From positions 3,670,001 to 3,734,000 of the forward strand of contig NZ_CP125377.1 of assembly GCF_034008315.1 (NCBI RefSeq): a stretch of 64,000 nt of DNA, in the 5' to 3' direction. Both the position numbers and the translations under genes were made by a program. The notes beneath the pieces are model-generated. The model saw only the letters and a program-made list of their open reading frames with translations, did not search any database and was not told the origin of the DNA. Shown here in pieces: positions 1 through 64,000 of this stretch. Positions within the stretch are counted from its first letter, which is position 1; each line of letters opens with the position of its first letter. This DNA is from Pseudomonas sp. P8_241. GTDB lineage: Bacteria; Pseudomonadota; Gammaproteobacteria; Pseudomonadales; Pseudomonadaceae.

Positions 1-1
1 C

Positions 2-3000
2 AGCACCAGTTCCCGCGCAGCCTTCGGGGTGCTGGCCGAGAGCGGTGGCGTGGTCAACCTGTCCAACGCCGCACAGATTACCTCCGCCGGAGCGATCAAT
101 ACGGCCACTCAAGCGGGCAGTCATGGGTTGTACGCGACCGGCACCGGCAGCCAGATCAACGCCACCGGCATCAGCGCCAGCACTTCCGGCACCAACGCAT
201 CGGCAGCGCTGGCCGAGGCCGGGGGCACCCTGGTGTTGACCAATAGTACCTTTACCAACTCGGGAAGCAGCAATAACGATAGTTTTCCCAATGCCGGGGT
301 ACGGGCGAACACCGGGGGCAGGATTGTGATGAGCGGAGCCGGGAGCGCGATCACCACCACCGGCCTGCGCGGCTTTGGTCTTTCCGTCGAAGGCGCCGAT
401 TCGCAGGCCCAGGTGGCAGACACGGCGATCCAGGTCGGGGGTAGCCGAACATTCGGGATTTCCATCAAAGCTGGCGGTGTGGCGCAGGTCAGTAACAGCA
501 GCATTGCGCTCAATGGCGTCACCGGGCCGTTTGCATCGGCGGTGCAGGCCGAAGGCGCCGGCTCGAACCTGACGCTGAGCAACAGCAGTGTCAACACCAC
601 GACCCCCACCGTCGCCGTGGGTGTAACGGCCCGGGACGGCGCGAGCATTCTTATCAGCGATTCATCGATCACCACCACAGGCGCCAACTCCGCAGCATTG
701 AGTGCCAGCAGTGCAACGAGTACGCCAGGCTCCGTCACGGCGAATAACGTGACGATCAATACCAGTGGCGACGACAATGCCATGGGCGCCATTGCCGACC
801 TTGGCGGCAGCGTCACGCTCAACGGCGGCACCGTCACCACCACCGGCAATCAAGTCCGGCCGTCATCTTTCGCCCATGGGCTTGGCGCACGTAACCCTAA
901 CGGCACGTTGGTTGCCAACGGCACGGTGGTTAATACCTCGGGGCTCTCCGCCATGGGCGCCTGGTCGGACGATGGCGGCAATTCCACCTTGAATGACGTC
1001 AGGATCACCACCGCCGGTGAATTGGGAGTGGGCGTGTACGCCGTCGCCGAACAGGTCGGCGCGGGCCGGTTCACTGCCAATACCACGACCCATCGCACCA
1101 CCGTTGTAACCACCGGTCTCAATGCCTTTGGGGCCCAGGCACAATCGCGCAACGATCAGCCGGTCGATGTCGCCACGGTGACGGTGAACGACTCCTCGAT
1201 CACCACTCGCGGCACCGGTGCTGATGGATTGCGGGCGGTACTGGAAAACTACGGTTCAACGCCCTCTGGTCGCGGCGAAGCCAATGTGATCGCGAACCGC
1301 AGCACCGTGCTCACTCAGGGCACGGGTGCCTATGGCGCGCTATCGCGTGACAATCCCACCTCGGTGACCGTCAACCAGAGCTCGATCCAGACCACCGGCG
1401 CGAATGCCCATGGCGCCGTCGCGTTGATTGGCGGGCGTATCAGCGGCACCGACGCCAAGGTGTCAGCCAGTGGCGCCGATTCGATGACCCTTTATGCGGT
1501 GGGAATACCGGGGGCCGTCTCCAAGGCAGACTTCACCCGCAGCGCCCTGACCAACAGTAGCGGCCCGATTATTGGCATCGCCGGCGATGCCAATGTGACC
1601 CTTGCCGACTCTACTGCAACGGGCGCCAGTGAATGGTTGCGTGTGGGAACCATCAACGACTTTGTCGCGCTTTCCGCCTCGCCACCGCCCCTCACCGGCC
1701 CTGGCGATTTTCCGGATGAGATCACCGGCGACCTGCCGCCGCTGCAGTCGCCCCCCGTCACAGCACCCGCACCGCCCACTACCCCTGGCCTTGCCAATGT
1801 CAGCCTCTCCGGATCGACGGTCGTCGGTTCTGCCTTTACCGCGCCGGGCAGCGTTTCCAACCTGACCCTGAGCAACAATAGCGTCTGGCGCATGACCGGT
1901 GACTCCAACCTGACCAACCTGGTCAACGACCCCAGCCTCATCGAGTTCTCAGCCCCGGTGGGCGGCGTGTTCAAGACCCTCACCGTCAACACCTACAGCG
2001 GTGACGGCGCAATCGCGCTGCATACCGTCCTCGAGGGTGACGGTTCGCCCTCGGACAGACTGGTCATCGATGGAGGGACGGCTACTGCACTGGCCACCGG
2101 CAACACTGCTTTGCTCATCCGTAATGCCAGGGATGCCAGCGGCGTGTTGGGACGAGGTGCCTTGACCACCGGCAACGGCATTCTGGTGGTGGACACGTCG
2201 AATGGCGGCATCACCGACGCCAACGCCTTTCGCATGGGCAACCGCGCGATTGCCGGTCCGTACGAGTACACGTTGCATCGCTCTAGTGTGGACGCCAGCA
2301 ATGGTGAGGCCTGGTACCTGCGTTCCAGTGCCGAACCGGAGCCGCCAGCGCCGCCAGCGCCGCCAACGCCCCCAACGCCGCCGGTTCCCCCGGACGACCC
2401 ACCCACGCCGGCGCCTCCAACCCCGGTTCCACCAAACCCGCCGCCCCCTGCCCCACCTACGCCACCCGTGCCCAATTTCCGCCCGGAAACTTCGCTGTAC
2501 GGCGCCATCCCGGCGCTCGCGCTGGTCTACAGCCGTGGCGTGATCGACACCTTGCACGAGCGGGTCGCCGAAGAACGGCGTATGCCCACTGATCCGCTGC
2601 CCAAGGAGCATGAAGAAACCTACGGCCCATCGATCGGCTGGGGCCGGATGATTTTTCGCAGCGGCGAACGGGACAGCAGCCATGACGGCCCGTTCGGCGA
2701 CTCCCCGGCGTACAACTATGACCTGCAGGCGTTCCAGGTTGGTCTGGATCTGTATCGCGGCGAAGACACCGATGGCAGTCACGATCAGGCGGGACTGTCC
2801 CTGGCCATCGGCAAGATTGACGGCGGTGTGGAGCATTACACTGGATTCGGTGCCGGCAATAACGTTCTGCGCGCCTACAGCGTTGGCGGTTACTGGACGC
2901 ACTTCAGTCCCGAAGGTGCCTACGTCGATGGCGTGCTGCAACTCCACCACTTCGACATCGAGGCCAAGCCGGGCGACATTGATGAACTGGACACCAAGGG

Positions 3001-3499
3001 CTGGGGTTACACCGCCTCAGTGGAAACCGGCTATCCGTTCCTGATCGATGAAGGCGAAGGCGAGGACAAGTTCGAAAACCTTTACCTCGAACCCCAGGCC
3101 CAACTGATCTATTCGCGCATCGACCTGGATGACAGCAGCGACATCGCAGCCGATGTGCGTTTCAAGGATGTTGACTCGCTGATCGGCCGTCTGGGCGTGC
3201 GCCTGACCAAAGACTGGTTTCGCGAAAACGACAAGGGAGACACACTGCGGACCAATGGCTGGCTGCGCCCCAGCGTCTGGCATGAATTCAAGGGGCAGCC
3301 AAAAACCGAGTTCTCCTCGGCCGACGGCTTCGTGCCCTTTGAATCGGATATCAGCGGGAGCTGGTGGGAGGCCAACCTGGGCGTCGACTATCAAGCCGAC
3401 AAGAAAGTTACCTTCTATATCTCTGCGGGCTATCAGCAATCCTTTGATGGCGATAGCCACAGCTATGAAGGCATGCTTGGAGTGAAGTACGACTTCTGA
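2..3499 (+). CDS. Autotransporter (pertactin-like passenger plus beta-barrel), 5'-truncated by window
   Basis: Type V secretion protein: the C-terminal barrel inserts in the outer membrane and the long N-terminal part is exposed or released. The frame is open to the window edge, so the true start and signal peptide lie upstream. Residues 1 to about 750 are a Ser/Thr/Gly/Asn-rich passenger with recurring S-S-x-x-T-T-G units typical of right-handed beta-helices. A proline-rich linker (PPAPP, PPTPP repeats, bases ~2335-2475) follows. The last ~330 residues have alternating aromatic/polar strands and end in Y-D-F, as expected for an autotransporter barrel. No protease or adhesin motif was recognised in the passenger. 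A lipoprotein gene follows 31 bases downstream. Family call is firm; the ligand or function of the passenger is unknown. Confidence 0.9.
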   Translation, partial: STSSRAAFGVLAESGGVVNLSNAAQITSAGAINTATQAGSHGLYATGTGSQINATGISASTSGTNASAALAEAGGTLVLTNSTFTNSGSSNNDSFPNAGVRANTGGRIVMSGAGSAITTTGLRGFGLSVEGADSQAQVADTAIQVGGSRTFGISIKAGGVAQVSNSSIALNGVTGPFASAVQAEGAGSNLTLSNSSVNTTTPTVAVGVTARDGASILISDSSITTTGANSAALSASSATSTPGSVTANNVTINTSGDDNAMGAIADLGGSVTLNGGTVTTTGNQVRPSSFAHGLGARNPNGTLVANGTVVNTSGLSAMGAWSDDGGNSTLNDVRITTAGELGVGVYAVAEQVGAGRFTANTTTHRTTVVTTGLNAFGAQAQSRNDQPVDVATVTVNDSSITTRGTGADGLRAVLENYGSTPSGRGEANVIANRSTVLTQGTGAYGALSRDNPTSVTVNQSSIQTTGANAHGAVALIGGRISGTDAKVSASGADSMTLYAVGIPGAVSKADFTRSALTNSSGPIIGIAGDANVTLADSTATGASEWLRVGTINDFVALSASPPPLTGPGDFPDEITGDLPPLQSPPVTAPAPPTTPGLANVSLSGSTVVGSAFTAPGSVSNLTLSNNSVWRMTGDSNLTNLVNDPSLIEFSAPVGGVFKTLTVNTYSGDGAIALHTVLEGDGSPSDRLVIDGGTATALATGNTALLIRNARDASGVLGRGALTTGNGILVVDTSNGGITDANAFRMGNRAIAGPYEYTLHRSSVDASNGEAWYLRSSAEPEPPAPPAPPTPPTPPVPPDDPPTPAPPTPVPPNPPPPAPPTPPVPNFRPETSLYGAIPALALVYSRGVIDTLHERVAEERRMPTDPLPKEHEETYGPSIGWGRMIFRSGERDSSHDGPFGDSPAYNYDLQAFQVGLDLYRGEDTDGSHDQAGLSLAIGKIDGGVEHYTGFGAGNNVLRAYSVGGYWTHFSPEGAYVDGVLQLHHFDIEAKPGDIDELDTKGWGYTASVETGYPFLIDEGEGEDKFENLYLEPQAQLIYSRIDLDDSSDIAADVRFKDVDSLIGRLGVRLTKDWFRENDKGDTLRTNGWLRPSVWHEFKGQPKTEFSSADGFVPFESDISGSWWEANLGVDYQADKKVTFYISAGYQQSFDGDSHSYEGMLGVKYDF

Positions 3500-3530
3500 C
3501 TCGTCGGTGAAGTAATTGGAGCGTCTCCCT

Positions 3531-4208
3531 ATGACTTGGGTACCTAAACTGTTTATTGGCGTCGCATTGACCGGCCTGCTACTCGGCGGTTGCACCTCCC
3601 AGGTCCCTGAACGCGAGCAGTACTCGGGTTTCCTGTCCAACTACGACAACCTGCAAGAAGTGACCACCACCACGGGTGAGAAGGCAATGCGCTGGGTCAG
3701 CCCGTCGTGGAACCCCAATGCCTATGACACCATTGCGTTCCGAACGCTGGAGTTCTATCCCGCGCCCAAACCCAACGAGCAGGTCAATCAGCAGACGCTG
3801 GCCGACTTGCAGGACTTCATGTCCAGAAAGGCCAAACTCATACTGGGCCAGAAGTACCAGAGGGTGTCTAACGCGGCCGCTGCGCCGGCCGGGTCCCACC
3901 CCCTGATCCTGCGTGCGGCCATTACCGGTGTCAGCGCCTCGAACGAAGGCATGAAGTGGTATGAAGTGATGCCGATCGCGGCGGTTGTCGGCGCGACACA
4001 GGCCGCCACCGGTCACCGGGACCAGGACACCAATCTGTTTATCGAAGCCGAGTTCATTGACGCGAGAACCCATCAGACCATGGCCAGAATGGTGCGTAAG
4101 GTGTTCGGCAGCCAGCTGGAGAACGAGAGTCAGCGAATCACCACCAAAGACTTTAAAGACGCAATCGAAAAACTGAACACCGATCTCTGGGCGTTCATCC
4201 ATCGTTGA
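3531..4208 (+). CDS. DUF3313 family outer-membrane-type lipoprotein
   Basis: Predicted lipoprotein of 225 residues. The ATG at 3531 is preferred over an in-frame TTG at 3516 because GGAG at 3517-3520 lies about 10 bases upstream of it. The N-terminus has two hydrophobic stretches ending in a lipobox L-G-G-C with the acceptor Cys near residue 21, so it should be exported and lipidated. The Y-S-G-F-L-S-N-Y stretch just after the Cys and the overall length match DUF3313, a family of unknown function. It sits directly behind the autotransporter and may be co-transcribed with it, suggesting a surface-related role, but that is inference from position only. Confidence 0.75.
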   Translation: MTWVPKLFIGVALTGLLLGGCTSQVPEREQYSGFLSNYDNLQEVTTTTGEKAMRWVSPSWNPNAYDTIAFRTLEFYPAPKPNEQVNQQTLADLQDFMSRKAKLILGQKYQRVSNAAAAPAGSHPLILRAAITGVSASNEGMKWYEVMPIAAVVGATQAATGHRDQDTNLFIEAEFIDARTHQTMARMVRKVFGSQLENESQRITTKDFKDAIEKLNTDLWAFIHR

Positions 4209-4481
4209 AAGGGACGAACCTTACTTGGCTGGCGATCGCTGCAAGACTGTCTCGTTCACGGCCCGATTCAGACAGAAACGGACTACAGGTACGCTGCTAC
4301 ACTCCTTGAAGTAGCCAATTGCCACGTCGCCTTTGCTGCCCGACTCGTGTTGTGTTCGATACGAAACTGAAACACAACAGAGCGTTACGCATCAGCAAGG
4401 AACGTTATCAGACACAAGGGACGGAAATTGTTACGTCACTGATATCGTATTCTTGTATCTACGCCAGGGGGGGCAGTACAG

Positions 4482-5063
4482 ATGGGGTTAAAAGGCGATT
4501 GGGATGAAGCAAAAAAAATGTGGTCGAACAGCTCCCTCTTGATGAAACTGATCATCACTGTGTCGTTGTTCGTTAATATTGGCTCGATTGCTTCACTGTC
4601 AGAGACGATTTTCAAATAGAAGTCTTTCATTCTTGAAGGCTTATCGTTTTATCACGACTATATTGCCGACCCTGTCACACAGACTCTGAACTTGATCGGA
4701 CTGCACTACAGCCGCACAGACATCAATGTACTTTTCTTGATAAGTCTTTATGCGGGAAGCTATTTCAGGGCAGTCGGCACACGCGAGCTCTGGAGAGACT
4801 TCAAAAGCAAGCCAATATCAAACTCCCTCGTCTACCTTTGTTTCATAGGCGTTTATATATACCCTGGACTGTTTGAAGGAGACAGCATCACCTACTTCAT
4901 CCTGCTGATATACGTCATCGCGATCATCGCTTCGCTGGTATCCATCTACAAAAACAGAAAAGACGACCCGGACACTGCCATTAGATTTCTGTTTGTTCCA
5001 CTTACATCACTTCTGGTTGTAATGATTTTTGGGGCCATCAATTCAGGCTTGTTAAAACATTAA
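4482..5063 (+). pseudogene. Small multi-pass membrane protein interrupted by an in-frame amber codon
   Basis: Reading from the ATG at 4482, which has a purine-rich AGGGGGGG ribosome site 8-9 bases upstream, gives 45 codons, then TAG at 4617-4619, then a further 147 open codons in the same frame to the TAA ending at 5063. Total length without the stop would be about 193 residues. The protein starts with a short charged segment, then hydrophobic segments around residues 20-40, 75-95, 115-130 and 145-190. The codon before TAG is AAA and the one after is AAG; a TGG-to-TAG change would be one base. Base composition is more AT-rich than the neighbours, suggesting an acquired gene. Family not recognised. 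It could be a recent nonsense mutant, a sequencing error, or two separately translated pieces (a TTG at 4692 is in frame). Confidence 0.6.
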
Positions 5064-5539
5064 CTTGGTGAAACCCAACCTGACGTCCTGCTCTTCAAAA
5101 ACGAACAGATTTTGCCTGGGCACTAAAGCCTGAAGCGCCGGGGGCACTCAAAGGTTCTCGGGGCGCAACTGCTCGGTGGTTTCTGGTGTTTTTTTACCGT
5201 TACCGCGACGCGATGCTATGAGTCGCAGGGCTTGTTTCGGCCCCTCAAAGGGGTAGAAATCGTGGGGAGCGGGAGGCAAGAAGGGGAATTCGCACCGAGC
5301 TTTTCAAACATCAATAAATCCAGATGCCAGCCTACGCATATATGGATTCATTTAAATGTTTGAGCATTTTAAGCTTTCGGCACTCCTCTCTCGAAGGAGC
5401 ACGTTTTGTCGGTACGCCTGAAAAAGGCGATCCTAAAAATAATGTGTCTGCCGACCCAAGGAATTCCTATGTCAGCCAAGTTCGCACGCCAGCGTGCCGG
5501 TCGTTGCGCCCCCTTCCATGCAATCGCTGGAGGTGGGCA
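5064..5539. other. Long intergenic leader before the permease operon
   Basis: About 475 bases with no convincing gene. The reading frame of the downstream permease is open back to 5324, but that extension is not hydrophobic and lacks a ribosome site, so I treat it as untranslated. An AT-rich patch at 5300-5375 holds a perfect 10-bp palindrome CATTTAAATG (5349-5358) overlapping an AAATG-N6-CATTT repeat, about 180 bases before the permease start. It is a plausible promoter or regulator region, for example for the LysR protein of this cluster, but no clear -35/-10 pair can be assigned. Confidence 0.3.
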
Positions 5540-7021
5540 ATGACCGCCCCGCTTTCCCGGCAAAACGCCGATGAACACCTGTTGCAAAGCCAGGGCTACG
5601 CACAGGAGTTGCACCGCGGGTTATCGCTCTGGTCTTCGTTTTCCGTTGGATTTGCCACCGTGTCGCCGGTGGTCGGGATCTATTCCGTGATGTCGCTGGG
5701 CGCGATGAACGCCGGGCCGTCCTGGGTCTGGATCGTCCCGCTCTGCCTGGCGTTGCAAATGCTGGTGGCGCTGGTCTATGCCGAACTGGCTTCCCAGTAC
5801 CCGCTTGCCGGAGGCTGTTACCAATGGGTCAAGCGTCTGGCCGGCGATCGTTGGGCCTGGTTCACCGGGTTCATGTACCTGGCCTCGGCCCTGGCTTCGC
5901 TGACCACCGTGGCTTATCTGGGCGGGTTCTGGCTCTGGCTGTTTTTCACCGGTCAAGCGCCGTCGGCGAATGCCCAGGTGTTCAGTGGTGCAATGTTGTT
6001 GCTGCTGGGTCTTGGGGTGAATCTGTTCGGGATCAACCCGCTCAAATACTTCGTCAACGCCGGCATCATTGCCGAAGCGATCGCTTCGATTGGCATCGGC
6101 GTATTGTTGCTGCTGTTTTTTCGCAATCACTCGTTCTCCTTGCTGCTGGACGGCTTGACCTCCACCCAGGGCAGTGACGGTGCTTACTTCTCGGGTTTTC
6201 TGACGGCCATGGCCGTGGGGGGCTGGGCGTTCCTGGGGTTTGATGCGTGCTCACAAGTTTCCGAAGAAACCGCCGATGCCCGTACCTCTACCCCGCGCGC
6301 CATCCTGCGTTCGATGATCCTGGTCGGCCTGACCGTGATGCTCACCGCGTTCGCGGTCACGCTGTCCTATACCGACACCGCTGCCATGGTCTCCGGCCAG
6401 GTCATTGACCCGGTGACGCCGGCCGTCGTCGACGCCTTTGGTGCCTGGGCGGAACGTCCTTTCGTGGGCATCGTGCTGGTGGCGTTCATCGCCTGCGTAG
6501 TCTCTGTCCAGACCTACATCGGACGCGCCGTGTTTGGCATGGCCCGTGATTCGATCCTGCCGGCTTCGGCGCTGCTGCGTCGGGTGGACAAGCGCAAGGT
6601 GCCGTTTGCCGCGATGGTGTTCAGCACCCTGTTCGCCAGTTTCGGCCTGGCGTTGGGCCTCAACGCGACCGCCGTCGGCACCCTGATCGCGTTCGGCAGC
6701 GGCGGGTTCTTTGTGGTGTTTCTGATCGTCGTGACCTGTGCCCTGCTCGCCCGTCTGCGCGGTACCTGGAAAGCCGAACCCGGCACTTTCAGTCTCGGTC
6801 GCTGGGGCGTGGCGATCAACCTCGCGGCATTCTTCTGGCTGGTGTTCGAAAGCATCAACGTGGCCTGGCCTCGTGAGTCGCTCGCACCAGCCGGTGCGCC
6901 GTGGTTCCAGGTCTGGGCGGTGATCCTGGTGTTCTCGATCCTGGCAGTTCTGGGCTTGATCTACATGTGTTGGGCCAAGCCTTACCTGCGCACCCTCACG
7001 CCTCGGTTGCGTACCGAATAA
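5540..7021 (+). CDS. APC-superfamily amino acid/amine permease
   Basis: Inner-membrane secondary transporter of 493 residues with about 12 hydrophobic segments. The start at 5540 is chosen because GGAGGTGGG lies immediately upstream; an upstream extension has no such site. The N-terminal stretch with S-F-S-V-G-F-A-T-V-S-P in the first helix, followed by the A-E-L-A-S-Q-Y-P-L-A-G-G motif, is characteristic of the amino acid/choline transporter branch of the APC superfamily, which carries GABA, choline or other amines. It is followed by an iron alcohol dehydrogenase (59 bases) and an aldehyde dehydrogenase, so it probably imports an amino alcohol or amine that those enzymes oxidise. Substrate not determinable from sequence. 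Confidence 0.85.
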   Translation: MTAPLSRQNADEHLLQSQGYAQELHRGLSLWSSFSVGFATVSPVVGIYSVMSLGAMNAGPSWVWIVPLCLALQMLVALVYAELASQYPLAGGCYQWVKRLAGDRWAWFTGFMYLASALASLTTVAYLGGFWLWLFFTGQAPSANAQVFSGAMLLLLGLGVNLFGINPLKYFVNAGIIAEAIASIGIGVLLLLFFRNHSFSLLLDGLTSTQGSDGAYFSGFLTAMAVGGWAFLGFDACSQVSEETADARTSTPRAILRSMILVGLTVMLTAFAVTLSYTDTAAMVSGQVIDPVTPAVVDAFGAWAERPFVGIVLVAFIACVVSVQTYIGRAVFGMARDSILPASALLRRVDKRKVPFAAMVFSTLFASFGLALGLNATAVGTLIAFGSGGFFVVFLIVVTCALLARLRGTWKAEPGTFSLGRWGVAINLAAFFWLVFESINVAWPRESLAPAGAPWFQVWAVILVFSILAVLGLIYMCWAKPYLRTLTPRLRTE

Positions 7022-7080
7022 TCCCCTGTCTTGTTGCGCGAGGTCCACGAACCCAGGACCTCGCTGATCCGGAGTTGCAA

Positions 7081-8274
7081 ATGTCTTCGCTTCACTACTG
7101 GAATTACCCCACGGAGATTTTCTGTGGGCCCGGTGCGCTCGACGCATTGGCCGAACGCTGCAGTTTGTTGGGCATGCGCAATCCCTTGCTGGTCACTGAC
7201 CCCGGCATGTTGGCGCTGGAACCCCTGGCACTGTTGAAGGCTCATCTGTCCGATACGGGCCTGCCGTTCGGGTTGTTCAGCGACATCGCCAGCAACCCGA
7301 GCATGGATGATGTGCGCCGGGGCGTAGCCGCGTTCAAGGCGGGCAATCATGACTCGCTGATTGCCCTGGGCGGCGGTAGCGCCATGGACGCCGCCAAAGG
7401 CATCAGCCTGGCGGCCATCGATGCCGAGGGTCTGGAACGCTTCGAGTGGTCGCAGGTCATTGCGCACTACCCGACACTGGCGGACTTCCCGCGCCTGGGC
7501 CTGCCCCGTCTGGTTGCCCTGCCAACCACCGCCGGCACAGGCTCCGAGTTGGGACGTGAAGCCGTGCTGACCCAAAGCGAACTGAACGTAAAACGTGTGA
7601 TCAGCCACCCGGAACTGCTCCCGGCGTGCGTGATCCTCGACCCGGTGCTGACCCGTGGCCTGCCACCAACGCTGACCGCTGCCACCGGCATGGATGCGTT
7701 GACCCATCACATCGAAGCCTTTTGCTCGCCGCTGTATCACCCGATGTCATCCGGCGTGGCGGTGGAAGGCGTGCGCCTGATTCAACAGCACCTGATGGAT
7801 GCGGTCAGCGACGGCCAGAACATGGCCGCCCGCGAAGGCATGCTGGTCGCCTCGGCCATGGCCGCCGTGGCGTTTCAGAAGGGCCTGGGCGGTGTGCATG
7901 CCCTCGCCCACCCACTCGGTGCGCGCTATCACAAGCACCACGGATTGCTCAATGCGATCCTGCTGCCGTATGTCCTGATCGCCAACCAAGCTGCGATCAG
8001 TTTCGACATTGCGCGTCTGGCCCGCTACCTGGAGTTGCAACAGCCGGACTTCAACGGGTTTCTCGATTGGGTGCTGGACCTGCGCCAACGTCTCGGGATT
8101 CCTCATTCGCTCCAGCTAATCGGCATCGATGATGAGGCAGCGAGCTGGGTTGGAGAACAAGCGCTCGCGGACATTTCCTCTTCGGACACCAACGCCTGCG
8201 TTCTCAGTGCCGCCGATTACAGCCAGATTTTTCGCAACGCCGTCCACGGTGTTCTGCCAGGAGTAACACCATGA
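7081..8274 (+). CDS. Iron-containing alcohol dehydrogenase
   Basis: Cytoplasmic NAD(P)-dependent, metal-dependent alcohol dehydrogenase of the group III (Fe-ADH) family, 397 residues, usual length ~385. The start at 7081 has GGAG at 7071-7074; an in-frame extension to 6901 overlaps the permease and is rejected. Visible motifs are the nucleotide-binding G-G-G-S-A-M-D-A-A-K (residues ~97-106), T-T-A-G-T-G-S-E, and the metal-binding H-A-L-A-H-P-L-G-A-R-Y-H-K-H-H-G segment near residues 272-288 that supplies the histidine ligands. It overlaps the next gene by 4 bases (ATGA), so the two are translationally coupled and likely act in sequence: alcohol to aldehyde, then aldehyde to acid. Confidence 0.92.
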   Translation: MSSLHYWNYPTEIFCGPGALDALAERCSLLGMRNPLLVTDPGMLALEPLALLKAHLSDTGLPFGLFSDIASNPSMDDVRRGVAAFKAGNHDSLIALGGGSAMDAAKGISLAAIDAEGLERFEWSQVIAHYPTLADFPRLGLPRLVALPTTAGTGSELGREAVLTQSELNVKRVISHPELLPACVILDPVLTRGLPPTLTAATGMDALTHHIEAFCSPLYHPMSSGVAVEGVRLIQQHLMDAVSDGQNMAAREGMLVASAMAAVAFQKGLGGVHALAHPLGARYHKHHGLLNAILLPYVLIANQAAISFDIARLARYLELQQPDFNGFLDWVLDLRQRLGIPHSLQLIGIDDEAASWVGEQALADISSSDTNACVLSAADYSQIFRNAVHGVLPGVTP

Positions 8275-9704
8275 GCGCCTGCCATTACATCAACGGCGAC
8301 TGGGTCACGGGCGATGGCGCTGATCTGATCACCGTGTTCGATCCCTCATTGGGCGAGCCCTTCGCCGAACTGCAAGTGGCCAGCGCCGCGCAAGTGGACC
8401 AGGCCGTCGCAGCCGCCCGTCAGGCGCTCCCGGACTGGCGCAATACCCGTGCGTCAGAACGGGCGGTCTACTTGAGAGGCTTTGCCGAACAGATCGAACT
8501 GCGCCGTGAAACGTTGATCGCGTTGCAGATGCAGAACAACGGCAAGCCTCGACACGAAGCCGTCGTCGATGTCGATGATGCCGTGGCTACCTTTACCTAC
8601 TACGCGGACCTGGCCGAAGGTCTGGCGGACCATCAGCACCGCGATGTACCGCTGGCCGTCCGCGGTTTTTCGTCACGCACTCGTCTGGAGCCGGTGGGTG
8701 TGGTCGGTTTGATCGTGCCGTGGAATTTCCCGCTGGTCACCAGTGCCTGGAAGCTGGCACCGGCCCTGGCCGCCGGGTGTACGGTGGTGCTCAAACCCTC
8801 GGAAATCACGCCGTTGATCGAGCAGACCTACGGCCAGATTGCCGATGCGCTGGGCTTGCCCGCGGGTGTCCTGAACATTATCGGTGGCAAGGCACAAACC
8901 GGTGCGGCGCTGAGCAACCATCCAGGTCTCGATAAGTTGTCGTTCACCGGCAGCAACGGCGTTGGCAGTCAGGTGATGAACAGCGCGGCGGCCCATTGTC
9001 GGCCAGTGACGCTGGAGCTGGGCGGTAAATCAGCCATCGTGGTATTCGACGATTGCGACCTCGATCAAGCAGTCGAATGGATCGTTGCCGGGATCTGCTG
9101 GAACGCCGGGCAGATGTGCTCCGCCACGTCTCGCTTGTTGGTGCAGGATCATATTGCCGATGCACTGATGGAGCGTTTGAAGGCTGCCTTCGAGAAGCAA
9201 CGGGTGGGCAATCCGGTGACCGGAGAAGTCGACATGGGGCCGCTGACCAGTCAGGCACAGTGGAATAAAGTGGCCGACTACTTCGCCATCGCCCGCGCCG
9301 AAGGCCTGCATTGCCTGACCGGTGGCGACGTGCTGCGTGACGCGGGCTGGTTCGTCTGCCCGACCCTGTACGCGGATGTGCCGCTGACCAGCCGGCTATG
9401 GACCGAAGAGATCTTCGGCCCGGTGCTCTGCGTCCACCGTTTCGATTCGGAGCAAGAGGCATTGGCACTGGCCAACGACAGCCGTTTTGGTCTGGTGGCG
9501 ACGGTGATCAGCGCCGATCTGCAGCGCGCCGAACGCGTCGCCAATGCCCTGGAAGTCGGCCACGTGTGGATCAATTCGATTCAGGCGGTGTTCGTTGAAA
9601 CGTCCTGGGGCGGCATCAAGGGCAGCGGCATTGGCCGCGAACTCGGCCCATGGGGCCTGTCAGCCTATCAGTCGGTCAAACATGTGACGCGTTGCCTGGG
9701 CTGA
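8271..9704 (+). CDS. NAD(P)-dependent aldehyde dehydrogenase (betaine-aldehyde-dehydrogenase-like)
   Basis: Oxidises an aldehyde to the carboxylate in the cytoplasm; 477 residues, normal for the superfamily. Catalytic residues are present: general base Glu249 in L-E-L-G-G-K-S and nucleophile Cys283 in G-Q-M-C-S-A. The P-W-N-F-P-L motif and the S-F-T-G-S coenzyme motif are intact. The start codon overlaps the stop of the iron alcohol dehydrogenase. The gene ends 6 bases from the convergent LysR gene. Overall it resembles betaine/aminoaldehyde dehydrogenases, consistent with an amino-alcohol substrate for the operon, but closely related enzymes differ in substrate, so no gene symbol is given. 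Confidence 0.9.
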   Translation: MSACHYINGDWVTGDGADLITVFDPSLGEPFAELQVASAAQVDQAVAAARQALPDWRNTRASERAVYLRGFAEQIELRRETLIALQMQNNGKPRHEAVVDVDDAVATFTYYADLAEGLADHQHRDVPLAVRGFSSRTRLEPVGVVGLIVPWNFPLVTSAWKLAPALAAGCTVVLKPSEITPLIEQTYGQIADALGLPAGVLNIIGGKAQTGAALSNHPGLDKLSFTGSNGVGSQVMNSAAAHCRPVTLELGGKSAIVVFDDCDLDQAVEWIVAGICWNAGQMCSATSRLLVQDHIADALMERLKAAFEKQRVGNPVTGEVDMGPLTSQAQWNKVADYFAIARAEGLHCLTGGDVLRDAGWFVCPTLYADVPLTSRLWTEEIFGPVLCVHRFDSEQEALALANDSRFGLVATVISADLQRAERVANALEVGHVWINSIQAVFVETSWGGIKGSGIGRELGPWGLSAYQSVKHVTRCLG

Positions 9705-9710
9705 TTTCGC

Positions 9711-10586
9711 CTACAGGCCATGCTCAGCCAACAGGTCTGAAACGAACGCTCGCACCGCTTCGCTTTGCGGGTGACCGACGTGGGTGATCATGCTGTGTTG
9801 CACCTCATAATGTAGCGTTTCGGGGTGCAGCGCGCGCATCTGACCACTCTGCAACCAGGGCCGGGCGTAGTGTGCCGGCAGATAACCCAGGTGGGTGCCG
9901 GCCAGTACGCCATGGGCCACCGCTTCCATGTGGTGCGCCGTGGCGGAAGCACGTTGCGCTGCAACGGGCAGCACTTGATCGGCCGGCAGGAAGCCGTGGG
10001 TGATCCAGTCACAGGCGCGCAATTGCTCGAGGCTCGGCGAATCCACGCTGAACAGCGGGTGCTTGAGGCCGCAGAAGATGCCGATTTCTTCCGAATACAG
10101 TGGTTGATAAGCCAGTGTCGGCAATGGTCGGCTGAAGTAGGAAATGGCCATGTCCAGTTGGCCGTCAATCACTGCCCGTTCCAGTTCCGTAGGGGAGTTG
10201 ACGAAAATGTGCAGGTGCATGTCGTGCTCGCGCTGATAAAAACGCGCAATGGCGGCATCGATACGCGCCGCCGGCAAGGTCGCGATATTGTCGGCCAGGC
10301 CCAGGTAAAGATCGCCGACCAGGCGCCCGGCAAGATCCTGTGCTTCATCACGAAACGCATCCACCGCCCCGAACAACGCCGAGGAAGCCTTGAGAATCCG
10401 CTGGCCTTTTTCGGTCAGGCGAAACCCGCCCTTGCCCCGCTCACAGATCCGATACCCCAGGCGTTTTTCCAGGCTTGAAATATGCGTGCTGATGTTCGAT
10501 TGACTCATGTTCAGCTCGGCCTGGGCCGCCGTGAATCCACCGCATTTCACGACAATGGAAAAGATGCGCAACAAGCGCAAGTCCAT
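9711..10586 (-). CDS. LysR-family transcriptional regulator
   Basis: DNA-binding regulator of 291 residues. The winged HTH is at residues ~3-62 (M-D-L-R-L-L-R-I-F start, then a helix-turn-helix around S-Q-S-N-I-S-T-H-I-S-S-L-E), and the remainder is a LysR substrate-binding domain. The ATG at 10586 is preferred to a GTG seven codons earlier since family members begin M-D-L-R-x-L; the ribosome site is weak in both cases. It is convergent with the permease/alcohol/aldehyde dehydrogenase operon, not divergent, so it may regulate that operon or the divergent DUF1254 gene; the sequence does not decide. Confidence 0.88.
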   Translation of the reverse strand: MDLRLLRIFSIVVKCGGFTAAQAELNMSQSNISTHISSLEKRLGYRICERGKGGFRLTEKGQRILKASSALFGAVDAFRDEAQDLAGRLVGDLYLGLADNIATLPAARIDAAIARFYQREHDMHLHIFVNSPTELERAVIDGQLDMAISYFSRPLPTLAYQPLYSEEIGIFCGLKHPLFSVDSPSLEQLRACDWITHGFLPADQVLPVAAQRASATAHHMEAVAHGVLAGTHLGYLPAHYARPWLQSGQMRALHPETLHYEVQHSMITHVGHPQSEAVRAFVSDLLAEHGL

Positions 10587-10644
10587 GTCCGTCACGTTTC
10601 TGAGCACAGTTTTTCTCGATAACCGGATTTGATTGGAGCACGCC

Positions 10645-10672
10645 TCTGGAGGGGTACAATCCGCGCTCCAGA
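10645..10672. promoter_or_regulatory. Inverted repeat upstream of the LysR gene
   Basis: TCTGGAG (10645-10651) and CTCCAGA (10666-10672) form a perfect 7-bp inverted repeat with a 14-bp spacer, 59 bases before the LysR start, in the divergent spacer with the DUF1254 gene. The size fits a LysR autoregulatory site, though no T-N11-A core was recognised. A second short repeat, TGACA-N4-TGTCA, lies at 10741-10754 nearer the DUF1254 gene. Confidence 0.3.
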
Positions 10673-10831
10673 CAATTCGACGCGAAGCGGGCGTCGGCGC
10701 AGCGAATACAATAAACGTTTAAACACGATGCAGCGACATTTGACACACCTGTCATCCTCGCACCGAAGATGAGCTATCTTTCTCAGGCAGTGCACCTGCA
10801 TCAAGTCATTGCCATCAAGTAAGGATGCTTC

Positions 10832-12310
10832 ATGAAGCCATTTACCGGGCGCCATGCCCTCTTCGCCCTGACCTTCGTCAGTACGTTTGTCGCCACCTCG
10901 GTGCTGGCCGCCCAGAGTCCCGCTACCCAGGCCAACGTCGCCGGGTCGGTCGCCGGCCCCGTCGCTGGCACGAAAGTGACCGAACCGTTTGTGCGCATGA
11001 TGGCGCGGGAGGCGTATTTCTGGGGTTGGCCGATGGCAAACATCTACAACCGCCGCCAGACATTCAAGGATCTGCCCGAGCCAGGCTTGATGGGCGGGAT
11101 CGTACCCGTGGCACCGATCAACCAACTGTCGATGCTCAGCGACTACATCGACCCGGCCGAGCGCCTGGTCGCCTGCCCTAACCAGGACGTCGTTTACGGC
11201 GCTGGCAGCATCGCGCTGGATATTGAACCGGTGGTGCTGCAGGTGCCGGACTTCGGCAAACGCTTCTGGGTCTACCAGGTGGTGGACCTGCGTTCCGACA
11301 GTTTTGCCGAACTGGGCAAGATGTATAACACCCAACCGGGGTTTTACCTGCTGGTGGGCCCGGACTGGAACGGCAAGGTTCCACCCGGCATCACCCGGGT
11401 TTACCGCGCGCGCACCAACACCGGTTTCGTGATTCCGCGAGTATTCCAGGACGACACCGCCGAGGATCGCCAGGCCGTACAGCCGGCATTGGCCGGGATC
11501 GACATGTATCCGCTGTCCAAATACGACGGCAAACTCAAACGCCGCGACTGGAGGCTGCAGCCGAAATTCCCCGCCCAGGCCGCCGAAGGCACCGCCGAAA
11601 CCAAGTGGGTGATCCCGGAGAAATTCTTCGACGAACTGCCGGCCCTGCTCAAAGATGCCAAACCATTGCCGGGCGAAGAAGCCCGTTACGCGCAAATGGC
11701 TGCCCTTGCCGCCATCGCCAAGGCTGATCCAGCACTGCGCGCCGCGATGATCGACGAAGCGAAAAAAGCCGACCGCGAAGTGATCGACCCGTTGTTGCAG
11801 TTCCGCAATTATGGCCTGCAATTACCGGATTACTGGAGCACCGTGAGCAATGGTGCAGCCTTCGGCACCGACTACTTCAGCCGCACCGCCGTCGCACGCT
11901 CGAACATTTTCGTGAACCAGCAGAAAGAGACCAAATACTTCTACCAGGACCTCGATCAGAACGGCTTGCGCCTCAATGGTCGCAACGGCTACAGCGTGAC
12001 CTTCGCCAAGAACAAGCTGCCTCCGGTCAAGGGCTTCTGGTCGCTGACGCTGTACAACGAACAGCATTTCTTCGCGCCCAATGCACTGAAGCGCTACTCC
12101 ATCGGGACCAAGAACAAATCGCTGCAAACCAATCCCGACGGTTCGCTGACCCTGTATGTGCAGAGTGAGTCGCCGGGCGCAGACAAGGAAAGCAACTGGT
12201 TGCCAGCGCCCAAAGACGCCGACTTCTCGTTGTACATCCGCGCCTACTGGCCGCAAGCCGATGCCCTCGACGGTGACTGGACCCCGCCGCCGGTGCTGAA
12301 AACCAACTGA
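10832..12310 (+). CDS. DUF1254/DUF1214 domain secreted protein
   Basis: Predicted periplasmic protein of 492 residues. Residues 1-28 form a Sec signal peptide ending at V-L-A-A. The mature part matches the two-domain DUF1254 (N-terminal, with the Y-F-W-G-W-P-M segment) plus DUF1214 (C-terminal, W-S-L-T-L-Y-N region and a W-L-P-A-P motif) architecture, which is common in proteobacteria and has no established activity. A weak purine-rich site, TAAGGA, lies about 7 bases before the ATG. It stands alone between the LysR gene (divergent) and an alpha/beta hydrolase (convergent, 12-base gap). Function unknown. Confidence 0.85.
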   Translation: MKPFTGRHALFALTFVSTFVATSVLAAQSPATQANVAGSVAGPVAGTKVTEPFVRMMAREAYFWGWPMANIYNRRQTFKDLPEPGLMGGIVPVAPINQLSMLSDYIDPAERLVACPNQDVVYGAGSIALDIEPVVLQVPDFGKRFWVYQVVDLRSDSFAELGKMYNTQPGFYLLVGPDWNGKVPPGITRVYRARTNTGFVIPRVFQDDTAEDRQAVQPALAGIDMYPLSKYDGKLKRRDWRLQPKFPAQAAEGTAETKWVIPEKFFDELPALLKDAKPLPGEEARYAQMAALAAIAKADPALRAAMIDEAKKADREVIDPLLQFRNYGLQLPDYWSTVSNGAAFGTDYFSRTAVARSNIFVNQQKETKYFYQDLDQNGLRLNGRNGYSVTFAKNKLPPVKGFWSLTLYNEQHFFAPNALKRYSIGTKNKSLQTNPDGSLTLYVQSESPGADKESNWLPAPKDADFSLYIRAYWPQADALDGDWTPPPVLKTN

Positions 12311-12322
12311 TCGAGACGAACT

Positions 12323-13108
12323 TCAAACCGCTCGCAAAAACTCACAGACAATTGCCAGTACCTCATCGGGATGTTCCCGATGGGGCACATGGCCGCAGTT
12401 TTCCAGGAGCCGCAGGGTCGTCGGGCCCGAAGCCAGCGAGGTGATGCGCTCTGGATGGAGATGGGAACCGAACTCGTCGTGCTCACCATGCAGGCTCAGC
12501 ACCGGGCAGCGAACCTGTTGCAGCGCCCCGTCCAGGGTCCACTGACTGAATGCCGGCGACAACCAGGTGTCGACCCATGCGCGCAATACCCAATCGGCCT
12601 TGTCACCATGGTACTTGTGCAACCGCTTTAATTGCCCAGGCCCGGCGAACTCGCGCTCGGCTGCGCGAATACCCTGGCAAATGCCGCTGTCCACAAACGC
12701 CTGTGCAGACTCGGTGATCAATCCCCGGCAAGCCTGGGGGTAAACGGCGGCACAGTTCACAGCCATGCCGCCCCCCACGCTGTGGCCGAACACTTCGAAC
12801 CGACTTAAATCCAGATGCTGACGCACAGCCTGAAAGCCTCCCGTGGCTTCCTCCTCGATAAAGTCCAGCGCCAGGGTGCCGGGATGGGCTGCCGATTGCC
12901 CGAAACCCAAGCGGTCATAGGCGATCACCCGGCGCCCGCTGGCCTGCGCCAGTCGCTCGGGGAAATCACGCCACAAGGCCACGCACCCCAGCGAGTCATG
13001 CAACAGCACGATGGGCGTGCCCTGTTCCTCGTCCGGGTTCCAGCTCTGGGCGTATAGCTGTCCGCTTGGGGTATCGATCCAGTGTTGTCGGGTAGAAATG
13101 CGCTGCAT
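12323..13108 (-). CDS. Alpha/beta-fold hydrolase
   Basis: Cytoplasmic serine hydrolase of 261 residues. The fold is supported by the oxyanion region L-L-H-D-S-L-G, the nucleophile elbow G-H-S-V-G-G-G around residue 92-98, an Asp in the L-S-L-H-G-E-H-D-E-F strand, and a late H in N-C-G-H-V-P-H, giving a complete Ser-Asp-His triad. The ATG at 13108 is chosen over one 17 codons earlier because the extension is not family-like and a GGA site precedes it. It lies 80 bases downstream of the BCCT transporter on the same strand and may be co-transcribed, which could point to an ester or amide of a betaine-like compound; that link is inference. Confidence 0.82.
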   Translation of the reverse strand: MQRISTRQHWIDTPSGQLYAQSWNPDEEQGTPIVLLHDSLGCVALWRDFPERLAQASGRRVIAYDRLGFGQSAAHPGTLALDFIEEEATGGFQAVRQHLDLSRFEVFGHSVGGGMAVNCAAVYPQACRGLITESAQAFVDSGICQGIRAAEREFAGPGQLKRLHKYHGDKADWVLRAWVDTWLSPAFSQWTLDGALQQVRCPVLSLHGEHDEFGSHLHPERITSLASGPTTLRLLENCGHVPHREHPDEVLAIVCEFLRAV

Positions 13109-13188
13109 CAATGATGTTCCATTGCAATGAATGAAGGCCGAGAGGCGCTCAGCCTTCATGTGTTGGTTCCCGATTGAAGCCGATCACT

Positions 13189-15159
13189 TCAACGCACCAC
13201 ATGTAAAAAATGCAAGTGACGCTCGTACTGATCAAGGATATCGCCGATGACGTCCTCGCGGCTCCAGCCCATGATGTCATAGTCCTGCCCGCCTTCACGC
13301 AAGTACACCTCGGCGCGGAAATATTTGCGGGCATCGCTGCCGTCCTCGCTGTCGCGGATGACGAAGCTCGGCGCGGTGAACGCACGGGGGCGCACCTCAT
13401 AAAGAAAGCGCCCCTCGCCTGCATGCACCAGTTCCAGCGCCACGTTGCCATCGGACTCACTCACCATGACCTCGTAGCCTTGCTTGCGCAATTCGCCGGC
13501 CACCTCCTCGCACGCGGGCTTCACCACCTCTGCAATGAACCGATTGACATGGGAGCGCCTGGGCAGCATCGCAATGTTGCGCAGCCGCCGTTGCCAGCCG
13601 CCGTGGGGATGGCGTGAATGATGCGGGCCCGGCAATGCCTGGTTGCGCAAACCACGGCGAGTGGCGTCCAGGTTCAGTGCCTTGAACAGCCCCCAGATCG
13701 ATGCCAGCAGAATGATCGAGAACGGCAACGCACTGGCGATCGTCGCGGTCTGCAAGGCTTTCAAGCCATTGGCCAGGAGCAGCGCAATCGCCACAACGCC
13801 GATGGTCACCGACCAGAAAATCCGTTGCCAGAGCGGTGAGTGGTCATGCCCGGATGACGCCAGCATGTCCACCACCAGTGCACCGGAATCGGCCGAGGTG
13901 ACAAAAAACACCACCACCATCAGCACAGCGATCATCGACACCAGACCGGAAAACGGGAAGTGTTCCAGGAAGGCGAACAACGCCAGCGAGCTGTCCTGGT
14001 CAATCACCTTCGCCAGCTCGGTCACGCCCTCGTTGAGAATCATGTGGATCGCCGTGTCGCCGAATATCGTCATCCACAACAAGGTGAAACCAGCTGGAAC
14101 GAACAGCACACCGCAGACAAATTCGCGAATGGTTCGCCCCCGTGAAATACGCGCAATAAACAGCCCCACAAAGGGCGACCAGGACAGCCACCATCCCCAG
14201 TACAGCAGGGTCCAGCCGCCGATCCAGTCGGTGGGTTCATAGGCGTACAGGTTGAAGGTCTTGTTGACGATGTCGGACAAGTAGGCGCCGGTGTTTTGTA
14301 CGTAGGCCTGTAAAAGAAAAACAGTCGGTCCCAACAGCAGGACAAAAATCATCAGCACTACAGCCAGTCCGAGATTCAGCTCGGACAGGATGCGTATGCC
14401 CTTGTCCAGGCCACTGGCGACCGACAACGTCGCCAGCGCGCACGTCGATGCAATCAGAATGACCTGGACCGTGGCGTTCACCGGCAAGCCGAACAAGTGG
14501 TGAAAACCGCTGTTGATCTGCAGCACGCCATAGCCTAGAGACGTGGCGACGCCAAACACCGTGCCGAGAATGGCAAAGACGTCGACGGCATGGCCGATTG
14601 GCCCGTAGATACGATCGCCTATGAGTGGATACAACGCCGAGCGCAAGGTCAGCGGCAAGTCGTTGCGAAAGCTGAAATACGCCAGGATCAGCGCGACCAT
14701 GGCGTAGATCGCCCAGGCATGCAGGCCCCAGTGAAAAAAGGTGATTTTCATTGCCTCGCGCGCCGCCGCCACCGTACCGCCTTCGCCCACCGGCGGGCTG
14801 GTGAAGTGCATGACTGGCTCGGCCACCCCGAAGAACATCAGCCCGATGCCCATGCCGGCGGAGAACAGCATGGCAAACCAGCTGCTGTTGCGATAATCCG
14901 GCTCGCTGTGATCCGGGCCCAGCTTGATGTCCCCATATCGACTCACGGCCAGGAACACTGTGCTGATCAGGATCAGTGCGACCGCCAGGATGTAGAACCA
15001 GCTGACATTGGTGTTGATCCATTGCTGGATAAAGTCGAACCGGGTCTGGGCTTCGACCTGGAAGATCACGGCGTAGAGCACCAGCACCAGGATCAGTACG
15101 GCGCTGGTATAAAAGACGGGGGGATTGAGGGTGCTCTTGGGTCTGGAAGGGCTGTCCAT
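13189..15159 (-). CDS. BCCT-family choline/betaine transporter (BetT type)
   Basis: Secondary transporter for trimethylammonium compounds such as choline, glycine betaine or carnitine; 656 residues. Twelve hydrophobic segments cover residues ~15-510, and the family signature with W-W-L-S-W-S-P-F-V-G-L-F-I-A-R-I-S-R-G-R is present near residue 330. A hydrophilic C-terminal tail of ~130 residues follows, as in BetT proteins where such tails sense osmolarity. Start at 15159 (M-D-S-P-S) is preferred because AGAAGAGA precedes it and the 22-codon extension is not conserved-looking. No betaine synthesis genes are adjacent. Exact substrate is unknown. Confidence 0.9.
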   Translation of the reverse strand: MDSPSRPKSTLNPPVFYTSAVLILVLVLYAVIFQVEAQTRFDFIQQWINTNVSWFYILAVALILISTVFLAVSRYGDIKLGPDHSEPDYRNSSWFAMLFSAGMGIGLMFFGVAEPVMHFTSPPVGEGGTVAAAREAMKITFFHWGLHAWAIYAMVALILAYFSFRNDLPLTLRSALYPLIGDRIYGPIGHAVDVFAILGTVFGVATSLGYGVLQINSGFHHLFGLPVNATVQVILIASTCALATLSVASGLDKGIRILSELNLGLAVVLMIFVLLLGPTVFLLQAYVQNTGAYLSDIVNKTFNLYAYEPTDWIGGWTLLYWGWWLSWSPFVGLFIARISRGRTIREFVCGVLFVPAGFTLLWMTIFGDTAIHMILNEGVTELAKVIDQDSSLALFAFLEHFPFSGLVSMIAVLMVVVFFVTSADSGALVVDMLASSGHDHSPLWQRIFWSVTIGVVAIALLLANGLKALQTATIASALPFSIILLASIWGLFKALNLDATRRGLRNQALPGPHHSRHPHGGWQRRLRNIAMLPRRSHVNRFIAEVVKPACEEVAGELRKQGYEVMVSESDGNVALELVHAGEGRFLYEVRPRAFTAPSFVIRDSEDGSDARKYFRAEVYLREGGQDYDIMGWSREDVIGDILDQYERHLHFLHVVR

Positions 15160-15340
15160 GATCGAGTCGTTCTCTTCTGACGCAAAGAGTTCGCATGTGC
15201 TATCCAACATGCTCGTGGGCTTCAACGGCTAATCGAGTGTAGTCAGCGCAGCCACTTCCTGCCGCTCGTCAGCGCGTGCGCACCTTTTGCCTCGCCTGCG
15301 CTTCCAACGCTCTATACCCCTCGAATGGATGGCCCCCTCC

Positions 15341-15610
15341 ATGAACAGAAAAATAGCCGCGCTGACACTGGCAAGCTTGTTGTCGACGGGCTCCGTATTG
15401 GCGCTTGCGACCGAGAAGAACGTTCATGAGCATACCCTTCCTCCGGACGCTGTTCCTGGCGTCAACAAGGCTCAGGGGCCTGAATCGAATGAGGAGAAGG
15501 CCGACAAAAAGGGCGAAGAGTCGTCAGGTTCAAACTCGGGCGCCGAGTCGCATGAAACGGAAAAAGATGCGGCGTCGTCGAGCAGTTCGGTCGAGGACGT
15601 GAAGAACTGA
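15341..15610 (+). CDS. Small secreted acidic/Ser-rich protein
   Basis: Unrecognised protein of 89 residues when started at the ATG at 15341. It has a Sec signal peptide (M-N-R-K-I then a hydrophobic core ending L-A-L-A) and a mature part made almost entirely of Glu, Lys, Ser, Asp and Asn with no hydrophobic core, so it is probably disordered in the periplasm. GGATGG lies about 9 bases before the ATG. An upstream in-frame ATG at 15287 would put 18 non-signal residues ahead of the signal peptide and is rejected. Function unknown. Confidence 0.6.
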   Translation: MNRKIAALTLASLLSTGSVLALATEKNVHEHTLPPDAVPGVNKAQGPESNEEKADKKGEESSGSNSGAESHETEKDAASSSSSVEDVKN

Positions 15611-15707
15611 CGCCCCATGGGTTGGCGCGGTTCCAACGCATTGTCGATTTGGCAGCGACTCGTTCGACAAACGATGATCGTTCAAGAGAAGCCATCAGGA
15701 GAAGACC

Positions 15708-16325
15708 ATGCGCAAACTCATTGTTGCCGCCTTCATCAGCCTGGACGGCGTTATTCAAGCGCCCGGTGGCCCTGATGAGGACACCAGCGGCGGGTTCCGT
15801 TTCGGTGGCTGGATTGTGCCCTACACCGATGCCACGTTCGGTCAGGCCATTGAAGAGCTGTTCGCAAAACCCTTCGAGTTGCTGTTGGGGCGTCGCACCT
15901 ACGACATATTCGCCGGGTATTGGCCGCACCGGCAGGACGATTCAAACAGCCGCAGCATCCCCAGCCTGTTCAACAGCGTGCCCAAGCATGTGGCCACCCA
16001 TCGCAGGGACAACCTTGCCTGGCACAACAGTCACGCGCTGGAGGGAAACCTTGCCGACGCCATTCACGCGCTTAAACAACAGGACGGCGCGCCCCTGTTG
16101 ACCCAGGGCAGCGGCGACCTGGTGCGCCAGTTGTTTGAAGCCGGGCTAGTGGACGAACTTAGACTGTTGATTCACCCCATTGTGCTGGGACGAGGCAAGC
16201 GATTGTTCGACGACAACGCCCTGGCATCGGCCTTCACCCTGGCGCATTCAACTGTCACGCCCGGTGGAGTGCTGATTACCCATTACGTGCGCAGCGGCGA
16301 AGTGCGTACCGGATCATTCCGATAA
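15708..16325 (+). CDS. Dihydrofolate reductase / RibD C-terminal domain family protein
   Basis: Cytoplasmic 205-residue protein of the RibD-C fold, related to bacterial dihydrofolate reductases and the deaminase-reductase of riboflavin synthesis. Diagnostic features are the N-terminal M-R-K-L-I-V-A-A-F-I-S-L-D-G-V strand, G-R-R-T-Y-D-I-F near residue 63-70, and the C-terminal D-E-L-R-L-L-I-H-P-I-V-L-G-x-G-K-R-L-F segment. AGGAGA precedes the ATG closely. Stand-alone members of this family are widespread and mostly uncharacterised, so the physiological substrate is unknown. It converges with a small secreted-protein gene across a strong GC hairpin. Confidence 0.85.
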   Translation: MRKLIVAAFISLDGVIQAPGGPDEDTSGGFRFGGWIVPYTDATFGQAIEELFAKPFELLLGRRTYDIFAGYWPHRQDDSNSRSIPSLFNSVPKHVATHRRDNLAWHNSHALEGNLADAIHALKQQDGAPLLTQGSGDLVRQLFEAGLVDELRLLIHPIVLGRGKRLFDDNALASAFTLAHSTVTPGGVLITHYVRSGEVRTGSFR

Positions 16326-16340
16326 CGGGGCACAAGTTCT

Positions 16341-16367
16341 CAGCCCCCCGCGAGGTGCGGGGGGCTG
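16341..16367. terminator. Bidirectional terminator-like hairpin between convergent genes
   Basis: CAGCCCCCCGC (16341-16351) and GCGGGGGGCTG (16357-16367) form a perfect 11-bp stem with a 5-base loop, 15 bases after one stop codon and 11 bases before the other. No strong T-run follows on either strand, but position and stability suggest a shared terminator. Confidence 0.65.
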
Positions 16368-16378
16368 GATACAGAACG

Positions 16379-16642
16379 TTAATACTTGATGTCTCGCGCG
16401 GTGTCACGATTGTCCTGTTTGGTGTCGCGCTTGTCCTGACGGCAGTCGTTGCGACTCTTTTCATCGCCCTCCTTGCACTCTTCCTTGACCTCTCGGGCCG
16501 CGTCGCGCCCTTCCTGCTTGGTATCGCGCGACTCTTGTCGCTGGTCAGCCTGATCGGTCGCGTAGGCCAGCGTCGACAACCCGCTGCCGCCCGCTGCAAT
16601 GGCCAGTGCGGCCAGGGCTGTCAGATATAACTTGCGAATCAT
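16379..16642 (-). CDS. Small secreted charged protein
   Basis: Predicted periplasmic protein of 87 residues. The first ~28 residues are a Sec signal peptide ending at L-A-Y-A. The mature part is dominated by Arg, Asp, Glu, Lys and Gln in repeated R-D-T-K-Q and R-D-A-A-R type units and contains two Cys, so it may form an extended or helical structure. A perfect GGAGG lies 6 bases before the ATG, so it is very likely expressed. I recall similar short proteins in many Pseudomonas genomes without an assigned function. Confidence 0.65.
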   Translation of the reverse strand: MIRKLYLTALAALAIAAGGSGLSTLAYATDQADQRQESRDTKQEGRDAAREVKEECKEGDEKSRNDCRQDKRDTKQDNRDTARDIKY

Positions 16643-16705
16643 GATTTACCTCCGTGCGGAGCAATCAATCACCTCATGCCCCGTGGACAATGCTGATTGT
16701 TTTTT

Positions 16706-16727
16706 GCAGGAGCGAGCTCGCGCCTGC
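16706..16727. repeat. Short GC palindrome (REP-like)
   Basis: GCAGGAGCGAGCTCGCGCCTGC is a near-perfect palindrome (one mismatched pair), similar in core to the REP family found elsewhere in the window. It lies between the small secreted protein and the end of the GGDEF/EAL gene and may act as a transcript end. Confidence 0.45.
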
Positions 16728-16809
16728 AACTGTATGACTTCAGGGATTTAACGATAGGTCGACCTGAGCGGTCCCACAAGAAAGTCGCTTCCCGCCGGTC
16801 GCGAAACAT

Positions 16810-19680
16810 TCAACCCTGGGGATTCAACAGCGCACTGGCCAACAACGTCTCAAGCCCCATCGGCCTGGAAAAGTAAAAACCCTGGGCCTGCCCGGCACCC
16901 ATTTCACGCAGCAGGTCCAGCGTCGCTTGATCCTCGACGCCTTCGGCGACCACGCTCAGGTCCAGCGATTCGGCCATCCGCACAATCGCCCGGACGATTG
17001 CGCGGCTGCGAGCACTGGTGGTCAATTCGAGGATGAACGACTTGTCGATCTTCAAGCCGCTGAAGCGGTATTGATGCACATAGCTGAGGGATGAAAACCC
17101 GGCCCCAAAATCATCGAGCACCACCGACATGCCGTTGTCGGCCAATTGCTGCATGGTCAATCGGGCGATGGCGGGCTCTGCCACCAACGCACCTTCGGTC
17201 AATTCCAGGCAGATCCGCGACGGCGCGACCCCGTGCCGGTCCAACAGCGCCAGCACCTCACTGGCGAAATCCGGGCGCGTCATGCTGTAACTGGAGCAAT
17301 TGATGTGCACGGCAGGCCAATCGGCGTGTTCCGGTTGTGCGAGGATCACGGCAATGCTGGTGAGCATGTACAGGTCCAGCCGACCGATCAGGCGCAAGCC
17401 CTCTACATCCGGCAGAAACTCGCCAGGTTCGATCACCCGGCCACCCGGCTGATGCCAGCGAATCAGCGCTTCCAGGGCCATGAGTTCACCGGTTTCGACG
17501 CTGACAATGGGCTGAAAATACGGCAGCAGTTCATCCGTCCGTTTGAGCGCATTACGCAAGGCGCCCTCACGCTCCACCTGGTCCGAGACTTCACGGCGCA
17601 CTTCCTGATTGAACACCGCATAGCTGTCGCGCCCGGCACTCTTGACCCGGTACATCGCGGCATCGGCATCGCGCAACAGGTCAGCGGGCTCGTGATGAAA
17701 CTGACTGTCGGCACTGACAATACCGATGCTGCAGGACGAAAAAACTTCATAGCCATTGATGAAAAACGGCAGATCAAACGCGACCAGAATCCGTTCGGCG
17801 ATTTCGATCATCACCTCCAGCGGCGCCTCGGGAGCCAGCACCGAAAACTCATCCCCCCCCAGGCGCGCCAACATGTCGGTGTCACGCAGACACCCGCGCA
17901 AACGCTGGGCAGCCTCCATCAACAGCAGGTCGCCAAAATGATGGCCAAGGCTGTCATTGACCATTTTGAAGCGGTCGAGATCGATGAACATTACGGCCAG
18001 GTGCCCGCCTTCGCTACCGAACCGCGACCAGGCCAGATTAAGGCGCTGTTGCAGATAGGTGCGATTCGGTAGCCCGGTCAACGCATCGTGGGAGTTTTCG
18101 TGTTGCAACTTGGCATTGGCGTGATCGAGCTCGCGGGTTCGGCTCTGCACCCGGGCTTCGAGTTTGAGATTGGCGACATGAATCGCTTCGGCGGCCGTGC
18201 GCCGCGACAAGGCGGTGTCGATGTGCCGCGACACGAACGTCAGCAGTTCCTGGTCACGCTGGGTGTAGCACACCTGCGCGGTATAGCTTTGCACTGCCAG
18301 CACGCCACGCACGACATCGCCATCGAACAAGGGAATGCCCAGCCAGGAATGGGATCGGACCGACTCATGGGCCAGTTCGATTTCACCCTGCGCAGACAAT
18401 CGTTCAGCTTCACTTGCGTCTATCAGGCAGGGTCGGCGCTGACGGATAACGTACTCGGTCAAACCCCGTCGTCCACGTCGTGCCGCAGGACAGATCGTCT
18501 GCCGCTCATCGACATAATACGGAAAGGTCACTTCGCCGGTCGCGTCGTCGAACAGTGCAATGTAGAAGTTCTGCGCGAACAGCAGATCGCCGACGATGCC
18601 ATGCAAGGTGTGAAACAGCTCGGCCATGTCGCCGGGCTGGCTCGACAGTTCGGCAATCTGGAACAGCGCGCTTTGCAAATGCTCGGCACGCTCGCGTTCG
18701 GCGACTTCCTGGCGCAATGCATCATTGAGCGCCGACAGCTCCAGGGTGCGACGCATCACTGTGGCTTCCAGGTCCTCGCGGTGCAGAATCCGGTCCAGCG
18801 CCATGGCCACGTGCCGGGCCACCACCAGAAACAGCGCGCGGTCCTCGGCGCTGTAGGTACGGGAAACGTCGTAGACCTGCATCGCCAGCATGCCAAACAC
18901 CTCGTCCGAGGCGTTTTTCAACGGCGCGCCCATCCAGAACTCGGGGCGATCCCCCACGCAGTAGAAACGCCCCTCGGCCTGCGCCGCGAGAATCCCGGCG
19001 GCGTCGATCAGCAATGGCTGGCCAGTGGTCAACACCTGGCCCGTCAACGACAGGCGTGAAGGGACAAGGTATTCGTAGTTCTCCGACTCCAGGGCATCGA
19101 CGTCAATGATGTCGACGTAGTACGGGTAGTCGATCTTGCCACTGTGCGGGTCATACAGCGCGAGATAGAAGTTCTCGGCGTCGATCAGGCTGGCCAGAAG
19201 CCGGTGAACCCCCACCAGAAACACTGAGCGGTCGCGAGTCGAACTGGCCAGGTAAGTGATTTCATACAGCACCCGCTGGGTGATCTGCGCACGGGCAAGG
19301 GTATTGGTCTGTATCTGCATGCCCAGGCGTCGGGCGAAGTCGGCGAGCGCCGGCTCGTCGGCATCATGGACTGGCGCGAGCAGCCAGCCCAACACACTTT
19401 CGCCCTTACCGGTCGGCCAGCCGTGCAAGCGACGGGTCGAACAAAAGGTTGCGAACTGCTCATTTGCAATGTTTGCGGGCCACTGGACAAGAGGGTCGCC
19501 CTGGCCGACGCAATGCATCTGTTCACCGGCACGATAAAACGCCCAGGCGGTGGTGTGGGCCCAGTTGCGCGCTGAATCGAGCAATTGTTCGATCGTATCG
19601 TCGTTGCCTGCGCAGATCGTACCGACACCGTCGCAGTCGTTTGATTGCCGCGGGAAGTCGGTCAACGTACTAAAACTCAT
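16810..19680 (-). CDS. GAF-GAF-GGDEF-EAL cyclic-di-GMP signalling protein
   Basis: Soluble 956-residue bifunctional-type protein that may make and/or break cyclic di-GMP. Two GAF-like sensory domains (~residues 130-290 and ~350-500) are separated by a coiled coil. They are followed by a GGDEF domain with intact G-G-D-E-F and an R-x-x-D inhibitory-site motif five residues before it, then an EAL domain with E-A-L-I-R-W, L-E-L-T-E, D-D-F-G-A-G-F-S-S and V-A-E-G-V-E-D, the residues needed for metal and substrate binding. Both halves therefore look catalytically competent. No membrane segment is visible, so signals should be cytoplasmic. Start at 19680 has AGGGAG upstream; an ATG 13 codons earlier is less likely. 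Divergent from the MHS transporter. Confidence 0.9.
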   Translation of the reverse strand: MSFSTLTDFPRQSNDCDGVGTICAGNDDTIEQLLDSARNWAHTTAWAFYRAGEQMHCVGQGDPLVQWPANIANEQFATFCSTRRLHGWPTGKGESVLGWLLAPVHDADEPALADFARRLGMQIQTNTLARAQITQRVLYEITYLASSTRDRSVFLVGVHRLLASLIDAENFYLALYDPHSGKIDYPYYVDIIDVDALESENYEYLVPSRLSLTGQVLTTGQPLLIDAAGILAAQAEGRFYCVGDRPEFWMGAPLKNASDEVFGMLAMQVYDVSRTYSAEDRALFLVVARHVAMALDRILHREDLEATVMRRTLELSALNDALRQEVAERERAEHLQSALFQIAELSSQPGDMAELFHTLHGIVGDLLFAQNFYIALFDDATGEVTFPYYVDERQTICPAARRGRRGLTEYVIRQRRPCLIDASEAERLSAQGEIELAHESVRSHSWLGIPLFDGDVVRGVLAVQSYTAQVCYTQRDQELLTFVSRHIDTALSRRTAAEAIHVANLKLEARVQSRTRELDHANAKLQHENSHDALTGLPNRTYLQQRLNLAWSRFGSEGGHLAVMFIDLDRFKMVNDSLGHHFGDLLLMEAAQRLRGCLRDTDMLARLGGDEFSVLAPEAPLEVMIEIAERILVAFDLPFFINGYEVFSSCSIGIVSADSQFHHEPADLLRDADAAMYRVKSAGRDSYAVFNQEVRREVSDQVEREGALRNALKRTDELLPYFQPIVSVETGELMALEALIRWHQPGGRVIEPGEFLPDVEGLRLIGRLDLYMLTSIAVILAQPEHADWPAVHINCSSYSMTRPDFASEVLALLDRHGVAPSRICLELTEGALVAEPAIARLTMQQLADNGMSVVLDDFGAGFSSLSYVHQYRFSGLKIDKSFILELTTSARSRAIVRAIVRMAESLDLSVVAEGVEDQATLDLLREMGAGQAQGFYFSRPMGLETLLASALLNPQG

Positions 19681-19968
19681 CAGCGCTCCCTGAGCCAAAA
19701 CCGGCGATGCTTTCTTCAATAGTTGCTAGCAATGAGCCGGCGAGCTTCCCGTTTAAAGCGTATAGCGGTTTTTTTCAATAATTTTATTCACTTTGGTGTC
19801 TCTTCCGTGACCGGTACAGCGGCACTCGTCTCACGGTTTTGGCGCGAATCATGCCTGTTTCATCGACATGAAGTCGGTACTGGCTATGTGGATGACACTT
19901 CTGAAGTGAACCGTCCTGGCCCCTGCCCCGATAATCGAAGACTTATGGACGAACAGTCGAGGATCAGC

Positions 19969-21306
19969 ATGACGAATGCAACGACAGAACAAGTCAGCCC
20001 GAGTACGTTGAGAAGAGTGATTGTAGCGGCCGGCATCGGCAACTTCGTCGAATGGTTCGATTTCGCCGTCTATGGTTTCCTGGCCACGACCATTGCCCAG
20101 CAATTTTTCCCCAGCGGCGATGCCAGTGCCGCACTGCTGAAGACCTTTGCAGTGTTCGCCGTGGCGTTTGCGTTTCGGCCTCTAGGCGGGATTTTCTTCG
20201 GCATGCTGGGCGACCGGATCGGCCGCAAGCGAACCCTGGCGATGACAATTTTGCTGATGGCGGGTGCAACGACCCTGATCGGTTTGCTGCCCACTTATGC
20301 TGCGATCGGGGTCATGGCGCCGATTCTTCTGTCGCTGATCCGTTGCGCCCAGGGTTTTTCCGCCGGGGGCGAATACGCGGGGGCCTGTGCGTATTTGATG
20401 GAGCATGCACCCAGTGATAAACGTGCCTGGTATGGCAGTTTCATCCCGGTGTCGACCTTTTCCGCGTTCGCTGCGGCAGCCGTGGTGGCCTACGCACTGG
20501 AGGCTTCATTATCGGCCGAAGCGATGGGCAGCTGGGGCTGGCGCCTGCCATTCCTGATTGCTGCCCCGCTGGGTCTGGTGGGGCTTTACCTGCGCTGGAA
20601 GCTGGATGAAACACCGGCCTTCCAGGCGGTGAAACAGGAACATGCAGTCGCCCACTCGCCGCTCAAGGAAACCTTGCGCAACCATGGTGCGGCGATCTGT
20701 TGCCTGGGCGCCTTTGTGTCACTCACGGCGCTTTCGTTTTATATGTTCACCACCTACTTCGCGACCTACCTGCAAGTCGCGGGTGGCCTGAGTCGTGCGA
20801 CGGCGCTGCTGGTGTCATTGATTGCCTTGCTGTTCGCTGCCGCCATTTGCCCGCTGGCCGGGCTGTACTCAGACCGGATCGGGCGTCGAATCACGGTCAT
20901 GACGGCGTGTGTGCTGTTGATCCTGGTCGTGTATCCATCGTTTTTGATGGCCAGTTCCGGCTCGTTCGCAGCGTCCATCATCGGCGTGATGCTCCTGGCG
21001 GTCGGCGCGGTACTGTGTGGCGTGGTCACGGCCGCGTTGCTCTCTGAAACCTTCCCCACCCGCACCCGGTACACCGCGTCGGCGATCACCTACAACATGG
21101 CGTACACCCTTTTCGGCGGTACCGCACCGCTGGTGGCGACGTGGCTGATCAGCACCACCGGCAGCAACTTGTCGCCAGCGTTCTATCTGATTGCGGTTGC
21201 ATTGCTCGCGCTGGCGGGTGGACTGGCCTTGCCGGAGACTTCAAGGATTTCGCTGCATGATATTCCGACGCAGGAGAAAGGCGTGGGCATGAAGGCTGAG
21301 GCCTGA
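19969..21306 (+). CDS. MFS transporter, metabolite:H+ symporter (MHS) family
   Basis: Inner-membrane symporter of 445 residues with 12 hydrophobic segments. The opening A-G-I-G-N-F-V-E-W-F-D-F-A-V-Y-G is the classic MHS signature (alpha-ketoglutarate, shikimate, citrate, proline/betaine carriers), and the loop motif G-x-x-x-D-R-I-G-R-K-R is present between helices 2 and 3. The ATG at 19969 has GAGGA upstream; upstream in-frame codons back to 19723 encode no recognisable domain. The neighbouring GGDEF/EAL gene is divergent and no catabolic genes are adjacent, so the substrate cannot be inferred. A GC hairpin follows the stop. Confidence 0.88.
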   Translation: MTNATTEQVSPSTLRRVIVAAGIGNFVEWFDFAVYGFLATTIAQQFFPSGDASAALLKTFAVFAVAFAFRPLGGIFFGMLGDRIGRKRTLAMTILLMAGATTLIGLLPTYAAIGVMAPILLSLIRCAQGFSAGGEYAGACAYLMEHAPSDKRAWYGSFIPVSTFSAFAAAAVVAYALEASLSAEAMGSWGWRLPFLIAAPLGLVGLYLRWKLDETPAFQAVKQEHAVAHSPLKETLRNHGAAICCLGAFVSLTALSFYMFTTYFATYLQVAGGLSRATALLVSLIALLFAAAICPLAGLYSDRIGRRITVMTACVLLILVVYPSFLMASSGSFAASIIGVMLLAVGAVLCGVVTAALLSETFPTRTRYTASAITYNMAYTLFGGTAPLVATWLISTTGSNLSPAFYLIAVALLALAGGLALPETSRISLHDIPTQEKGVGMKAEA

Positions 21307-21316
21307 AACGCAAACA

Positions 21317-21356
21317 AGCCGGGGCGGTGGAGCAATGCAAGCGCTTCACCCCGGCT
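21317..21356 (+). terminator. Terminator-like hairpin after the MHS transporter
   Basis: AGCCGGGG (21317-21324) pairs with CCCCGGCT (21349-21356), with further partial pairing inside the 24-base interior, starting 11 bases after the stop codon. No strong T-run follows. Confidence 0.55.
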
Positions 21357-21379
21357 ATTGAGCCCTGACACGGCTGAAG

Positions 21380-21680
21380 GAAAGCGAAGGCAGTTTTTTA
21401 TCCGCCTGGCAACGGGAAGCTCTATGTTTTTATGGACCAGATAAGACGCACTCACCATCAAGGCGATGGTGCCCCAAAGCAGTACATGTGGACTCACCGC
21501 CGGATAGGCAACATTGAAAATCATGAAGCCAGTCATTTGATGCAACAAATAAAGTGGATAGGTCAGTGCACCTAATGTCGCCCAGCTCATCGTCCGCAGT
21601 GCCGCCGTATAATTAGTGCTGTTCGAAGGAAGGTTCATGGGGGTCGCTTTCCGGACAGGAAGGAGGGCGAGGACCGACTA
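21380..21680 (-). pseudogene. Remnant of an acyltransferase 3 (OafA-like) gene, C-terminal part only
   Basis: On the minus strand, from a TAG near 21680 to about 21380, the translation contains L-G-A-L-T-Y-P-L-Y-L-L-H-Q and W-G-T-I-A-L-M-V-S-A-S-Y-L-V-H-K, which match the last two membrane helices of integral-membrane O-acyltransferases (usual length 350-650 residues). The catalytic N-terminal part is absent, and the frame runs on past the expected C-terminus into sequence antisense to the MHS gene, so the native stop is also lost. This is a decayed fragment rather than a working gene. Confidence 0.6.
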
Positions 21681-21947
21681 ATGAACAAACCTCATGAACC
21701 CTTGCCGATTCTCCCGTCTAGTGCCCACCAACCAGTTCGCTTACTGTTTCCTCAGCGTCATTGCATTCACGCCAATGTACGCAGAGCAGTTGAAGTCCTT
21801 TTGCCATGCTTATTGCGGGCCACCATCACCCCCAGGCACTGGCGACTCGCTGACGTGAGGTATCTCATCCCTCCATCCAAACTTTTCGCTTCAACAAGCG
21901 TCCTCTCTTTGAGACCACCAAGCGCTGATTACAGCGAAGGACAAGCG
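21681..21947. other. Gene-free spacer before tspO
   Basis: The tspO frame stays open back to 21681 but the extra residues are Pro/Arg-rich with no ribosome site, so they are not counted as coding. Given the acyltransferase fragment beside it, this stretch may be debris of the same deletion. Nothing else was recognised. Confidence 0.3.
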
Positions 21948-22388
21948 ATGACGTTTATGATTTTTCTACTGGCCTGCGCTGCCGCGGCAAGCACAGGTCT
22001 GATTTTCAAACCGGGCCCGTGGTACGAATCTCTCGTCAAACCTGGTTTCACCCCCCCCAAGTGGGCGTTTCCGGTCGCCTGGTCGATTATCTATCTGTTG
22101 CTCGCCTGGGCCGGTTACCGGTTGACCCTGCTACCGGGAAGTCAGGCGGTGCTGGCGTTATGGGCGGCGCAGATTGCGCTGAATACGCTGTGGACCCCGG
22201 TGTTCTTCGGCGCACAGCGAATTTTCGCAGGCATGCTAATCCTCTCGATGCTGTGGCTTGTGGTCGCGGCCATGGTGGTGATGGCTTTGAAGATTGACGT
22301 GATCACCGGTTTGATTCTGTTTCCTTACCTTGTGTGGCTGTGCGTAGCCGCCGCGCTGAACTTCTCCATCCTGTGTAATAACCGCTGA
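21948..22388 (+). CDS. tspO: TspO/MBR family tryptophan-rich sensory protein
   Basis: Five-helix membrane protein of 146 residues, the usual TspO size. The motifs K-P-G-F-T-P-P-K-W-A-F-P-V-A-W-S-I-I-Y after the first helix, W-A-A-Q-I-A-L-N-T-L-W-T-P-V-F-F-G in the third and P-Y-L-V-W-L-C-V-A-A-A-L-N in the fifth are diagnostic. TspO proteins bind porphyrins and related ligands and in bacteria affect tetrapyrrole or light/oxygen responses. The ATG at 21948 has AAGGA 6 bases upstream. The gene stands alone here; no tetrapyrrole or carotenoid genes are nearby. Confidence 0.9.
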   Translation: MTFMIFLLACAAAASTGLIFKPGPWYESLVKPGFTPPKWAFPVAWSIIYLLLAWAGYRLTLLPGSQAVLALWAAQIALNTLWTPVFFGAQRIFAGMLILSMLWLVVAAMVVMALKIDVITGLILFPYLVWLCVAAALNFSILCNNR

Positions 22389-22628
22389 CACAATGTCATG
22401 AAATGAAAAGCAATTGTCGTCGAAAGCATCGTTGACATTGCCGAAATCCGCGTAGAACGAAGTCGCCAGCAGTATCGGGACCGGGCTGATCGGCGTTAGC
22501 CAGCACTGCAGGAATCCATCGGCTGCGAGTACCCACGGCGGGGTTATTCGTAGTCGATTCAGCCGCTCTACCGGTTCTGATTTACATGCTCTGACTGATA
22601 CTAATAATCCGAAAAGGAATCGCACTCT

Positions 22629-24194
22629 ATGCGTGTGAATTTGCCTGTAACCGAGCATGAAAGAAGCTTCCCCGCCGACCAACGCTTGATCTCCACGACC
22701 GATCTCGATAGCCGAATCACTTATTGCAACGACTCATTTGTCGATATCAGCGGTTTCACTTACGACGAGCTGGTCGGTCAGACCCACAACCTGGTTCGAC
22801 ACCCCGATATGCCACCCGGGGTATTCCTGCATATGTGGCACACCATCAAGCAAGGCAAACCCTGGATGGGGATTGTGAAAAATCGCTCGAAGAATGGCGA
22901 TTTCTATTGGGTCAGTGCCTACGTCACCCCTATCTATGAAAACGGCCGCATGAGTGGTTACGAGTCGGTGCGCTCCGTGCCCAGTCGCGACCAGGTACGT
23001 CGCGCCTCGGCACTCTATGCGAGGATGCGGGCCGGCAAGCCGATCGTTGCCCGGAGTGCACGGATTTTGCGGCCACTGAAAAACGCCTGGCCATTACTGA
23101 TGGCAGGCGGGGTTTCGCTGTTGGCGGGGCACTGGCTCCCAGGCACCGCGGCTCAGGGGATTCTGGTGGCGAGCCTCAGTGTTGCCTGGTACCTGATCGA
23201 ATCCCGACACCGCAGCGCCATCGAGCGCACCCTGGCCGAACACCCGAAAGCCTTTTCCGATCCCTTGGTCGCGCTGACCTACAGCGACAACCACGGCCCC
23301 CAGGGTCGACTGGACATGGCCATGCTGAGTGAGGAAGCGCGCTTGCAGACCGCCTTGACCCGTCTCGTCGACGCGGTGGTCAATGTGAAGTCCCAGGCAG
23401 CACAGTCCTCCGAACTCTCCGGTTCACAAGCGCAATCGCTGGATCGCCAGCGCAATGAAACGGATCAGTCCGCTGCGGCCATCTCGCAAATGGCGGCAAC
23501 CGTTCAACAGGTGACTCAAAACGTCATCAGTACCGCGCATGCCGCCTCCGAAGCCGACCAGTTGACGAAAGATGGCAGCCAGTTGGCCCAGCAAAGCCTG
23601 CACGCGATGGAAGCCATGAACGAAGCCGTCAATGACATCGGTCAGGCAGTCAACACATTGGCCAGCGAGACGCAGTCAATCGGCACCGTCGTCGACGTCA
23701 TCACATCCATTGCCGAACAGACCAACCTGCTGGCGCTCAATGCGGCGATCGAGGCGGCCCGGGCGGGTGAGCAAGGCCGAGGTTTCGCCGTGGTTGCCGA
23801 CGAGGTGCGCTCCCTGGCGCAACGCACTCGCACGTCGACCGAGCAGATCCACGGCATCATCAGTTCACTGCATGTCGGTGTTGATCGCGCCGTTTCCTCA
23901 GCCAGCAAGGGTGAGCAGATTTCCCGCGAAAGCATGCAGCGTGTCGAGGCGGTACAGACAGCCCTGGTCGGCATCAGTCAAGCCGTCAGCCGCATTACCG
24001 ATATGAGCCAGCAAATGGCGTCGGCATCAGAAGAGCAAAGCCACGTGACTGAAGACATCAACCAACAGATCACCCGTATCGCCCAGTTGTGCGATCACAG
24101 CGCCGGTCAGGCCCAGCAAGGCGCCGCGATCAGCAAGGAACTTGAAGCAATGGCCGATTACCTGCACGGCCTGGCCGAGCGTTTCAGCCGATAG
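22629..24194 (+). CDS. PAS-domain methyl-accepting chemotaxis protein (Aer-like)
   Basis: Chemoreceptor of 521 residues. A PAS domain occupies residues ~10-125 ([16 protein letters not shown] and H-P-D-M-P-P motifs typical of Aer-type redox/energy sensors). One or two hydrophobic helices follow at ~140-185, then a long coiled signalling domain with the hairpin tip [19 protein letters not shown] that contacts CheW/CheA. There is no periplasmic ligand domain, so the signal is sensed inside the cell. AAGGA lies upstream of the ATG. No che genes are adjacent; an inverted repeat terminates the transcript. Confidence 0.9.
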
Positions 24195-24220
24195 CCTAAC
24201 GCTTCACCCTCCCTCCCCGC

Positions 24221-24253
24221 GCATTCGGCTGTCTGAGTCAGGCAGCCGAATGC
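24221..24253 (+). terminator. Hairpin after the chemoreceptor gene
   Basis: GCATTCGGCTG (24221-24231) and CAGCCGAATGC (24243-24253) form a perfect 11-bp stem with an 11-base loop, 27 bases after the stop codon. The following sequence lacks a strong T-run, so it is a probable but not classical intrinsic terminator. Confidence 0.6.
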
Positions 24254-24403
24254 CCCTCGCAAAAATTTGGGTCTGTCATTGATAGCCAAGCGTCTGTCGT
24301 CAAATGTAAAGCGCCTCCCACCAGCGGGCGTTTTAATGGCAGTACTAAAAAAACTCCGCCTGAGTCACGCGTTGTTTGGTACGCCAAGCAGGAGAATAAC
24401 AAT

Positions 24404-25726
24404 ATGAAATTCGTGAAAAGTCTTTTGGCTGCGTCACTGCTCTCGACCCTGGCCCTTGATGCACAGGCCCTGGTCTCGAGTCGGGAAGCCGCCGAACTGG
24501 GCGCCAGCCTGACGCTGGTTGGCGCTGAAAAGGCCGGTAACGCCGACGGTTCAATCCCGCCTTACAGCGGTGGCCTGACCACTGCCCCGGCCGGTTTCAA
24601 GACCGGTGACAGCATGCGCCCGGATCCTTACGCAGCGGAGAAACCCCTGCTGGTAATCAATGGCAAGAACGTTGATCAGTACGCTGGCATGCTGACGGCC
24701 ACCACCGTTGCATTGGCCAAGCGTTTCCCCGGCTACCGCATCGACGTTTACCCGACCCATCGCACAGCATCGCTGCCGGAGGCGGTACTGGAAAACAGCC
24801 GCAAGAATGCCACCGGCGCCAAATCCCTCAGTGGCGGGATAGCTTTCGATAATGTCTTGCCCGGCGTGCCGTTCCCGATCCCGCAATCGGGCGCCGAGGC
24901 GATGTGGAATTTCCTGCTGCGTTATCAAGGCGTCAACATCCGCTCCAAATACGATTCGTGGAGTGTCGACTCGGCGGGTGTGGCGAGCCTGGCGGTTACC
25001 GGCGAAGCATTTGTCTCGTTCCCGATCTACGAGAACATGTCGAAGCCGATCAACAACTCCGACATCTATTACCAGTTGAAGCTGTCCTATACCGGACCTG
25101 CGCGGCGAGCCGGCGAGTCGGTCATGCTCAAGAACGCCACCAACCCGCTGCAACGTCCTGGTCGCGCCTGGCAGTACATGCCGGCCCAGCGCCGGGTCAA
25201 ACAGATTTCGATCCTGGCCTACGACACGCCGAACCCGGGAACTGCCCGTGCACTCGAACTGTATGACTGGACCCTGGTGGGCAAGCAGGAAATGATCGTG
25301 CCCTACAACACCTACAAACTGACCTATGCCCGCGATGCCAAGTCGCTGACCACCCCCAATTACCTTTCCCCGGACTTCGTGCGCTGGGAAAAACACCGCG
25401 TCTACGTGGTGGAGGGCAACCTCAAGCCCGGTGCAAAACACATCTACCAGAAACGCCGCTTTTACCTGGATGAAGACACCTGGGCCGCTGTGGCCTCCGA
25501 TCAATACGACACCAAGGGACAACTTTACCGTGGCTCCTTCGCTTTTCTCAGCCAGAGCTATGACGAGCAGGTCCCGGATGCCACCCCGTTCATGACCTAC
25601 GACCTTTCCCAGGGCACCTACAACATCAACGGCGTAGTCGGCCCCCATGGCGGCATTCACTACATCGCGCCGCTATCGACGGCGCAGTGGGTGCCGGAAT
25701 CCATGGCGGGTGCCGGCATTCGCTGA
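24404..25726 (+). CDS. DUF1329 secreted protein
   Basis: Predicted periplasmic/outer-membrane-associated protein of 440 residues. Residues 1-22 are a Sec signal peptide ending D-A-Q-A. The mature protein matches DUF1329, a LolA-like fold family common in Pseudomonas and often found near efflux or sterol/aromatic-degradation genes; no enzymatic activity is established. Features include the early G-A-S-L-T-L-V-G-A-E-K-A-G-N-A-D-G-S-I-P-P motif and the late I-N-G-V-V-G-P-H-G-G-I-H segment. AGGAG lies about 9 bases upstream of the ATG. It has no obvious partner here and is convergent with a GNAT gene. Confidence 0.85.
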   Translation: MKFVKSLLAASLLSTLALDAQALVSSREAAELGASLTLVGAEKAGNADGSIPPYSGGLTTAPAGFKTGDSMRPDPYAAEKPLLVINGKNVDQYAGMLTATTVALAKRFPGYRIDVYPTHRTASLPEAVLENSRKNATGAKSLSGGIAFDNVLPGVPFPIPQSGAEAMWNFLLRYQGVNIRSKYDSWSVDSAGVASLAVTGEAFVSFPIYENMSKPINNSDIYYQLKLSYTGPARRAGESVMLKNATNPLQRPGRAWQYMPAQRRVKQISILAYDTPNPGTARALELYDWTLVGKQEMIVPYNTYKLTYARDAKSLTTPNYLSPDFVRWEKHRVYVVEGNLKPGAKHIYQKRRFYLDEDTWAAVASDQYDTKGQLYRGSFAFLSQSYDEQVPDATPFMTYDLSQGTYNINGVVGPHGGIHYIAPLSTAQWVPESMAGAGIR

Positions 25727-25739
25727 GGCGGACACCTAT

Positions 25740-26240
25740 CTAGAGAGAAAGAACGAATCGGTATTCGCCCACCGTCTTGTCGCTACAAGACGGTTGTTCA
25801 AGCACGAAGCCGCACCGATCGAGTACTTTTCTGGAGCCCGCGTTTTGCGCATAGACATAAGCCACCAGCTGCGTTAGTTCCCAGCGCCCCCTTGCCTCCC
25901 GGATCAAATGTTCAAGCGCCAGTGTCGCAAGACCCTGGCCGCAAACACTTTGATCAATCCGATAGCCCACTTCGGCACTGCCCTGCAAGGGGTCGATGCA
26001 TTTCAAATTGGCGCGACCCACTATTCGTTCATTGGCATCTTCGAGAACAAAGGGGTGCCAGCGACCGACCGCCAAACCAGACAAATAATCATCAATATGT
26101 TCGGCAACTCCCGGCAATGAGTAGAAAGAGGGATCGCGCGCATCGATATGTGATTCGAACCATTGGCGATTAAGCACTTCGAATGCCAACAGCGCTTGGG
26201 CATCGGCCCGTTCCAGTTCGCGAACCCTGAATGAATTCAT
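25740..26240 (-). CDS. GNAT-family N-acetyltransferase (RimJ/RimL-like)
   Basis: Cytoplasmic acetyltransferase of 166 residues that would transfer acetyl from acetyl-CoA to an amine. The GNAT fold is supported by the V-G-Y-R-I-D strand, the acetyl-CoA loop Q-S-V-C-G-Q-G-L-A (pattern Q/R-x-x-G-x-G/A), and the late V-Y-A-Q-N-A-G-S-R-K-V-L-D-R-C-G-F motif. The ATG at 26240 is chosen over 26249 because AAGGA is 9 bases from the former and immediately abuts the latter. Substrate unknown. Confidence 0.85.
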   Translation of the reverse strand: MNSFRVRELERADAQALLAFEVLNRQWFESHIDARDPSFYSLPGVAEHIDDYLSGLAVGRWHPFVLEDANERIVGRANLKCIDPLQGSAEVGYRIDQSVCGQGLATLALEHLIREARGRWELTQLVAYVYAQNAGSRKVLDRCGFVLEQPSCSDKTVGEYRFVLSL

Positions 26241-26662
26241 TTTGCACATTCCTTGTGTTTACAAGCGGTGGCTTTATTTGATTCGTCTCGCAGGGCTGCA
26301 TGAATGCGCTAGCCAATAGCGCCATCAGGCAACTGATCCACTGCTGGAAGTTGTCAATGCCTGCGGCGATGTCGCACAAGCAACGAAGTAAATCACGCTG
26401 AAAACCTGACGATAACCCTTCACTGCACCACAAAGCGACGAGCGACATTGAAATCTGCGCCCTGGCCCCGCGCAAGGTGAATAAGCAAACTAGGCTAGAA
26501 CGGGCCTCTTGATGAGCGAACGGGAGTTCTGTTGTCGGGTTAGTTGTTCTCCTTGCGCTCTCCGGGCACAGGTTTGGGGGGTAACTCACCAGGATCCTGG
26601 TCGTTGCAGACTCGATTGAGAGAGGCAACACCCGGGATCGACACCGATAAAGGAAGGCCGTC
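26241..26662. other. Spacer between GNAT and sulfatase genes
   Basis: About 420 bases without a convincing gene. Its only notable structure is a perfect 14-bp palindrome near the sulfatase gene, listed separately. No terminator or small RNA was recognised. Confidence 0.3.
26588..26601. promoter_or_regulatory. 14-bp perfect palindrome upstream of the sulfatase gene
   Basis: ACCAGGATCCTGGT lies 62 bases before the sulfatase ATG. Position and perfect symmetry fit an operator or the tip of a leader structure, but no regulator family could be matched. Confidence 0.3.
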
Positions 26663-28321
26663 ATGCAACGACTCCCGCATCGCTCCAGGCTTTACGTTGC
26701 CTGTTCACTCCTGTTGGCACTCAACGGTATGACCCAAGCGGCACAAACCGAAAAAACCAATATCCTGTTCATTGTTTCCGATGACACCGGCTACGGTGAC
26801 CTGGGGCCTTACGGTGGCGGTGTCGGGCGCGGCATGCCGACCCCCAGCATTGATCAACTGGCCGCCCAAGGCGTCACCTTCCATTCCTTTTACGCCCAGC
26901 CCAGTTGCACGCCAGGCCGGGCTGCCATGCAGACCGGGCGCATCCCCAACCGCAGCGGAATGACCACCGTGGCCTTTCAGGGTCAGGGCGGCGGCTTGCC
27001 GGCCGCCGAATGGACGTTGGCTTCGGTGTTGAAAACCGCTGGCTACGACACCTACTTCACCGGTAAATGGCATTTGGGCGAAGCCGATTACGCACTGCCC
27101 AACGCACAAGGCTATGACGTGATGAAATACGTCGGCCTTTATCACCTCAACGCTTACACCTACGCCGACCCGACCTGGTTCCCGGACATGGATCCGGAAA
27201 CCCGTGAGATGTTTCAAAAGGTGACCAAAGGCGCATTGTCCGGCAAGGCGGGTGAAAAACCCGTCGAAGAATTCAAGGTCAACGGTCAGTACGTCGACAC
27301 GCCTGTCGTGGATGGCAAGCCAGGCGTGGTTGGCATTCCGTTCTTTGATAACTACGTTGAAAAAGCCACCCTGGAGTTTCTCGACACGGCCGCCAAATCC
27401 GACAAACCGTTCTTCATCAACGTCAACTTCATGAAAGTGCACCAACCGAACATGCCGGCACCGGAGTTCATTCACAAGTCCATGTCCAAGTCCAAATACG
27501 CCGACTCTGTCGTCGAACTCGACACCCACATTGGGCGCATCATGGACAAGCTCAAAGCACTGGGTCTGGATAAGAACACGTTAGTGGTTTACACCACGGA
27601 CAACGGCGCCTGGCAGGACGTTTATCCGGATGCCGGCTACACCCCGTTCCGCGGCACCAAGGGCACCGTGCGTGAAGGCGGCAACCGGGTTCCGGCCATC
27701 GCCGTCTGGCCCGACAAGATCAAACCGGACACGAAAAACCACGAGATCCTCGGTGGCCTGGACCTGATGGCGACGTTCGCTGCCGTTGCCGGGGTGAAAC
27801 TGCCGGAAAAAGATCGCGAAGGTCAGCCAATCATCTTCGACAGTTACGACATGACACCGGTGCTCACCGGCAGTGGCCCGTCTCCACGCAAGGAGTGGTT
27901 CTACTTCACAGAGAACGAACTGTCTCCGGGTGCGGCCCGTGTCGGAAACTACAAGGCCGTGTTCAACTTGCGCGGTGATAATGGCGCGCAGACCGGTGGC
28001 CTCGCTGTGGACACTAATCTGGGATGGAAAGGCGCAGAAAAATATGTGGCGGTGGTGCCTCAGGTCTTTGACTTGTGGCAAGACCCGCAAGAGCGCTATG
28101 ACCTGTTCATGAACAACTTCACCGAGCGCACCTGGACGATGGTGCCGATCTCTGCCGCGATCATCAAACTGATGAAAACCTATGTCGATTATCCGCCACG
28201 CAAACTGCAAAGCATGGGTTACGACGGGCCAATCGAGTTGTCGCAGTACCAGAAATTCCAGTACCTGCGTGACGCTCTGAAAAAAGACGGCATCAACCTG
28301 TCATTGCCCGCTGGCAACTAG
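26663..28321 (+). CDS. Arylsulfatase-type sulfatase, secreted
   Basis: Type I sulfatase of 552 residues that hydrolyses sulfate esters. A Sec signal peptide covers residues 1-27. The metal-binding S-D-D-T-G-Y-G-D (Asp40, Asp41) and the C-T-P-G-R motif with Cys82 (C-x-P-x-R, the cysteine converted to formylglycine) are intact, followed by M-Q-T-G-R. The late T-T-D-N-G-A metal/substrate motif is also present. The length matches periplasmic arylsulfatases. AAAGGAAGG precedes the ATG. No formylglycine-generating enzyme or anaerobic maturase gene is in the window, so maturation must be supplied elsewhere. Likely used for sulfur scavenging. Confidence 0.9.
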   Translation: MQRLPHRSRLYVACSLLLALNGMTQAAQTEKTNILFIVSDDTGYGDLGPYGGGVGRGMPTPSIDQLAAQGVTFHSFYAQPSCTPGRAAMQTGRIPNRSGMTTVAFQGQGGGLPAAEWTLASVLKTAGYDTYFTGKWHLGEADYALPNAQGYDVMKYVGLYHLNAYTYADPTWFPDMDPETREMFQKVTKGALSGKAGEKPVEEFKVNGQYVDTPVVDGKPGVVGIPFFDNYVEKATLEFLDTAAKSDKPFFINVNFMKVHQPNMPAPEFIHKSMSKSKYADSVVELDTHIGRIMDKLKALGLDKNTLVVYTTDNGAWQDVYPDAGYTPFRGTKGTVREGGNRVPAIAVWPDKIKPDTKNHEILGGLDLMATFAAVAGVKLPEKDREGQPIIFDSYDMTPVLTGSGPSPRKEWFYFTENELSPGAARVGNYKAVFNLRGDNGAQTGGLAVDTNLGWKGAEKYVAVVPQVFDLWQDPQERYDLFMNNFTERTWTMVPISAAIIKLMKTYVDYPPRKLQSMGYDGPIELSQYQKFQYLRDALKKDGINLSLPAGN

Positions 28322-28339
28322 GCACCTTCGCAGTGACGG

Positions 28340-28678
28340 CCCTGCACGGGGTCGTCACGCTCAAACATCGAGCCTGGGTCGAAACGTAGGGCGGTGGCCA
28401 TACGCAGGTTGGTAGACCGGGACAAGGAAACCGGCGCGCCCAAGGACGCCCTGTGCATGGCCACCATGTAGCAGAGCAGAAAAACGCTGCAAGCAGTGAC
28501 GTGCTGAACCTTGTAAAACCCGGGCTACCAAACCCGATCGCTGCTGTTTCTCAACGACCGGCAAACGATAGAGCCTGGCTTCAAGGCGCACAAGCCGGCG
28601 GATTCCGGCGTAGCTGTAGGCAATGACGCGAGGTGTTGTAGCTTGCGAGAAGTAACGTCCTACAACCCTTAAACACAC
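28340..28678 (-). repeat. Possible orphan leader of a recurrent Pseudomonas cassette
   Basis: This gene-free stretch resembles, as far as I remember, a leader sequence repeated upstream of short DUF6124/DUF3077-type genes in P. fluorescens genomes. Its characteristic downstream gene is not found here, where the sulfatase stop codon is reached instead. The start side carries GTTGTAG (28635-28641) and CTACAAC (28660-28666), a perfect 7-bp inverted repeat. A 105-codon open frame on this strand is Arg-rich and probably not translated. The attribution rests on memory and needs a nucleotide search. Confidence 0.35.
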
Positions 28679-28720
28679 CTATAGCCCAGATTGAAGAAGA
28701 TATCCCAAACACAAAAAACT

Positions 28721-28808
28721 GTGGGAGCGGGCTTGCCCGCGATGGCGGTGTGTCAGGCGCAATTGAAGTCGCCTGACAGGACGTCATCGCGGGCAAGCCC
28801 GCTCCCAC
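28721..28808. repeat. REP pair (REPIN-like), GTGGGAGC type
   Basis: Two inverted copies of GTGGGAGCGGGCTTGCCCGC face each other. Between them lies a further perfect stem TGTCAGGCG/CGCCTGACA, so the whole unit can fold as one long cruciform. It differs in sequence class from the TGTAGGAGC repeats elsewhere in the window. Confidence 0.85.
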
Positions 28809-28836
28809 GGGGAACAGGGGTGCAACCTGTACCGCT

Positions 28837-29292
28837 TCAAGGATTGATCTGATACCCCTTGCCCTGCAAACAGCTGTTGTAGGCCGTCGTGGTATTCGCC
28901 GCTGTGGTCTTTTCCTCTTCGCGGCGGTCCTGACGCTGGCGTGAGCCACCGACAACCATGCCGGCCGCAGCAGCCTCCTTGGAACGGTCCTGGCGTATGT
29001 CCTGTTTCACATCGCTGTCGACACGGTCATCAAACTCTTCGTGCTGATTGCTGCGCACGCCCGACGCCACGGCACCGGCTGCCGCCCCCGCCGCCGCCCC
29101 CTTGGCCCGTCCGCCTGATGAAGACGAAGACGTCGATGTACTCTGACTGTTGGCGATGTTCTGGCATTCGGTCATATCCGTCTGCGTTTGCTGCGAACTC
29201 TGCCCCTTCATCGGAACCACCGTCTGGGCCCATCCAGGGGCACTCAAAAGTGACAATGCGATGCACAGGCTAACCGGCGAAAACCTTTTCAT
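28837..29292 (-). CDS. Secreted glycine-zipper-like protein
   Basis: Predicted envelope protein of 151 residues. The ATG at 29292 has a perfect GGAGG 6 bases upstream. Residues 1-22 are a Sec signal peptide ending G-W-A. The middle contains a Ser-rich stretch followed by G-G-R-A-K-G-A-A-A-G-A-A-A-G-A-V-A, a small-residue helix of the glycine-zipper type that packs in membranes or self-associates. The C-terminal half is charged, and two Cys (early T-E-C and late S-C-L-Q-G-K-G-Y) may form a disulfide. Related proteins are annotated YMGG-like; function unknown. Confidence 0.7.
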   Translation of the reverse strand: MKRFSPVSLCIALSLLSAPGWAQTVVPMKGQSSQQTQTDMTECQNIANSQSTSTSSSSSGGRAKGAAAGAAAGAVASGVRSNQHEEFDDRVDSDVKQDIRQDRSKEAAAAGMVVGGSRQRQDRREEEKTTAANTTTAYNSCLQGKGYQINP

Positions 29293-29430
29293 GTTGACCT
29301 CCGTCAGGCCTGCCACACGTGCAAAGCCCTGGGTTCAGTGGCGGACGGCGAGCGACAATGCGCGTCGCCGTCGATCGGGTGAAACACCAGTAAAGTGTAG
29401 TTCACCGCTACACCCCCTCCGCCCCGTCGA

Positions 29431-30144
29431 TCAGGCTTCGACGCCCGGCTTCGGGTACAACTGCTCGTCAAATTGCGACAGTTTCGGGAACACCAGCGGC
29501 TGATCGTCGCTCAGGTGCTGCAAGCGCAGGCTGTAATCCTCCAGAAAGCCCTTGCGCGCTTCTTCACTGATGTACGGCACATGCCAGGCCACGAACGGTT
29601 CCAGCACGTCGAACCCGACATAGGCCAGCGTTCCGCGCAGGATCGGGCGCAACATGTCCTCCAACGGCCCATGAATCGCGCCTTCGCCAAACATGTGTTC
29701 GCGCCCGCCCAGTGTCACGGTGACCAGCGCTTTCTTGCCGGCCAGACCGCCCTGATCGTAAAAACGCTTGCCGCCATAGCAGATGCCGGACACCAGCACC
29801 CGGTCGATCCAGCCCTTGAGCATGGCCGGCGCGGAGAACCAGAAGATCGGGAAGTTGAGGATCAGCAGATCGGCCCACAGCAGTTTGTCGAGTTCAGCCT
29901 GGATGTCCGCCGCCAGCGATTGGCTTTTCACGCCCAGGCGTTGTTCCAGGGCGTAGACCAGGTACTCGGGGTTTTCCCGCGACGAGAAGTCCGCGTCGCT
30001 GGCCACCGGGTTCCAGTTCATTTTGTACAGGTCGCTGACCTGCACTTCGTGGCCCTGGGCTTCAAGGGTGGCGACGGCCTGGTCCCGCAGGGCGGCGGTG
30101 AAGGATTGCGGCTCCGGGTGAGCGTGGACGATCAGTACTTTCAT
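29431..30144 (-). CDS. NAD(P)H-dependent flavin oxidoreductase (NQO/MdaB family)
   Basis: Flavodoxin-fold quinone/NAD(P)H oxidoreductase of 237 residues. The opening M-K-V-L-I-V-H-A-H-P-E-P-Q-S-F-T and the F-P-I-F-W-F-S-A-P-A-M-L-K-G-W-I-D-R-V motif are characteristic; the G-G-R-E-H-M-F-G-E-G segment completes the flavin site. It begins 9 bases after the ABC ATPase stop, on the same strand, so it is probably the last gene of the arginine-catabolic operon. I recall an NAD(P)H quinone oxidoreductase directly beside aruH in P. aeruginosa; here aldehyde dehydrogenase and transporter genes lie between. Role in arginine catabolism unknown. Confidence 0.88.
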   Translation of the reverse strand: MKVLIVHAHPEPQSFTAALRDQAVATLEAQGHEVQVSDLYKMNWNPVASDADFSSRENPEYLVYALEQRLGVKSQSLAADIQAELDKLLWADLLILNFPIFWFSAPAMLKGWIDRVLVSGICYGGKRFYDQGGLAGKKALVTVTLGGREHMFGEGAIHGPLEDMLRPILRGTLAYVGFDVLEPFVAWHVPYISEEARKGFLEDYSLRLQHLSDDQPLVFPKLSQFDEQLYPKPGVEA

Positions 30145-30153
30145 GGTGATTCC

Positions 30154-31800
30154 TTAGACTTTTTCCAGCGTATCGGTTGAAGAGTTAGAAGCGCGTGTGG
30201 CCAGCAGCCGGTCGAGCCAGTCGGGGTCCATTTGCGGTTCGGAAGAAAACAGCAAACCGGTGTAGTCCTGATGCGGCGGGGTGAAGATCTGGCTGCGCGA
30301 GCCGTGGTCCACCACCCTGCCCCGTTGCATCACCAATACCTCATCGGCAATCGCCCGCACAGTGGCAACATCGTGGGTGATGAACAGGTACGCGACCCCC
30401 AATTCTTGCTGAAGGCGGTTGAGCAATTTCAGGACGCCTTCGGCCACCAGCTGATCGAGCGCCGAGGTCACTTCGTCGCAGATGATCAGTTGCGGATCGG
30501 CCGCCAGGGCTCGGGCGATGCAGAGGCGTTGTTTTTGCCCACCGGACAGTTCACGGGGCTGACGCTCCATGAAGGTAGCGGGGTCGAGTTCGATCATTTC
30601 CAGTAACTCGGCGACCCTGGCGCGCATGGCCTTGCCCTTGAGGCCAAGATAAAACGTCAGTGGACGGCCGATGATGTCGACGATGCGCTGACGCGGATTG
30701 AGCGCGGTGTCGGGGATCTGGTAGATCATCTGGATGCGCCGCAATTGCTCCTTGCTGCGCTGACGAAAATCCGCCGGCAGCGGCTGGCCATCGTACAACA
30801 CCTCGCCGTAGGTCGACGGCAACAAACCGGTGATCAGCCGCGCCGTGGAGCTTTTGCCGCTGCCCGACTCGCCGATCACCGCCAGAGTCTGGCCGCGATA
30901 CAGTTTCAGGCGGACGTCATGCAGAACCGGTTGCTGGCCGTAACTGGCGCAGCTGTTGCGCAATTCCAGCAGCGGTTGTTCCTGTTGCGGGCAGGCCTTG
31001 GGTTCGGTGCGGAAACTGCGCACCGCCCACAGCGATTTGGTGTAGTCCTCCTGCGGATCGCCAAGCATCTGTCGGGTCTCGGCCTCTTCCACCAGTTTGC
31101 CGTGACGCAGCACCATGATGCGGTCGGCCATTTGCGCCACCACCGCCAGGTCGTGGCTGATGTAGATCGCCGCGCTGCCGTAGGTCGCCACCGCATCGCG
31201 AATCGCGGCGAGCACTTCGATCTGGGTGGTGACGTCCAGCGCAGTGGTCGGTTCGTCGAAGATGATCAGGTCCGGATGGCAGGCCATGGCCATCGCCGTC
31301 ATTACTCGCTGCAACTGCCCGCCTGACACTTGATGCGGATAGCGATGGCCGATGGTTTCGGGGTTGGGCAGGCGCAGTACGCGATATAGTTCCACCGCTT
31401 CGCGCATGGCCTGTTCGCGGCTCATGCCGCCGTTTTTCACGGCGGTTTCGACATGTTGGTCGATCAATCGATGGGCCGGATTGAACGAGGCCGCCGCGCT
31501 TTGCGCCACATAGGCAATACGCAGACCCCGCAGTTTGCGCAGGGCTTCAGGCTTGGCCTTGAGCAGGTCGATGCCGTCGAAATGCACCGAACCACCGGTG
31601 ATTCGGCAGCCGTCGCGGGTGTAGCCCATGGCTGACAGGCCGAGGGTCGACTTGCCCGCGCCGGACTCGCCAATCAACCCCAACACCTCGCCCCGTTGCA
31701 GCGTCAGATCGATGCCTTTTATCAGCGGATGCCAGGCGTCTTCGTAGTGACCTTCAATGTGCAGGTCGCGAATTTGCAGCAAAGGTTTAGTCATCGTCAT
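30154..31800 (-). CDS. Dipeptide/oligopeptide-type ABC transporter ATPase (two fused ATPase domains)
   Basis: Cytoplasmic ATPase subunit of 548 residues with two complete nucleotide-binding domains in tandem, corresponding to DppD plus DppF in one chain. The first half has Walker [10 protein letters not shown] and signature S-G-G-Q-L-Q-R-V; the second has G-E-S-G-S-G-K-S-S and L-S-G-G-Q-K-Q-R-L. Both halves have D-E-x-T Walker B ends. The ATG at 31800 lies 2 bases after the permease stop, with its AAGGA site inside the permease coding end, so it is translationally coupled. It energises the two permeases upstream. Confidence 0.92.
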
Positions 31801-31802
31801 GT

Positions 31803-32624
31803 TCAGCATTCCTTGAGGCCGCTGGATTTGTGCAGCATCCAATCGACGACGAAGTTGACGCTGACCGTGATCAACGCCACGGCCAGGGCGGGCAGCAATG
31901 GGCTGATGTCGCCGAAGGTGATCAACACAGCGTTGTCGCGCACCATGCTGCCCCAGTCAGCGGTAGGCGGTTGAATGCCCAGGCCGAGGAACGACAGCGC
32001 ACTGATGAACAGGAACACGAAACAGAAGCGCAGCCCAAATTCGGCAATGAGCGGCGCGGCAGCGTTGGGCAGCACTTCGCGGGTGACCAGCCACCACAGG
32101 CCTTCACCGCGCAGGCGTGCGGCTTCGACGAAGTCCTGCACGACCACGTTCATCGCCACGGCACGGGACAGGCGAAACACCCGGGTCGCGTCCAGCAGCG
32201 CAATCACCAGCACCAGCGAGGTGGCGTTGGTGCCGACCACGCTGAGGATCAGCAAGGCGAAGATCAGTTGTGGAATCGCCATCAGGATATCCACCACCCG
32301 CGACAAGCCCTGATCGACCCAGCCGCCTTTGATCGCCGCGATCAGACCGCTCAAGCCTCCGAGCAGAAACGCCAGCACCGTGGTCAGGAATGCAATGCCC
32401 AGGGTGTTGCGCGCGCCGTAGACCAGCCGGCTGAACATGTCGCGTCCCAGGTTATCGGTGCCCAACAGGAACTGCCCGCCCCACGGCTCAAAGCCTGCGC
32501 CCACCACCTGAGTTTCGCCAAACGGCGCCAATACCGGCGCGGCCACCAGAATATAAAGCAGGATCATCAGCAGCCCGAACCGGGCGCTCAATGGCGCCCG
32601 CCACACTTGTTTCAACAGGTTCAT
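31803..32624 (-). CDS. Dipeptide-type ABC transporter permease (DppC-like)
   Basis: Inner-membrane permease of 273 residues with about six hydrophobic segments and the BPD-type coupling motif E-A-A-R-L-R-G-E-G in the cytoplasmic loop that contacts the ATPase. The N-terminal segment followed by the F-G-T-D-x-L-G-R-D-like motif (L-L-G-T-D-N-L-G-R-D-M-F) marks the DppC/OppC branch. Three bases separate it from the upstream permease stop, and its own stop codon overlaps the ribosome site of the ATPase gene. Confidence 0.9.
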   Translation of the reverse strand: MNLLKQVWRAPLSARFGLLMILLYILVAAPVLAPFGETQVVGAGFEPWGGQFLLGTDNLGRDMFSRLVYGARNTLGIAFLTTVLAFLLGGLSGLIAAIKGGWVDQGLSRVVDILMAIPQLIFALLILSVVGTNATSLVLVIALLDATRVFRLSRAVAMNVVVQDFVEAARLRGEGLWWLVTREVLPNAAAPLIAEFGLRFCFVFLFISALSFLGLGIQPPTADWGSMVRDNAVLITFGDISPLLPALAVALITVSVNFVVDWMLHKSSGLKEC

Positions 32625-32627
32625 GGT

Positions 32628-33587
32628 TTACCCCTTCGGATGCATCAGGCGTGGGTTGCTGGCAATCGACAGCACGTCGGCGCTGGTGTTGAGCAGGATG
32701 TAGGTCGCGGCGAAGATCAGGCTGCAGGCCTGCACCACCGGGATGTCGCGCTTGGCCACCGAGTCCACCAGCAACTGGCCGAGCCCCGGATAAACAAAGA
32801 CCACTTCGACCACCACCACGCCGACCACCAGGTACGCAAGGTTCAGCGCCACCACGTTGACGATCGGCGCCAGGGCATTGGGCAAGGCATGGCGCAAGAT
32901 GATCCGCGATTGGCTGATGCCCTTGAGCCGGGCCATTTCGATGTAGGGACTGGCCAGCAGGTTGATCAAGGATGCGCGGGTCATGCGCATCATCTGCGCG
33001 ATCACCACCAGGCTCAGGGTCGCGACCGGCAACACCGAGCGCTCCAGGATCGTGCCGAGGGACGCGTCCGGCGCCAGGTTGGAAATGCTCGGGAACCAGT
33101 TGAGCTTCACCGCGAACACCAGGATCAGGATGTAGGCGACGAAGAACTCGGGGAACGACACCGCGCTCAGGGCCGAGGTGTTGAGCAACCGGTCGAACCA
33201 GCTGTTGCGGTACAACGCCGCGAGCATGCCCAGCAGCAAGGCCAATGGCACGGAAACCAAGGCCGCCAGCAGCGCCAGGCTGAAGGTATTGCCCAAACGG
33301 GTGCTGACCAGATCGGCGATGGGACGCTGGTTGGCCAGTGACACGCCAAGGTCACCTTGCAGCAAGTGCCAGATCCAGTGGCAGAAGCGCGTCAGTGGCG
33401 GCAAGTCCAGACCCAGTTGCGCGCGGTAGGCCGCCACGGTTTCCGGAGTGGCGGACTGGCCGAGCATGGCCTGGGCGATATCGCCCGGAAGCAGGCCGAC
33501 GGCCAGGAAGATAATCACCGAGACGGCGAACAACGAGAGCAGGCCTAACGCGAGGCGCTGCCCTAACAGCTTGAAAATACTTCTCAT
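32628..33587 (-). CDS. Dipeptide-type ABC transporter permease (DppB-like)
   Basis: Inner-membrane permease of 319 residues with six hydrophobic segments; L-P-G-D-I-A-Q-A-M-L-G in the first periplasmic loop and the coupling-helix segment E-M-A-R-L-K-G are typical of DppB/OppB. The ATG at 33587 (M-R-S-I-F) is chosen because AAGGAAC precedes it; the frame is open further back, but that part lies in a REP pair and is not protein-like. It pairs with the next permease to form the channel. Confidence 0.9.
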   Translation of the reverse strand: MRSIFKLLGQRLALGLLSLFAVSVIIFLAVGLLPGDIAQAMLGQSATPETVAAYRAQLGLDLPPLTRFCHWIWHLLQGDLGVSLANQRPIADLVSTRLGNTFSLALLAALVSVPLALLLGMLAALYRNSWFDRLLNTSALSAVSFPEFFVAYILILVFAVKLNWFPSISNLAPDASLGTILERSVLPVATLSLVVIAQMMRMTRASLINLLASPYIEMARLKGISQSRIILRHALPNALAPIVNVVALNLAYLVVGVVVVEVVFVYPGLGQLLVDSVAKRDIPVVQACSLIFAATYILLNTSADVLSIASNPRLMHPKG

Positions 33588-33633
33588 TGTGCAGTTCCTT
33601 GAATGGCACGCTTGTAAAGACGGCAAACACCAC

Positions 33634-33717
33634 TGTAGGAGCCGGCTTGCTGGCGATGGCGCCCGCATGGGCGGCGCATGGCTCGAGGGCCTCTTCGCTG
33701 GCAAGCCAGCTCCTACA
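33634..33717. repeat. REP pair inside the ABC transporter operon
   Basis: TGTAGGAGCCGGCTTGCTGGCGA and its inverted partner ending in TCCTACA flank a short GC-rich centre. It lies between the binding-protein stop and the first permease start, a position where REP hairpins often stabilise upstream mRNA so the binding protein is made in excess. Confidence 0.85.
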
Positions 33718-33740
33718 GGGGATCTCCATCGTTCCCGGCA

Positions 33741-35342
33741 TTACGCCTGCCACCACCGCTCGATCACCCGCAGCCCATCCAGTTCGCCATAGGGCGCGGT
33801 CTGTGCGCCGTGAGCCACCTTGTTCGAGCGCGCCGCCACGGAGCTTGCAAACAACGGCACAATCGCCCCGCCTTCGTCCCGGCACAGTGCCTGCATTTCG
33901 TTGTACATCTCCCGACGCAGCGGGTCGTTCATCTCGCCCCTGGCAGCGTTGAGCAGTTGGTTGAAACGCGTGTTGTCCCAGTGGGTTTCGTTCCACGCCG
34001 CGCCTTTGGCGTAACCGATGCTGAACATGCGATCGGCGGTCAGGCTGCTGTACCAGAACGAAGTGGTGAACGGCTGCTTCATCCATACGTTGGAGAAGAA
34101 ACCATCGGCCGGTTCGCGCACCACGTCGATGTCAATCCCCGCTGCACGGGCCTGCTCCTTGAACAACACCGAGGCATCCACCGCGCCGGTATACGCCGCA
34201 TCGGAGGCTTGCAGGCGGACCTTGAGCGAATCCAGCCCGGCCTTTTTCAGGTGGAAACGCGACTTGTCCGGATCGTAGGTCCGTTGCTCCAGCGCGGTAT
34301 TGATGAAGCGGCTGCCGGGCTGGATCGGATGGTCGTTGCCCACCAGGCCATAGCCGTACAGCACTGACGCCAGCAGGGTTGCGCGGTTGATCGCGTACTT
34401 CATCGCCAGGCGCACGTCGTTGTTCTGGAACACCTGGCTGTCGGTGAGCATCGGGAAGGTGTAGTGCTGGGCGCCTTTGGTTTCTTCGATGAACAGGTTC
34501 GGGTTGCGCTTGAGCAACGCCACGGTTTTCAGGTCGACCTTGTTGATCACGTCCACTTGCCCGGTGACCAGCGCATTGACCCGTGCCGCGCCGTCGGAGA
34601 TGGCCAGCAGCTCGGCGCCGGCAAAGTGCGCCCGACCTGGTTTCCAGTAGTCCGGGTTGCGCTCCAGGGTCATGCGCACGCCGGGCTCGAAGTCCTTGAG
34701 GCGATAACCACCGGTGCCGGCGCCGGTCTGCCAATCTGCAACACCATCTTTGCTCGGCATGATCGCCAGATGGTAATCGGCGACCACATACGAGAAATCA
34801 GCGTTGCCCGAGTGCAGCTCGAACACCACGCTGTCGCTGCCATTGGCGCTGACCTTGGCGACATCGCCGAGTACAGTCTTGGCCGCCGAGGTGGACTTCT
34901 CGCCGAGGTGATGCTGGATTGACGCCGCCACATCAGCCGCGTCTAGCGCCTTGCCGTTGTGGAACGTGACGCCTTGGCGAATCTTGAAGGTCCAGATGCG
35001 AGCGTCGGGGGTAGAGGTCCAGCTCTCGGCCAGTTCGGGGATTGCCGTGCCGTCGACAGCGATTTCGGTCAGGGTGTTGTAGACCGCCGAGAAGCCGACG
35101 AAGGTGAAGGTATCAGCCCAGGAACCCGGATCTTTAGAGTCAGTGGTGCTGCCTCCGGCCAGTCCCAGACGCAGGACACCGCCAGGCTTTGGTGTGGCCT
35201 CTTCGGCAAAAGCGCCAAACGGCAAACCCATGGAGAACGCACCCGCCATTGTTGCGGCAGCTGCGCTGTACTTTAAAAAGTCGCGTCGCGGAAAACTGAA
35301 TTCATGGTTCGCTTGAGTAATCTTGTTTTTGTTATCGCTCAT
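33741..35342 (-). CDS. Dipeptide-type ABC transporter substrate-binding protein, Tat-exported
   Basis: Periplasmic extracellular solute-binding family 5 protein of 533 residues. The N-terminus carries F-P-R-R-D-F-L-K followed by a hydrophobic stretch, a twin-arginine signal, so it is probably exported folded. The mature part has the family 5 features (W-T-F-K-I-R-Q-G-V-T-F-H-N-G-K, then D-A-A-D-V). It would capture a peptide, opine or guanidino compound for the adjacent permeases. The start at 35342 has GGGG about 8 bases upstream. It begins 99 bases after the aldehyde dehydrogenase stop, with no terminator seen, so it probably continues the same operon. Substrate is not predictable, but the setting suggests an arginine-related compound. 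Confidence 0.88.
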   Translation of the reverse strand: MSDNKNKITQANHEFSFPRRDFLKYSAAAATMAGAFSMGLPFGAFAEEATPKPGGVLRLGLAGGSTTDSKDPGSWADTFTFVGFSAVYNTLTEIAVDGTAIPELAESWTSTPDARIWTFKIRQGVTFHNGKALDAADVAASIQHHLGEKSTSAAKTVLGDVAKVSANGSDSVVFELHSGNADFSYVVADYHLAIMPSKDGVADWQTGAGTGGYRLKDFEPGVRMTLERNPDYWKPGRAHFAGAELLAISDGAARVNALVTGQVDVINKVDLKTVALLKRNPNLFIEETKGAQHYTFPMLTDSQVFQNNDVRLAMKYAINRATLLASVLYGYGLVGNDHPIQPGSRFINTALEQRTYDPDKSRFHLKKAGLDSLKVRLQASDAAYTGAVDASVLFKEQARAAGIDIDVVREPADGFFSNVWMKQPFTTSFWYSSLTADRMFSIGYAKGAAWNETHWDNTRFNQLLNAARGEMNDPLRREMYNEMQALCRDEGGAIVPLFASSVAARSNKVAHGAQTAPYGELDGLRVIERWWQA

Positions 35343-35441
35343 TGCACTGCCCCTGATCAAAAAGCTAATGAATTACCGGTTCAAAAACACGCAAGACATC
35401 GGGCCAGGGCCCGGTGCGAAAATCAGTTGATGGGCCAACGG

Positions 35442-36857
35442 TCACACCTGAATCGCCTTCACTTCGACGAACTCGTTCAGCCCCTCCTCACCCCATTCAC
35501 GGCCATTGCCTGACTGTTTGTAGCCGCCGAACGGCGCGTGATAATTGAAGGCCGCGCCATTGAGGAAGCACTGGCCGGCACGCAGTTGGCGGCCCAACTG
35601 CAAGGCACGCTCCGGGCTGCCGGCCCAGACGCCACTGGAAAGACCGAACGGCGAGTCGTTGGCGATCTGGATCGCCTGCGCCTCATCGTTGTAGGGAATC
35701 AGGCACAACACCGGGCCGAAGATTTCTTCCTGGGCGATGCGCATGCGGTTGTCGACATCGGCGAACAGCGTCGGGCTGACATAGAAGCCGCGTTCAAACG
35801 CTGGCGCAGCATCGCCACCGCACAACAGCCGCGCCCCTTCCTGTTGGCCGACCTTGATGTAATCAAGCACGGTGCGTTTTTGTCCTGCCGAACACATCGG
35901 GCCGAGGAAGCTCTGTGGGTCGAGGGGATCGCCCATGCGCAAGCTGACGGTTTCTTCGAACGCCAGCTCCACGGCTTCGGCATAACGACTGGCCGGCAAC
36001 AGCATGCGGGTCAGCGCGGTGCAGGTCTGGCCGGAGTTGATCATTACGTCCTGCACGCCATAGCGCACCGCCGCCGCCAGATCGCCATCCTCGGCGATCA
36101 GCAGCGGTGACTTGCCGCCCAGTTCCAGGCACACGCGTTTCACCGAAGGCGCCGCCGCTTGCGCGACCCGCACGCCTGCGCCCGTGGAGCCGGTGAACGA
36201 CACCATGTCCACGTCCGGATGTTTGGCCAAGGCTTCGCCGACTTTCGAACCCGGCCCGCTGACCAGGTTGAACACACCGGCAGGCAGACCGACGTCTTCG
36301 ATCATCTGAGCCAGCAGGAACGCGTGCAGCGGCGTTTCCTGGCTCGGCTTGACCACCACCGTGCAACCGGCGGCGAGTGCCGGGGCCAGTTTGCCAATCA
36401 ACTGATGCAGCGGGTAATTCCACGGATTGATGAACGCGCACACGCCCACCGCCTCGCGGATCACCAGCGAATTGCCGATTTCGCGCACTTCGTCCATGAG
36501 ATGAGCCAGTTCGACGTACTGCTCAAGGCCGGTGATCGGTCCATCGACCTGCACCGAACGGCACCACTGCACCGGCATGCCCAATTCGGTGGTGATGACC
36601 GCGGCCATTTCATCGGCACGATTGCGCAGTTGTTCGGCCAATGCACGGATGTAACCGGCACGCACGCTGGACGGTGTGCGCGACCAGGACGGGAAGGCTC
36701 GACGTGCAGCCGCCACGGCGTTTTCGACGTCGAGTTCATTACCCTGCGGGACGCTGCCGCAAACTTGCCCGGTGGCCGGATTGATCACCTCGGCGACACC
36801 CTGCCCCGACGGTTTTTGCCAGCGGCCATCGATAAACAGTGCCTTGTGATTAAGCAT
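35442..36857 (-). CDS. Aldehyde dehydrogenase, likely for 4-guanidinobutyraldehyde
   Basis: NAD(P)-dependent aldehyde dehydrogenase of 471 residues with Glu246 in L-E-L-G-G-K-S and nucleophile Cys279 in G-Q-T-C-T-A, both intact, plus N-P-W-N-Y-P-L and F-T-G-S-T. It overlaps the aruH stop by 8 bases, so translation is coupled to the transaminase. AruI would release 4-guanidinobutyraldehyde, and oxidation to 4-guanidinobutyrate is the next known step of the arginine transaminase pathway; this gene is the obvious candidate. In P. aeruginosa that step is assigned, as I recall, to KauB encoded elsewhere, so a dedicated copy here is a local variation. Family firm, substrate inferred from position. 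Confidence 0.85.
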   Translation of the reverse strand: MLNHKALFIDGRWQKPSGQGVAEVINPATGQVCGSVPQGNELDVENAVAAARRAFPSWSRTPSSVRAGYIRALAEQLRNRADEMAAVITTELGMPVQWCRSVQVDGPITGLEQYVELAHLMDEVREIGNSLVIREAVGVCAFINPWNYPLHQLIGKLAPALAAGCTVVVKPSQETPLHAFLLAQMIEDVGLPAGVFNLVSGPGSKVGEALAKHPDVDMVSFTGSTGAGVRVAQAAAPSVKRVCLELGGKSPLLIAEDGDLAAAVRYGVQDVMINSGQTCTALTRMLLPASRYAEAVELAFEETVSLRMGDPLDPQSFLGPMCSAGQKRTVLDYIKVGQQEGARLLCGGDAAPAFERGFYVSPTLFADVDNRMRIAQEEIFGPVLCLIPYNDEAQAIQIANDSPFGLSSGVWAGSPERALQLGRQLRAGQCFLNGAAFNYHAPFGGYKQSGNGREWGEEGLNEFVEVKAIQV

Positions 36858-38040
36858 CAACCAACGCCTCCATCAGTTCTTCCGCACAACGTGCAATGCG
36901 CTGGCAGGCATCGCGCAGCGGTTCGGCGCTGACCACCAGGCCGAGGCGAATGTGCCCCGCCGCACTCGGACCAAAGGCCTCGCCCGCCAATACCGATACG
37001 CCGTGACGATCCAGCAACCGGTCGGCAAACGCTTGGGCACTGAGCCCGGTTTCGCGGATATCGACCATCACGAACATTCCGCCATCGGGCTTCAACGCCC
37101 GAATCCCTGGGCAATCGGCCAGGCTGTCGCACACCAGATCGCGACGCTGGCGATAGGCTTCACGCATGGTTTCCAGTTCTGGCAGGTTGTTTTCCAGCGC
37201 AATGACGGCAGCGTCCTGAATGAAATCCGGTGAACCGTAGAGCATGCACAACGCGAGGTTTTCCAAGTGAGCCGCGAGGGACGGCGGCGCCACCACCCAG
37301 CCGACGCGCCAGCCGGTCATGGCGTGGGATTTCGACAGGCTGTTGAGGGTCGCGGTGCGCTCGGCCATGCCCGGCAGGCTCGCCGGACTCACGTGTTCGC
37401 CTTCAAACAGCAGTTCGCTGTAGACCTCATCGGAAATCAGCCACAGGTCGTGGCCGATGCACAGTTCGGCCAAGGCTTGCCAGGTGCTGCGCGGCAGGCT
37501 CGCACCGGACGGATTGTGCGGGCTGTTCAAGGCCAACGCCCGGGTGCGTGGAGTGATGCGCGCCGCGACGTCTTCGGGCAACACGCGAAAACCGTTTTCA
37601 GAACGCACCGGCACCGGTACCACCACCGCGCCGCAAGCACCGAACACCGCTTCATAGGTGACGTACATCGGCTCGGCGACAATCACTTCGTCGCCCGGAT
37701 TCAACACGCACTGAGCGACGCTGAACAGCGCACATTGCGCCCCGGCCAGCACCGTGACCTGATCAGCCGAAACGGCCTGGCCGCTGCGGTGGTGGTGACG
37801 TTTGGCGATGGCTTCACGCAGGGCGCGCTTGCCGCGCACTTCGGCATAGTGGGTGTTTCCATTGAGCAGGCTGTCGATGGCGCCCTGCACGATCGGTTGC
37901 GGCGTATCGAAATCCGGATCGCCCACGGACAACAGCAGAATGTCTTCACCCTGTTCGCGCAGTGCGAGTGCGCGGTAATGGATATCCCACGCGGCAGCAC
38001 CGTCACCGGCGATGCGTTGAGTCAGATCGGAAAAGCGCAT
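36850..38040 (-). CDS. aruH: Arginine:pyruvate transaminase
   Basis: PLP-dependent class I aminotransferase of 396 residues. It converts L-arginine plus pyruvate to 2-ketoarginine (5-guanidino-2-oxopentanoate) plus alanine, the first step of the arginine transaminase pathway. Visible motifs are N-S-P-H-N-P-S-G, the S-D-E-V-Y segment, and S-L-S-K-S-H-A-M-T-G-W-R-V-G-W with the PLP lysine near residue 235. The assignment to aruH rests on immediate pairing with aruI (24-base gap) and the surrounding gene order; sequence alone would say only class I aminotransferase. The start lacks a competing upstream codon. Confidence 0.85.
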   Translation of the reverse strand: MRFSDLTQRIAGDGAAAWDIHYRALALREQGEDILLLSVGDPDFDTPQPIVQGAIDSLLNGNTHYAEVRGKRALREAIAKRHHHRSGQAVSADQVTVLAGAQCALFSVAQCVLNPGDEVIVAEPMYVTYEAVFGACGAVVVPVPVRSENGFRVLPEDVAARITPRTRALALNSPHNPSGASLPRSTWQALAELCIGHDLWLISDEVYSELLFEGEHVSPASLPGMAERTATLNSLSKSHAMTGWRVGWVVAPPSLAAHLENLALCMLYGSPDFIQDAAVIALENNLPELETMREAYRQRRDLVCDSLADCPGIRALKPDGGMFVMVDIRETGLSAQAFADRLLDRHGVSVLAGEAFGPSAAGHIRLGLVVSAEPLRDACQRIARCAEELMEALVDA

Positions 38041-38064
38041 GGCTTCATCCCCTTTAAATGCAGA

Positions 38065-39672
38065 TCAATGCGCACAGGCATGCTTGAGTTCGATCAGCGT
38101 GACGCCGTTGCGCTTGAAGCCGTGACGCAAGTCGGTTTGCAACTCGGCCAGGCTTTGCGGCTGGGTCACGGTGCAACCGAAGGCACGCGCCAGGGCGGCA
38201 AAATCAGGGTTGCGAGGCAATACGCCAATGGGTTCGATGTCCAGGCCGAGCATGTCGTCGCGGATCTGCCCCAAGGCGTCGTTGTTCCACAGCAGCACCA
38301 CCAGCGGGCTGTCCAGTTCTTCAACCGCCGTGGCCAGTTCCTGGGCGGTGTAGAGGAACCCGCCGTCGCCCACCAGCACCAGACCCGGTCGTTGCGGTGC
38401 GCCGAACTTGGCGCCGATGCCCGCCGGCAGGCCGTACCCCAACGTGCCGTAGCCGGTCGGGTGCAACCAGCTGCGGATGGCCAGGCTGTCAAAGGCGTAG
38501 TTGCCCGTATACGCAAGCTGGGTCATGTCGGTGCTGATGAACGCGTTGTCCGGCAGCTCGGCGGCGATGCGGTCGAGAATCGACTGATGGATCGACTGCA
38601 AAGGACCATGGCTGGCCTTGACCGCTTCGCGCAGGGCGGCGACCGAGGCAATCGCGGCGCTGGCGTCGCGCACCCCGGACGGCAGGCGCTCGAGCAAACC
38701 ACTGAGGGTTTGTTGTGCATCGCCATGCAAGGCAACCGCGCACAGATAAAAGTCGTTGAATTTGCGCGGGTCGATGTCGACGCGCAGCAGTTCGGCGTTG
38801 AGTGGCAGGCGCTCGCGCCAGTAGTCGGTGTCGGCCATTTCGGTGCCGACCGCCAGCACCACGTCGGCCTCGGCGATCAGGTTCCAGCCCGGCTCGACGC
38901 ACAGGGATGAACCGGCGTTCAACGGTGCATCCGGTGGCAACAGGCCTTTGCCGGCGACGCTGGTGAACAGGGGCGCGGCGAGCCGGGTGCTGATTTGTTG
39001 CAGCTCAGAAGTGGCATTGAGCGCACCACCACCGGCGATGATCATCGGACGTTTTGCGCCATTGAGTTTGGCAACGGCCTCATCCAGTGCACTGGCGCAA
39101 GCCGGACCGCGACCCGGGCGACGCACGACTTCATTGCTCCAGTCACGGGCAATCGGCGCCGACAACACGTCCAGCGGCACCGAAATGTGCACCGGGCGCG
39201 GACGCTCGCTGTCGAACACCGCGTAGGCACGGGCGATCAGTTCCGGCAGGTCTTCAGCGATCAGTGCCACCGCCGAGAACGCTGTGATCGGCGCAGTCAT
39301 CGCACGCTGATCCTGACACTCGTGAAGGCTGCCCCAACCCTTGCCCAGACTGGCGCTGTGGTTGACGCTGGAAATCACCAGCATCGGAATCGAGTCGGCG
39401 TAGGCCTGGCCGATACCGGTGGCGGCGTTGGTCACGCCGGGGCCGGTGATGACAAAGCACACACCGGGCTTGCCGCTGACCCGCGCATAACCGTCGGCCA
39501 TGAAACTGGCACCCTGTTCATGGCGGGTCAACACATGGCGAATGCCGCTGCCGGGCAAACCGCGATACAGCTCCAGGGTGTGCACACCGGGAATGCCGAA
39601 CACGGTGTCGACGCCGTAATTGGCCAGCAGGCGCACCAGCGCCTGGCCACCGGTCAAGGTTTTGCTTTGCAT
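38065..39672 (-). CDS. aruI: 2-ketoarginine (5-guanidino-2-oxopentanoate) decarboxylase
   Basis: Thiamine-diphosphate enzyme of 535 residues that decarboxylates 2-ketoarginine to 4-guanidinobutyraldehyde. The three-domain TPP architecture is complete: the N-terminal pyrimidine-binding domain with the catalytic-type Glu in T-R-H-E-Q-G-A, a central domain, and the C-terminal domain with G-D-G-G-F-L-Y-T followed by W-N-N-D for Mg and diphosphate binding. The length and pairing with the aminotransferase match AruI. It follows the CoA ligase by 10 bases. A generic acetolactate-synthase-like enzyme is the alternative, but acetolactate synthase would come with a small subunit, absent here. Confidence 0.88.
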   Translation of the reverse strand: MQSKTLTGGQALVRLLANYGVDTVFGIPGVHTLELYRGLPGSGIRHVLTRHEQGASFMADGYARVSGKPGVCFVITGPGVTNAATGIGQAYADSIPMLVISSVNHSASLGKGWGSLHECQDQRAMTAPITAFSAVALIAEDLPELIARAYAVFDSERPRPVHISVPLDVLSAPIARDWSNEVVRRPGRGPACASALDEAVAKLNGAKRPMIIAGGGALNATSELQQISTRLAAPLFTSVAGKGLLPPDAPLNAGSSLCVEPGWNLIAEADVVLAVGTEMADTDYWRERLPLNAELLRVDIDPRKFNDFYLCAVALHGDAQQTLSGLLERLPSGVRDASAAIASVAALREAVKASHGPLQSIHQSILDRIAAELPDNAFISTDMTQLAYTGNYAFDSLAIRSWLHPTGYGTLGYGLPAGIGAKFGAPQRPGLVLVGDGGFLYTAQELATAVEELDSPLVVLLWNNDALGQIRDDMLGLDIEPIGVLPRNPDFAALARAFGCTVTQPQSLAELQTDLRHGFKRNGVTLIELKHACAH

Positions 39673-39682
39673 ATTAATGTCC

Positions 39683-41782
39683 TCACTCTTGGCCGAGGCG
39701 AATCAACGCATCGACCGCCGTCGTGCCCTGGGCACCGACCAACAATGGGTTCACATCGAGTTCCAGCAGTTGCGCGGCGTTCTCACAGGCGTAATCGGCG
39801 ACCGCGCAAATCGCAGCGACCAACGCCTCCAGATCGGCCGATTCGCGCCCCCGGAAACCTTGCAGCAACGGAGCACTGCGCAGGCTCAGCACGGCATTGC
39901 GGATGGCGCCGTCGTTGGTCGGCAGCAACAGGCTGCGACTGTCCTTGAGCAACTCGACCAGAATGCCGCCCGCGCCAATCACCAGCGCCAGACCAAAATC
40001 GTTTTCGCGTTTGATCCCGACGATGAGTTCTGCCAGTGGCGGTTTGGCCATCGGTTCCAGCAATAGTTGATCGAACGGCACACCCGGCGCGTAGGCCGCG
40101 ATGCTGGTATGCATTTTTTCAAGTGCAGCGCTCAATGCCGCGCCGTCCTTGAGGTTCAGTGCCACGGCACCGGCCTCGGTTTTATGCGGCAACTGCGCGC
40201 TGACGGCTTTCACCACCAGCGGATAACCCAGCGTTTGGGCATCTGTCAGCGCGTTTTGCGGGGTGCTCAAAACACCGTTCGGCGTTGGCAAGCCAAAGGC
40301 GCTTAACGCCTGTTTGGAATCCCATTCATTGAGCAAGCGTCCCTCGCCTGCAAGCGCTTGCGGGCACAACGGCACCAGCGCCGACTCACCCAGTGCCAAC
40401 AACGCCTGACGATTACGCTGATAACCGGCGATGCGGCCCCACGCGGCCAATCCGTCCTCAACGCCCTGCAACGCCGCAACACCTTGCGCATGCAGACGCT
40501 CACGGGCATGGGCCGGCAGCAACTCAGGAAACGCCGAGGTGACAAAACCGCTCTTGCCGTGACGCTGTAGCGCCGCGCAGTACAGTTCCAGCAGCAAGTC
40601 GCATTCCTTGCGCTCACCGGTGTACTCGGATGGGTAGTCGAGCACCAGCATCGCTGCATCGGCTTCGGTGCGCAATGCGCTGTCGAGCATGCGGTTCAAC
40701 GCCTCGCCATCACCCCAGATTGCCGTGGTGAAATCCAGCGGGTTGACCAGGTTGGCGTAGGTCGGCAGCACCTGCGCGAGTTCACCGACCTGCCCTTGAT
40801 CGAGTTTCGGCAGGCTCAGGTCGTTGCGTTCGGCGTAGTCGGCAATCAGCCCGGCATCGCCGCCGGAACAGGCGAGCGCGATCAGGCTGTTGCCCGCCGG
40901 CAGGTTGCCGCACGCCGCCGCTTTCAGGGTTTCGACAAAACTCACCGGACCGCTGACGCGAATCACCCCGAGGCGGTCGAACAGCGCGTCATACAACGCA
41001 TCGGAGCCAGACAGCGAGCTGGTGTGACTCAGGGCCAGTTCGGCACCGATCTGCGACACGCCGGTTTTCAGCGCGATAATCGGGATGCCCTTTTCCAATG
41101 CCTTGTGCGCGGCGCGGGCGAAACCCGGCACGTTCTTCAGGCCTTCAAGGTGCAGGCCGATGGCGGTGACGCGCGGCTCGTCGAGCAACACGTCCATCAG
41201 TTCAGCGACACCCAGTTGCGCCTGATTGCCCACCGAGGCCATGTAGGCCACCGGCAGCGAGCGGTCGCTCATCGACAGGTTGTAGGCGAAGTTGCCGCTC
41301 TGGGTCAGCACCGCCACGCCCTTCTCTACCGCTTTGCCGCCGTGGGCCACCGGCCACAGCGCAGAGCTGTGCAGGTAGTCGAGCAGGCCGTAGCAGTTGG
41401 GGCCGAGCAAGGCCATCTCGCCAGCAGCTTCGAGCAATCGTTGTTGCAGGGCCTGACCTTCAGAGCCGGTTTCGGCGAAGCCCGAGGCGTAGCAGATCGC
41501 ACCGCCTGCACCGATGGCCGCCAGTTCGGCCACACAGGTCAGGGTCAGCTCGCGGTTGGTGGCGATGAACACCGCATCCGGCCCGCTCGGCAGCTCGGCG
41601 ATGCTGCGCACGCAGGGCACGCCTTCGAGGCTGTCGTGCTGCGGATTGACCAGCCACATCTGTCCCTGGTATCCACCCTCGGCGCAGCGCTTGAGCGCAC
41701 GGGCCATGCTGCGGCCGCCGACAAACGCCACGTGTTGTGGCGCGAGCATGCGTTTGAGGTTGTCACGAATGGTTTGCGACAT
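39683..41782 (-). CDS. ADP-forming acyl-CoA synthetase (acetate--CoA ligase family)
   Basis: Single-chain NDP-forming acyl-CoA ligase of 699 residues. The N-terminal CoA-binding Rossmann domain, two ligase-CoA domains, and a C-terminal ATP-grasp domain are in the usual order. The A-L-S-H-T-S-S-L-S-G-S-D segment carries the phospho-histidine position, and the ATP-grasp half has Y-P-L-V-V-K-A-V-S and G-A-G-G-I-L-V-E-L-L-K-D. It activates a carboxylic acid to its CoA thioester at the expense of ATP. Positioned between acyl-CoA dehydrogenase (18-base gap) and aruI, it could activate 4-guanidinobutyrate or another short acid of the pathway. Substrate unknown. Confidence 0.88.
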   Translation of the reverse strand: MSQTIRDNLKRMLAPQHVAFVGGRSMARALKRCAEGGYQGQMWLVNPQHDSLEGVPCVRSIAELPSGPDAVFIATNRELTLTCVAELAAIGAGGAICYASGFAETGSEGQALQQRLLEAAGEMALLGPNCYGLLDYLHSSALWPVAHGGKAVEKGVAVLTQSGNFAYNLSMSDRSLPVAYMASVGNQAQLGVAELMDVLLDEPRVTAIGLHLEGLKNVPGFARAAHKALEKGIPIIALKTGVSQIGAELALSHTSSLSGSDALYDALFDRLGVIRVSGPVSFVETLKAAACGNLPAGNSLIALACSGGDAGLIADYAERNDLSLPKLDQGQVGELAQVLPTYANLVNPLDFTTAIWGDGEALNRMLDSALRTEADAAMLVLDYPSEYTGERKECDLLLELYCAALQRHGKSGFVTSAFPELLPAHARERLHAQGVAALQGVEDGLAAWGRIAGYQRNRQALLALGESALVPLCPQALAGEGRLLNEWDSKQALSAFGLPTPNGVLSTPQNALTDAQTLGYPLVVKAVSAQLPHKTEAGAVALNLKDGAALSAALEKMHTSIAAYAPGVPFDQLLLEPMAKPPLAELIVGIKRENDFGLALVIGAGGILVELLKDSRSLLLPTNDGAIRNAVLSLRSAPLLQGFRGRESADLEALVAAICAVADYACENAAQLLELDVNPLLVGAQGTTAVDALIRLGQE

Positions 41783-41800
41783 GGGAGTTCTCCGGGCCGG

Positions 41801-42961
41801 TCAGCGCAGCAGTGGCCGCAGCAATTCGCGGGAAATGATGTGGCGCTGGATTTCCGACGTACCTTCCCAGATCCTTTCGATTCGTGCGTTGCGCCAGATG
41901 CGCTCCACCGGGCCTTCGTCCATCAGGCCCATGCCGCCGAAAATCTGCACCGCTTCGTCGGCGGCGCGCCCGAGCACTTCACTGGCAAACAGCTTGGCCA
42001 TGCCCGCCTCGCCATCGGTCATGCTGCCCTGGTCCATTTTCCAGGCGGTGTGCAGGGTCAACAGTTCGGCGGCGCGTATTTGCGTGGCCATGTCAGCCAA
42101 TTTGAACGACACGCCTTGATAGATGCCGATTGGCTGGCCGAATTGCTTGCGGTCCGCCGCCCATTGCAGCGACACGTCCAGTGCCCGCTGGGCCTGACCG
42201 ACGCAGTTGGCCGCGACCATCACGCGCCCGGCGGTCAGCCAGGCGTTGGCCACGTCCCAACCCTTGCCGACTTCGCCCAGCACTTTGCTGGCCGGTACGC
42301 GGCAGTCGTCGAAGAACATTTCGAAGGTGTGGTATCCACGGTTGCTCACACACTTGGGCCCACGGCGGATGGTCATGCCCGGGGTATTGCGGTCGACCAG
42401 GAATGAGGTCACCGCGTTGCGCTTCTTGCCGTTGTGCTCGTAGGTGTCGGTCACGGCGAAAACGATGGCGAAGTCGGCATGGCCAGCGTGGCTGATGAAG
42501 TGCTTACTGCCGTTGAGGATGTAGTCGTCACCCTCACGCACGGCGCGGGTCTTGATCGCGTTGGCGTCAGAACCGGCGCCCGGTTCGGTCAGGGCGAAAC
42601 AGTCGACTTTCTCACCCTGGATGCACGGCAACAGGTAGTCGTTGATTTGGTCGCCGGTACAGGCCATGAGGATTTTCGATGGCCGAGCCACGAACACGTG
42701 CAGTGCCCAGGAGACCTTGGACAGCTCACGCTCGATCAGCGCCTGGGACAGGTAATCCAGACCGCCACCACCCACTTCTTCGGGCATGTTGAACGCATAG
42801 AAACCGGCGGCAATCGCCTTGCCGCGAATCTGTGCCGCCAGCTGCGGGGAAACCTCGTCGGCACGGTCTACTTCGGTTTCATAAGGCAGCAGTTCTTTCT
42901 CGACGAAGCTGCGTACCGAGTCCACCAACATTTCTTGTTCTTGGGTCAGTTGGAAATTCAT
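41801..42961 (-). CDS. Acyl-CoA dehydrogenase
   Basis: FAD enzyme of 386 residues that introduces a 2,3 double bond into an acyl-CoA, passing electrons to ETF. Motifs seen are C-F-A-L-T-E-P-G-A-G-S-D, F-I-S-H-A-G-H-A-D (flavin contact), and Y/W-E-G-T-S-E-I-Q-R with the catalytic Glu near residue 365. Length is standard. It lies between an enoyl-CoA hydratase (91-base gap holding a single REP) and the CoA ligase, giving a ligase-dehydrogenase-hydratase set as in beta-oxidation. No thiolase or 3-hydroxyacyl-CoA dehydrogenase is present in this operon. Confidence 0.9.
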   Translation of the reverse strand: MNFQLTQEQEMLVDSVRSFVEKELLPYETEVDRADEVSPQLAAQIRGKAIAAGFYAFNMPEEVGGGGLDYLSQALIERELSKVSWALHVFVARPSKILMACTGDQINDYLLPCIQGEKVDCFALTEPGAGSDANAIKTRAVREGDDYILNGSKHFISHAGHADFAIVFAVTDTYEHNGKKRNAVTSFLVDRNTPGMTIRRGPKCVSNRGYHTFEMFFDDCRVPASKVLGEVGKGWDVANAWLTAGRVMVAANCVGQAQRALDVSLQWAADRKQFGQPIGIYQGVSFKLADMATQIRAAELLTLHTAWKMDQGSMTDGEAGMAKLFASEVLGRAADEAVQIFGGMGLMDEGPVERIWRNARIERIWEGTSEIQRHIISRELLRPLLR

Positions 42962-43010
42962 GGTGCTACCTGTTGTTCATTAACGGCGAAATGGGGAGAT
43001 GCTAAAAGGC

Positions 43011-43034
43011 TTCGCTGGCAAGCCAGCGCCTACA
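43011..43034. repeat. Single REP element
   Basis: One copy of TTCGCTGGCAAGCCAGCGCCTACA lies between the hydratase stop and the acyl-CoA dehydrogenase start, within the operon. Confidence 0.75.
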
Positions 43035-43052
43035 GATCGGTGTGCATGCGGA

Positions 43053-43844
43053 TTAGCGACCGATAAAAGTTGGCGGGCGTTTTTCCATGGCGGCGCGCAG
43101 GGCTTCAGTGCCGTCTTCGCTGCGACCGCACAGCAGGCCGGCAGCGAGCTCGGCTTGCAGTTGTTCAGGCAGACTGCGTTCGGCACCTTCACGCATGAGT
43201 TTTTTGGTCTGGGCGAAGGCGAAGGTCGGGCCGCTGGCCAGGCGTGCGGCGAGTTCACTGGCGACGGTCAGCAGTTGTTCGTCGGCGCAGACTTCGCTCA
43301 CCAGTCCGGTATTCAAGGCACGGTCGGCGCCCCACAATTCGTCGAGGAACAACAGGCGCTTGGCCTGTTCGCTGCCGATCAGTCGCGGCAGGTGCCAGCT
43401 GGCTCCAGCGTCCGGTGAGTACGCCATGCTGGTGTAACCGGCCTTGAAACGAGCCGATTGACCGGCGATGCGCAAGTCGCAGCACAGGGTCAGGTCCATC
43501 CCGGCGCCGACAGCGGTGCCGTTGATGGCGGCGATGGTGGGTTTTTCCAGGCTGTGCAGGCGGGTCATCAGGGCGTGGGCGGTTTCGGTCCAGCCGTAGG
43601 TTTCCAGCGCGCCCCGGGCTTCGGCATCGGCCCATTCATCAAGGTCGGCACCGGCGCAGAAGCTGCGGCCGCTGCCAGTCAATACGACGACACGCACGGC
43701 CGGATCGGCATTGAATTCTTCCAGCAGGGCATGCAGGTTTTTCAGGGTCGGGATGTCGAGCGCATTGCGCTGGGCAGTGCGATTAAGGGTGATCAAGGCA
43801 ACGCCTGCTTCGACCTGGCTGAGCAGTGACGATTGAGTAGTCAT
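43053..43844 (-). CDS. Enoyl-CoA hydratase/isomerase family protein (PaaG-like)
   Basis: Crotonase-fold enzyme of 263 residues, the first gene of the arginine-catabolic run. Oxyanion-hole segments are visible (F-C-A-G-A-D-L and V-G-A-G-M-D-L-T-L-C-C-D-L-R-I-A), and the S-P-D-A-G-A-S-W-H-L-P-R-L stretch resembles PaaG-type members that use an Asp in place of the second catalytic Glu. It probably hydrates a 2-enoyl-CoA, or isomerises it, downstream of the acyl-CoA dehydrogenase. The promoter region upstream contains two regulatory repeats, described separately. Confidence 0.88.
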   Translation of the reverse strand: MTTQSSLLSQVEAGVALITLNRTAQRNALDIPTLKNLHALLEEFNADPAVRVVVLTGSGRSFCAGADLDEWADAEARGALETYGWTETAHALMTRLHSLEKPTIAAINGTAVGAGMDLTLCCDLRIAGQSARFKAGYTSMAYSPDAGASWHLPRLIGSEQAKRLLFLDELWGADRALNTGLVSEVCADEQLLTVASELAARLASGPTFAFAQTKKLMREGAERSLPEQLQAELAAGLLCGRSEDGTEALRAAMEKRPPTFIGR

Positions 43845-43894
43845 GGGAGTCCTCGAATTATTGTGATTGGTCTGAGGTGACGCGACTTGAGGCC

Positions 43895-43924
43895 ATACTA
43901 AACGAGTGTTCAGTAAGGCGGCAA
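43895..43924 (-). promoter_or_regulatory. Likely sigma-70 promoter with a TetR-type operator in its spacer
   Basis: On the minus strand a -35-like TTGCCG (43919-43924) and -10-like TAGTAT (43895-43900) are 18 bases apart. The spacer and -10 are covered by the 20-bp near-palindrome ACTGAAC-N4-GTTTAGT (43896-43915; one mismatched pair). Plus-strand half sites are ACTAAAC and GTTCAGT. Similar symmetry occurs upstream of the TetR gene at 50338-50355, so that protein is the prime candidate repressor. Confidence 0.5.
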
Positions 43925-43943
43925 TTGGTGAAGAGATGACCTG

Positions 43944-43965
43944 TAACGATCTTCTACAATCGTTA
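43944..43965. promoter_or_regulatory. Perfect inverted repeat with candidate AruR box
   Basis: TAACGAT (43944-43950), 8 bases, ATCGTTA (43959-43965), 100-121 bases before the hydratase start. Its core ACGATCTTCTACAA recurs, 12 of 14 bases identical, in the permease promoter region (45800-45813, opposite strand). Placement upstream of the likely -35 fits an activator site; AruR (OmpR family) is the obvious candidate. Confidence 0.45.
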
Positions 43966-44080
43966 ACACATTGGTTTTATTGGCTTATTTGTTGATTTTC
44001 AGGGTTAGGCCAGTGCCGCTGTTACAACTTCGAACAACTGGCAACAACGTATTGCGGGGAAACACCGATAACGCAAAACC

Positions 44081-44204
44081 TGTAGGAGCCGGCTTGCTGG
44101 CGATGACAGCCTCACATTCAACATCGCGGTTGACTGGTGCGCTGCTATCGCCAGCAAGCCGGCTCCTGCAGGAACATATGCGCCAGCAAGTCGGCTCTTA
44201 CAGG
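44081..44204. repeat. Three REP copies downstream of the permease gene
   Basis: An inverted REP pair (TGTAGGAGCCGGCTTGCTGGC ... GCCAGCAAGCCGGCTCCTGCA) is followed by a third, diverged copy ending GGCTCTTACAGG that abuts the permease stop codon. The cluster separates the permease transcript from the hydratase promoter and may act as a terminator. Confidence 0.8.
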
Positions 44205-44206
44205 GA

Positions 44207-45619
44207 TCAAGCCGTCGGCAAGCTCGGTGCCAACACACCCTGGCGTTTGCGATGAATCAGGAAGTACGCGCCATAACACAGCGCAATAAACCCAAAGCCC
44301 CAATACAACGACGGCCGCTGGGTTTCATCCAGCGCCAGGAATACGAACAGTGAGCAGCACAGCGTGATGCACATCAGCGGCAACACCGGGAACCACGGTG
44401 CGCGGTATTTCAGGTCGCTGAGTTTGCCGCCCTCACGCAGGTAGGCCTTGCGGAACTTGTACTGCGCCAGCGCGATGACAATCCAGGTCACGGTGCCGGA
44501 CATCCCGCTCACCGCCATCAGCACCATGAACAAGGTGTCAGCGGCGACGAAACTGGTCATCAACGACACCAGCGCAAAGCACAGGGTGATGCTCAAGGCC
44601 CGCAGTGGAACGCCACGCTTGCTCAGCGGTGACAGGCTTTTGGGCGCCATGCCGGTTTTCGACATCGCCCACAGAATCCGCGTCGAGGCATACAGCCCGG
44701 AGTTGCCCACCGACAAGATCGCCGTGAGGATCACGAAGTTCATCAGGTCCGCAGCGTAAGGAATGCCGACCATGTCGAACACCTGCACGAACGGACTTTC
44801 CATCAACCCCGCCTGCTGCCAAGGGACGATGGCCGACAGCACGATGATCGCCAGCACATAGAAAATCAGCACGCGAAACACCACGTTGCGCACGGCGCGG
44901 GGAATGCTCTTCTCCGGCTGATCGGTTTCGCCAGCGGCCACACCCATGATCTCGCAACCCTGGAACGCGTAGACCACGGTCATCATGACGGCGAACACAG
45001 CGGACAAGCCGTTGGGGAACAACGAGTCGCCAATCAGGTTGGTCGCCATCGGCGCCGGTGCGCCACTGCTCAGGGGCATCACACCGAAGATCACCAGCAC
45101 GCCGACTACGATGAACCCGAGAATCGCCGCCACCTTGATCCCCGAGAACCAGTATTCCGCTTCACCGAACGCACGGGTGGCCATGGCATTGATGCCGAAC
45201 AACACCACCACGAACAGCGCCGACCAGTACCAGATCGGGATCGTCGGGAACCAGCGCGTCATCAGCATGCCGGCGGCGGTGAATTCCAGGCCGACGGTGG
45301 TGGCCCAACTCATCCAGTACACCCAGCCGATCATGAAACCGGTGGCCGGGCCGATGTATTTCGTCGCGTGCGTCTGGAAGGAACCCGACACTGGCATCTG
45401 TACCGACAGTTCGCCGAGACAGACCATCACCAGATACATCAGGAAACCCGCCACGAGGTAAGCCAGAATCGCCCCCACCGGTCCGCCCTGGTTGATGGTC
45501 ACGCCCGAGCCCATGAACAGGCCGGTGCCAATCACGCCACCCAGGGACAACATGAATATGTGCCGGCTTTTCAAGGCGCGGGTGAGCTGGATGCCTTTGC
45601 GATCAGTGTTGTCGTTCAT
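44207..45619 (-). CDS. Amino acid permease (AAT/LysP-like), probable arginine importer
   Basis: APC-superfamily symporter of 470 residues with 12 hydrophobic segments; G-G-V-I-G-T-G-L-F in helix 1 and G-E-L-S-V-Q-M-P-V-S-G-S-F are diagnostic of the AAT family that imports basic and other amino acids. Cytoplasmic start M-N-D-N-T precedes the first helix. The ribosome site GAGGTG lies 5 bases before the ATG, inside a hairpin, and overlaps the stop codon of a 24-codon upstream ORF (see leader). It sits between the catabolic operon and the aruRS genes, so arginine or a related basic amino acid is the likely substrate, by position. Confidence 0.87.
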   Translation of the reverse strand: MNDNTDRKGIQLTRALKSRHIFMLSLGGVIGTGLFMGSGVTINQGGPVGAILAYLVAGFLMYLVMVCLGELSVQMPVSGSFQTHATKYIGPATGFMIGWVYWMSWATTVGLEFTAAGMLMTRWFPTIPIWYWSALFVVVLFGINAMATRAFGEAEYWFSGIKVAAILGFIVVGVLVIFGVMPLSSGAPAPMATNLIGDSLFPNGLSAVFAVMMTVVYAFQGCEIMGVAAGETDQPEKSIPRAVRNVVFRVLIFYVLAIIVLSAIVPWQQAGLMESPFVQVFDMVGIPYAADLMNFVILTAILSVGNSGLYASTRILWAMSKTGMAPKSLSPLSKRGVPLRALSITLCFALVSLMTSFVAADTLFMVLMAVSGMSGTVTWIVIALAQYKFRKAYLREGGKLSDLKYRAPWFPVLPLMCITLCCSLFVFLALDETQRPSLYWGFGFIALCYGAYFLIHRKRQGVLAPSLPTA

Positions 45620-45623
45620 GTCG

Positions 45624-45647
45624 GCACCTCAGCAGTCAGTGAGGTGC
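45624..45647 (-). promoter_or_regulatory. Hairpin sequestering the permease ribosome-binding site
   Basis: In the mRNA, GCACCTCA and TGAGGTGC form a perfect 8-bp stem with an 8-base loop. The 3' arm contains the permease Shine-Dalgarno GAGGTG. The 5' arm and loop are the last codons of the upstream leader ORF, and its TGA stop is the first triplet of the 3' arm, so a ribosome finishing the leader must open the stem. Confidence 0.6.
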
Positions 45648-45703
45648 GCAGCGCGTGACAGGAGGTCACGGCGCAGGGAGGAAGCAGCTTTACGGCATTT
45701 CAT
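45629..45703 (-). CDS. 24-residue arginine-containing leader peptide upstream of the permease
   Basis: Small ORF too short for usual gene finding. The minus-strand ATG at 45703 has a perfect GGAG 9 bases upstream (followed by ATAATAAT). It encodes M-K-C-R-K-A-A-S-S-L-R-R-D-L-L-S then R-A-A-H-L-T-D-C: four Arg and two Lys in 24 residues. The stop TGA overlaps the permease Shine-Dalgarno, with the permease ATG 10 bases later. A second hairpin at 45651-45674 (GCGCGTGAC ... GTCAC-g-GCGC on the plus strand) lies within the ORF. It may be a translational switch sensing charged arginyl-tRNA or arginine, or simply couple permease translation; function is inference from layout. Confidence 0.6.
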   Translation of the reverse strand: MKCRKAASSLRRDLLSRAAHLTDC

Positions 45704-45795
45704 TATTATTATCTCCAATAAGCTTCGAAGACCGCGCTGCGGCGGTTGCGTCGATTATTGGAAAGCGATGTAAGTTTGCGTTGACCGTAAAGATC

Positions 45796-45825
45796 GAAGT
45801 TGTAGAAAGTCGTAACAAACTTGTA
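45796..45825. promoter_or_regulatory. Three tandem 9-bp repeats, candidate AruR binding site
   Basis: GAAGTTGTA (45796), AAAGTCGTA (45806) and AAACTTGTA (45817) recur at 10- and 11-base steps, the spacing typical of OmpR-family direct repeats on one DNA face. They lie just downstream of the aruS stop codon, 93-122 bases before the leader ORF start. The centre, read on the minus strand as ACGACTTTCTACAA, matches the site upstream of the catabolic operon. Confidence 0.45.
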
Positions 45826-45827
45826 CG

Positions 45828-48074
45828 TCAGCGCTGCAACAGGGCTTCCAGAGCCTTCAGCGCGTGCTGCATCTGCTCGTGGACACGCGGTGCCAACGCT
45901 TCGATGGACGATTGATTGTTGGCCAGCGCCGCTTCTTCCAGTGCCCGCAGCGCCGAGGCCAAGGCACGAAATCCCAGCGAGTCACTGCTGCCCGCCAGTC
46001 GATGAGCCTGATGGGCGACTTCAGTACAGTCATCCGCCGCGATAGCGTCCTCCAGTGCTTCGCGATGCTGGACAATCGAGCTACGCAATACCCCAAGCAG
46101 TCCCTGGACCTTTTGCTCACCGAGCAAGGTGCGATGGGTTTGTATCAGCGGCCAGTCAATGACCTCGCCGTCCGGCACAGGCGTGGCGACTGGCGCTTGC
46201 CCTTGCAACACCTGACGCAGGTTTTCCAGCTTCAGCGGTTTGGCCAGGATGCCGTCCATGCCCGCCTCCAGATAACCACGCACCACCGCCGGTTGCACGC
46301 TGGCCGTCAGAGCGAAAATGCGGGTATGACGGTTAGGTCCTTCACAGTGGCGAACCCGCTTGCACAACTCGACGCCGCTGATCCCCGGCAAATGCACGTC
46401 GAGCAACAGCAGATCGAATCTGCGGGCGGCGCATTCAAGCACTGCCTGTTCCGCGTCTTCGGCCAGCCATACCTGATGGCCATCCCGTTGCAAAAGGCCC
46501 TTGACCACCTCGCGGTTGAGCGCCACGTCTTCGACCACCAGAATGTCCAGCGCCGGCCCGACTGCGCGAACCGGCAGCACTTTTTCGACACGGCTGGCCG
46601 GTTGCAACGTCAGCTCGAACCAGAAACAACTACCACGACCGACCTCGCTGTCGACCCCGATAATGCCACCCATCTGTTCCACCAGGTGTTTACAGATCGC
46701 CAGGCCCAATCCGGTGCCGCCAAAGCGCTGGGCCACTTCTTCGCTGGCCTGGGTGAATCGCTCGAAGATTTTCGTCTGCACGGAGGACGCGATGCCGATG
46801 CCGTTGTCGGTGACACTGATGCGCAATCTTTGCTCGGGTGCTTGATTGAGCAGCGCCACCTCGACACTGACCTCGCCACCTTCGGTGAACTTGATCGCGT
46901 TGGCCAGCAGGTTGCTCAACACTTGCCGCAAAAACTGCTCGGCACCCTGATGGTGCTCGGCGACCTGCGGGTCTATTCGGTGCAGCAGCAAGGTGTCGTT
47001 GCTCAGAGCGCGTGGTTCGAGCAGCGTCAGTACTTCATCCAGGAGCTGTCGAAAGGAGAAAACCACCGGTTCGGGATGGCTGACACCCTCCTCCAGCTTC
47101 GCGAAATACAGCACCTCATTGAGGATAGTCAGCAACCCTTCGCCAGCCTTGTGCAAGGCATCGAGGCGTTTGCCGTCCTGCTCGTCCAGACGCGCACCGC
47201 GCAACAGTTCGGCCATGCCGAGGATGCCGTTGAGCGGCGTGCGCAGTTCATGGCTCATGGTTGCCAGGAATCGCGATTTGGCGAGGTTGGCCGCTTCAGC
47301 TTCGTCCTTGGCGCGCATCAGGCTGGCGGTGCGGCGCTCGACCATCTTCAGCAATTGATCACGGTTGTCCTGCAAGGCCAGGCGATCGGTTTCCCGGCGC
47401 TCGATATCCCGCAGGATCGAGCGGCGCATGTCGTCAAGAGCCTGGGCCACGGTGTCGATTTCATCACTGCCGCGACGCTTGTCCAGATTCAACGGTTCTT
47501 GCCAGTCGCCGGCGGCGATGCTTCGGGCAAACTCGGCCATGACTTTCAGGTGGCGGGTGACCAGCCGATAAAACAACCCGGACAACGCCACCGCGAGGCC
47601 GCACAGGAATACGGCCATCCACAACAGACTGGTCAAACCGGTGGCGAACAGACGCTGATACACCGCGCCCAGATCGGTGCTGACTTCCAGTTCGCCGAGG
47701 TTGCGCAAGGGACCGGAGGGCGGCTGATAATCCAGGGCGAACCGCTCGATGCGCAACGGCCCGACGGGCTCCAGGTTACCTTGCACCAGATCGAAGTCGG
47801 GGCTGCTCAGATGCACCCGAGCCACGTCGGAAAAGTCCACCAACCCGCGCAACTGCACGTTCAGTTGCTCCTGATTCAAGTCCCAGAGACTGCGTTCCAG
47901 ACTGGCCAGATACCCGGCACGAATCAGCTCCATACGCGAATCGATGTCGCGCATTTCCCGTCGATACTCGATGTACAGCTGCACGCTGCTGGCCAGCACG
48001 GTGAAGCACAGGCTGAACAACAGGATGAACAGCAACAGGCGTCGCAGCAGTCCACCGGGCCGGGCGCGAATCAT
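45828..48074 (-). CDS. aruS: Hybrid sensor histidine kinase
   Basis: Membrane kinase of 748 residues. A first transmembrane helix (~residues 10-33), a ~110-residue periplasmic part and a second helix (~147-170) are followed by a HAMP-like linker. The HisKA domain has S-H-E-L-R-T-P with phospho-acceptor His275; the ATPase domain has the N-box near 388-395 and G1/G2 boxes; a receiver domain follows with phospho-acceptor Asp559; and a C-terminal HPt domain has A-H-R-L-A-G with His691. This is a full four-step phosphorelay that should end on AruR. Its ATG overlaps the stop of the binding-protein gene by 4 bases. Symbol based on context beside aruIH. Confidence 0.85.
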   Translation of the reverse strand: MIRARPGGLLRRLLLFILLFSLCFTVLASSVQLYIEYRREMRDIDSRMELIRAGYLASLERSLWDLNQEQLNVQLRGLVDFSDVARVHLSSPDFDLVQGNLEPVGPLRIERFALDYQPPSGPLRNLGELEVSTDLGAVYQRLFATGLTSLLWMAVFLCGLAVALSGLFYRLVTRHLKVMAEFARSIAAGDWQEPLNLDKRRGSDEIDTVAQALDDMRRSILRDIERRETDRLALQDNRDQLLKMVERRTASLMRAKDEAEAANLAKSRFLATMSHELRTPLNGILGMAELLRGARLDEQDGKRLDALHKAGEGLLTILNEVLYFAKLEEGVSHPEPVVFSFRQLLDEVLTLLEPRALSNDTLLLHRIDPQVAEHHQGAEQFLRQVLSNLLANAIKFTEGGEVSVEVALLNQAPEQRLRISVTDNGIGIASSVQTKIFERFTQASEEVAQRFGGTGLGLAICKHLVEQMGGIIGVDSEVGRGSCFWFELTLQPASRVEKVLPVRAVGPALDILVVEDVALNREVVKGLLQRDGHQVWLAEDAEQAVLECAARRFDLLLLDVHLPGISGVELCKRVRHCEGPNRHTRIFALTASVQPAVVRGYLEAGMDGILAKPLKLENLRQVLQGQAPVATPVPDGEVIDWPLIQTHRTLLGEQKVQGLLGVLRSSIVQHREALEDAIAADDCTEVAHQAHRLAGSSDSLGFRALASALRALEEAALANNQSSIEALAPRVHEQMQHALKALEALLQR

Positions 48075-48844
48075 TGCGCGTGCGCCGGCAGGTTGATCAT
48101 GTCGCGGTAAGTCACCTCACTTTCATTCAACCAGCGCTCGATATCACCGGCATCGACCATGCGCTGCAACTGCTCGTTGATTTGCGGCATGTGAATGGCC
48201 AGAGGAGATTTGCGCGAGACGGCAACCCGCAGGTAGTCAACGCTCAAGGCTTTGGGCAACGCGACAATGTCTTGGGCACCGGGCAGGTTTTCCACATACA
48301 GCTGCCCGGTCCGGCGCTCCTGGGTGATGAAGTCGATGCGCCCGCGAATCAACTTGCCAAAGTTCTGACGGCTGTCGGAGACCCATTCGATGTTGTTGTG
48401 TCGAGCCGCCATGCGATCGAATTCCACACCATAGCTCTCGCCGAACAACAGGCCGCCGCGATAGTGCGCCAGGTCGTCCAGTTCCTCGAACGTCACGGGG
48501 TGCCGGCGATTGATGAACAAGGCCACTTCTTCGCGCAGTACCGGCACCGTGGAGAACAGCATGCTTTGCTCCCGTTGTGCGGTGCTGTAGGCCAGCACCA
48601 CATCGACCCGGCCTTCGGCGGCGTCGAGCAGGCAGCGTTTCCAGTTACCCAGCACCACGACTTCAACGTCGTATCCCATTCGGCCGAAGAGGTTTTTCAC
48701 CACGCTGGGCGCCAGGCCTCGAACGTGTTTGCCGTCACTCCAGGAAATCGGCGGGTACACCGGATAATCGCAATAGCGCACCGTTTCGTTCGCCAGGGCA
48801 TTGCCCGACACCAGCACTGACAGCAGCCACAGCCACCGCTTCAT
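48071..48844 (-). CDS. Periplasmic solute-binding family 3 protein coupled to the sensor kinase
   Basis: Predicted secreted binding protein of 257 residues with a Sec signal peptide (residues 1-18, ending A-L-A). The mature part is a family 3 / PBPb-type fold (Y-P-P-I-S-W-S-D-G and G-R-V-D-V-V-L-A-Y motifs), as in amino-acid-binding proteins and in BvgS-like sensors. It lies between aruR (5-base gap) and aruS (4-base overlap), with no permease or ATPase attached, so it is more likely a signal-capturing partner of the kinase than a transport component. The ligand may be arginine or a related compound; this is inference. Confidence 0.82.
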   Translation of the reverse strand: MKRWLWLLSVLVSGNALANETVRYCDYPVYPPISWSDGKHVRGLAPSVVKNLFGRMGYDVEVVVLGNWKRCLLDAAEGRVDVVLAYSTAQREQSMLFSTVPVLREEVALFINRRHPVTFEELDDLAHYRGGLLFGESYGVEFDRMAARHNNIEWVSDSRQNFGKLIRGRIDFITQERRTGQLYVENLPGAQDIVALPKALSVDYLRVAVSRKSPLAIHMPQINEQLQRMVDAGDIERWLNESEVTYRDMINLPAHAQ

Positions 48845-48849
48845 GAAGA

Positions 48850-49566
48850 TCAGGCTGCCACGCCAGCGGTGAACAGGTAGCCGGCGCCGTGGATGGTGAT
48901 GATCAATTGTGGCTCCGACGGATCGTCATGCAACTTGCGGCGCAAGCGTCCGACCAGTACATCGATGGAGCGGTCGTTCGGCACCCATTCGCGGTTGCGG
49001 ATCTGATCCATCAACTGGTCGCGGCTGAGGGTGTGACCGCTGTTGCGCAGAAAGACGCTGAGCAACTGGAATTCGCCGTGGGTCAGCAGGGTTTCGCTAC
49101 CGGTGGGGTCGATCAGCCGGCGGCGGTCGGTGTCCAGCGCCCAGTCGGCGAACTGTTTGACCGGTTTGACGACGGCGGCAACTGCGTGTGGTACCTGTGC
49201 ATGGCGCACCCGGCGAATCAGGTTTTTCGCCCGGGACACCAGCTCACGCGGATTGAGCGGTTTGATCACGTAGTCATCGGCGCCGCATTCGAGGCCGACA
49301 ATGCGGTCGATTTCGTCGTTGCGCCCGGTGATCAGAATGATCCCGACTTCCGAGCGGACCCGCAGTTCGCGGGTCAGGGTCAGGCCGTCTTTGCCCGGCA
49401 GGCGGATGTCGAGCATCACCAGGTCGACGCTCTGGCTGGCGAGGAACGTTTCTGCCAGCTCGGCGGTGGCCGCGCAATGCACGTCGTAGCCTTCCTGGGA
49501 CAGGTAGGCGTGCAGCAAATCGCGAATCAGCGGATCGTCATCGACGATCAATACCCGAGGAGTCAT
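48850..49566 (-). CDS. aruR: OmpR-family response regulator
   Basis: DNA-binding response regulator of 238 residues. The receiver domain has the acidic D-D-D cluster at residues 9-11 and phospho-acceptor Asp53 in V-M-L-D-I-R-L-P-G-K-D-G; the C-terminal winged helix (~135-235) ends with R-R-K-L-H-D-D-P and G-A-G-Y-L-F-T. It heads a three-gene unit with the binding protein and hybrid kinase. Two DNA motifs in the neighbourhood with the direct-repeat spacing of this family (45796-45825, 43944-43965) are its likely targets. Symbol based on synteny with the arginine transaminase locus. Confidence 0.85.
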   Translation of the reverse strand: MTPRVLIVDDDPLIRDLLHAYLSQEGYDVHCAATAELAETFLASQSVDLVMLDIRLPGKDGLTLTRELRVRSEVGIILITGRNDEIDRIVGLECGADDYVIKPLNPRELVSRAKNLIRRVRHAQVPHAVAAVVKPVKQFADWALDTDRRRLIDPTGSETLLTHGEFQLLSVFLRNSGHTLSRDQLMDQIRNREWVPNDRSIDVLVGRLRRKLHDDPSEPQLIITIHGAGYLFTAGVAA

Positions 49567-49641
49567 TGCCGGTGTCCTGCTTGTTTCTTATTAGAGGGGT
49601 GCTGCATCAGCGCCAAAGAGTAGCCACTGCTGAACAAGTGA

Positions 49642-50289
49642 TCAACAGCTACTAGTCTGCCCGCAAAAGCGCTGACGTCCACCCGCCTGCAAACCGTCGA
49701 CCCAGGCTTCGCATATCTGGATGCCCTGCTCCGGGGTAAAGGTGCCGGGATTGAGCCCCGACTCCAGCCATAAACCGTCAAGCAAGGCACTGAGGCTGAT
49801 GGCGGCGAGGTCCGCGTCGAAGTTTTCCCAGCCCTCCTCCTGCGCCAGTTCCGTCAGCACCTTGCGCAGGATGCCGCGGTACTCACCGTAGGAATGGTCG
49901 TGGGCCTGGTTGATCGCTTCGGCGGTTTTCACCGCTCCCCAGAATGCAAGCCAGGCATCGATCAGCTGCGGATCGAGCAATTCGGCGGAAAACGAACCGC
50001 GAAAAAACGCCGACAAACGCTCCCGGGCATTGGGCGCGGCTTGCTCCATGGCGTCGCGCAACAAGGTCATCACACGCCCGGTGATCGCCATGTAAGCCTC
50101 GGCCACCAGTTCGTCCTTACCGGAGTAGTGATGGCTGATCAGCCCGACCGACACCCCGGCCTCGGCGGAAATCTTGCGGATCGACGCGCCCTGGAAGCCA
50201 TGGCGCTTGAGACACACCAGCGTCGCCTCGATCAGGTTGGCTTTGCGCAACTCCGGTTCCATGCGGGAAAAACGGGCTTCCTGATTCAT
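49642..50289 (-). CDS. TetR-family regulator (BetI-like)
   Basis: Repressor of 215 residues. The N-terminal HTH (residues ~12-60) has A-T-L-V-C-L-K-R-H-G-F-Q-G-A-S-I-R-K-I-S and S-V-G-L-I-S-H-H-Y, the latter very close to BetI-type regulators; the rest is a helical ligand-binding domain. The ATG at 50289 is chosen since AAGGAG lies 8 bases upstream; a GTG three codons earlier abuts that site. A 16-bp palindrome 49-66 bases before the start is probably its own operator, and a near copy lies in the catabolic-operon promoter, so it may control arginine catabolism together with AruR. Confidence 0.87.
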   Translation of the reverse strand: MNQEARFSRMEPELRKANLIEATLVCLKRHGFQGASIRKISAEAGVSVGLISHHYSGKDELVAEAYMAITGRVMTLLRDAMEQAAPNARERLSAFFRGSFSAELLDPQLIDAWLAFWGAVKTAEAINQAHDHSYGEYRGILRKVLTELAQEEGWENFDADLAAISLSALLDGLWLESGLNPGTFTPEQGIQICEAWVDGLQAGGRQRFCGQTSSC

Positions 50290-50337
50290 GGGCGACACTC
50301 CTTGGGCTCAATCGGTGGACCCGCGTTTTTGCTGCGA

Positions 50338-50355
50338 GCTGAACGACTGTACAGC
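50338..50355. promoter_or_regulatory. TetR-type palindromic operator upstream of the TetR gene
   Basis: GCTGAAC-GACT-GTACAGC is an 18-bp palindrome with one mismatched pair. Its central 16 bases share 13 positions with the palindrome in the hydratase promoter (43896-43915), giving consensus CTRAACGASTGTWCAG. Confidence 0.5.
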
Positions 50356-50409
50356 AAGAGCACGGGATGTCTCCAGTCGCTTTCCAGTCTTAGGGACCGC
50401 GGTGCCTGC

Positions 50410-50501
50410 TTCGCTGGCAAGCCAGCGCCTACAGGAACTCGGGGTGCCGCACCTTTTGCACCCGACACAATCCCTGTAGGAGCTGGCTTGCCAGCGAAAG
50501 C
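50410..50501. repeat. REP pair, outward orientation
   Basis: TTCGCTGGCAAGCCAGCGCCTACAGG and CCTGTAGGAGCTGGCTTGCCAGCGAA are inverted copies around ~40 bases, between the TetR and aldolase genes. Confidence 0.8.
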
Positions 50502-50528
50502 GTCAGCACCTGCAACACAGATTCCAGA

Positions 50529-51317
50529 TCAGTCCCGATACCCCGGCGCCACCCGCTCCAGCAAACGCAACAACGCCGACCACGCCAATTGCATCGCATC
50601 CGGGTCAGTCAACTCACCTTCTTCCAAAGGCCGTCCTGGATCGTTGAACTGCCGCTCGGTATGCGCGCAGACCTCATCCGATGGCAATACAACTTCACCG
50701 GCCGCCATCGCCGCCAACTGAATTTCACAGGCCTTTTCCAGGTAATACATGCGCAAGAATGCCTGGCTCACCGTTTCGCCAACGGCCAGCAATCCATGGT
50801 TGCGCAGCATCAACACCGGCTTGTCGCCGATGTCCGCCACCAGCCGCTGCTGCTCACTCATGTCCAGCGCCACGCCTTCGTAATCGTGGTAAGCCACGCG
50901 GCCGTAGAACTCCATGGAAATCTGGTTTACCGGCAACAATCCGCACTTCAACGCGGCGACTGCGCAACCGGATTTGGTGTGGGTGTGCAGCACGCATTGC
51001 GCATCTTCACGGGCACCGTGGATCGCGCTGTGAATCACAAAACCGGCCGGGTTGACCGGGTATGGCGACGGCTCGACAGCGTGGCCATCAAGGTCGATTT
51101 TCACCAGGTTGGACGCGGTGATCTCATCGAACATCAGCCCGTAAGGGTTGATCAGAAAGTGATGCTCCGGCCCCGGAATGCGTACCGAGATGTGGGTGAA
51201 GATCAGGTCAGTCATGCGGTAATGCGCAATCAGGCGATAACACGCAGCCAGCTCTTCTCGCAGGCGCTGTTCAGTGGCGCTGCGCTGGGAGGCCAGGTGG
51301 GTGGCGATGGTGTTCAT
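50529..51317 (-). CDS. Class II aldolase/adducin family protein
   Basis: Metal-dependent aldolase/epimerase-fold protein of 262 residues, cytoplasmic. The zinc-ligand segment H-T-H-T-K-S-G (H-x-H) and a later conserved L-R-N-H-G-L-L-A-V-G, containing the third histidine, are present, with Glu in the expected middle position. Family members cleave sugar phosphates or decarboxylate hydroxy acids; adducin-like members here are often of unknown substrate. The ATG at 51317 has GGAGACC upstream; the open frame extends 30 codons further without a ribosome site. A perfect 8-bp inverted repeat lies 43-64 bases upstream. Divergent from the flavin oxidoreductase. Confidence 0.85.
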   Translation of the reverse strand: MNTIATHLASQRSATEQRLREELAACYRLIAHYRMTDLIFTHISVRIPGPEHHFLINPYGLMFDEITASNLVKIDLDGHAVEPSPYPVNPAGFVIHSAIHGAREDAQCVLHTHTKSGCAVAALKCGLLPVNQISMEFYGRVAYHDYEGVALDMSEQQRLVADIGDKPVLMLRNHGLLAVGETVSQAFLRMYYLEKACEIQLAAMAAGEVVLPSDEVCAHTERQFNDPGRPLEEGELTDPDAMQLAWSALLRLLERVAPGYRD

Positions 51318-51359
51318 TCTTGTGGTCTCCAGGCTGATCGGCTGGTGCAGACAGTACGG

Positions 51360-51381
51360 CTGGACGCGGTTGTGCGTCCAG
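51360..51381. promoter_or_regulatory. Perfect 8-bp inverted repeat upstream of the aldolase gene
   Basis: CTGGACGC and GCGTCCAG separated by 6 bases, 43-64 bases before the aldolase start in the divergent spacer. The size and placement fit an operator; the AraC- or XRE-type regulators nearby or an unlinked protein could bind it. Confidence 0.4.
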
Positions 51382-51422
51382 TTACAGATCGCCCTTGGGT
51401 TTTGCATCGATCATGAGCCCGC

Positions 51423-51447
51423 CTTCGCTGGCAAGCCAGCTCCTACA
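51423..51447. repeat. Single REP element
   Basis: One copy of TTCGCTGGCAAGCCAGCTCCTACAG in the spacer between the aldolase and the flavin oxidoreductase genes. Confidence 0.75.
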
Positions 51448-51652
51448 GCCCAGGCAGTGAAGCGCTCTTCCAGCTCTTCACCATGGTCGACCCAAAAACC
51501 AACATTCGCTCTGGATCACCTTGCTTTGATCCACGGTGGCGAGCGGGCTCGACACGAAACTACTGCAAGCCATAGTAAAAAAACAAGTTGATTTTTTACT
51601 GAGGGTAAATTTCTATAGGCCAATAATAACAACACCGAAAACCTGATTCCTC

Positions 51653-51752
51653 TGTAGGAGCGAGCTTGCTCGCGATGGACCGGAGGGCGACGCGTTCGTC
51701 CAGACGACACGCGTTTTCGTTAACGTCCATCGCGAGCAAGCTCGCTCCTACA
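51653..51752. repeat. REP pair, TGTAGGAGCGAGCTTGCTCGCGA type
   Basis: Inverted copies about 60 bases apart, starting TGTAGGAGCGAGC and ending GCTCGCTCCTACA, immediately before the flavin oxidoreductase start. The core differs (GAGCTTGCTC) from the GGCTTGCTGG class. Confidence 0.85.
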
Positions 51753-51779
51753 GGCCAGCCTGCCAGGAGTACCCGCCCC

Positions 51780-53741
51780 ATGCCGACCTCGACACCCGCC
51801 TTTGCGCACCTGTTCGAACCCCTGGAGATTCGTGGCAAGCGCCTGAAAAACCGCATCATGTCCAGCGGGCATGACACCTCGATGCCGACCGACAATCTGG
51901 TCAATGAACAACTGATCGCCTATCACCGGGCGCGTGCGCAGGGCGGTGTCGGCCTGATCGTGTTGCAAGTGGCCGGCGTTCACGACAGTGCGCGCTATAC
52001 CTCCCACGTGCTGATGGCGACCGACGATGCGTGCATCGAGGGCTACCGCAAACTCGCACAAACCTGCCACGCCCACGGCACCGTGGTGTTGTCACAAGTG
52101 TTCCATCCGGGGCGGGAAATCATGGAGTCCAGCGACGGCTTGCTGGCGGTGGCCTACTCCGCTTCGACGGTGCCTAACGAGCGGTTCCGCGTAATGCCCC
52201 GCGCACTCGACCAGACGATGATCGATGAGATCGTCGCCGGTTACGCCGCCGCTGCCCGGCGCTTGCATCAGGCCGGGATCGACGGCGTCGAAGTCGTGGC
52301 CAGCCATGGTTATTTGCCGGCGCAATTCATCAATCCCCGGGTCAACCGTCGCACCGATGGCTACAACGGCGAGCTGGAACAGCGCCTGCGTTTTCTGCGA
52401 GAAATCATTGCTGCGGTGCGTGCAGCCACCGACGAGCAGTTCATCATCGGCCTGCGCATTTGCGCCGACGAGCGCGACCCGGAGGGCCTGACCGAAGACG
52501 AATCTCTGGCCGCCGTCAAACGGCTGCAATCGCAGCTGGATTACGTGCACATCGTCGCCGGCACGTCGGCATCGCTCGGAGGCGCGGTGCATATCGTGCC
52601 GCCGATGGCGATTGAAGCGGCGTACCTGGCCAAGGAAGCCGGGACGTTCAAGGCCAGTTTGGACATCCCGCTGTTCGTCACCGGGCGCATCAACCAGCCC
52701 CAGGAAGCGGAACTGATTCTGGCTCGGGGCCAGGCCGATGTGTGCGGCATGACCCGAGCCTTGATTTGCGACCCGCAAATGCCGAACAAGACCGACACCG
52801 GTCGTGCCGAAGACGTACGTGCATGCATTGCCTGCAATCAGGCGTGCATCGGACACTTTCACAAGGGCTTGCCGATTTCCTGCATCCAGCACCCGGAAAC
52901 CGGGCGTGAGCTGATTTTCAGTGAACGCAAACCGACGCCGCATCGCAAGCGCATCATGATCGCCGGCGGCGGCCCGGCGGGTATGAAAGCCGCTGCCGTC
53001 GCCGCCCAGCGAGGGCATGAAGTGACACTCTACGAAGCCAGTTCACAACTCGGCGGTCAGGTGTTGCTCGCACAGTTGCTGCCTCGACGCAGCGAGTTCG
53101 GTGGCGCCAGTACCAACCTGCAAAGGGAGATGGAATTGGCCGGCGTGCGTGTCATCCGCAATACCCGTGTTGATCGAGCGTTGGTAGAAAGAGAAAAACC
53201 CGACGTGGTGATTGTCGCGACTGGCGCCGAGCCCTACTGGCCGGCGTTCGAACGGGGCGGCGAATTGCAGGTGGTGGATGCCTGGCAGGTGTTGCGCGAT
53301 GAAGTGCAGATCGGCCGTTCAGTGGTCGTCGTCGACTGGCGCTGCGACTGGATCGGCCCCGGCATCGCCGAACGTCTGATCCGCGCCGGGCATCAGGTGC
53401 AACTGGCGGTCAACGGCACCCATTGCGGGGAAAACCTGCCGCTGTACGTACGCGATCAACTGGCCGGCGAGCTGCATAAACTGGGTGTGCCAATCACGCC
53501 CTATGCGCGGTTGTATGGCTGCGATGACAACACCGTCTACCTGCAACACACCGCCAGCGGCGAACCGATGCTGATGGAAAACATCGACACGCTGGTGTTG
53601 TGCCAGGGCCATCAACCGGTGGATACCCTGGGCGAAGAGTTGCAAGGGTTGGTGGAATTTCGTCGCATCGGCGATTGCCTGGCACCGCGCACCGCTGAAG
53701 AAGCAATCTATGAAGGTTTGAAAGTCGCCTGGGCGCTTTAA
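51780..53741 (+). CDS. NADH:flavin oxidoreductase with 4Fe-4S cluster (2,4-dienoyl-CoA reductase / DgcA-like)
   Basis: Old-yellow-enzyme plus pyridine-nucleotide-disulfide reductase fusion of 653 residues. Residues ~1-345 are the FMN TIM barrel; Cys349, Cys352, Cys356 and Cys368 form the C-x2-C-x3-C-x11-C cluster site; from ~380 a Rossmann domain begins (I-A-G-G-G-P-A-G-M-K-A-A) that binds FAD and NADH. Similar architecture is found in dienoyl-CoA reductase, trimethylamine dehydrogenase and DgcA-type demethylases of methylated amines. Given the choline/polyamine-like neighbours, a methylamine or betaine demethylase is plausible, but not provable here. AGGAG lies 9-10 bases before the ATG; an upstream open frame overlaps a REP and is rejected. 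Confidence 0.87.
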   Translation: MPTSTPAFAHLFEPLEIRGKRLKNRIMSSGHDTSMPTDNLVNEQLIAYHRARAQGGVGLIVLQVAGVHDSARYTSHVLMATDDACIEGYRKLAQTCHAHGTVVLSQVFHPGREIMESSDGLLAVAYSASTVPNERFRVMPRALDQTMIDEIVAGYAAAARRLHQAGIDGVEVVASHGYLPAQFINPRVNRRTDGYNGELEQRLRFLREIIAAVRAATDEQFIIGLRICADERDPEGLTEDESLAAVKRLQSQLDYVHIVAGTSASLGGAVHIVPPMAIEAAYLAKEAGTFKASLDIPLFVTGRINQPQEAELILARGQADVCGMTRALICDPQMPNKTDTGRAEDVRACIACNQACIGHFHKGLPISCIQHPETGRELIFSERKPTPHRKRIMIAGGGPAGMKAAAVAAQRGHEVTLYEASSQLGGQVLLAQLLPRRSEFGGASTNLQREMELAGVRVIRNTRVDRALVEREKPDVVIVATGAEPYWPAFERGGELQVVDAWQVLRDEVQIGRSVVVVDWRCDWIGPGIAERLIRAGHQVQLAVNGTHCGENLPLYVRDQLAGELHKLGVPITPYARLYGCDDNTVYLQHTASGEPMLMENIDTLVLCQGHQPVDTLGEELQGLVEFRRIGDCLAPRTAEEAIYEGLKVAWAL

Positions 53742-53782
53742 GGCTGTTTATACTCCGGGGCTTTCACGGCTAACACCGCCCC

Positions 53783-53871
53783 TGTAGGAGCGAGTCTGCT
53801 CGCGATAGCGTCAGTACATTCAACATCAATGTTGGCTGACCCACCGCATCGCGAGCAGGCTCGCTCCTACA
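53783..53871. repeat. REP pair
   Basis: Inverted copies TGTAGGAGCGAGTCTGCTCGCGA and TCGCGAGCAGGCTCGCTCCTACA between the oxidoreductase and the XRE-cupin gene; the centre contains a small CAACAT/ATGTTG palindrome. Confidence 0.85.
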
Positions 53872-53906
53872 GGGGATGCGATCCTCTTCCCGGTTCGGAA
53901 TTTTCC

Positions 53907-54503
53907 ATGAGCAACAACAGCAAGACACCCCCCGCAACCGGCAGCGCCGAACCGCATTTCCTCGGCACGCGCATTCGCGGCCTGCGCAAGCGCCGGGGCA
54001 TGACCCTGGTCGAACTGGCGCAGCAGAGCGAACTCACCGCTGGCTATATCAGCCAGCTGGAACGCAACCTGGCGTATCCGTCGATCCCCGCGCTGTTCAA
54101 CATCGCCAGAAGCCTGGGCGTGACCATCCAATGGTTTTTCGCCAGCGAAGCCGTCACCGCTCCCGAGGACGACGGCATCGTGGTGCGCAAGAACAGTCGC
54201 CTGAACGTGCATTACGAAGACGGCATCGTCGACCAGTTGCTGACCCCGCAAGCCAACCGCCAACTGGAAATGCTTCACTCGCGATTTCCGCCGGGCACCT
54301 ACAGCCAGCAAAGCTACAGCCATGACGGTGAAGAAGCCGGTTACCTGCTCTCGGGGAGTTTCGAGCTGTGGGTCGGCGAACGGTATTTCCAGCTCAATGA
54401 AGGCGACAGCTTCAGCTTCTCCAGCCAGCAACCGCACCGTTACGGCAACCCTGGCGACGTCGATGCGGTGGTGATCTGGGTGATCACGCCGCCAACCTTT
54501 TAA
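53907..54503 (+). CDS. XRE-family regulator with cupin domain (PuuR/PauR-like)
   Basis: Transcriptional regulator of 198 residues. An N-terminal HTH_3 domain (residues ~22-78; L-R-K-R-R-G-M-T-L-V-E-L-A, G-Y-I-S-Q-L-E-R) is joined to a C-terminal cupin (Y-S-H-D-G-E-E-A-G-Y-L-L-S-G-S-F-E and F-S-S-Q-Q-P-H-R) that senses a small ligand. This architecture is that of PuuR and the Pseudomonas PauR, repressors of polyamine catabolism. A glutamine-synthetase-like ligase and polyamine-type binding protein lie close by, so it is the best candidate regulator for them. It overlaps the convergent AraC gene by 4 bases at the 3' ends. Confidence 0.85.
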   Translation: MSNNSKTPPATGSAEPHFLGTRIRGLRKRRGMTLVELAQQSELTAGYISQLERNLAYPSIPALFNIARSLGVTIQWFFASEAVTAPEDDGIVVRKNSRLNVHYEDGIVDQLLTPQANRQLEMLHSRFPPGTYSQQSYSHDGEEAGYLLSGSFELWVGERYFQLNEGDSFSFSSQQPHRYGNPGDVDAVVIWVITPPTF

Positions 54504-55432
54504 CGCCGACCACGACCGCTGGGCCCAGTGGCACTCGCACGCTTGAGCGTATCGCTCGGCAACTCGTTGAACAAGGCGCGGTAGCTGCTGGAAAACCGGC
54601 CCAAATGCCAGAACGACCAATGCATGGCCACTTCGGCCACCGTGGTTTGCGTCGGCGTGCGGCTGAGCAGTTCGCGGCGGGCACTGTTGAGCCGGCGCAA
54701 GCGCAACCATTGGGTCGGCGCCATGCCGGCGTAGGTCTTGAAGGCGTGCTGCAGCTGACGCAGTGAAACTCCGGCAACCTGTGACAGCTCCAGCAGGTTG
54801 AGGTGTTCTTCCGGCGTGTCCGCCGCCCATTCCCCTACCCGTTTCATGATCGCCCGCTCCCCGGCGCGGCGTTGCAAGGCACCCTGGTCGAGACACACGC
54901 AGGCGTTGTCGAGAATGAACAGACAATCGTCCAGCAATTGCTGGGTCAGGGCTTCGCGACTCAGCGGATCGAACGTCTGCGAAAGGCGCGTCAGCGTGCC
55001 GCTGAGCCAGCGACTGAACAGCGCATTCTGCTGGGAATTGAGCGGTGCCATGAACAGACCTTCGAGCCGGGCGACATCCAGGCTGTGGCGCTGGACAAAC
55101 TCGGGGCCGAACACCACGGCGATTTCCTGGTAGTTCTCCGGGGTGATCCAGATGTTGCGGCTTTCGCCATTCAACACGTACAGCGCGTTGTCGCTGCGAT
55201 CGAAACAGAACGCCAGCGAACCCTGGGGCGCGCTGAAATTCTGCTCGACCCGGGTGTTCATCGACTCCTCGTAAATCTCCACGCCCTGAAGATCCAGATA
55301 ACGCACCAGGCCCGCGAAATGCCCCGGCGACATCTGCTGGTATTGCTGCACCCAGCCGGGCGTAGCGCGGATTTGCTCGGCAACATCGGCGGTGCTGAAC
55401 GCTTGGACCTGGAGGGAAGTTGAACCTGTCAT
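54500..55432 (-). CDS. AraC-family transcriptional regulator
   Basis: Regulator of 310 residues with a C-terminal double HTH (residues ~205-300; L-S-Q-V-A-G-V-S-L-R-Q-L-Q-H-A-F-K and T-V-A-E-V-A-M-H-W-S-F-W-H-L-G-R-F-S-S-S-Y). The N-terminal ~190 residues show no cupin motif and resemble AraC-binding-like domains of regulators such as EutR. It is divergent from the glutamine-synthetase-like gene, sharing a 162-base spacer with a symmetrical NtrC-like site, so it probably controls that module. No upstream start competes strongly. Confidence 0.85.
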   Translation of the reverse strand: MTGSTSLQVQAFSTADVAEQIRATPGWVQQYQQMSPGHFAGLVRYLDLQGVEIYEESMNTRVEQNFSAPQGSLAFCFDRSDNALYVLNGESRNIWITPENYQEIAVVFGPEFVQRHSLDVARLEGLFMAPLNSQQNALFSRWLSGTLTRLSQTFDPLSREALTQQLLDDCLFILDNACVCLDQGALQRRAGERAIMKRVGEWAADTPEEHLNLLELSQVAGVSLRQLQHAFKTYAGMAPTQWLRLRRLNSARRELLSRTPTQTTVAEVAMHWSFWHLGRFSSSYRALFNELPSDTLKRASATGPSGRGRR

Positions 55433-55445
55433 GAGGCGACCTTAC

Positions 55446-55460
55446 GCACTCTTTTGGTGC
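55446..55460. promoter_or_regulatory. NtrC-like site upstream of the glutamine-synthetase-like gene
   Basis: GCACTCTTTTGGTGC resembles the NtrC consensus (GCAC-N7-GTGC, here with TTTTGG), extended to CGCAC-N7-GTGCG at 55445-55461. No sigma-54 -24/-12 element was found nearby, so the call is tentative. Confidence 0.4.
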
Positions 55461-55594
55461 GCTTTGTGCTGCTTAAAGTGGATAGATGGAACCGCACGGC
55501 TCGCACAAGATAGTCGTCAACGCGCTACAGGGGAAGTGTCCGGCGGATGAAACCGGTCTCTCCTGGCGTTAATAAAACCAATAACGAGGTCTTT

Positions 55595-56953
55595 ATGAAT
55601 GTCCCTTTCGATCAGCTGTTCACTTGGCTGAAAGATCACAAGATTACCGAAGTCGAGTGCGTCGTCAGCGATCTGACCGGCATTGCACGCGGCAAAATTG
55701 CACCGACCAACAAGTTCCTGCATGAGCGAGGCATGCGCCTGCCGGAAAGTGTCCTTCTGCAAACGGTAACCGGGGACTTTGTCGACGACGACATCTACTA
55801 CGACCTGCTCGACCCGGCCGACATCGACATGGTCTGCAAGCCGGACGCCGACGCTGTGTACGTGGTGCCATGGGCCATCGAGCCGACCGCCATCGTGATC
55901 CACGACACCTTCGACAAATTCGGCAACCCGATCGAACTGTCGCCGCGCAACGTGCTCAAGAAAGTCCTGCAGTTGTACACCGACAAGGGCTGGCGTCCGA
56001 TTGTTGCGCCGGAAATGGAGTTCTACCTGACCCAGCGCTGCGAAGACCCGGACTTGCCGCTCAAGGCACCCATGGGCCGTTCGGGCCGTGCCGAAAGCGG
56101 TCGTCAGTCGTTCTCCATCGACGCCGCGAACGAATTCGATCCGCTGTTCGAAGACGTCTACGACTGGTGCGAACTGCAAGGCCTGGACCTGGACACGCTG
56201 ATCCACGAAGACGGCCCGGCACAGATGGAAATCAACTTCCGTCATGGCAATGCCCTGGACCTGGCCGACCAGATCACCGTGTTCAAACGCACCATGCGTG
56301 AAGCGGCGCTCAAGCACAACGTGGCGGCCACCTTCATGGCCAAGCCGGTCGGCGATGAGCCGGGCAGCGCCATGCACATTCACCAGAGCGTGGTGGACAT
56401 CGCCACCGGCCAGCCGATCTTCGCCGATGCCGCTGGCAACATGAGCGAACTGTTCCTGCATCACATCGGCGGTTTGCAGAAGTACATCCCGAAAGTGCTG
56501 CCGATGTTCGCGCCGAACGTCAACTCGTTCCGCCGCTTCCTGCCGGACACTTCGGCACCGGTAAACGTCGAGTGGGGCGAAGAAAACCGCACCGTCGGCC
56601 TGCGCGTACCGACGTCCAGCCCGGACGCCATGCGCGTGGAAAACCGCCTGCCGGGCGCCGACGCGAACCCGTACCTGGCCATTGCCGCCAGTCTGTTGTG
56701 CGGTTACCTCGGCATGGTCGAGCGCATCGAACCGAGTGCTGCGGTCCAGGGCCGTGCCTATGAGCGTCGCAACCTGCGCCTGCCAATCACTATCGAAGAC
56801 GCGCTGACGCAAATGGAAGAGTGCAAAACCATTGGCCGTTACCTGGGCGACAAGTTCGTGCGTGGCTATGTCGCGGTCAAACGCGCCGAGCACGAGAACT
56901 TCAAGCGGGTGATCAGCTCCTGGGAGCGTGAGTTCCTGATGCTTAGCGTCTGA
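55595..56953 (+). CDS. Glutamine-synthetase-like gamma-glutamyl amine ligase (PuuA/PauA type)
   Basis: ATP-dependent ligase of 452 residues that would join glutamate to a polyamine or other amine, the first step of gamma-glutamyl amine catabolism. The beta-grasp N-terminus and catalytic domain motifs are present: E-M-E-F-Y-L metal ligands, G-P-A-Q-M-E-I-N-F, the ATP-binding F-M-A-K-P, H-I-H-Q-S and N-R-T-V-G-L-R-V-P. The length matches PuuA/PauA (~450) rather than GlnA (~469), and no regulatory adenylylation tyrosine motif was seen. GAGG lies 6 bases before the ATG. It is followed by a polyamine-binding-type protein and an FAD oxidase, forming a coherent module. Confidence 0.88.
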   Translation: MNVPFDQLFTWLKDHKITEVECVVSDLTGIARGKIAPTNKFLHERGMRLPESVLLQTVTGDFVDDDIYYDLLDPADIDMVCKPDADAVYVVPWAIEPTAIVIHDTFDKFGNPIELSPRNVLKKVLQLYTDKGWRPIVAPEMEFYLTQRCEDPDLPLKAPMGRSGRAESGRQSFSIDAANEFDPLFEDVYDWCELQGLDLDTLIHEDGPAQMEINFRHGNALDLADQITVFKRTMREAALKHNVAATFMAKPVGDEPGSAMHIHQSVVDIATGQPIFADAAGNMSELFLHHIGGLQKYIPKVLPMFAPNVNSFRRFLPDTSAPVNVEWGEENRTVGLRVPTSSPDAMRVENRLPGADANPYLAIAASLLCGYLGMVERIEPSAAVQGRAYERRNLRLPITIEDALTQMEECKTIGRYLGDKFVRGYVAVKRAEHENFKRVISSWEREFLMLSV

Positions 56954-56972
56954 CGACAGCACACACGCTCCC

Positions 56973-57058
56973 TGTAGGAGCCGGCTTGCTGGCGAAAGAC
57001 GTGGCGGGGTGTACCTGATACACCGCATTCCCCTTTCGCCAGCAAGCCGGCTCCTACA
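56973..57058. repeat. REP pair
   Basis: TGTAGGAGCCGGCTTGCTGGCGA and its inverted copy ending TCCTACA, between the ligase stop and the binding-protein start. Confidence 0.85.
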
Positions 57059-57092
57059 GTTCGGACAGAAAAAAATCGGGATAACCCAATAA

Positions 57093-59497
<2,405 letters not shown>

Positions 59498-59509
59498 CAG
59501 CCTTTACCC

Positions 59510-59588
59510 TGCAGGAGCTGGCTCGTCGGCGAAGGCGGTCTGCCTGACATACCGCACCGCCCGGTTCGCCAGCAAGCCGGCTCCTACA
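59510..59588. repeat. REP pair (diverged)
   Basis: TGCAGGAGCTGGCTCGTCGGCGAA and TTCGCCAGCAAGCCGGCTCCTACA, inverted around ~30 bases, between the amine oxidase and the pqi operon. The left arm has several changes. Confidence 0.75.
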
Positions 59589-59670
59589 CTTATTTCTATT
59601 TGCTCAATTGCGAACCACTTCTATATTGAGGAGGTGCTCTGAACTTCCTGCCTTCTGTTGAGCTTTGCCC

Positions 59671-60267
59671 ATGGCAACTACTGATCAGCTGATCATCTGC
59701 GAGCACTGCGATTGCGTGTATGAAAAAGTGTCGCTCGCCAAACATCAGAAAACCCTGTGCACGCGCTGCGGCGGCGTGCTTCAGCGCTATAACGGCCTGA
59801 CCGTGGAGCAGCGTCTGGCGCTGACGTTCACCGCTTTGATGCTCTGGGTCTTCGCCAATTTCTATCCCATCATGAGTATCAGCCTCAAGGGCCTGAAAAA
59901 CAGCGCGACCCTTTGGGACTCGGTATTGGCCCTGAGTCTGGGCCCCATTACCTTCATTGCCATGGTCGCCGCCATTGCGATGATCATCGCGCCGATCATT
60001 CAGTTGATGCTGCTGCTCTGGGTCCTGGGTTTCGCCCTCACCCAACGGCGCGCACCCGGTTTCAAATTCTGCATGCGCTGGCTGGAAAGCTTGAGGCCGT
60101 GGAGCATGCTCGAAGTCTGTCTGCTGGGCGCGATGGTCGCGGTGATCAAGCTCGCCGGGTTGCTCGACGTGCTGCCCGGCATCGGCCTGATTGCCCTGGC
60201 GATTCTGAGTCTGTTGATGATCCGCATCGCCGGGCGCGATATTCGTGAACTGTGGGACATCTTATGA
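59671..60267 (+). CDS. pqiA: PqiA-like inner-membrane protein, first half
   Basis: Membrane protein of 198 residues, part of the Pqi intermembrane lipid-transport system. The N-terminus has a rubredoxin-like zinc ribbon (C-E-H-C near residue 11-14 and C-T-R-C near 32-35) and then four hydrophobic helices. E. coli PqiA has two such ribbon-plus-membrane units in one ~417-residue chain; here each unit is a separate gene. The ATG at 59671 has no strong ribosome site (a TTG at 59665 is in frame); GAGGAGG at ~59628 is too far. Its stop overlaps the next start by 4 bases. Confidence 0.85.
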   Translation: MATTDQLIICEHCDCVYEKVSLAKHQKTLCTRCGGVLQRYNGLTVEQRLALTFTALMLWVFANFYPIMSISLKGLKNSATLWDSVLALSLGPITFIAMVAAIAMIIAPIIQLMLLLWVLGFALTQRRAPGFKFCMRWLESLRPWSMLEVCLLGAMVAVIKLAGLLDVLPGIGLIALAILSLLMIRIAGRDIRELWDIL

Positions 60268-60920
60268 GCAGGCCTCCGGTCGCCGACGAACTCAATCTTT
60301 GCCTGTGCCACAGTTGTGGCCTGGCCTGCGACGTCACTCATGCGCCCCACGAATGCGAACGCTGTGGCGCACCCTTGCACCGACGCAAAACCAATTCGTT
60401 GACCCGGACCTGGGCCTACATGATCGCGGCGCTGGTGTTTTACATCCCGGCCAATCTGTTGCCGGTGATGAACACCAAAATGGTCGGCAGCGGCGCCGAC
60501 AGCACGATCATGAGTGGCGTCCTGGAGTTCTGGGAAGCAGGCGCCTGGGACATCGCCCTGATCATTTTTATCGCCAGTATCGCGGTGCCCGGCGTCAAGT
60601 TCGTCGCCCTCACGTTGCTGCTGGTGAGCGTGCAACGCGAAAGCGCATGGGCGCGCAGGGAGCGCTCGACGCTGTACCGTTTCGTCGAAGTCATCGGCTA
60701 CTGGTCGATGCTCGATGTGATCGTGGTCGCGCTGGTGGCCTCGCTGGTGAAGTTTCAAGCCCTGGCCGACATCGAGCCGCGTCCGGGCATTTTGTTCTTT
60801 GGTCTGGTGGTGGTGTTCACCATGCTGTCGGCGATGAGTTTCGACCCGCGCCTGATTTGGGATAAAGAGCAGCAGGACCCACAAACTGAGGAGGTCAAGG
60901 ATGCAGTCGCAAACCACTAA
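60264..60920 (+). CDS. pqiA: PqiA-like inner-membrane protein, second half
   Basis: Membrane protein of 218 residues with its own zinc ribbon (C-H-S-C near 17-20 and C-E-R-C near 34-37) and four hydrophobic helices, of which Y-I-P-A-N-L-L-P-V-M is the family signature. It corresponds to the C-terminal half of E. coli PqiA. Translation is coupled to the first half by an ATGA overlap, and the gene overlaps pqiB by 20 bases, so the four genes are one operon. The start could also be a GTG at 60252. Confidence 0.85.
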   Translation: MSRPPVADELNLCLCHSCGLACDVTHAPHECERCGAPLHRRKTNSLTRTWAYMIAALVFYIPANLLPVMNTKMVGSGADSTIMSGVLEFWEAGAWDIALIIFIASIAVPGVKFVALTLLLVSVQRESAWARRERSTLYRFVEVIGYWSMLDVIVVALVASLVKFQALADIEPRPGILFFGLVVVFTMLSAMSFDPRLIWDKEQQDPQTEEVKDAVANH

Positions 60921-62580
60921 CGAGCCACAAGCTCCAGGGCAGGCCCCGATCAAGACGGGCGGCCGGTTCAGCTTTTCGCTGGTCTGGATCGTGCCGATTG
61001 TCGCGGTGCTGGTGGGGATTTCGCTGGTGGTTCACAGCATTCTGCAAGAAGGCCCCACCATTGTGGTGAACTTCAAGACCGGTAGCGGCCTGACCGCCAA
61101 CAAGACCGAGGTCAAGTACCGCAACGTGGTGATCGGCCATGTCACGGACGTGGACCTGAGCAACGACCAGAAAAGCGTAAACGCCACCATCAAGTTGTCC
61201 AAGCAGGCGGAGAGCTTCACCCGCGAAGACTCACAGTTCTGGGTGGTCCGGCCGCGCATCGGGGCTGGCGGCGTCTCGGGTATCGATACGTTGCTGTCCG
61301 GCGATTACATTGGTGCCGACATCGGCCAGGCCAATGGCCGCTCGAAGCACTTTCAGGGTCTGGAAAACCCGCCGCCGATTACCTATGGCGAACCGGGCAA
61401 GCGTTTCACCTTGATCACTCAGGATCTGGGGTCGCTGGATATCGGCTCCCCGGTTTATTTCCGCAAGATCCCGGTCGGCCAGGTCGTGGCGTACGCCCTT
61501 GACCCGGACGGTAAAGGCGTGAACATCGAGTTGTTCATCCACTCGCCGCACGACAAGTACGTCACCGAAAACACCCGGTTCTGGAACGCCAGCGGGATTG
61601 ACGTCAACGTCGGCGCCAACGGTTTCGCGGTCAAGACCGAATCGCTGTCAGCCATACTGGTCGGCGGCATTGCGTTCCGTGCGCCGGACTACAGCCCCAA
61701 CGATAAACCTGCTGCCGCCGAATACGCCTACGAACTGTTCGACGACCAACAAACTGCCCTCGCCCCGCCCAATGGCAAGCCGCAGTACATGTCCATGCGC
61801 TTCGAACAGGCCCTGCGCGGACTCAAGGTCGATGCGCCGGTGGAATTCTTGGGCATCGAGATCGGCAAAGTGGTGTCGATCAACCTGGATTTCGACGCCA
61901 AGAAACGCACCTTCCCGGTCAATGTCGGCATTGTGATCTACCCGCAACGCCTGGGGCAGGCCCATGTCAAAATGCTCAAGGCGCTCAATCATGACCCGAG
62001 CGACGAAGCCGGTGCGGTGCGTTTGATCGGCTCATTTATCGAGAACGGCCTGCGTGCCCAGGCCCGTACCGGCAATTTCCTGACCGGCCAGCTCTACATC
62101 TCCATGGATTTCTATCCAAAAGCCGAGAAAGTTGCTTTCGATGCCAATGCGCGCCCGATCATGGTCCCGACCGTGCCGGGCAGCCTCGAGCAATTGCAGG
62201 AAAAACTCGAAGCCATGGTCGACAAGCTCAACAAGCTGCCCGTGGAGCGCATTGCCGGCAATCTCGATGGCAACCTCGTGGAACTGCGCAAAGGCCTGGT
62301 GCAATTCAACGCCAAGACGCTGCCTAACGTGTCAACCACTCTGGCTGACCTGAGCAAAACCCTGGATTCGGCCAATACCACCCTGCAATCGGCCAACTCG
62401 ACCCTGGCCGAGGATTCTCCGCAGCGGGAAAAACTGGGCGAGACCCTGGATGAACTGGGACGCACATCGAGATCCTTGCGCGACCTTTCGGATTACCTGG
62501 GCCGGCATCCGGAATCGCTGCTGCGCGGCCGTCCCGACAATGCCGCACCGATGGACCTTAAAGGGCCTCCGCGCAATTGA
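60901..62580 (+). CDS. pqiB: PqiB, MCE-domain intermembrane transport protein
   Basis: Membrane-anchored periplasmic protein of 559 residues. One N-terminal helix (~residues 22-42) precedes three MCE domains (~50-140, ~165-255, ~290-400, each opening with F-x-T-G/-D-L-G/-F-E-x-A type strands) and a C-terminal helical, needle-forming region with repeated S-T-L/L-A-D-L heptads. It bridges inner and outer membranes to move lipids. Length and domain order match PqiB. It is followed by pqiC after 17 bases. Confidence 0.9.
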   Translation: MQSQTTNEPQAPGQAPIKTGGRFSFSLVWIVPIVAVLVGISLVVHSILQEGPTIVVNFKTGSGLTANKTEVKYRNVVIGHVTDVDLSNDQKSVNATIKLSKQAESFTREDSQFWVVRPRIGAGGVSGIDTLLSGDYIGADIGQANGRSKHFQGLENPPPITYGEPGKRFTLITQDLGSLDIGSPVYFRKIPVGQVVAYALDPDGKGVNIELFIHSPHDKYVTENTRFWNASGIDVNVGANGFAVKTESLSAILVGGIAFRAPDYSPNDKPAAAEYAYELFDDQQTALAPPNGKPQYMSMRFEQALRGLKVDAPVEFLGIEIGKVVSINLDFDAKKRTFPVNVGIVIYPQRLGQAHVKMLKALNHDPSDEAGAVRLIGSFIENGLRAQARTGNFLTGQLYISMDFYPKAEKVAFDANARPIMVPTVPGSLEQLQEKLEAMVDKLNKLPVERIAGNLDGNLVELRKGLVQFNAKTLPNVSTTLADLSKTLDSANTTLQSANSTLAEDSPQREKLGETLDELGRTSRSLRDLSDYLGRHPESLLRGRPDNAAPMDLKGPPRN

Positions 62581-62597
62581 ATAAAGGAGCAACAACC

Positions 62598-63155
62598 ATG
62601 GTTTTTCCGCTGAAGCTCACATTGGTCGCTGCGTTGGTACTGCTTGCCGCTTGCCGCAGTGACCCGATTCAGTTCCACACCCTGACCCCGGCGCAACCGG
62701 GTGTTCACTCCAAAAGCGCCGGGATTATCCAGATTGACACCCTGACCGTGCCGCCACAGGTCGATCGTCCGCAGATCGTCATTCGCGAGGGTGACAGCGG
62801 ACTGGCGATTCTGGAAACCCAGTGGTGGGGTTCCAACCTCGTCGACGAATTGCGCAGCGCGTTGATCGATCAATTGACCAACAGCAATGCCCATAACCGG
62901 CAATCGGTACGGATCCACGTACAGCGTTTTGACTCCGTGCCGGGGCAATACGCGCTGATGGACGTCAAATGGCGTCTGCGCAGCGGCGGTGAAGCCGATG
63001 CCGTACGGATCATCTGCCGCAGCACCCTGAAAACGCCGTCCGGGCCTAGCATTGATGACCTGGTACTCGCACAGCAGAAAAACGTCAAGCGCCTGGCTGA
63101 GTTGATCAACCAAGCATCGGCAGGCATACAAAAAGGCTGTCCTGCATCGCAATGA
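62598..63155 (+). CDS. pqiC: PqiC, outer-membrane lipoprotein partner
   Basis: Lipoprotein of 185 residues with a signal peptide ending in the lipobox L-L-A-A-C (Cys ~17). The mature part matches the ABC-type transport auxiliary lipoprotein (PqiC/LptC-like) family and should sit in the outer membrane as the receiver for PqiB. AAAGGAGC lies upstream of the ATG at 62598; an in-frame TTG at 62577 is rejected because it overlaps the pqiB stop and pushes the signal peptide inward. It is the last gene of the pqi operon. Confidence 0.85.
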   Translation: MVFPLKLTLVAALVLLAACRSDPIQFHTLTPAQPGVHSKSAGIIQIDTLTVPPQVDRPQIVIREGDSGLAILETQWWGSNLVDELRSALIDQLTNSNAHNRQSVRIHVQRFDSVPGQYALMDVKWRLRSGGEADAVRIICRSTLKTPSGPSIDDLVLAQQKNVKRLAELINQASAGIQKGCPASQ

Positions 63156-63174
63156 TTTGACGATTTTTTCTAAA

Positions 63175-63196
63175 GGGCGGTTGAAATTAGCCGCCC
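63175..63196 (+). terminator. Weak hairpin after the pqi operon
   Basis: GGGCGG and CCGCCC separated by 10 bases, 20 bases after the pqiC stop; a T-rich tract lies just before it. A tentative terminator. Confidence 0.4.
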
Positions 63197-63205
63197 CTCA
63201 AACAT

Positions 63206-63224
63206 GCAAATGATTCGTATTGAT
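63206..63224. promoter_or_regulatory. Possible Fur box before the iron-type binding protein
   Basis: GCAAATGATTCGTATTGAT matches the Fur consensus at only about 10 of 19 positions, but keeps the AATGAT...ATT core. It lies about 80 bases before the binding-protein start, in an AT-rich stretch. Tentative. Confidence 0.35.
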
Positions 63225-63302
63225 CTAGAATAATTGACGACGTTGCGTTGTCGATTCTCTCGACTCAGCCTGCAAGACTCTAAAAACAGGAGCTGGCGCC
63301 GC

Positions 63303-64000
63303 ATGAATCCGCATTTCCCCGCCTTTCTGAAAAAAGCCCTGCTAGCCACTGCGCTGTTGAGCGCCGGCCACGTGTATGCCGCGGATTCCGTCGGCCTGGT
63401 GGTCTACAACGCGCAGCATGAAAGCCTGACCAAATCCTGGGTTGCGGCGTTTACTCAGGAGACCGGTATCCCCGTAACGTTGCGCAATGGCGATGACACC
63501 GAGATGGGCAACCAGATCGTGCAGGAAGGTGCGGATTCCCCTGCCGATGTGTTCCTGACCGAAAACTCGCCGGCCATGGTGCTGGTCGACAATGCCGGCC
63601 TGTTTGCCCCGGTCGACAACACCACGCTGGAGCAAGTGGACGCGGCCTACCGCCCGGCCCACGGCAAATGGGTCGGCATTGCCGCACGCTCTACGGTGTT
63701 TGTCTATAACCCGGCCAAGCTGGCGGAAGCCGACCTGCCCAAATCGATCATGGACCTGTCCGCGCCAGGCTGGAAAGGCCGCTGGGCCGCCTCACCGGGC
63801 GGTGCCGACTTCCAGGCGATCGTCGCCGCCATCCTCGAACAAAAAGGTGAAGCGGCGACCCTCGACTGGCTCAAGGCGATGAAAACCAACTTCACCGCGT
63901 ACCGCGGCAACAGTTCGGTACTCAAGGCAGTGAACGCCGGGCAGATCGACAGCGGCGTGATCTATCACTATTACGCTTACGTCGATCAGGCCAAGACTGG
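63303..64000 (+). CDS. Fe(III) ABC transporter substrate-binding protein (FbpA/HitA-like), 3'-truncated by window
   Basis: Periplasmic iron-binding protein, first ~232 residues only. A Sec signal peptide (residues ~1-26, ending V-Y-A-A) is followed by V-G-L-V-V-Y-N-A-Q-H-E-S-L-T, a sequence shared by the FbpA/HitA/AfuA ferric-binding family. Later V-F-L-T-E-N-S-P-A and the Y-H-Y-Y-A-Y segment near the window edge carry tyrosines expected to ligate iron. GGAG lies about 10 bases before the ATG. Permease and ATPase genes would be expected to the right of the window. Confidence 0.87.
   Translation, partial: MNPHFPAFLKKALLATALLSAGHVYAADSVGLVVYNAQHESLTKSWVAAFTQETGIPVTLRNGDDTEMGNQIVQEGADSPADVFLTENSPAMVLVDNAGLFAPVDNTTLEQVDAAYRPAHGKWVGIAARSTVFVYNPAKLAEADLPKSIMDLSAPGWKGRWAASPGGADFQAIVAAILEQKGEAATLDWLKAMKTNFTAYRGNSSVLKAVNAGQIDSGVIYHYYAYVDQAKT

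Follow-up and report, generated by a model that had tools for sequence, protein, structure and literature searches.

A conserved leader ORF ahead of a Pseudomonas permease gene: probable translational coupling and a candidate Hfq/Crc site at the leader start

A short leader ORF precedes the gene of an APC-type amino-acid permease in Pseudomonas sp. P8_241, and it is a real, conserved feature rather than a local accident. The window, the whole stretch of DNA analysed, comprised 64,000 nt (NZ_CP125377.1, positions 3,670,001 to 3,734,000; GCF_034008315.1). Translation of the leader is very probably coupled to that of the permease. Ribosomes would initiate at the strong GGAGA site of the leader, traverse a short track whose amino-acid sequence should hardly matter, and open the hairpin in which the permease Shine-Dalgarno (SD) site is hidden. 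They would terminate on or beside the permease start, where the same or following ribosomes would begin the permease. Leader translation is thus expected both to occur and to be required, with reinitiation as the presumed route. The control point would be the leader start, a candidate target of Hfq/Crc carbon catabolite repression with the motif AANAANAA (proposed binding site AAUAAUAAU), so that a block on the leader would also shut off the permease. Once coupling is granted, gating by Hfq/Crc is likely; the two together, a coupled leader gated at its start, we regard as reasonably probable. The features on which this reading is built are displayed by the sequences themselves: the start signature, the stop position, unconstrained codons 8-17, occlusion of the permease SD and natural fusions.

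The leader ORF and its conservation

The features of the locus are listed in Table 1. The sequence-only reading had described the leader as a 24-codon ORF with four Arg and two Lys codons and a GGAG site (45716-45713), and its coordinates, frame and codon content were all confirmed in the sequence. The description of its end was equally correct: an 8-bp hairpin lies over the GAGGTG of the permease, and the TGA opens its 3' arm as the first triplet. Nine bases separate the leader end from the permease ATG (45619).

Table 1 Features of the leader-permease locus, in positions of the window.
Feature	Position	Strand	Basis
Short 5'-UTR hairpin ACCGC/GCGGT	45731..45746 (arms 45746-45742, 45735-45731)	-	stem count vs shuffles
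Leader Shine-Dalgarno GGAGA	45712..45716	-	unvarying in 145/145 distinct rows
AAUAAUAA, AANAANAA-type motif, candidate Hfq/Crc site across leader start	45703..45710	-	variation at N positions only, 145 rows; binding presumed
Leader ORF, 24 codons + TGA, encoding MKCRKAASSLRRDLLSRAAHLTDC	45629..45703	-	sequence; start and stop position conserved
Intra-leader hairpin, 5' arm CGTGAC	45665..45670	-	92% of cells paired, 33 sequences
Intra-leader hairpin, 3' arm GTCACG	45654..45659	-	pairing across 33 sequences
SD hairpin, 5' arm GCACCTCA	45640..45647	-	fold + pairing across orthologs
SD hairpin, loop CTGACTGC	45639-45632	-	sequence
SD hairpin, 3' arm TGAGGTGC, contains leader stop and permease SD	45624..45631	-	fold, pairing, occlusion
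Permease Shine-Dalgarno GAGGTG	45625..45630	-	sequence
APC-type amino-acid permease, 470 aa, unproven substrate	44207..45619	-	ORF + NCBIfam search

The permease had been called arginine-type, which was not borne out. Its best NCBIfam match was the S-methylmethionine permease, scoring 529.5 bits where the cut-off is 716, and because this match lies below the cut-off of that model, the label is unproven. Upstream lie a hybrid kinase gene and a regulator gene, matched in NCBIfam by general kinase and regulator families only, which we take to be AruS-like and AruR-like, respectively. A kinase match was present in 108/108 loci tested, and the kinase stood directly upstream of the permease in 8/8 loci whose position was given. 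Repeated TTACG/TTACA-like boxes were seen by eye ahead of the leader (about 45750-45830, minus strand) and also at related loci; the adjacent AruR-like regulator may bind them. The hairpin in the 5'-UTR formed stems of at least 5 pairs in 143/145 rows, compared with about 62/145 in mononucleotide shuffles, with arm variants that included GCCGC/GCGGC and CCGTG/CACGG. A known riboswitch or RNA family was rejected for the leader: a search of 44000-49700 against Rfam with E up to 5 gave four matches, none of which reached its gathering score or lay in the leader. On the 3' side of the permease, at 44068-44176, weak sub-threshold matches to unrelated RNA families occurred on both strands, and this stretch may be a repetitive extragenic element.

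Orthologs were taken from the best 80 of 160 loci in named genomes, from 56/298 genomes of the genus (E 1e-150) and from 60/298 of the family (E 1e-120, which was loose enough to let in paralogs as well). This gave 185 orthologous loci, 182 of them with a permease anchor, and 145 distinct upstream sequences, 36 from two other genus codes. The distinct sequences were used because the 185 loci contain species repeats between collections as well as the window's own locus. The start signature GGAGANAANAANAATG was found in 184/185 loci and three genus codes. It was kept, with its ATG, in 145/145 distinct anchored rows, each with its own SD, which opens a short upstream ORF in the 131 non-fused rows, so that conservation of the ORF start, raised as a check by the sequence-only reading, held throughout. 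No anchored row failed the signature used to locate the start; the fixed columns are therefore not an artefact of row selection. The signature was present in 0/19 paralogous permeases (45-48% identity, located by tblastn).

Three unanchored loci (L190, L191 and L192) were left out of the 182 and inspected separately. Two of them (L190 and L192) carried the signature, with a leader stop at +8. The third (L191), a divergent second copy of 79% identity, was without it. This copy has an unrelated 46-codon ORF that ends in a TAA overlapping the permease start (ATGGCTAA); GACAACAAG stands right before the ATG of that ORF.

Stop position, hairpin and natural fusions

All 131 distinct non-fused leaders stopped within -11 to +8 nt of the permease start, at offsets of -11, -10, -9, -8, -1, +4 and +8, in all three relative frames. 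Their lengths ranged from 16 to 32 codons, and the stop codon was TGA in 129 and TAA in 2. A stop near the permease start is in itself not rare, as 45.6% of shuffled, frame-randomised leaders also ended in this zone when the real SD/start region was kept. After removal of 1-2 nt, 27/116 leaders ended there. Stops of the frame +2 control fell in the zone in 2/131 cases; the frame +1 control (0/131) is trivial, because ATGA puts a stop there at once, and the 45.6% of the shuffles is the fairer yardstick. The stop position was retained over many changes: the permease tree required at least 16 changes of frame state, with fusion counted as a state, and at least 29 of leader length. Fourteen independent successes at 0.456, the two fusions excluded, have a probability of about 2e-5, where the independence of the changes is an approximation. 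The tree was a quick one, with 35 rows that had under half of the columns filled and one aberrant long branch (L152), and its root was placed by hand on the other genera (support 72).

The fold of 45740-45590 paired the permease SD, with an MFE of -45.8 kcal/mol (z -1.83; 8/200 shuffles were as good). Fifty-eight representatives, chosen at <=88% identity and not independent of each other, were folded. Opening of the permease SD cost 9.2 kcal/mol, compared with 6.7 in shuffles (Wilcoxon p 1.4e-7, kinship uncorrected). Occlusion exceeded the shuffle mean in 47/58 representatives and lay in the top 5% in 22/58. At least half of the shuffles matched or exceeded the opening cost in 10/58, and with SD exposure ordinary in these, the lock is not universal. 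Among gap-free leaders of the 24-codon class (33 distinct sequences), the SD hairpin was paired in 93% of cells; a shift of the hairpin by 1-4 nt lowered this to 19-48%. The outermost pair held in 21/33 only, and there were two two-sided changes, one cell each. The lock is thus favoured, though rebuilt or lost in some clades, and the expectation that both hairpin arms are conserved across homologs stood for the 24-codon class.

A second hairpin lies within the leader (CGTGAC/GTCACG). In the same 33 sequences it was paired in 92% of cells, versus 4-55% when slid, and one of its pairs was G-C in 14, A-T in 10 and G-T in 6. It is missing from clades with shorter leaders.

An SD-sequestering hairpin is common to translational attenuators and plain coupling, and its opening by ribosomes would be the step they share here. 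The proposal that leader translation opens the permease site is well supported by the comparison, since the ORF is kept open up to the permease start and the SD is occluded.

At 14 distinct loci in two lineages, the leader start was fused in frame to the permease. The fused genes belong to a 13-row clade (support 100) and a single locus (L080). With no start of its own, the permease there opens at the leader ATG, and the N-termini are MKGRKAEGIHLTR... and MKGRNADSPRQGIHLTR..., respectively. In the fused species the leader ATG is thus the nearest ATG for the permease; for the non-fused species this makes a strong though indirect case that the leader start is used. By themselves the fusions show no more than that the permease can be served from the leader start.

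The same fused genes, in which this start drives the permease, could be taken to mean that the permease formerly began at the leader ATG and that an insertion left a spurious, now untranslated short ORF. On the tree this relic start was rejected and we find it scarcely credible: with the root on other genera, the fusions are nested among leader-bearing lineages, and both other genera have the leader. The invariant signature and the stops that remain near the start after many frame changes argue against it as well.

The leader peptide and its arginine codons

Constraint on the peptide was assessed by dN/dS in 1005 close pairs, the members of which are not independent. Codons 8-17 gave 1.0, with 0.87 and 0.84 in the unused frames. 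For codons 8-19 the value was 0.76, compared with 0.98 and 0.85, so that a mild constraint begins at the hairpin arm. Codons 2-7 gave 0.55 (unused frames 1.31 and 0.46), and with 0.46 in unused frame 2, peptide and DNA-level constraint cannot be told apart there. Thirty permease codons gave 0.02 (10384 pairs). Since the unused frames behave similarly, the middle of the leader shows no coding constraint, and the constraint at its 5' end may be on the RNA. The track of the leader is conserved and the peptide is not; as far as this evolutionary test goes, peptide identity would not be required. Much of codons 3-6 (about 45697-45686, TGCCGTAAAGCT) is kept at the DNA level, synonymous sites included, beyond the rest of the leader.

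The sequence-only reading had proposed an arginine-sensitive switch, in which a ribosome pausing at the leader Arg codons sets whether the SD hairpin opens. The four Arg among the 24 codons of the window leader speak for it. A mild Arg excess was indeed present, with 16.1% of codons from codon 8 to the SD, compared with 10.8% in mononucleotide shuffles, although unused frame +2 reached 14.9% as well. Codon 4 was CGT in 122/145 rows; judged from the distances, a ribosome stalled there would fall short of the hairpin. One clade was Arg-rich (MIQRRVPLSRARRS...), and across the 131 leaders the number of Arg ahead of the SD region ranged from 0 to 6, with 0 in one and 1 in ten. The number of Arg codons was thus not kept. 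A conserved run of Arg codons was not found in the 131 leaders, and codons 8-17, where dN/dS is 1.0, offer no sign of one. Within 45550-45900 there were 0 terminator-like sites. The presumed AruS-like kinase gene, found at every locus tested, would suit an arginine switch, while the unproven permease substrate weakens it. Sensing of arginine by the leader was not supported, and we consider this switch very improbable.

Arginine attenuation was rejected as unsupported, after Arg codons were counted, unused frames compared, dN/dS estimated and the region scanned for terminators. Nascent-peptide arrest was rejected too, as the C-terminal codons vary among clades and frames. Catabolite control via Hfq/Crc at the leader start appears the better guess than an amino-acid sensor, and the permease is probably under carbon-source rather than arginine control.

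The leader start as a candidate Hfq/Crc site

Over the 145 rows, columns -16 to +4 around the leader start were fixed, apart from a change at -15 in 2 rows and variation at the three N positions. In the spacer between the leader SD and ATG, the A positions of AANAANAA never varied, and all three N positions did. The spacer between the permease's own SD and ATG varies. Two CrcZ-type RNAs are present in the genome. The wider SD-motif-ATG pattern occurred at 12 genome sites, versus 4 for a reversed control. Thirteen SD-plus-motif starts were read, these 12 and one further: 10 open ORFs of at least 295 aa, and three belong to short ORFs of 24, 33 and 4 codons, among which the following gene start was checked for the leader alone.

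A-rich spacers favour translation initiation in general, and the spacer might merely provide a strong, unstructured start. Coupling would then operate without Hfq/Crc, and the leader would set a fixed permease level or guard the mRNA against early termination. All of the coupling evidence is neutral about Crc, and Crc data for the gene were not found in the literature searched, where PA4981, to which the sequence-only reading had likened the permease, was named in 2 papers, neither of them on Crc by title. Pure coupling does not readily account for A positions that are unvarying in 145 rows beside N positions that all vary, nor for the contrast with the variable permease spacer. The 10 of 13 SD-plus-motif starts that open long ORFs would likewise fit a start type that marks Crc-controlled genes, which are here presumed targets. 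We therefore hold pure coupling to be unlikely, though well worth weighing, and prefer a leader gated by Hfq/Crc.

In the available text of the P. aeruginosa Crc regulon paper (PMC6235884) PA4981 occurs 0 times, and in that of a transporter screen (PMC2542419) once, within a mutant list. Hfq/Crc repression of the leader or permease was not found in the literature searched, and a description of the leader was likewise not found there, in a search of the available texts.

In operons such as atpHA and nifLA, a structure that covers the start region of the second gene is opened when the first is translated. Both partners are functional proteins in those pairs, whereas the upstream ORF at the permease appears to be a track only. 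A short leader ORF also stands beside an RNA hairpin in amino-acid attenuators and ermC-type leaders; unlike these, the permease leader has no conserved codon run, arrest peptide or terminator-like site.

The closest likeness was to cbrX-cbrA of P. putida. According to the available text of PMC6591292, cbrX overlaps cbrA, its translation is needed for cbrA translation, and an altered peptide works. A potential Hfq/Crc site, AAUAAUAAG, lies in the mRNA leader of cbrX (PMC6591292; PMC13022988, as far as their available texts go). Common to the two systems are a candidate Hfq/Crc site at a small ORF, and, as cbrX is described there, a small out-of-frame upstream ORF with its stop past the downstream start and a downstream gene dependent on its translation rather than on which peptide it encodes, a dependence presumed for the permease; no homology to CbrX is claimed. 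In the same description CbrX has 58 codons and a 17-nt overlap, compared with 16-32 codons and an end at -11 to +8 nt here. Moreover, cbrA is without a recognisable SD, whereas the permease has a good one concealed by a hairpin, and CbrX, which co-purifies with CbrA, is a membrane peptide, whereas codons 8-17 of the permease leader are without peptide constraint. The permease leader would be the cleaner case, because most of its peptide shows no sign of function and the fusions mark a working start. If the reading is true, it adds a further case besides cbrX-cbrA of Hfq/Crc acting via a coupled small ORF.

In the available text of a computational regulon study (PMC3003667), AANAANAA is the Crc motif, and direct Hfq/Crc targets likewise have AAnAAnAA/AANAANAA beside the SD of a nutrient-transport gene. 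That survey scanned -70 to +16 of annotated starts, as its text has it. Counted from the permease ATG, the window motif lies at -91 to -84, outside this zone, and in genera and clades with shorter leaders it would fall within it. We slightly favour the reading in its widest form, a content-free relay ORF of which only the start, the Hfq/Crc operator and the place of the stop are kept, with most of the peptide, the length and the frame drifting across three genera. If true, catabolite control would be displaced by about 50 to 100 nt from the start of the gene as annotated, and start-centred surveys can therefore miss such targets; in two lineages an N-terminal fusion would be what is left of the relay. 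Gating at the leader start would also explain how catabolite control can reach a transporter whose annotated start has no A-rich motif nearby, and would make the starts of leader ORFs worth scanning for Hfq/Crc sites.

Elsewhere in the window, at 24391-24406 on the plus strand, an SD and AANAANAA were observed at the start of a 440-residue ORF (MKFVKSLLAAS...). Two further genome ORFs with similar N-termini share the same start architecture, so all three look like direct Hfq/Crc targets.
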